IMG/VR virus record: IMGVR_UViG_3300035670_005925
Location: 1 to 21,120 of that record
Reading direction: 5' to 3' (one strand)
Length of the DNA: 21,120 nucleotides
From: a virus
The position numbers and the translations under genes are program-made. A model generated the notes under the pieces. That model was not told where the DNA came from, did no database searches, and saw nothing but the letters and a program-made list of their open reading frames with translations. Positions within the stretch are counted from its first letter, which is position 1. Each line of letters begins with the position of its first letter. Below are positions 1-21,120 of this stretch, one piece after another.

Positions 1-2
1 TA

Positions 3-311
3 TCATATGCTCATAATTTTGATCCCCAGAAATCACAAAACCCATTCTCATATTTTACTCAAATAATATATTACGCATTTTTACGTAGAATAGAACGAGA
101 GAAAAAGCAATCGTACATAAAGTATAAATGCATTCAAATGAATGATGTCGATGGGAAGTTTGTAGATTGGCTGAAGGAAAATCAAGGATCTTCTACCTTT
201 TCTGAATTTCTACAGAATACATTTTTTCTGTCTGAGAACGATATAGAAAAGATGGAAAAGAAGGAGAAGGCCAAGAAAAAACGTGGAAAAAAACCCAAGA
301 GGGCAACGTGA
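3..311 (+). CDS. 55: Late-transcription sigma factor gp55, 3' part
   Basis: This is the C-terminal part (102 residues visible) of the phage-encoded sigma factor that directs host RNA polymerase to late promoters. The frame is open from the left edge to the TGA at 309-311, so the start lies outside the window. The segment HNFD, then NPFSYFTQIIYYAFLRRIE, then EKK closely resembles the T4 gp55 stretch HNFDETKYKNPHAYITQ followed by AFVQRIKKE, the sigma region 2-like core. Its position directly before gene 47 also fits the T4 order. TATAAATA-type late promoters in the same window (5721, 18399, 3177) are its expected targets. Oddly, the C terminus is lysine-rich (ending KKPKRAT) rather than showing the hydrophobic/acidic sliding-clamp-binding tail known in T4 gp55. 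The stop overlaps the GTG start of the next gene. Confidence 0.85.
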   Translation, partial: SYAHNFDPQKSQNPFSYFTQIIYYAFLRRIEREKKQSYIKYKCIQMNDVDGKFVDWLKENQGSSTFSEFLQNTFFLSENDIEKMEKKEKAKKKRGKKPKRAT

Positions 312-1369
312 AGATTGCAATTATTAGCGATACACATTTTGGTGCTAGAAACGATTCTCCGATATTTCTAAATTATTCTTTGGAATATTTCGAGAATACT
401 TTCTTTCCGTATCTACAAGAAAATAATATTCAGCATGTTATTCATCTTGGTGATCTATTTGATAGAAGAAAATACATCAACTTCAACACGCTATCAAGCG
501 TTAGAACAAAATTTATAGATAAGTTCCAGGAACTAAACATTAAGTTGCACATAATTCTTGGAAATCATGATGTCTACTATAAAAATACAAATTACATAAA
601 TTCTGTAAAGGAATTGTTCAGTAAGGGTTACGATAGTATTAAAATCTACGAATCTCCGACTGAAGTTGTTTTCGATGGCATATGCCTTGGACTTGTTCCT
701 TGGATCAATCCAGAAAACTTCGAGGAGTCAATTGATTTCATTCAAAACAATTCATGTTCTATTTTATGCGGACATCTGGAGATCAATGGATTTGAAGTCA
801 TGGCTGGAATACGGCATGAGGGTGGTGTAGAGAGATTTATATTCTCCAACTACGATAAGGTTCTATCTGGTCACTTTCATCTGAAACAAACCCACGGAAA
901 TATTCAATATCTTGGTACACAGTATCAATTGTCTTTTGCCGATGTTGGGAGTAAGAAGGGATTTCATATCCTGGATACGGATACTCGCAATCTTGAATTC
1001 ATCGAAAACAAGCATTCTTTATTCTATCTTTTGAAATATGATGATTCGGATTCTGCATTCGAAAAGACAGTCAAGAAAGTTAAATTCGATAAATATAAAA
1101 ACTGCTTTATAAAGATTGTGGTATTAAATAAAAAGAATCAAAATCTATTTGATGAATTTATTGGAAAGATAACCGATGTCGGCGTTCAGCAATTGCAGAT
1201 AGTCGAGGACAATAGCATATCATCGAAACTAGATGATGCGGATGTCGATGTCAGTGAAGACACGATAACAATAATTTCCAAGGAAATTGATTCCATGGAA
1301 GGTATACAGGATAAGAATAAACTGAAGTTGATAATCAAGGATTTATATATGGAAAGTCTTTCAATATGA
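308..1369 (+). CDS. 47: Recombination endonuclease subunit gp47 (Mre11/SbcD-like)
   Basis: This is the nuclease subunit of the phage Mre11-Rad50-type complex, which resects DNA ends for recombination-dependent replication and host DNA breakdown. Calcineurin-like phosphoesterase motifs are all present in 353 residues: D8-x-H10 (SDTHFG), G48-D49 (HLGDLFDRR), N86-H87-D88 (LGNHD), H156 (CGHLE) and the GHFH metal motif at 188-191. The length is close to T4 gp47. The start is GTG at 308, overlapping the TGA of gene 55 as GTGA. An AGAGGG ribosome site lies just upstream, and the second residue begins the beta strand expected before the first motif. It is followed by a 41-aa overlapping gene and then gene 46, its partner subunit. 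Confidence 0.95.
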   Translation: MKIAIISDTHFGARNDSPIFLNYSLEYFENTFFPYLQENNIQHVIHLGDLFDRRKYINFNTLSSVRTKFIDKFQELNIKLHIILGNHDVYYKNTNYINSVKELFSKGYDSIKIYESPTEVVFDGICLGLVPWINPENFEESIDFIQNNSCSILCGHLEINGFEVMAGIRHEGGVERFIFSNYDKVLSGHFHLKQTHGNIQYLGTQYQLSFADVGSKKGFHILDTDTRNLEFIENKHSLFYLLKYDDSDSAFEKTVKKVKFDKYKNCFIKIVVLNKKNQNLFDEFIGKITDVGVQQLQIVEDNSISSKLDDADVDVSEDTITIISKEIDSMEGIQDKNKLKLIIKDLYMESLSI

Positions 1370-1491
1370 ACTCTGATAAAAAAACAGCAGATGAATTGCT
1401 CTTTGAGGAGCAAGAGCCAACTCCAATCTTTAGATCTATGGTAGCGGAAGGTATTTTATTAAATGATATTATTCAAAAAGATAAAGTTTAA
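1366..1491 (+). CDS. Small hypothetical protein between 47 and 46
   Basis: This is a 41-residue reading frame whose ATG (1366) overlaps the stop of gene 47 as ATGA and whose 3' end overlaps the start of gene 46 by 29 nt. GGAAAG at 1351-1356 could serve as its ribosome site. The protein begins MNSDKKTADELLFEEQEP, is rich in acidic residues in its first half and ends in IIQKDKV. There is no signal peptide or membrane segment. I do not recognise it. T4 and relatives carry unnamed small genes in the same interval (46.1, 46.2), which is why it is credible despite its length. Function unknown; it may also keep 47-46 translation coupled. Confidence 0.55.
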   Translation: MNSDKKTADELLFEEQEPTPIFRSMVAEGILLNDIIQKDKV

Positions 1492-3181
1492 GAATTTTGG
1501 ATCGTTTGGAAATACATGGACGGAAATTCAGCTTGATGCAAAGAACACCACTCTAGTGTGTGGTGCAAATGGTAGCGGAAAGTCATTTGCTCTTCTTGAC
1601 AGCATAACCTTTGCATTGTTTGGCAAGCCGTTTAGAAAAATAAATCTAACACAGATAAACAATTCGATCAACAAGAAAAATTGCTTGGTTGAGTTGCTAT
1701 TCACGATAGGAAAAGATGAATACAAGATAGTAAGAGGATTGAGTCCAAAGATCTTTGAGATTTATAAAAATGATAAGATTATAAATCAGGATGCCAAGAA
1801 TCTAGATCAACAGGAACAGTTTGAGGAACAAATACTCAAGATGAATTTCAAGACTTTTACACAAGTCGTGATTCTTGGTAGTTCTTCTTTTATTCCATTC
1901 ATGCAACTATCTGCTTCTGACAGAAGGGCTGTGATAGAAAATATTCTAGATATCAATATTTTTACAACGATGAATGTTGTTCTCAAGGGAAAAATATCTC
2001 TGACAAAGGAAAATATATCTGATATCAACAATAAGATCGAATTGCAGGAACAAAAGATTCAATATCAGCAGAAAATAGTCGATGGATTGGCTATGCGGCT
2101 GAATAACGATGTTAAGAAAATAGTGGACGAGATAAAAATTCATGAAGATGAATTGTCTGTGTTACAACAAGACATTGAACAGTTGAATGTCTCCAAGAAG
2201 GATTATGTTATGGATTTTGATATCTCGGATCATAGAAAGAAATCAAAATCGATCAGCAGTGAAATTTCCAATCTGACATTCAAGATGGATGATCTTGAGA
2301 AGGAAGTCAAGTTCTTTCAGAAGACTGATAAATGTCCAAAATGCAGGACTAAATTGACTGACAAAATCAAGGAAGAAAACATCGACAAGTTGCACGAACA
2401 AGTTAATTCTCTTGAAGAATCGTTGAAGAAGTTGATGGTCGATGAGACGGAAACAGAAAAGCTGATTGAGCATTTTAATCAAACGATGAAAAAGATAGAC
2501 AAGATAGATGAAAATATCAAGGAAAAATTATCATCGATCAGGGAAATAAAATCGTTAGTTTCATATAAGTCAACGCAACTGAATGAATCGAATAAAATCG
2601 AGAATGATCTGACACGGGAAAAGGCAACGCTCAAGGTGGAGAAAGATGGATTGGTTTCTCTGAAAAAGGAAAGAGAGGAGCTAAAGAAGGATTTTGACTA
2701 TCTGAAGATGGCTGGAGATATCCTCAAGGATAACGGTGTCAAGATCAAGATAATCAAGCACTATCTTCCAGCGATGAACAAATTCATCAACAAGTATCTT
2801 CGAGCAATGGACTTTTTTGTTCAGTTCAACATCGATGAAGAATTCAATGAAGTTATCAAGAGCCGCCACCGAGATGAATTCAGTTATATGAATTTCAGTG
2901 AAGGGGAAAAGATGAGAATTGACTTGGCATTGCTTTTGGCTTGGAGAGAAATCGCCAAGATTAAAAATAGCGTGAATTGCAATTTGCTTATTCTTGATGA
3001 GATATTTGATTCGTCTCTTGATTCGGTGGGTACAGATGATGTGCTGAAACTGCTCAATGCCCTTGGAAGCAAAACAAATGTATTTGTAATCAGCCACAAG
3101 GCGGATCAGATCATCGATAAATTTTCAAATACAATAACATTTGAAAAGAAAAATAATTTCAGTAGATTGACCCAAGCATAA
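1463..3181 (+). CDS. 46: Recombination endonuclease subunit gp46 (Rad50/SbcC-like ATPase)
   Basis: This is the ATPase and DNA-tethering partner of gp47. It has 572 residues, close to T4 gp46 (560). The order is typical of an SMC-like protein: Walker A GANGSGKS at 34-41; a long charged coiled-coil region from about 185 to 415; a zinc-hook CPKC at 291-294 in its middle, where two molecules dimerise; ABC signature NFSEGEK at 477-483; Walker B LLILDE at 508-513; and an H-loop VISHK at 542-546. The ATG at 1463 lies inside the preceding 41-aa gene, with GGAAGG at 1445-1450 as a somewhat distant ribosome site. It is intact, with all catalytic motifs present. The stop is followed within a few bases by a late-promoter-like site and a non-replication gene. 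Confidence 0.96.
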   Translation: MILFKKIKFKNFGSFGNTWTEIQLDAKNTTLVCGANGSGKSFALLDSITFALFGKPFRKINLTQINNSINKKNCLVELLFTIGKDEYKIVRGLSPKIFEIYKNDKIINQDAKNLDQQEQFEEQILKMNFKTFTQVVILGSSSFIPFMQLSASDRRAVIENILDINIFTTMNVVLKGKISLTKENISDINNKIELQEQKIQYQQKIVDGLAMRLNNDVKKIVDEIKIHEDELSVLQQDIEQLNVSKKDYVMDFDISDHRKKSKSISSEISNLTFKMDDLEKEVKFFQKTDKCPKCRTKLTDKIKEENIDKLHEQVNSLEESLKKLMVDETETEKLIEHFNQTMKKIDKIDENIKEKLSSIREIKSLVSYKSTQLNESNKIENDLTREKATLKVEKDGLVSLKKEREELKKDFDYLKMAGDILKDNGVKIKIIKHYLPAMNKFINKYLRAMDFFVQFNIDEEFNEVIKSRHRDEFSYMNFSEGEKMRIDLALLLAWREIAKIKNSVNCNLLILDEIFDSSLDSVGTDDVLKLLNALGSKTNVFVISHKADQIIDKFSNTITFEKKNNFSRLTQA

Positions 3182-3184
3182 ATA
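3177..3184 (+). promoter_or_regulatory. Probable T4-type late promoter element (CATAAATA)
   Basis: CATAAATA differs from the T4 late consensus TATAAATA at one position. It spans the end of gene 46 and lies 5 nt before the ATG of the 106-aa gene at 3190. No Shine-Dalgarno sequence is visible between them. With the usual late-promoter geometry, transcription would start at or next to the ATG. The same arrangement is seen at 18399-18406. The site is inferred from its match and position only. Confidence 0.5.
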
Positions 3185-3189
3185 GTGAT

Positions 3190-3510
3190 ATGGCTATAGT
3201 TCCAGACGAAATACGATATAGGGGAAATTATAGACAATATGATACTAGAGGATACGCTGTAGTGTATTCGGTAGGTGATGTGGTTGTTTATGATGGAAAA
3301 CAATATGTTGCAATAGAAAACAATGTAAAATCTATCCCAACGAAAAAAGATTCTGGGTGGAAAATCTATACAGGAAACTTTGAGGATTATTTTTATTCAG
3401 ATGATATGCCACTAAATGTAAATGTTGGCGATAGATGGATTGACAGAGTGAGTGGAAGAATGTATACTTACATAGAAGATAAAAATGGATTTCACTGGGT
3501 TGAATTTTAA
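3190..3510 (+). CDS. Small beta-rich protein with carbohydrate-binding-like motif, probable virion component
   Basis: This is a 106-residue protein without a signal peptide or membrane segment. Residues 28-40 read VGDVVVYDGKQYV, and the second half has VGDRWIDRVSGRMYTYI ending in a WVEF tail. Such GD-x(3-4)-Y-x-G patterns with spaced tryptophans are typical of small carbohydrate-binding or fibre-adaptor modules in phage virion proteins. A similar GDIIWEYNGYAWEKL motif starts the fibre protein at 18413. A late-promoter-like site directly before the ATG, unlike the surrounding replication genes, also argues for late expression. The exact role is not known: it could be a decoration, fibre or baseplate accessory, and it may not bind sugar at all. 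The stop overlaps the next ATG (TAATG). Confidence 0.7.
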   Translation: MAIVPDEIRYRGNYRQYDTRGYAVVYSVGDVVVYDGKQYVAIENNVKSIPTKKDSGWKIYTGNFEDYFYSDDMPLNVNVGDRWIDRVSGRMYTYIEDKNGFHWVEF

Positions 3511-3680
3511 TGGATAAAAATAACAAGACTAAGGTAAATAATCCGCCGAGGCCAAGAGCGGATCGTGGTACTTACGACAAAGAGAAAAACTCCGAACGAA
3601 ATCGTTGGAAGAAGAATTTGAAAAATTACATGTCATCCAGTGGAGATGAGGACGAGGACGATTTTGAAGAGTTTGAATGA
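3510..3680 (+). CDS. Small hypothetical protein with acidic C-terminal tail, between 46 and 45
   Basis: This is a 56-residue frame starting at an ATG that overlaps the previous stop (TAATG) and ending in a TGA that overlaps the ATG at 3677 (ATGA). The N-terminal 40 residues are basic and polar (PPRPRADRG, RWKKNLKNY). The tail SGDEDEDDFEEFE is strongly acidic with aromatic residues. T4 carries rpbA and 45.2 in this interval, but I see no convincing match to either. An acidic-aromatic C terminus resembles, in general character, the clamp-binding tails of T4 gp33 and gp55, and the gene sits directly before the clamp gene. A clamp or polymerase partner is therefore a guess, not an assignment. Confidence 0.6.
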   Translation: MDKNNKTKVNNPPRPRADRGTYDKEKNSERNRWKKNLKNYMSSSGDEDEDDFEEFE

Positions 3681-4390
3681 AATGGATAATCTATATTATG
3701 ACTACAACAATGACAAATATTACTTTGAGCAAGACTACTCTTGCAATTTTGAAGAACTTCTCTTCTCTCAATTCGAATATCCTGGTAAGCCCAGGAAATA
3801 CGATCAAGACAATCACTCCTTCTATGACTGGAATGGCTGAGGCCACAGTCGAGGAGTCTTTTCCACTTGAATTTGGAATTTGGGATCTAAATAAGTTCCT
3901 TGGAGTTATCAGCCTCTTTCAGAACCCAAACTTCATCTTTGATGATAAGTTTGTTCGAATTGAAGGGCTAAATGGCACTGCCGTTAACTACTTCTATTCA
4001 AGTCCAAATCTGCTGACAACCCCAAAGAAGGAAGTCAAGATGCCTAAGATCTGTGCAGAGACAGAACTGTCGCAAGACGCATTCTCCGAGTTGAGCAGGG
4101 CAAGTTCTATTCTACAGTTGCCAGATATCTGCTTTAGGTCGAAGAATGACTCTATCTATGCTATTGTCTGTGATCTAAAGGATCCAACTAGCAATAGCTG
4201 TGAGGTTGATCTCGAATCCAGTGCCAATGGAAAGGACTTTAGCTTCAACTTCAAGATGGATAATATTCGTTTGCTTGGAGGAAACTACAAGATTTCATTC
4301 GCCAAGAACGTGGTTGCCACCTTTGAGAATCTGGATATCCCACTCAAGTATTGGTTTGCAATGGAGTCTACTTCGACTTATAATGGATGA
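3677..4390 (+). CDS. 45: Sliding clamp gp45
   Basis: This is the trimeric processivity clamp for the phage DNA polymerase, and in T4 also the mobile enhancer of late transcription. The stretch LSKTTLAILKNFSSLNSNI aligns with the T4 gp45 N terminus LSKDTTALLKNFATINSGI. IWDLNKFLGVISL matches IYDLNGFLGILSL, and a C-terminal F-x-M-x-N and GNYK pattern matches FIINMANMKMQPGNYK. The length is 237 residues from ATG 3677 (T4: 228). That start overlaps the preceding TGA and has GAAGAG 5 nt upstream, but it adds a hydrophobic MKWIIYI extension. In-frame ATGs at 3698 and 3710 (MTNITLSK) fit the family N terminus better, though they lack good ribosome sites. The family is certain; the start is open. Confidence 0.93.
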   Translation: MKWIIYIMTTTMTNITLSKTTLAILKNFSSLNSNILVSPGNTIKTITPSMTGMAEATVEESFPLEFGIWDLNKFLGVISLFQNPNFIFDDKFVRIEGLNGTAVNYFYSSPNLLTTPKKEVKMPKICAETELSQDAFSELSRASSILQLPDICFRSKNDSIYAIVCDLKDPTSNSCEVDLESSANGKDFSFNFKMDNIRLLGGNYKISFAKNVVATFENLDIPLKYWFAMESTSTYNG

Positions 4391-5343
4391 CTATGAAGAC
4401 CAATCCCACTAACTTTCTCTGGGTTGAAAAGTATCGACCCCAGACAATCAACGAATGTATTCTGCCATCGTCCTTGAAGACAACCTTCAAGGACATGGTT
4501 GCTAAAGGAGAACCACAAAATCTTCTTCTTTCTGGTACGGCAGGAACTGGAAAGACCACTGTGGCAAAGGCATTGTGTAATGAATTTGGTGCTGATTATA
4601 TCATTATCAATTGTTCAGAGGATGGAAATATTGATACTCTGAGAACAAAGATTCGGCAGTTTGCAAGCACCGTATCATTTGATGGAGATAAGAAGAAGGT
4701 TGTCATTCTTGACGAGTTTGACTACAGCAATGCACAGAGCATTCAGCCAGCCCTTCGTGGTGCTATTGAGGAGTTTGCAAATAACTGTAGATTCATAATC
4801 ACTTGCAACTACAAGTCTAGGATTATTGATCCGATTCATTCTCGCTGTACTTGCATTGATTTTACTATCGCTCAATCCGATAAGACGCAGATCTGCATGG
4901 ATTTTCTTGAGCGGTGTAAGTTCATTCTGAAGCAGGAGGGTATTCGGTATGATGTCAAGGTTCTATCCAAGTTAATTCTAAAGCACTTCCCAGACTTTAG
5001 GCGAATGCTTAATGAGTTGCAGAGGTATTCTGTATCTGGTGTAATTGATGAAGGAATCCTGGTAAATGTTGCTGACGCAGAAATCAAGAGTCTAATTGGT
5101 TTTATGAAGGCAAAGGATTTTGCATCAGTTCGAAAGTGGGTCGCTGTCAATGTTCATATGTCCCACAACGATATTTTCAGGAAAATCTATGACTCTTTGA
5201 TCGATACCATGACCAAGCCATCAATCCCAAATGCCATTGTGATCATCGGTGAATATCAGTATAAGTCTGCATTTGTTGCCGATCAGGAAATTAATATGGT
5301 GGCATTTTTGGTGGAACTGATGCTGACCTGTGAGTTTAATTAA
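4387..5343 (+). CDS. 44: Clamp-loader large subunit gp44 (AAA+ ATPase)
   Basis: This is the ATPase subunit of the loader that opens the gp45 clamp and places it at primer-template junctions. It has 318 residues (T4: 319). EKYRPQTINECILPS matches the T4 opening QKYRPSTIDECILPA. Walker A GTAGTGKT is at 50-57, Walker B VVILDEFD at 105-112, and the arginine-finger SRC motif (HSRCTCIDF) at about 151-159. The collar-domain segment FPDFRRMLNELQ also matches T4 (FPDFRKTIGEL). The ATG at 4387 overlaps the clamp stop as ATGA; a second ATG at 4393 is possible. A weak ribosome site suggests coupling to gene 45 translation. In T4, this initiation region is a RegA repression target. Confidence 0.96.
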   Translation: MTMKTNPTNFLWVEKYRPQTINECILPSSLKTTFKDMVAKGEPQNLLLSGTAGTGKTTVAKALCNEFGADYIIINCSEDGNIDTLRTKIRQFASTVSFDGDKKKVVILDEFDYSNAQSIQPALRGAIEEFANNCRFIITCNYKSRIIDPIHSRCTCIDFTIAQSDKTQICMDFLERCKFILKQEGIRYDVKVLSKLILKHFPDFRRMLNELQRYSVSGVIDEGILVNVADAEIKSLIGFMKAKDFASVRKWVAVNVHMSHNDIFRKIYDSLIDTMTKPSIPNAIVIIGEYQYKSAFVADQEINMVAFLVELMLTCEFN

Positions 5344-5717
5344 TGGAACTATCAGACTTTTTCAATTCAATCAATAAGACAAAGAAGAACATAATGACGG
5401 AGGAGACTTCGGAAAGACATTATGTTCCCTTTGTCATGAATAGATCCTTTTCCTACCACCAGGACTGTATTTTTCATGCCAATATGATGAATAGATACCC
5501 TGGTCTAGATAAGAAGATCCAGTACGTGTATTACCTAGAAACGCTCAAGAAGGCTTCCAGATACGCCAAGTGGCAGAAGCCCACAGAGACACGGGTGGAG
5601 TCTGTAATGGCTTACTACGGCTATTCCAGGCAAAGGGCTATGGAAGTCCTCCCGATCCTTACAGATAGCCAACTGGAAACCATACAAGAGCACCTTAATA
5701 CTGGTGGAAAATCCTAA
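5343..5717 (+). CDS. 62: Clamp-loader small subunit gp62
   Basis: This is the non-ATPase subunit of the gp44/gp62 clamp loader, which completes the pentamer with four gp44 copies. It has 124 residues, shorter than T4 gp62 (187) and similar to the short versions I recall in cyanophage-type relatives. The segment HYVPFVMNRSFSYHQD, then RYAKWQKP, corresponds to the core region around RYGKWAK in T4. The assignment rests on this motif plus its invariant position after gene 44 and before regA. The ATG at 5343 overlaps the gp44 stop (TAATG). An alternative ATG at 5394 has an AAGAAG upstream and would remove a polar leader of 17 residues. Confidence 0.88.
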   Translation: MELSDFFNSINKTKKNIMTEETSERHYVPFVMNRSFSYHQDCIFHANMMNRYPGLDKKIQYVYYLETLKKASRYAKWQKPTETRVESVMAYYGYSRQRAMEVLPILTDSQLETIQEHLNTGGKS

Positions 5718-5739
5718 AAATATAAATATTTTATATTTT
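5717..5739 (+). repeat. Perfect AT-only inverted repeat upstream of regA
   Basis: AAAATATAAA (5717-5726) and TTTATATTTT (5730-5739) are perfect inverted complements with a 3-nt TAT spacer. The repeat begins in the stop codon of gene 62, contains the late-promoter octamer and ends 11 nt before the regA ATG. It could be an mRNA hairpin near the regA ribosome site, a protein-binding palindrome, or a chance product of AT-rich sequence. Confidence 0.6.
5721..5728 (+). promoter_or_regulatory. T4-type late promoter (TATAAATA)
   Basis: This is an exact match to the T4 late promoter octamer recognised by gp55-bearing RNA polymerase, located in the short gap between genes 62 and regA. The expected start site is about 6-7 nt downstream, leaving a short leader with the GGAG ribosome site for regA. 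It is a strong match in one of the few true intergenic gaps, though the surrounding DNA is very AT-rich. Confidence 0.65.
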
Positions 5740-5750
5740 ATGGAGAAATT

Positions 5751-6155
5751 ATGCCAGAAGATGATGATATATTTGATGGTTTAGGGGTTGAAATAACACT
5801 AAAAACAAAAGAAGACTTTTTGAAAGTGAAAGAAACGCTGACCCGAATTGGGGTTTCTTCAAAAAAAGAAAAGAAACTATTTCAGTCATGTCATATTTTG
5901 CACAAGCGGGGTAGATATGCAATTATGCATTTTAAGGAAATGTTCATTCTTGATGGGCTAGATAGTGATATTTCTGAAGATGATTTGGCCAGAAGAAACA
6001 CCATAGTTAAACTATTGGTGGAATGGGGTTTGGTCCAAGCGGTCGATCCAGAGGAGTATGAGGCTCCGCAACTATCATTGGCTAGACTTAAGATCATTTC
6101 ACACTCAGAAAAGAAAGACTGGGAATTGATTCCAAAATACCACATAGGTAAGTGA
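5751..6155 (+). CDS. regA: Translational repressor RegA
   Basis: This RNA-binding protein represses translation of phage early mRNAs by covering their initiation regions; in T4 its targets include genes 44, 45 and its own message. EITLKTKEDFLKVKETLTRIGV, then QSCHILHKRGRYAIMHFKEM, closely follows T4 RegA (EITLKKPEDFLKVKETLTRMGI and QSCHILQKKGLYYIVHFKEM). The end WELIPKYHIGK matches WKLVPKYTIGN. At 134 residues it is slightly longer than T4 RegA (122), with an acidic N-terminal leader MPEDDDIFDG and an insertion near residues 100-110. The start is supported by TGGAGAAATTATG. In T4, gene 43 (DNA polymerase) follows; here the sugar cluster follows instead. Confidence 0.97.
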   Translation: MPEDDDIFDGLGVEITLKTKEDFLKVKETLTRIGVSSKKEKKLFQSCHILHKRGRYAIMHFKEMFILDGLDSDISEDDLARRNTIVKLLVEWGLVQAVDPEEYEAPQLSLARLKIISHSEKKDWELIPKYHIGK

Positions 6156-6179
6156 TATACATAATTCTGGAGCTATATT

Positions 6180-7022
6180 ATGGATTATGTACAAGCGATT
6201 GGAAGCCCATTTCTTCCACAATTTTCATCAAATTCTGATTTAAAACCTAAAAAGTTTGAGTGGACTACAAGTGATAGTCCTATTAAAGTTTTTATGGATT
6301 CAGCAATACCTCATGGAATACGATATCAAAAAAAACCAGGAGAGAAAAAGATTGCATGGGTCTGTGAATCCAGGGCAATATTTCATGCTTGGTCGGTTCC
6401 ACGGGATGCTTTTTTGTCTATGGTTCCTCAACTTGAGGAATCTTATGATGCGATTTTTTTCGCGGATCGGGAATTTAATAAGAACAGCCAAAAATTTCAT
6501 TTCTCATTTGCTGGAAGTAACCTACCTTGGGTGAAGAACCAACAGATATTTAATAAGACAAAAAACTGCTCTATGTTCGCATCTGGAAAGAAGGTGACTA
6601 TTGGTCATCATATTCGTCATCAGATTGCAGAACAACTTAATGGTCAAATAGACATTGTTGGTGGAGCAGCGAGTACACCCAAAATAGGGTCATCACAATC
6701 ACCCTGGGATTCAAAGCACACGTATCTGAATGACTATAGATTTCATATTGTTATTGAAAACGATAAATATGAAACTTATTTTACTGAAAAGTTAACAGAT
6801 TGTTTTGCCACTGGAACTATTCCGATATATTGGGGTGCTCCAGATATTGGTAAGTATTTCAATCTTGATGGTATGATTATCTTGAATGATGAATTAGATA
6901 TTTCTTTATTGACGGAAGAATATTATTTAAGTAAAATAGATGCAATAAAAGATAATTTTGAACTGGTTCAAAAAATGCAAGGATCTGATGATATATTATT
7001 TGATTTAATTCAACAGCTATGA
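6180..7022 (+). CDS. GT10-family (fucosyltransferase-like) glycosyltransferase
   Basis: This 280-residue protein carries the donor-site signature of CAZy GT10 at residues 187-221: FHIVIEN, YFTEKL, then GTIPIYWGAP. This corresponds to the F-x-I-x-EN ... TEK ... VPV-x-GAP region of alpha-1,3-fucosyltransferases, which use GDP-L-fucose. The N-terminal acceptor domain is divergent, with WVCESRAI at 60-67. There is no signal peptide or membrane anchor, so it should act in the host cytoplasm. TGGAG at 6168-6172 supports the ATG at 6180. It opens the glycan cluster and overlaps the next gene as ATGA. A paralogue with the same signature lies at 7678. GDP-mannose dehydratase at 16084 could feed it. 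Donor and acceptor are inferred. Confidence 0.85.
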   Translation: MDYVQAIGSPFLPQFSSNSDLKPKKFEWTTSDSPIKVFMDSAIPHGIRYQKKPGEKKIAWVCESRAIFHAWSVPRDAFLSMVPQLEESYDAIFFADREFNKNSQKFHFSFAGSNLPWVKNQQIFNKTKNCSMFASGKKVTIGHHIRHQIAEQLNGQIDIVGGAASTPKIGSSQSPWDSKHTYLNDYRFHIVIENDKYETYFTEKLTDCFATGTIPIYWGAPDIGKYFNLDGMIILNDELDISLLTEEYYLSKIDAIKDNFELVQKMQGSDDILFDLIQQL

Positions 7023-7681
7023 AAACTCCATTGGTGACATTTTTTGCTGATATTGACGGTAGAACATACTATAGCGATCACGCAAAGCGTTTTATTAAAA
7101 ACTGTAGAGATCTAGATATGCCATTTTTGGTCAGAGAGTTGCAATCTAGAGGTGACTATCGGTTAAATTGCTTATCCAAGCCAAGATTTTTATATGACAT
7201 GATACGTGAAATCAATATACCATTTGTTTGGATGGACGTTGATTCTATCATGCATAAACAATTGAATATTTTTGATGATATTGGACCAAACTGCGATTTA
7301 GCTTTTGCCTTTCCAAAAATTCCATCTAAAGAAGATCCATCTATGGCGTTGCCCAAGGCATCGCCAATTTTTATTAATAATACTGCCGCAGCAATACAAT
7401 TTCTATGGGATTGGGTTCAAGCCGCAGAAGAGATCAAGACAAAAAACATACCAGTATTTGATCATGAGATCTTAGTCAATAACTTTCTTAAATACATGGG
7501 AAAGATTCGAATTGGTTGTTTGCCGATGGCTTACTGTGTCTGGCCAGGTGGTGAATATGATGGAGAAAAGTACATCACTATGGGTTTGGCTGACAGTGAA
7601 TCAAAACAAACTACTTTAAAGAAGCTTGGGTTTGATGATAACGCAATAGCATATCAGAGTGTTGGGAATAAATTTATATGA
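7019..7681 (+). CDS. DxD-type glycosyltransferase (GT-A-like), unassigned family
   Basis: This 220-residue protein has a likely GT-A fold. It has an N-terminal strand LVTFFADI, a basic-aromatic segment, then FVWMDVDSIMH with a DxD metal/nucleotide-sugar motif (D73-V-D75), as in GT8/GT77-like families. A later FDHEILVNNF fits the downstream acidic patch seen in such enzymes. I cannot assign donor or acceptor. Its start (ATG 7019) overlaps the upstream GT10 stop and its stop overlaps the next GT10 start, so the three are likely translated together. Base composition is close to that of the phage core, unlike the genes that follow. Confidence 0.72.
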   Translation: MKTPLVTFFADIDGRTYYSDHAKRFIKNCRDLDMPFLVRELQSRGDYRLNCLSKPRFLYDMIREINIPFVWMDVDSIMHKQLNIFDDIGPNCDLAFAFPKIPSKEDPSMALPKASPIFINNTAAAIQFLWDWVQAAEEIKTKNIPVFDHEILVNNFLKYMGKIRIGCLPMAYCVWPGGEYDGEKYITMGLADSESKQTTLKKLGFDDNAIAYQSVGNKFI

Positions 7682-8523
7682 AGCCATTAATATTAAATGC
7701 TGATTATATGATTTCCAAGGAACAAATTCCTGATGTAGATGTTCCTGTAGAAATACATTTTACTAGATTCGGAAAAAATCAAATACCAGGTGGATCTCCA
7801 GAGTTTATTGATCCTCAATCATATAAGATATTTTGCCATGTCAACGAACCAACTACTTCTAGATGGGTAGAACCAGTACATAACATAATAACACATCATA
7901 AAAAATATGATAAAATAGTAACATCAAATCCAACTATTTTAGACAATTGCAATAACGCAAGTTTTATGTTATATGGAACTACTTGGTTAAACAAATCAAA
8001 ACATCATCCTGATTCTTTTGGAACTTTTGATCATAATTTCGGAAATATAAATAAAGAATTTTCTTTATCCATGATATGTGGATCACTTCATGGAAAGCAT
8101 GGTTATGATATTAGAAGATTAATATTTTTTAATCAACACAATATAAAAATACCAAAAAAATTTTATAGTTCTACTAGATTTAGATTAGAAAATTATGAAT
8201 TGCTACCAAATGATGATAAAATATATTTATTTAACAGTATGTATTCCGTGGCAATTGAAAGCAGTTCTGAAAAAAATTATATAACTGAAAAACTAATAGA
8301 TTGTTTAATAACTAAAACAATACCAGTATATTGGGGATGTCCAAACGCTGAAGATTTTTTTGATACTAGTTATTGGATCCCAGCAGAAAGAGCATTTGAC
8401 TTTAATTATACAGAAAATTATTATTATGATAATTTAACTAAAATAGTTGATAATTTCAATAAAGCCATTCCATATTGTGATAATATATTTGATAGAATAT
8501 TAAATTTTATAGAAAAAAAATAA
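7678..8523 (+). CDS. Second GT10-family (fucosyltransferase-like) glycosyltransferase
   Basis: This 281-residue protein has the GT10 donor-site signature at 190-222: SVAIESSSEKN, YITEKLIDC, TIPVYWGCPN. It is related to the enzyme at 6180 (shared TEKL-x-DC and TIP-x-YWG-x-P) but diverges elsewhere, including FCHVNEPTTSRW at 52-63. The likely role is transfer of a 6-deoxyhexose such as fucose from a GDP-sugar. It is cytoplasmic, with no export signal. From about this gene on, codon third positions become very AT-rich, so it may be the first gene of an acquired block. The ATG at 7678 overlaps the previous TGA. Confidence 0.82.
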   Translation: MKPLILNADYMISKEQIPDVDVPVEIHFTRFGKNQIPGGSPEFIDPQSYKIFCHVNEPTTSRWVEPVHNIITHHKKYDKIVTSNPTILDNCNNASFMLYGTTWLNKSKHHPDSFGTFDHNFGNINKEFSLSMICGSLHGKHGYDIRRLIFFNQHNIKIPKKFYSSTRFRLENYELLPNDDKIYLFNSMYSVAIESSSEKNYITEKLIDCLITKTIPVYWGCPNAEDFFDTSYWIPAERAFDFNYTENYYYDNLTKIVDNFNKAIPYCDNIFDRILNFIEKK

Positions 8524-8524
8524 T

Positions 8525-9478
8525 ATGAAAAAAATAGTTTATATCACTGGATGTTTAGGATTTATTGGATCCTATATTACTAGACAGTGTTTACACCTAG
8601 GGTGGTATGTGAAGGGTGTTGATAAAATCACATACGCTGCTAATAAAAAATTATTAGATGAATTTAACTTATATGAAAATTTTTCTTTTGTTAAATGCGA
8701 TATAAACGAACTAAAATTTTTATATGATTGTGATTATCTTATAAACACGGCAGCAGAAACTCATGTTGGGAATTCTATTACAAATAGTAATGATTTTATA
8801 CTATCTAATATAAATGGTGTTCATAATATTTTAGAATTGCTTAGGACATATAGGCAAGAAACGGGAAATACACCAACGTTAATACATTTTAGCACAGATG
8901 AAGTCTATGGTGATATTGAAATTGGTGTACATGTCGAAACCGATTTGTTGAAACCATCAAATCCATATTCCGCAACAAAAGCGGCGGCAGATATGTTAAT
9001 TTTAGCATGGGCTAGAACATACAAAATCCCCTATATTATTTTACGACCAACAAATAACTATGGAATAGGTCAATATGTAGAAAAATTAATACCAAAAACT
9101 TGTAAATATTTAAAGTTGGGAAGAAAAATACCATTACATAATAATGGTACTCCTATTAGAACGTGGCTACATGCAAATGACACAGCAAATGCTGTTACTA
9201 AAATAATAGAAAAAAATATTAAAAATGAAATTTTTAATATATGTGGAGGCTATGAACAAAGTAATTTTGAAACAGTTAAAAAAATATTTAACATGTATGA
9301 AATACCACCAGATAAATTTGAAGAATATATTGATTTTTCATTTAATAGACCAGGACAAGACATTAGATACGCATTAGATGATTCTAAGCTTAGATCAATT
9401 GGTTGGTTTCCAGAAAAAGTGTTTGATTATGAAATACAAAATATAGTGAAATATTATAATAATGAATTTATATGGTAA
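8525..9478 (+). CDS. NAD-dependent sugar-nucleotide dehydratase, RmlB-like (dTDP-glucose 4,6-dehydratase type)
   Basis: This is an extended short-chain dehydrogenase of 317 residues. It has the NAD-binding GCLGFIG at 9-15, then STDEVYG at 123-129 (catalytic Asp-Glu of the RmlB group), and Y148-x-x-x-K152 in NPYSATKAAADM. It also has NNYG and RTWLHANDTA segments typical of RmlB. The reaction expected is dTDP-glucose to dTDP-4-keto-6-deoxyglucose, the substrate of the FdtA-like enzyme encoded at 15104. It is somewhat shorter than the usual ~350 residues. UDP- or CDP-sugar relatives cannot be excluded from sequence alone. There is no clear ribosome site; it starts 1 nt after the preceding stop. 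Confidence 0.85.
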   Translation: MKKIVYITGCLGFIGSYITRQCLHLGWYVKGVDKITYAANKKLLDEFNLYENFSFVKCDINELKFLYDCDYLINTAAETHVGNSITNSNDFILSNINGVHNILELLRTYRQETGNTPTLIHFSTDEVYGDIEIGVHVETDLLKPSNPYSATKAAADMLILAWARTYKIPYIILRPTNNYGIGQYVEKLIPKTCKYLKLGRKIPLHNNGTPIRTWLHANDTANAVTKIIEKNIKNEIFNICGGYEQSNFETVKKIFNMYEIPPDKFEEYIDFSFNRPGQDIRYALDDSKLRSIGWFPEKVFDYEIQNIVKYYNNEFIW

Positions 9479-9480
9479 AT

Positions 9481-9488
9481 AATAAATA
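9481..9488 (+). promoter_or_regulatory. Possible late-promoter-like site (AATAAATA)
   Basis: AATAAATA, one mismatch from the T4 late octamer, lies in a 24-nt intergenic gap and ends 14 nt before the ATG at 9503. The DNA here is extremely AT-rich and similar octamers occur by chance inside nearby genes, so support is weak. Confidence 0.25.
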
Positions 9489-9502
9489 ACGAGATAATAA
9501 AA

Positions 9503-10399
9503 ATGAATTTTAAAAAATATATATGCACAATAAGCGACGATCACTATTTAAGCAGAGGATTAGCACTAATAGAATCTTTAAAAAAATATAATGATGACGT
9601 TCATGTATTTTATTTGTGCATTAACGATAAGTGTTTTAATAATGTTAAAAATATTAAACTAGATGGTGTAGAATTTATACATGTAAAAGATATCATAAAA
9701 AATGATAGTAGATTTTTAAATATAATCCCGAGTAGAGAAGCTACCGCTGTCGGTTCTGTTACAGAAATAAGTCAGGATTTAATAGAATTGGCATATAAGA
9801 TGTCATCGTATTTTCCAAAATACTGTTTAGATGTCTATGACATAGATCATGTGATCTATATGGATGCTGATATTTATTTTTATAAATCACTAGATACAAT
9901 ATATTCTGATGTTGGTGATAAATCATTTGGTATTGTAGAACACAGAATTCCATATTCTGGATGTGGTAAATACAATGTTGGTGTGATTTATAATAAAAAT
10001 AATAAAACTGCAAAATCTATATTAGATTTTTGGTCATATTGTGTTTTAGATCCAAACAATCCATTTGCAGAAAAATTTGGAACGTGTGGGGATCAAAAAT
10101 ATTTGGAATTAATTTATACATTATATGGAAGTGATAATATAGCTATTATCGGTGATTCTACTGGTCATTTAGCTCCATGGAATATTCCACACCATAGATA
10201 TATGCATGAGCGTGGAAAAATTGTATGGGAAAATAAAATACAAGATCTTGTTTATATTCATTATTCTAATTTCATATCTGATATTAAAAATATGACATAT
10301 AAAGTTGGTCCAAGACACGGAATAGATAGAGTAGATTCTATCCCTTGGTTAGCGGATATGTGTGAAGAATATTTAAAAAGCATAAAGGATAATACATGA
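9503..10399 (+). CDS. GT8-like glycosyltransferase
   Basis: This 298-residue protein resembles CAZy family GT8-type retaining glycosyltransferases. It opens KYICTISDDHYLSRGLALIESL, the usual first strand and helix. It has HVIYMDADIYFYK with the DxD metal motif at 121-123, CGKYNVGVIY (N-x-G pattern) at about 153-162, and a late YIHYSNF containing a histidine where GT8 enzymes place a metal ligand. The sugar donor is usually a UDP-hexose in this family, but I cannot tell which here. No membrane segment is present. Its stop overlaps the next gene by 4 nt. Confidence 0.75.
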   Translation: MNFKKYICTISDDHYLSRGLALIESLKKYNDDVHVFYLCINDKCFNNVKNIKLDGVEFIHVKDIIKNDSRFLNIIPSREATAVGSVTEISQDLIELAYKMSSYFPKYCLDVYDIDHVIYMDADIYFYKSLDTIYSDVGDKSFGIVEHRIPYSGCGKYNVGVIYNKNNKTAKSILDFWSYCVLDPNNPFAEKFGTCGDQKYLELIYTLYGSDNIAIIGDSTGHLAPWNIPHHRYMHERGKIVWENKIQDLVYIHYSNFISDIKNMTYKVGPRHGIDRVDSIPWLADMCEEYLKSIKDNT

Positions 10400-11289
10400 A
10401 AATTGCATTTGGTATGATTGTGTTCGAGGGCGATTATGTACTAAGACAGTGCTTAGAGCAAGTCTATCCATACGCATCTCAAATTTTAATAGCTGAGGGA
10501 CCAGTTTCATATTGGCAGTCTAAGGGAAGAACAACTTCTTTAGACAAAACAAATTATATTATTGATAATTTTCCAGACCCAGAGGGAAAAATAAAAATAA
10601 TTCATGGACAATTTAAAGAAAAGGATGATCAGTGTAAAGCATACATGAAGTATATAAATGATGATATTGATTATATTTGGAATTTAGATTCCGATGAGGT
10701 TTATAAAAAAGAAGACCTTGAAAAAATAATTAAATTGCTCGCAGAAGAAAAGCCTACCAGTGTTGGTATTAGAAGCTGTACTTTTTATGGTGGATTTGAT
10801 CGATATTTAACTGGGTTCGAATTAAATAAAGATAATTTTTTAAGAATATTTCGATATACACCAGGGGCAACATGGGCAACACACAGACCACCAACAATTA
10901 ATTATCCAGGATATATTGAAAAGAAACATATAGATAGTGAAACTTTATTTGCTAAAACTGGGGCTCAGATGTATCACTATTCATATGTTTTCCCATATCA
11001 AGTATTTAAAAAGATTTCTTATTATAAGGATTTTCTGACACGTAGTTTATGTATTGATAATTACTTTACAAGTATTTATTTACCATGGGTATTGGGTGAT
11101 CATATGGATAAGTATTATGTAGAAACCCAATATAGAGGAGTACATGAGTATCAGCCAGACTCAAGAGGTGATTGTTACACTGAGGAGTTTAAAGGAACAC
11201 ACCCAGAAGCAATTATTAATTCTATTGATGAATTGAAAAATGCATTTAATATACAATTAAATAATATAGTTAATCAACTTAGAGCATAA
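10396..11289 (+). CDS. GT2-like glycosyltransferase
   Basis: This 297-residue protein has a GT-A-like start MKIAFGMIVFEGDYVLRQCL (a first strand, then the helix of family 2 enzymes). YIWNLDSDEVY at 93-103 carries the DxDE metal and sugar-nucleotide motif. It belongs to the broad GT2-like group found in phage and cyanobacterial genomes; donor and acceptor are unknown. It contains numerous Tyr/Trp/His residues in the C-terminal half (TWATHRPPTINYPGY), possibly the acceptor site. ATG 10396 overlaps the previous TGA. Its composition is a little less AT-rich than its neighbours. Confidence 0.72.
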   Translation: MKIAFGMIVFEGDYVLRQCLEQVYPYASQILIAEGPVSYWQSKGRTTSLDKTNYIIDNFPDPEGKIKIIHGQFKEKDDQCKAYMKYINDDIDYIWNLDSDEVYKKEDLEKIIKLLAEEKPTSVGIRSCTFYGGFDRYLTGFELNKDNFLRIFRYTPGATWATHRPPTINYPGYIEKKHIDSETLFAKTGAQMYHYSYVFPYQVFKKISYYKDFLTRSLCIDNYFTSIYLPWVLGDHMDKYYVETQYRGVHEYQPDSRGDCYTEEFKGTHPEAIINSIDELKNAFNIQLNNIVNQLRA

Positions 11290-11309
11290 AATAAAATAGA
11301 ATATTTTTT

Positions 11310-11313
11310 GGAG
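11310..11313 (+). promoter_or_regulatory. Shine-Dalgarno GGAG deciding the methyltransferase start
   Basis: GGAG lies 8 nt before the ATG at 11322. An in-frame GTG at 11313 overlaps the motif itself and so is an unlikely start. Confidence 0.6.
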
Positions 11314-11321
11314 TGAATTTA

Positions 11322-11813
11322 ATGTACACTACAGAGCATGAGAAAAATTTTGTAATAAAACATCTTAATAAAACACAGCGATTATTAGAATATGGTTCTG
11401 GTACATCCACAGAATTATTAGCACAATATGTAAATGAAATTGTAAGTATTGAACATAACCAGGAATGGGCTACTTTTGTTCAAAATAAAAATATACCAAA
11501 TGCTAAAATTGTTTATGCGCCAACTGATCTTCCATACATTGAAGGGACACCAGACGACGGATCAATTTTTCAATTTAGAACATATGTAGAATGTCCATTA
11601 AAACATGAAAAATTTGATGTTGTTTTTATTGATGGACGAGCAAGAGTAGAGTGCGCCAAATTTGCTAAAAATATCATAAAAAATCCAGATTGTGATATTT
11701 TTATACATGATTTTTTTATTAGACAAAATTCTGGAGAAAATTATAAAGAAATTCTTAAATATCTAAAAATAATTGATAGTGTCCAAGAAATGTGTAGATT
11801 GAGGATAATATGA
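11322..11813 (+). CDS. Class I SAM-dependent methyltransferase-like protein
   Basis: This 163-residue protein has a Rossmann-like methyltransferase core. LLEYGSGTSTE at 21-31 is motif I (E/D-x-G-x-G). IVSIEHNQEW follows, with the acidic residue expected to bind the SAM ribose, and FDVVFIDGRAR is the motif IV strand. It is short for a complete methyltransferase and has no added substrate domain. The ATG at 11322 is chosen over an in-frame GTG at 11313 because the GGAG at 11310-11313 is correctly spaced only for the ATG. In a glycan cluster the expected role is O- or N-methylation of a sugar, but that is inference. It overlaps the acetyltransferase gene by 4 nt. Confidence 0.7.
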   Translation: MYTTEHEKNFVIKHLNKTQRLLEYGSGTSTELLAQYVNEIVSIEHNQEWATFVQNKNIPNAKIVYAPTDLPYIEGTPDDGSIFQFRTYVECPLKHEKFDVVFIDGRARVECAKFAKNIIKNPDCDIFIHDFFIRQNSGENYKEILKYLKIIDSVQEMCRLRII

Positions 11814-12208
11814 ATATAAAAATACCACACGAACATTTAGTAAATATTTATGGTTGTACATTAGAGGATGGGGTTTTTGTTGGTCCATTTGTAGAGATTC
11901 AAAAAAATTGTATAATAAAAAAAAATACTAGAATAAGTAGTCACTCTTTTATTTGTGAGGGGGCTGAGATAGGTGAGGATTGTTTTATTGGGCATGGTGT
12001 AATGTTTGTAAATGATCTTTTCACAGATTCTGATTGTATAAAAAATTGGAAAATGAAAAAAATAAAAATAGGTAATAATGTTAGAATCGGATCTAACGCA
12101 ACGATACTTCCAGTTAATATAGGCAATAATGTAATCATAGGAGCTGGATCTGTAGTAACTAAAGATATACCAGATAATACAATAGTAAAAGGAAATCCAG
12201 CAAGATGA
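11810..12208 (+). CDS. Hexapeptide-repeat acyltransferase, FdtC/WbpD-like sugar N-acetyltransferase
   Basis: This 132-residue left-handed beta-helix protein is built from hexapeptide repeats. Examples are VFVGPFVEI, CFIGHGVMFVNDLF, VRIGSNATILP and VIIGAGSVVTKDIPDNTIVKGNPA. The residues GHGVMFVNDLF include a histidine and asparagine of the type used by 3-N-acetyltransferases of dTDP- and UDP-3-aminosugars (FdtC, WbpD). The expected reaction is acetyl-CoA dependent acetylation of the 3-amino group made by the aminotransferase at 13036. The protein stops right after the conserved NPAR, where most relatives continue a few residues. The stop overlaps the next start as ATGA. Confidence 0.82.
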   Translation: MNIKIPHEHLVNIYGCTLEDGVFVGPFVEIQKNCIIKKNTRISSHSFICEGAEIGEDCFIGHGVMFVNDLFTDSDCIKNWKMKKIKIGNNVRIGSNATILPVNIGNNVIIGAGSVVTKDIPDNTIVKGNPAR

Positions 12209-13023
12209 AAATTGGTATTATTGGATATGGATATTGGGGGAAAATATTACATAAAAATATATCAGAGTTGTATTCTGATATAGACATTTTAATATCAGAC
12301 CCAGAAAAAGGATATAACGGACAATGCAATTTAATGGAATGCGATAAAATTTTTATAGCAACACCAGCAACAACTCATAGAGAAATAGCAGATTTATATC
12401 TTTCAAACGGAAAAGATGTTTTTTGTGAAAAACCATTAGCAACAAATAGAGCAGATGTATATGCACTATACAAAATTAGTGAATATAACAATTGTAAATT
12501 ATTTGTTGATTGGACTTTTACATTTAATGCAGCTGTTAATTTTATTAAAGAAAATTATTATAATAATAAATTTGGAAATTTACTTTCTGTTAGAATGAAT
12601 AGAATAAATAAAGGTCCAGTTAGAGGTGATGTAGATGCTAAATGGGATTTGTCATCTCACGACGTATCAATACTTCAGTATGTTTTTAAACAAAAATGCC
12701 TGAGTAAACATTGGATTAATCTTAAAAGAAATAATAATAATTTAAAAAATGATACGTGTATTGGTGTTCTTAAGTATGAAACATACGATGCATTACTATA
12801 TTCTAGCTGGGAATATAGTATAAAAAATCGTGATTGTATTTTTGAATTTGAAAATGGAATTTTATATTGGGATGATATTACACAAAATATTATTTACAAT
12901 AATGAAAACATATGGTATGATAAAGGAATACAACCACTTAAAAAATCAATCGAAATTTTTTTGAGTGGAAATTTTGACCAAAAAAAATTAACTGTAGAAA
13001 CAACAGATATCTTATTAGATTAA
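12205..13023 (+). CDS. Gfo/Idh/MocA-family oxidoreductase
   Basis: This 272-residue NAD(P)-dependent oxidoreductase has the dinucleotide-binding GYGYWG at 7-12 and the family EKP motif at 75-77 (VFCEKPLATN), followed by VDWTFTFN. The C-terminal beta domain is present but compact; most family members have 330-360 residues, so it is near the short end. WbpB/WlbA members oxidise C3 of UDP-sugars ahead of a DegT aminotransferase and a hexapeptide acetyltransferase, the same two genes that flank it here. Alternatively it may reduce a keto group of a dTDP-sugar. The sequence alone does not decide. It overlaps the preceding stop and lies 12 nt before the aminotransferase gene. Confidence 0.82.
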   Translation: MKIGIIGYGYWGKILHKNISELYSDIDILISDPEKGYNGQCNLMECDKIFIATPATTHREIADLYLSNGKDVFCEKPLATNRADVYALYKISEYNNCKLFVDWTFTFNAAVNFIKENYYNNKFGNLLSVRMNRINKGPVRGDVDAKWDLSSHDVSILQYVFKQKCLSKHWINLKRNNNNLKNDTCIGVLKYETYDALLYSSWEYSIKNRDCIFEFENGILYWDDITQNIIYNNENIWYDKGIQPLKKSIEIFLSGNFDQKKLTVETTDILLD

Positions 13024-13035
13024 AGGATTGAATAA

Positions 13036-14175
13036 ATGAAAATATTATTTAATGATTTAGGTAAACAGTGGCTAGAAATAAAAGATTCTGCGATGGAGAG
13101 TCTAAAACATTTTTTTGATAGTGGATTTTATATCGATGGAAAATATTTACATTTATTTGAGGATAATTTTGCTAAATATACAAAATCAAAATATGCACTT
13201 GGAGTCTCAAATGGAACAGATGCCCTGAAATTGGCAATTCAAGCATTTGAATTTAAAGATGATGTTGATGTAATAATACCAGCTAATACGTATATTGCGG
13301 ATATACTTGCAATAGAACATCAGCCAAAAAATATAAACATTAATTTTAATACTACTCTTATAGATTGTGATGATTATTATCAGTTGGATCTGAATTTATT
13401 AGAAATTTATCTTAAAAATAATAGACATAAGCACAAAAATTGTTTAATTATTGCAGTCCATTTATATGGTCATCCGATTGATATGATAAAATTGGAGAAG
13501 ATAGCAAAAGAATTTGATTGTAAAATATTAGAAGATGCATCTCAAGCTCATGGTGCATATCAAAATAACGAAATGATAGGAAAAAGATCTGATATTACCG
13601 CGTATTCGTGTTATCCTGGTAAAAATTTAGGAGCAATCGGAGATGCTGGAATTATTACAACAAATAATGATAATTTATATGATAAGATAAAACATATTAG
13701 AAATTTTGGATCTAGTAAAAAATATCATTATGAATATATTGGACATAATAACAGATTGGATCCAATACAGGCTATATTTTTAAATGAAAAATTAAATTTA
13801 TTAGATACATGGAATGAAAAAAGATTACATGTAGCTAATTTATATAATAATTTATTAGATGGAATAGAACAAGTGATTGTTCCAAAAACAGCAAATTATG
13901 TAAACAAACATGTTCAACACGTTTATTGTTTACGTGTAATGGACAGAGAAAATTTACAAAAGCATTTAACTAATTGTAATATACCTACTATTATACACTA
14001 TCCTATTCCAATTCAATTGACTAAACCATTTATGTACTTAAACGAAAAATTTAAAAATAATTATAATACATTAAACTGGTGTAATAATTTATTAAGTTTA
14101 CCTATACACCAATACATGGAAAAAGATGAAATTTATTTTATCTCTGATGCAATAAAAGCTTTTTATAATAAATGA
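13036..14175 (+). CDS. PLP-dependent sugar aminotransferase (DegT/DnrJ/EryC1/StrS; FdtB-like)
   Basis: This 379-residue enzyme has the length and fold order of the DegT family. GVSNGTDALKLA at 56-67 is the PLP phosphate loop, ILEDASQAHGA at 164-174 has the Asp (D167) that pairs with the pyridine nitrogen, and SCYPGKNLGAIGDAG has the internal-aldimine lysine K196. HNNRLDPIQA follows as usual. The likely reaction is glutamate-dependent transamination of a 3-keto sugar nucleotide, as done by FdtB/QdtB after FdtA or by WbpE after WbpB. AAGGA at 13023-13027 is correctly spaced for the ATG. The active site appears complete. Confidence 0.9.
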   Translation: MKILFNDLGKQWLEIKDSAMESLKHFFDSGFYIDGKYLHLFEDNFAKYTKSKYALGVSNGTDALKLAIQAFEFKDDVDVIIPANTYIADILAIEHQPKNININFNTTLIDCDDYYQLDLNLLEIYLKNNRHKHKNCLIIAVHLYGHPIDMIKLEKIAKEFDCKILEDASQAHGAYQNNEMIGKRSDITAYSCYPGKNLGAIGDAGIITTNNDNLYDKIKHIRNFGSSKKYHYEYIGHNNRLDPIQAIFLNEKLNLLDTWNEKRLHVANLYNNLLDGIEQVIVPKTANYVNKHVQHVYCLRVMDRENLQKHLTNCNIPTIIHYPIPIQLTKPFMYLNEKFKNNYNTLNWCNNLLSLPIHQYMEKDEIYFISDAIKAFYNK

Positions 14176-15107
14176 ATCCACTTAAATTTAAAAAAATAAA
14201 ATTAGATGAGTTAAATGAATTAACCGATGGATTAATTTATAAAATTAATTTAGACTGGTATTTAAACGATGGGCGCAAAGATATATTAGAATATCCAGAT
14301 ATTTTTTATCACAACAGTAGATCAAATAAACAACATTACACTAGATTTGATTTATTTCAAGAAGACGAAGATAGTCATTTTATCTTATGTCCATATTATT
14401 TAGAATTGTTTGAGTTCAATAATATTGGACATCTAATACCATATTTTATTAAAAATTTATGTGATAAATATAAAAATAAAATAGTTTTATTTAGTTGGAA
14501 TCATGATAATGATTTTTCAAAATATCATATAAATTTAGATAAAATATCAAATTATAGAATTATAAATTTTGGATATATTAAAAATCCAACATATAAAGAT
14601 ATTCTATTGCCTTTTTGGAATGTAGATACAACGTATCTGAATACAGAAAAACAATATTTTAGCTCCTTTATCGGATCTATTAATAATAAACATAGAGATA
14701 AATTAGTTAAAAACATTAAGGCGCAAAATAGTTCCGATATTAAATATTTTCCAACTAAAAATTTTATTGATTATAAAAAAATATTAGGATCTAGTATATT
14801 TTCTTTATGTCCTCTTGGTGGACCAAATGATGGGGGATTTAGTTATAGATTTTTTGAAGTTTTCCATAGCGGCAGTATACCAGTATTGATAGCAAATAAT
14901 ATCAATTTTCCATATAAAGATTTGGATTGGACTAAATTGTGTGTTCATTTAGATATAAATTATGTTGAAAAAATAGAAGAGATGATTGCTATATTAAAAA
15001 ATATTAAAACTGAATTTATGATAGACTATATCTATCAAAATAGATTGAAGTTTACATTAGGTGGGGTACAGGAGGAAATTTTTAAAAATTTAAATAGTTG
15101 CTTATGA
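14172..15107 (+). CDS. Exostosin-like glycosyltransferase (GT47 type)
   Basis: This 311-residue protein carries the exostosin-family donor region at 210-240: FSLCPLGGPNDGGFSYRF, then EVFHSGSIPVLI. This corresponds to the F-x-L-x-P-x-G ... R-x-x-E-x-x-x-x-G-x-I-P-V pattern of GT47 and related GT-B enzymes. The N-terminal half, with VLFSWNHDND at 105-114, is divergent. The donor is probably a UDP- or GDP-sugar, not identifiable here. No transmembrane anchor is present, unlike eukaryotic exostosins. It starts inside the aminotransferase stop (ATGA) and ends overlapping the FdtA-like start. Confidence 0.75.
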   Translation: MNPLKFKKIKLDELNELTDGLIYKINLDWYLNDGRKDILEYPDIFYHNSRSNKQHYTRFDLFQEDEDSHFILCPYYLELFEFNNIGHLIPYFIKNLCDKYKNKIVLFSWNHDNDFSKYHINLDKISNYRIINFGYIKNPTYKDILLPFWNVDTTYLNTEKQYFSSFIGSINNKHRDKLVKNIKAQNSSDIKYFPTKNFIDYKKILGSSIFSLCPLGGPNDGGFSYRFFEVFHSGSIPVLIANNINFPYKDLDWTKLCVHLDINYVEKIEEMIAILKNIKTEFMIDYIYQNRLKFTLGGVQEEIFKNLNSCL

Positions 15108-15499
15108 ATAAAATTTTTAAAGTAAAAAATTATACGGATGTTCGAGGTGGTATATTAATACCAATAGAATTTAACACTATAAAGTTTTCACCAAAAAGAA
15201 TCTTTTCAGTTAATGATGTTCCTAAAAATTCAATACGAGGAGAACATGCACATTATAAAACCGAACAATTGCTAGTATGTGTACAGGGAAAAATAATAGT
15301 TGGTTTGGATAATGGTAAAATATGTGAAGAATATGAACTGAATCCTGGTGAAGCAATTTACATAGATAAAATGATATGGGATTATCAAAAATTTATTACT
15401 GGAAATGAATTTATGCTAGTCTTAGCATCTACTAATTATGATCCACTAGATTATATTAACGATAAAAAAGAATTTTATAGGATTGTAAATGGAATATAA
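15104..15499 (+). CDS. FdtA-like sugar 3,4-ketoisomerase (WxcM-like cupin)
   Basis: This 131-residue single-domain cupin of the FdtA/QdtA/WxcM group isomerises dTDP-4-keto-6-deoxyglucose to the 3-keto sugar. Diagnostic features are DVRGGILIPIE at 12-22, the tandem-histidine active site SIRGEHAHY (H48 and H50), QLLVCVQGKI and W-x-Y followed by F. The ATG at 15104 overlaps the exostosin stop as ATGA and gives the family-typical N terminus. An in-frame TTG six nucleotides upstream is less likely. The product would be the substrate for the aminotransferase at 13036. Whether it makes the galacto (FdtA) or gluco (QdtA) epimer cannot be told here. The stop lies 11 nt inside the next gene. Confidence 0.88.
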   Translation: MNKIFKVKNYTDVRGGILIPIEFNTIKFSPKRIFSVNDVPKNSIRGEHAHYKTEQLLVCVQGKIIVGLDNGKICEEYELNPGEAIYIDKMIWDYQKFITGNEFMLVLASTNYDPLDYINDKKEFYRIVNGI

Positions 15500-16157
15500 A
15501 GATTCGTGGAAAAATATAAATGTTTTTAAAAAACAATTAGCTCTAAATATAGAACAATTTAATTCTTATCCACCACATTGGAATTCATTTATTAGATTAA
15601 TTTCTAAAATAAATAAAATTGAAAATGATATTAAATTAATAGACATTGGTTGTGGATGTGGTGCATATTATAAACTATGTTTAGATAATTTTAAAAATAT
15701 AAATTATTTTGGCATCGATTACTCACCAGAGGCAATAGTAGTAGCAAAAGAAGCATGGAAAACAGATAATTTTGAGGCAATTGATTTATTTGATATAGAA
15801 AATAAATTTATTCAAAAATTTAATCTTATTCATGCTGGAGCTCTATTAGATGTTTTAGAAAATGGAAATGATGCTCTAGAATTTATTTTAAGTAAACAGA
15901 TTAAATTTATTATAATCGGAAGAATAGATTTTACATCAAATCCAAGTGGAAGTACAACCTACACGGCGTATGATGAAATAAAAACGTATAAATATTTACA
16001 CAATATTAATGACTTTAAAGCCATTATAAAAAAATATAACTATAATATAATAGAAATAGATGGAAATTCTATAGCATTGCAATATGAAAAAGATAGCTTT
16101 AATACTGGGAATATCGGGCCAGGATGGATCGTATCTGACAGATCTGTTGATATCTAA
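15489..16157 (+). CDS. Class I SAM-dependent methyltransferase, 3' end running into gmd
   Basis: This 222-residue protein has the SAM-binding motif [11 protein letters not shown] at 50-60, and then [15 protein letters not shown] with the acidic residue that binds SAM ribose. [13 protein letters not shown] follows as the motif IV region. It is likely a small-molecule (sugar) methyltransferase. The last ~24 residues, from YEKDSF to the stop, are read from DNA that also encodes the start of gmd in another frame. They contain atypical residues for this AT-rich gene (GNIGPGW). The natural stop was therefore probably lost when gmd was joined to it. The core fold should still be complete. The ATG lies 11 nt inside the FdtA-like gene. 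Confidence 0.75.
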
Positions 16158-17157
16158 AGGATACGAAGTTCATGGAATAATCCGTAGATCATCATCTTTT
16201 AATACAGCAAGACTAGAACATCACATTGAAAATCCAGATGTCTATAATAAAACTTTGTTTTTACATTATGGAGATCTTACAGATTACACCACAATAGAAA
16301 AGCTGATTAACAAGCATCATCCAGATGAGATCTACAATCTAGGAGCACAGAGTCATGTTAGAGTTTCATTTGACTCTCCCGTGTATACTGGTGAAACTGT
16401 TGGCATAGGAACTTTGAATGTACTAGAAGCAATTCGTTCATATGAGCAAACCAACGGAAAAAAGATAAGATATTATCAGGCTTCATCTAGTGAGATGTTT
16501 GGGAAGGTACAGGAAGTTCCACAAAAGGAAACAACTCCATTTTACCCAAGATCACCATATGGGTGTGCTAAGGTTTATTCCCATTATCTTACAGTAAATT
16601 ATAGAGAGGCATACAACATTCACGCATCGTGTGGAATTCTATTTAATCATGAATCTCCACGGCGAGGCGAGACTTTCGTAACTCGTAAGATCACTAGGGC
16701 TGTTGGTAGAATATATCAAGGTCTACAAAGTAAACTCTATCTTGGAAATCTAGACGCAATGAGAGATTGGGGATTTGCTGGTGATTATGTCGAAGCCATG
16801 TGGATGATGCTTCAACAGGAACAACCAGATGATTATGTAATTGCTACTGGGAAGATGATATCCGTTAGAGAATTCTGTGAAAAGGCATTCGCGCGATATA
16901 ACATGGATTATAAAAAGTATGTTGAAGTTGATGAAAAATATTATAGGCCAGCAGAAGTTGATCAACTTCTTGGTGATCCAACAAAAGCAAAGGAAAAGCT
17001 TGGATGGCAACCAAAGATTGATATAGATTCTCTTATAAATATGATGGCAGATCATGATTTCCAACTTGGTAGAAGAGATTTTATGATTCATATCCATGAT
17101 AGCGGCCTAGCTCCAACAGGATCTTCTTTTCGGCAAAATTATAAAGGATTTATATAA
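16084..17157 (+). CDS. gmd: GDP-mannose 4,6-dehydratase
   Basis: This converts GDP-D-mannose to GDP-4-keto-6-deoxy-D-mannose, the branch point to GDP-fucose, GDP-rhamnose and GDP-perosamine. It has 357 residues (E. coli Gmd about 373). NADP-binding GISGQDG is at 9-15, followed by [13 protein letters not shown], characteristic of the Gmd family. SSSEMFG is at 134-140, Y159-x-x-x-K163 in SPYGCAKVY, then [16 protein letters not shown] and [14 protein letters not shown], all highly conserved in this enzyme. The catalytic set appears complete. Base composition abruptly returns to the phage-like level at its start. It overlaps the methyltransferase gene by 74 nt and the following ATG by 1 nt. Confidence 0.96.
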
Positions 17158-18368
17158 TGCACAAACTATGTCTATCGATGATTGTCAAGAATGAGTCTCA
17201 TATCATACATGAATGTCTTAATTCTATTTGGAAAGAGATCGATTACTGGGTGATTGTAGATACTGGTTCTACCGACAATACCAAGGAGATCATAACAGAT
17301 TTCTTCAAGGAAAAGGGAATACCTGGTGAACTTCACGAAAGACCTTGGGTTTCCTTCGGACACAACCGAACCGAAGCCCTTGATTTATGCAAGGGAAAAG
17401 CACATTATGCATTCATGATAGACGCTGACGATTATCTAGTTGGCTCATTGAAGTTCAATCCAGATCACAATGTTGATGGATATATTCTCAAAATGGGAAG
17501 AGAAGACTTCTCATGGTGGCGTTCCCAGATTTTCAAATTGGAATCAAACTGGAAGTATGTCGGTGTACTTCATGAATATGCCATGTGCGACACACCACAG
17601 CCAGTAATGGCTAGGTTGGTTGGTGATTATCGCATTGTAGCCAGAACAGAGGGTGCTAGAAATGTCGGAATAACTCCAGTCGAGAAGTACAAGAAAGACG
17701 CAGAGATTCTAGAAAAGGCATTGGAAACCGAGCCAGCAAACTCCAGATATCAATTTTATCTAGCACAATCCTACTTTGATTCCCAGCAATGGGAAAAGGC
17801 CGAAGAAGCTTACCGTAAGCGAGCCGAGATGGGTGGGTGGGAAGAGGAGGTCTATTATTCACTATACCGCGTTGCAGTCACAATGGCCATGCAAAACAAG
17901 CCATGGGAAGACATACAACAGGCATTTTTAGACTCGTTCAACTCAAGACCAATTCGAGCCGAGCCCCTGTTCCATATAGCACAAATCTATCGAACTAAAT
18001 TCAAGAAGCCAGCCCTTGCATATCTTTTTGCTAAGATGGCATCTGAGATACCATTCCCAGCAAACGACATCTTGTTCGTTCCAGATATCATCTATAAGTT
18101 TGGAATATTGGATGAGATTGCTGCTACTGCTTATTACGCAGGACAACCAATCATTGGTCATATGGCATGTAAGAAGCTATTGACTGAAAACCGCGTACCA
18201 CCACAAGAACTTCCAAGAATCCAGGCTAATCTTGAGCAATATGAGAAAATACTTGCACAGATGCAGATGGCATACCAGCAGCAAAACATACAGCAGCCAC
18301 AGAATATAAAATTCAATACAGACAGCAAGCCAGAAAAGAAAAAGAAGAAATTTAAAAATCGCAAGTAA
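17157..18368 (+). CDS. GT2 glycosyltransferase with TPR-like helical C-terminal region
   Basis: This is a 403-residue fusion-type protein. Residues 1-110 are a family 2 GT-A domain: LSMIVKNES at 6-14, VIVDTGSTDNT at 32-42, and MIDADDYL at 87-94 with the DxD motif. From about 175 to 330 the protein is helical and TPR-like: NSRYQFYLAQSYFDSQQWEKAEEAYRKR, then repeats around EVYYSLYRVA and PLFHIAQIYR. The tail is glutamine-rich and then strongly basic (KPEKKKKKFKNRK). GT2-TPR proteins of this form are frequent in T4-like aquatic phages; their substrate is unknown to me. It is the last gene before the terminator and has core-like base composition. Confidence 0.85.
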   Translation: MHKLCLSMIVKNESHIIHECLNSIWKEIDYWVIVDTGSTDNTKEIITDFFKEKGIPGELHERPWVSFGHNRTEALDLCKGKAHYAFMIDADDYLVGSLKFNPDHNVDGYILKMGREDFSWWRSQIFKLESNWKYVGVLHEYAMCDTPQPVMARLVGDYRIVARTEGARNVGITPVEKYKKDAEILEKALETEPANSRYQFYLAQSYFDSQQWEKAEEAYRKRAEMGGWEEEVYYSLYRVAVTMAMQNKPWEDIQQAFLDSFNSRPIRAEPLFHIAQIYRTKFKKPALAYLFAKMASEIPFPANDILFVPDIIYKFGILDEIAATAYYAGQPIIGHMACKKLLTENRVPPQELPRIQANLEQYEKILAQMQMAYQQQNIQQPQNIKFNTDSKPEKKKKKFKNRK

Positions 18369-18372
18369 AATT

Positions 18373-18394
18373 GGCTCCGAAAGGAGCCTTTTTT
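18373..18394 (+). terminator. Rho-independent terminator
   Basis: GGCTCC (18373-18378), GAAA tetraloop, GGAGCC (18383-18388), then six Ts. This is a perfect 6-bp GC stem with a stable GNRA loop and a U tract, 5 nt after the stop of the GT2-TPR gene. It separates the sugar cluster from the late structural genes. Confidence 0.92.
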
Positions 18395-18398
18395 ATTA

Positions 18399-18406
18399 GA
18401 TAAATA
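18399..18406 (+). promoter_or_regulatory. Probable T4-type late promoter element (GATAAATA)
   Basis: GATAAATA is one mismatch from TATAAATA and lies just after a strong terminator. It ends 6 nt before the ATG at 18413, with no Shine-Dalgarno sequence between. The predicted start site falls at or next to the ATG, the same arrangement as at 3177-3190. Location after a terminator and before a fibre-type gene supports a real late promoter. Confidence 0.65.
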
Positions 18407-18412
18407 TTGAAT

Positions 18413-19963
18413 ATGCCGTTCAATTTTCCTTCAAGTCCATCTACTGGAAATACCTATTCTTTTGGTGATATCATCTGGGAATATAATGGATATGCATGGG
18501 AAAAACTGGATTTACTTGGTACTGGAATAGTAGGACCAACTGGTGCAACTGGCCAGGATGGATCGGGTGCACCTGGAAACAACGATGTGGGTGTACTGTA
18601 TTTAAAGGGTAATACTTTTGAGACTACCATTCCATCAATCAATGGTAGATCTATTGTCGTTGGAAATGTTCAAACTGGTACTCTATTTAATTTCATAAAG
18701 GATCCATCAACAAATTCATTGAAATATACTGGAGCTGGTGGAAGATTTCATATAATATGCACATTTAATTTTTACAATGGAAGTCAGGATATTTGTGGAT
18801 TTTATATAGGACACAACAAGAATATAGCATCTGCACTTGACCCAAATGCAGATAGAATTAGTGAAAGTGAAATATACGCAAATTCTGCAAATCCATCTAC
18901 TCAGCCAATTGCTGGAACCATTCAAACGATTTTAGATTTAAACACAGATGATAGAATATTTTTAATCGTTCAAAATAAAGAATCTACTAACAGCATATTA
19001 GTAGAATTCATGAAATTTATTGCAGTTCCATTGACTTCTGAGCGTGGTGCTACTGGCCCACAGGGGCCAACAGGATCAAGTGGCTCACTTGTATCTGATT
19101 ATGTCATATCTGTTAATGGGCTCACTGGCGATATAATTAATGTTCCTTTTACGAATCAGGTTAATTATTTTTCTGCAATACAATCGTTTGATAGAGGAAT
19201 TACAATTTCTAATTCTGTTGGGTCTAATGTCATAGATGTGATTGCTGCAACGGATGGGACTGGGCTTAGAATTGCTCAAGCAGGATCTGGCAGCAGTGCT
19301 AGAGTGGGGAGTATACGGCTTGGTAGAAGTACAACAAATGCTGCTAATGTTTTGCTTGAAGGATACGTTGGGCAGTTTAGATTCTACAATGGAATAACTG
19401 GCACTAATGGTGCAAGTCCAGGAACAAACATGCTCACTTTAAGCACGACAAATGCAATATTTGGTGTGCCGATTAGCGGGGTTACATTTACTGGTAACAT
19501 CATTGGTGTTGGTGCAACTTTTAGTGGAAATTTATTTGCAAATAATATAGTCAATTCAGTAAATGGAATGACTGGAAATGTTGTTGTTTCTGGGTCATCT
19601 GGTGTCACACAGGAAGATAATATAACTATTTTTATCGATGCAAGACCAGATGACATATCAACAGGAAACAAAAGTTATAAACAAATTGCCTATGATTGTA
19701 TTCCTATTGAATGGTATATTATTTCTGGACAAACTGGAAATATTCAGTTTGATGTTAAGAAATCATCTTTTGAAAACTATCCAACGACAACATCGATAGT
19801 TGGATCTGATTATCCTGGATTGAGTGGATCTATGAAAAATTCTAATATAGGAATAACGTTATGGTCTGGAATGAGTGCTGGTGATGTTGTAGATTTTATA
19901 ATAAATAGTAATACGGGCATTCAGAGCGTTGGATTATTCATAAAGATCAGGAGAACATCGTGA
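18413..19963 (+). CDS. Collagen-repeat tail-fibre-type structural protein
   Basis: This is a 516-residue modular virion protein. Order: an N-terminal motif GDIIWEYNGYAWEKL (18-32); short collagen-like GXY stretches at 41-55 (GPTGATGQDG) and 212-224 (GATGPQGPTG); a beta-rich domain at about 105-207; two SVNGxTG motifs at 233-239 and 382-388, common in phage fibres; a glycine/serine-rich beta region; and a C-terminal beta domain at about 400-516 (IPIEWYIISGQTGNIQFDV onward), like those ending many phage tail proteins. It would act as a trimeric fibre or adhesin. The ATG at 18413 is preferred over an in-frame TTG at 18407, since only the ATG follows the promoter with suitable spacing. The stop overlaps the GTG of the next gene. 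Confidence 0.85.
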   Translation: MPFNFPSSPSTGNTYSFGDIIWEYNGYAWEKLDLLGTGIVGPTGATGQDGSGAPGNNDVGVLYLKGNTFETTIPSINGRSIVVGNVQTGTLFNFIKDPSTNSLKYTGAGGRFHIICTFNFYNGSQDICGFYIGHNKNIASALDPNADRISESEIYANSANPSTQPIAGTIQTILDLNTDDRIFLIVQNKESTNSILVEFMKFIAVPLTSERGATGPQGPTGSSGSLVSDYVISVNGLTGDIINVPFTNQVNYFSAIQSFDRGITISNSVGSNVIDVIAATDGTGLRIAQAGSGSSARVGSIRLGRSTTNAANVLLEGYVGQFRFYNGITGTNGASPGTNMLTLSTTNAIFGVPISGVTFTGNIIGVGATFSGNLFANNIVNSVNGMTGNVVVSGSSGVTQEDNITIFIDARPDDISTGNKSYKQIAYDCIPIEWYIISGQTGNIQFDVKKSSFENYPTTTSIVGSDYPGLSGSMKNSNIGITLWSGMSAGDVVDFIINSNTGIQSVGLFIKIRRTS

Positions 19964-21120
19964 AAGCAGCAGTACAACATCATTTTGTGGGACAAACGGT
20001 TGGTTTTACAGGAGGGCTCCCTGCTGTCGGGGTGACTGCTGGGGGCTACGACTCGACCAAAACTATGCTGTCTTCCCTGCTTTATCAGGCAACAGGAGCA
20101 GAAGCAGAAAATAAGTTTATTTCAACTAGACCATCTTCTATGGTGAGTATAGTTGATTCATTTGCATCTGGTGCTCAGTATATGCCCCATGTCATCAAAT
20201 GGTCTGATAATATCTATTGGATTTTTACAGCATCAAATGCCAATGCCGCAGCCACAAGAACATTGGCACTTTCCGAATTCAATAGCAATGCTTCTACCAT
20301 AACATATAAGGGTTTTATAACTTTATCTGGTACAACAATTACTGGAAGCAAGACCATTCGTTCGATGCGGGCAGTTGTCTATAAGCACACTATAGGAACG
20401 GTTTCTACGAGCGGGTCTTCCACCACGATTGATGGATCGGGCACGGGATTCACGGACCAGAGGATTGCTGTTGGCGCAAGGATTGGATTCGGAACAACCG
20501 ATCCCACGACAGTAACCACATGGTATGAAATCACAGGAATAACGGACAACACAACCCTGACTATTAATGCTCTCGTTACCCTGTCTGCTGGCACTTCGTA
20601 TGTTATTGAAGAAATACGAATTGCAGTTGCCTGTACGCAATCGGGTACTGGTACTATAGTTACCAACAGCGGTGTTCATCTCATTAAGGGATTGAACTAC
20701 AACACATTCTCTCAAGGTGGAACGGTTATTCCCGAAGCAACGACTGTTGATAACATTCGTGCTTCATATCTGTTGACCGATCCAAGAATAAATTCTGCAC
20801 CAATCCAAACTTTCACAGTCACCATTGCTTCGCCAGCAGTCTTTACCTGCAATAGTCATGGGCTGAGGAATGGAGATGTTGTCGTTCTGACAACTACAGG
20901 TGCGCTACCAACAGGACTTGTCGCATCCCCAACGACTGCTGCAACGCAGTATTTTGTCATCAATGCAGCGGCAAATACATTCAACCTGTCAACCACTCTC
21001 AACGGAACTGCGATCAATACCTCGGGTTCTCAGAGCGGAACCCACACCATACACTCTCACGCAAAGAATGTGTCGGCTACTCTTGCTCTTGACGATGAGG
21101 TTAGCAAAACAGACCACAGC
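19960..21120 (+). CDS. Virion structural protein, 3' end beyond the window
   Basis: The frame stays open from a GTG at 19960 to the right edge (387 residues so far, no stop). CAGGAG at 19948-19953 is well spaced, and the GTG overlaps the TGA of the fibre gene (GTGA). The protein is threonine/serine/glycine-rich. It contains a beta module at about 140-215 (TIGTVSTSG, IDGSGTGFTDQRI, ITGITDNTTLTINA) and a second at about 282-362 (TVTIASPAVFTCNSHGLRNGDVVVL ending SGSQSGTHTI). Both resemble repeated modules of phage tail and baseplate proteins. No enzyme motif is seen. GC content is markedly higher than in the rest of the window. Exact virion location is unknown. Confidence 0.8.
   Translation, partial: MKAAVQHHFVGQTVGFTGGLPAVGVTAGGYDSTKTMLSSLLYQATGAEAENKFISTRPSSMVSIVDSFASGAQYMPHVIKWSDNIYWIFTASNANAAATRTLALSEFNSNASTITYKGFITLSGTTITGSKTIRSMRAVVYKHTIGTVSTSGSSTTIDGSGTGFTDQRIAVGARIGFGTTDPTTVTTWYEITGITDNTTLTINALVTLSAGTSYVIEEIRIAVACTQSGTGTIVTNSGVHLIKGLNYNTFSQGGTVIPEATTVDNIRASYLLTDPRINSAPIQTFTVTIASPAVFTCNSHGLRNGDVVVLTTTGALPTGLVASPTTAATQYFVINAAANTFNLSTTLNGTAINTSGSQSGTHTIHSHAKNVSATLALDDEVSKTDHS

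Follow-up and report, generated by a model that had tools for sequence, protein, structure and literature searches.

The fibre locus and its setting

The stretch of DNA analyzed here, hereafter the window, is a 21,120-base fragment of a T4-like phage from a virus record. Genes run in the order part of gp55, 47, 46, a small tail-fibre-like gene, 45, 44, 62, and regA, followed by sugar-related and unassigned genes and then by fibre genes. Features central to the analysis are listed below (a gap is the number of nucleotides between a late box and the ATG).

3..311, + strand: gp55 late sigma factor, C-terminal part, cut by the window start (tblastn; HTVC008M gp55 2e-16, Syn9 gp55 4e-15)
3177..3184, + strand: abutting late box CATAAATA, overlapping the gene 46 stop codon, 5 nt before the ATG at 3190
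3190..3510, + strand: 106-aa tail-fibre-like protein, gap 5 (weak PHROG tail-fibre matches, best E 0.0011)
3677..4390, + strand: gp45 sliding clamp, a late co-activator in T4 (PHROG_223, 9e-65)
5721..5728, + strand: leadered late box TATAAATA of regA, 22-nt gap, GGAG at 5742-5745, ATG at 5751
5751..6155, + strand: regA translational repressor (PHROG_242, 5e-52)
18373..18394, + strand: intrinsic terminator (6-bp stem, GAAA loop, T6 tail) with a glycosyltransferase-like gene 5' and the fibre gene 3'
18399..18406, + strand: T4-type late promoter box GATAAATA, a sequence match to the 8-bp late box
18407..18412, + strand: 6-nt gap TTGAAT, with the RNA start predicted at the ATG or in the final base(s) of the gap (T4 numbering)
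18413..19963, + strand: fibre/virion structural gene, 516 aa, start MPFNFP (PHROG_10330 virion structural protein, 5e-9; N-terminal family aligned)

The gene 5' of the fibre gene ends at 18368, ahead of the terminator, whose stem-loop (GGCTCC-gaaa-GGAGCC, 18373-18388) is followed by TTTTTT. As RNA, the 30-nt terminator stretch has a fold of -14.6 kcal/mol (z -4.2). The initial annotation had described a late box 6 nt 5' of the fibre ATG (18413-18415), behind a GC-rich terminator and with no Shine–Dalgarno (SD) sequence. These descriptions hold: box and terminator lie at 18399-18406 and 18373-18394, and GGAG, GAGG, and AGGA are all absent from -18 to -5 of the start. The nearest SD-like motif sits in the terminator stem, ∼28 nt upstream of the ATG, and the -35 position of the late box falls in or beside the terminator. 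The regA promoter, as was also described, leaves room for a GGAG.

The fibre site has the 8-bp box of T4-type late promoters (TATAAATA or NATAAATA), and gp55 and gp45 are encoded in the window; a gp33-like match was found only in one relative, G001 (E 2e-7). The site also has the marks of a leaderless gene, with a box one helical turn 5' of the start codon (gap 6), no SD, and an AUG start. BLASTP at 1e-3 ties the 106-aa tail-fibre-like protein to the fibre family. At 9481-9503, among the genes of the middle block, AATAAATA lies 14 nt 5' of an ATG that lacks a strong SD, a spacing of intermediate length. Within the fibre protein, residues 52-203 are 61% identical to a protein in the Synechococcus phage S-CBS4 record, a likeness that suggests possible exchange of fibre domains between phage types.

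The gp44 of the window has at most 57% identity to phage records among the matches listed, and identity is below 60% in all 2,505 matching records. A 30-row gp44 tree places the window inside a 20-row branch (support 97/89) composed of IMG/VR sequences only; groups outside this branch are five cyanomyophages (95/99), HTVC008M and Mosig (99/97), and T4 and RB49. Syn9 psbA, hli, petE, and talC had no match at 1e-4 in the relatives searched, which are mostly fragments, and Rfam had 0 matches within the window. Relative G001 has a tRNA-Arg(TCT) (L096:5025-5100) with a 30-nt core that matches exactly in seven GTDB stretches only, whose titles all name Opitutia, Opitutaceae, or Candidatus Didemnitutus. 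No exact match was found for 45 nt of the tRNA, and longer identity to the seven is just 93-95% over 53-67 nt, so that the match may serve as a weak lead to the host. In the record of L003 and G008, a fibre-relative phage contig bears a tmRNA predicted by ARAGORN (L104:10543-10976; starred, probably permuted, predicted tag AAPMRMAA).

Late boxes are phased to AUG in two groups of phages

The late-box octamer occurs in the window at a frequency expected by chance (4 found vs. 3.47 expected); box frequency was therefore rejected as evidence, and it is box position, not presence, that carries the signal. Of the 17 ATAAATA sites in the window by itself, a single one has gap 5 and another has gap 6, too few for a test; the spacing signal emerges across relatives only. 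Independently of gene calls, we counted ATG at offsets 0-60 after each ATAAATA on both strands, with near-duplicate sites removed and with the background mean taken from the other offsets, leaving out 5-7. The window set consists of 21 records (464 kb, 183 sites): the window, L011-L018, L020-L027, G001, G007, G008, and G010.

At offset 5, the window set has 25 ATGs against a background mean of 4.40 (highest 9; P = 1.1e-11), and the SAR11/OM43 myophages HTVC008M, Mosig, and Melnitz (140 sites) have 21 against 3.31 (P = 6.9e-11). There is no offset-5 peak in Syn9, S-PM2, P-SSM4, S-SKS1, and DSL-LC02 when pooled (241 sites; 5 vs. 5.83), nor in T4 and RB49 (91 sites; 4 vs. 2.14). Counts of GTG and TTG show no rise at this offset (each positive set has 0 GTG and 1 TTG), and the peak was not reproduced by any of twenty permuted 7-mers, whether or not they contained TAA (best share of sites 0.051 vs. 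0.137 and 0.150 observed). More distant relatives, with 55-65% gp44 identity (797 kb), give little signal, with only 3 sites at gaps 5-6 where controls average 1.05 and reach 4.

An artefact of the ORF caller was rejected because the 5-nt peak persists without ORFs. G008 and G010, which joined the window set through fibre similarity and have no gp44 match, were dropped to leave only gp44-placed records; the peak remained (19 vs. 3.55; P = 8e-9), and the idea that a few records drive it was likewise rejected. Offset 6, the fibre gene's own, is not significant in the ORF-free count (8 vs. 4.40; without G008 and G010, 6 vs. 3.55, P = 0.15). With called genes, gap 6 is above controls (4 vs. a control average of 0.3 for the clade set; 6 vs. 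0.85 in another count). Support for the gap of the fibre gene consists of these ORF-based counts and of four gap-6 fibres.

Abutting and leadered late units coexist

Among called genes, the histogram of gaps has a sharp peak at 5 nt, accompanied by 6-7, where starts have no SD; a second, broad class begins at ∼14 nt, and most of its starts do have one. In the window set, after de-duplication, gaps of 5, 6, and 7 were found 18, 6, and 6 times, gaps of 9-13 nine times, and the remainder are mostly 14-28. The SAR11/OM43 phages have 17 starts at gap 5 and one at gap 7, then mostly gaps of at least 15, with strays at 0, 2, 8, and 10 (n = 1, 1, 2, and 1). Nearly all gaps in cyanomyophages and T-evens are 13-45. 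The proposal in the initial annotation that late units are of two classes is thus upheld for relatives of the window and for the SAR11/OM43 myophages and fails for T4, RB49, S-PM2, Syn9, and S-SKS1. Efficient translation of leaderless RNA by the host, which that annotation also proposed, is a possibility only.

We classed starts as abutting (gap 5-7) or leadered (gap 10-45) and sought a strong SD motif in -18 to -5. In the window set, none of the 30 abutting starts has an SD, compared with 29 of the 45 leadered starts (Fisher 1e-9); in SAR11/OM43 phages, the counts are 2 of 18 and 30 of 43, respectively. Absence of an SD at abutting starts is partly automatic because the box occupies the SD position, and the more informative result is that SDs are used by the leadered units of these phages. 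Just 5' of the box, a terminator-like hairpin is present at 11 of 30 abutting starts compared with 1 of 45 leadered starts in the window set (Fisher 1e-4), and at 3 of 18 compared with 1 of 43 in SAR11/OM43 phages. On sequence, a division into two putative classes of late unit is well supported.

Abutting starts recur at the same genes

Annotated starts were checked in HTVC008M and Syn9. The pattern ATAAATAN{5,6}ATG occurs ten times in HTVC008M and coincides with an annotated CDS start in nine, all at gap 5: gp010, gp014, gp027, gp053, gp063, gp092, and gp190 on the plus strand and gp020 and gp025 on the minus strand. The tenth match, with its ATG at 79708, has no annotated start. Neither of the two matches in Syn9 is at an annotated start.

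Searching all loci collected for the fibre N-terminal family (M..NFP...W..G..W) identified four first cistrons that start with MP[FL]NFP, in the window, L003, L005, and L100, and all four have a gap of exactly 6. Three members have a gap of 16 with GAGAGG or AAGAGG (L298, L301, and L302), and ten starts have no ATAAATA within 70 nt upstream; L293 is a repeat of the G001 site. A terminator precedes three of the four gap-6 fibres; the stem-loop of L003 is identical to that of the window and the one of L005 is unrelated. Other genes recur as well. A gap of 5-6 is found at the small fibre-like gene that follows gene 46 in the window, L011, L012, L013, L014, L015, L017, L018, and L021, and the gene after gp23, of a PHROG "tail tube" family, has a gap of 5 in G001, G007, L013, L017, L021, and Mosig. 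A gap of 5 is common to the end-protector-type genes of HTVC008M, Mosig, and Melnitz and is found at the baseplate wedge gene in HTVC008M and G001.

Spacing varies among regA-length genes (window 5721-5751; L015, L021, L022, and L099), from an SD leader of 21-25 nt to a gap of 9-13 nt without SD, and thus the leader state of one gene may change. P-SSM4 has three starts at gaps 5-6 and DSL-LC02 has one at gap 5, so the abutting class is not strictly absent from cyanomyophages. One start in P-SSM4 (107316; L226:7316) belongs to a plastoquinol terminal oxidase gene with a TATAAATA box 5 nt 5' of its ATG. HTVC008M encodes ribosomal protein S21, and Melnitz and Mosig are reported to encode it. A link between S21 and the abutting class was rejected because the window relatives searched have no S21 (best E 0.30); S21 is not needed for the class.

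A predicted RNA start at the fibre AUG

In one account of the T4 late box, the first T is numbered -13 (PMC2988020), which places the box at -13 to -6 and +1 at the sixth base past it. By this numbering, the A of the AUG is +1 at gap 5, +2 at gap 6, and +3 at gap 7. The 5-nt peak therefore coincides with exact leaderlessness, and the fibre leader is predicted to be 0-2 nt, depending on the base used.

We consider it likely, with a probability of roughly 0.78, that the fibre site is a gp55-type late promoter that starts RNA at or one base before the AUG and that the fibre mRNA, leaderless or nearly so, is translated independently of an SD as part of a lineage-restricted second class. RNA polymerase with gp55 would start at or just ahead of the fibre AUG and, because such a start is at or one base before the codon, the mRNA would have essentially no leader. 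Ribosomes would then initiate on the 5'-terminal AUG without an SD. We infer the 5' end of the RNA, its dependence on gp55, and its leaderless translation from sequence. The second late class would have gaps of 5-7 nt and no SD, would often be directly behind a terminator, and would coexist with ordinary leadered late units that have gaps of ∼14 nt or more and an SD. The terminator could, speculatively, act as a lock that halts RNA from upstream, with any RNA that leaks through lacking an SD. It is possible but on balance doubtful that a lineage of T4-like phages has evolved a leaderless regulon dedicated to late expression, with structural genes tied to late promoters of their own by terminators and SD-less read-through such that only RNA starting at the AUG yields protein. 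A gene without an SD would be poorly translated from read-through RNA and, if such a regulon exists, expression would hinge on late transcription and on a leaderless-competent state of ribosomes late in infection.

Alternatively, the fibre message could be a longer RNA begun farther upstream, by read-through of the terminator or from an upstream promoter, with ATAAATA as incidental AT-rich sequence. Genes here are co-directional and terminators leak, the octamer count is at chance, and SD-less starts are common outside the late-box class (strong SD in 115 of 322). Against these stand the exact phasing at 5 nt to AUG only, its absence with permuted 7-mers and from T4, RB49, and the pooled cyanomyophages, and the strong terminator that intervenes in the window and is likewise placed in L003 and L005; we regard a longer transcript as unlikely.

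Tight packing of operons, in which the TAA in ATAAATA is the stop codon of the upstream gene, the intergenic gap is short, and there is no promoter, fits the overlap of box 3177-3184 with the gene 46 stop codon. However, TAA-containing permuted 7-mers have mean shares of only 0.024 and 0.027 compared with 0.137 and 0.150, by which a stop-codon artefact was rejected. In addition, the gene 5' of the fibre gene stops before the terminator, and the excess of terminators just 5' of abutting sites of the clade set (11 of 30 vs. 1 of 45) speaks against it, making this explanation very improbable. Use of another start codon, whether TTG 18407 immediately 3' of the box or an in-frame codon farther on whose leader would lie inside the frame, is also improbable. 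TTG 18407 is in frame with no intervening stop, but it is upstream of the predicted +1, and relatives, including those that are leadered with an SD, share an M-x(2-4)-FP N-terminus at the fibre ATG.

Implications and comparison with known systems

The candidate abutting late promoters are a lineage-restricted variant of T4-type late promoters, with a strong signature in sequence and a simple putative mechanism. If they function as predicted, T4-type late transcription has been rewired in phages of abundant aquatic bacteria and the position of the promoter sets the mode of translation. Leaderless translation would then be predicted late in infection of SAR11 or OM43, and HTVC008M, Mosig, and Melnitz are cultured phages with the abutting class. 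For gene callers, box + 5 offers a start-site rule. In pelagimyophages, prediction of middle and late promoters is described as unsuccessful (PMC7029224), and abutting spacing is a possible reason for the failure with late promoters. Melnitz has 15 listed late promoters, and no remark on their spacing was found in the available portion of that report (PMC9004378). There, as in the available portion of PMC11845039, "leaderless" appears in a reference title only. The literature searched (titles and abstract openings, partial coverage) yielded no description of leaderless late transcripts in T4-like phages. A paper on AR9 has a passage calling phage transcripts "often leaderless", yet gives leaders of 26-491 nt for AR9 (PMC5312081).

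Late promoters of T4, which depend on gp55, gp33, and gp45, have the same box as the window, where gp55 and gp45 are encoded, and a gp33-like gene is in a relative. In T4 and RB49, however, the box is 14-45 nt from the ATG, an SD is present at 32 of 42 starts, and no called start has a gap of 5-7. The motif NATAAATA is given as the late motif of cyanomyoviruses in one report (PMC2984593), and such promoters in S-PM2 and Syn9 share the degenerate first base of the window box. Among the five cyanomyophage genomes, there are 112 classed sites (gap 5-7 or 10-45), of which only two, both in P-SSM4, have abutting gaps. HTVC008M, Mosig, and Melnitz have the same abutting class as the window (18 of 61 classed sites), although they are in a different gp44 branch.

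Outside of phages, the sequence sign described for leaderless bacterial genes is a promoter box ∼10-12 bp 5' of the start codon (PMC3160421). The logic is the same, a box one turn upstream without an SD, but as described there the bacterial genes use host sigma-70 promoters whereas the window site has a phage late box. In Lactococcus cremoris, measured leader lengths are reported to be bimodal, with none between 4 and 14 nt (PMC10986495), a distribution similar in shape to that of gaps in these phages.
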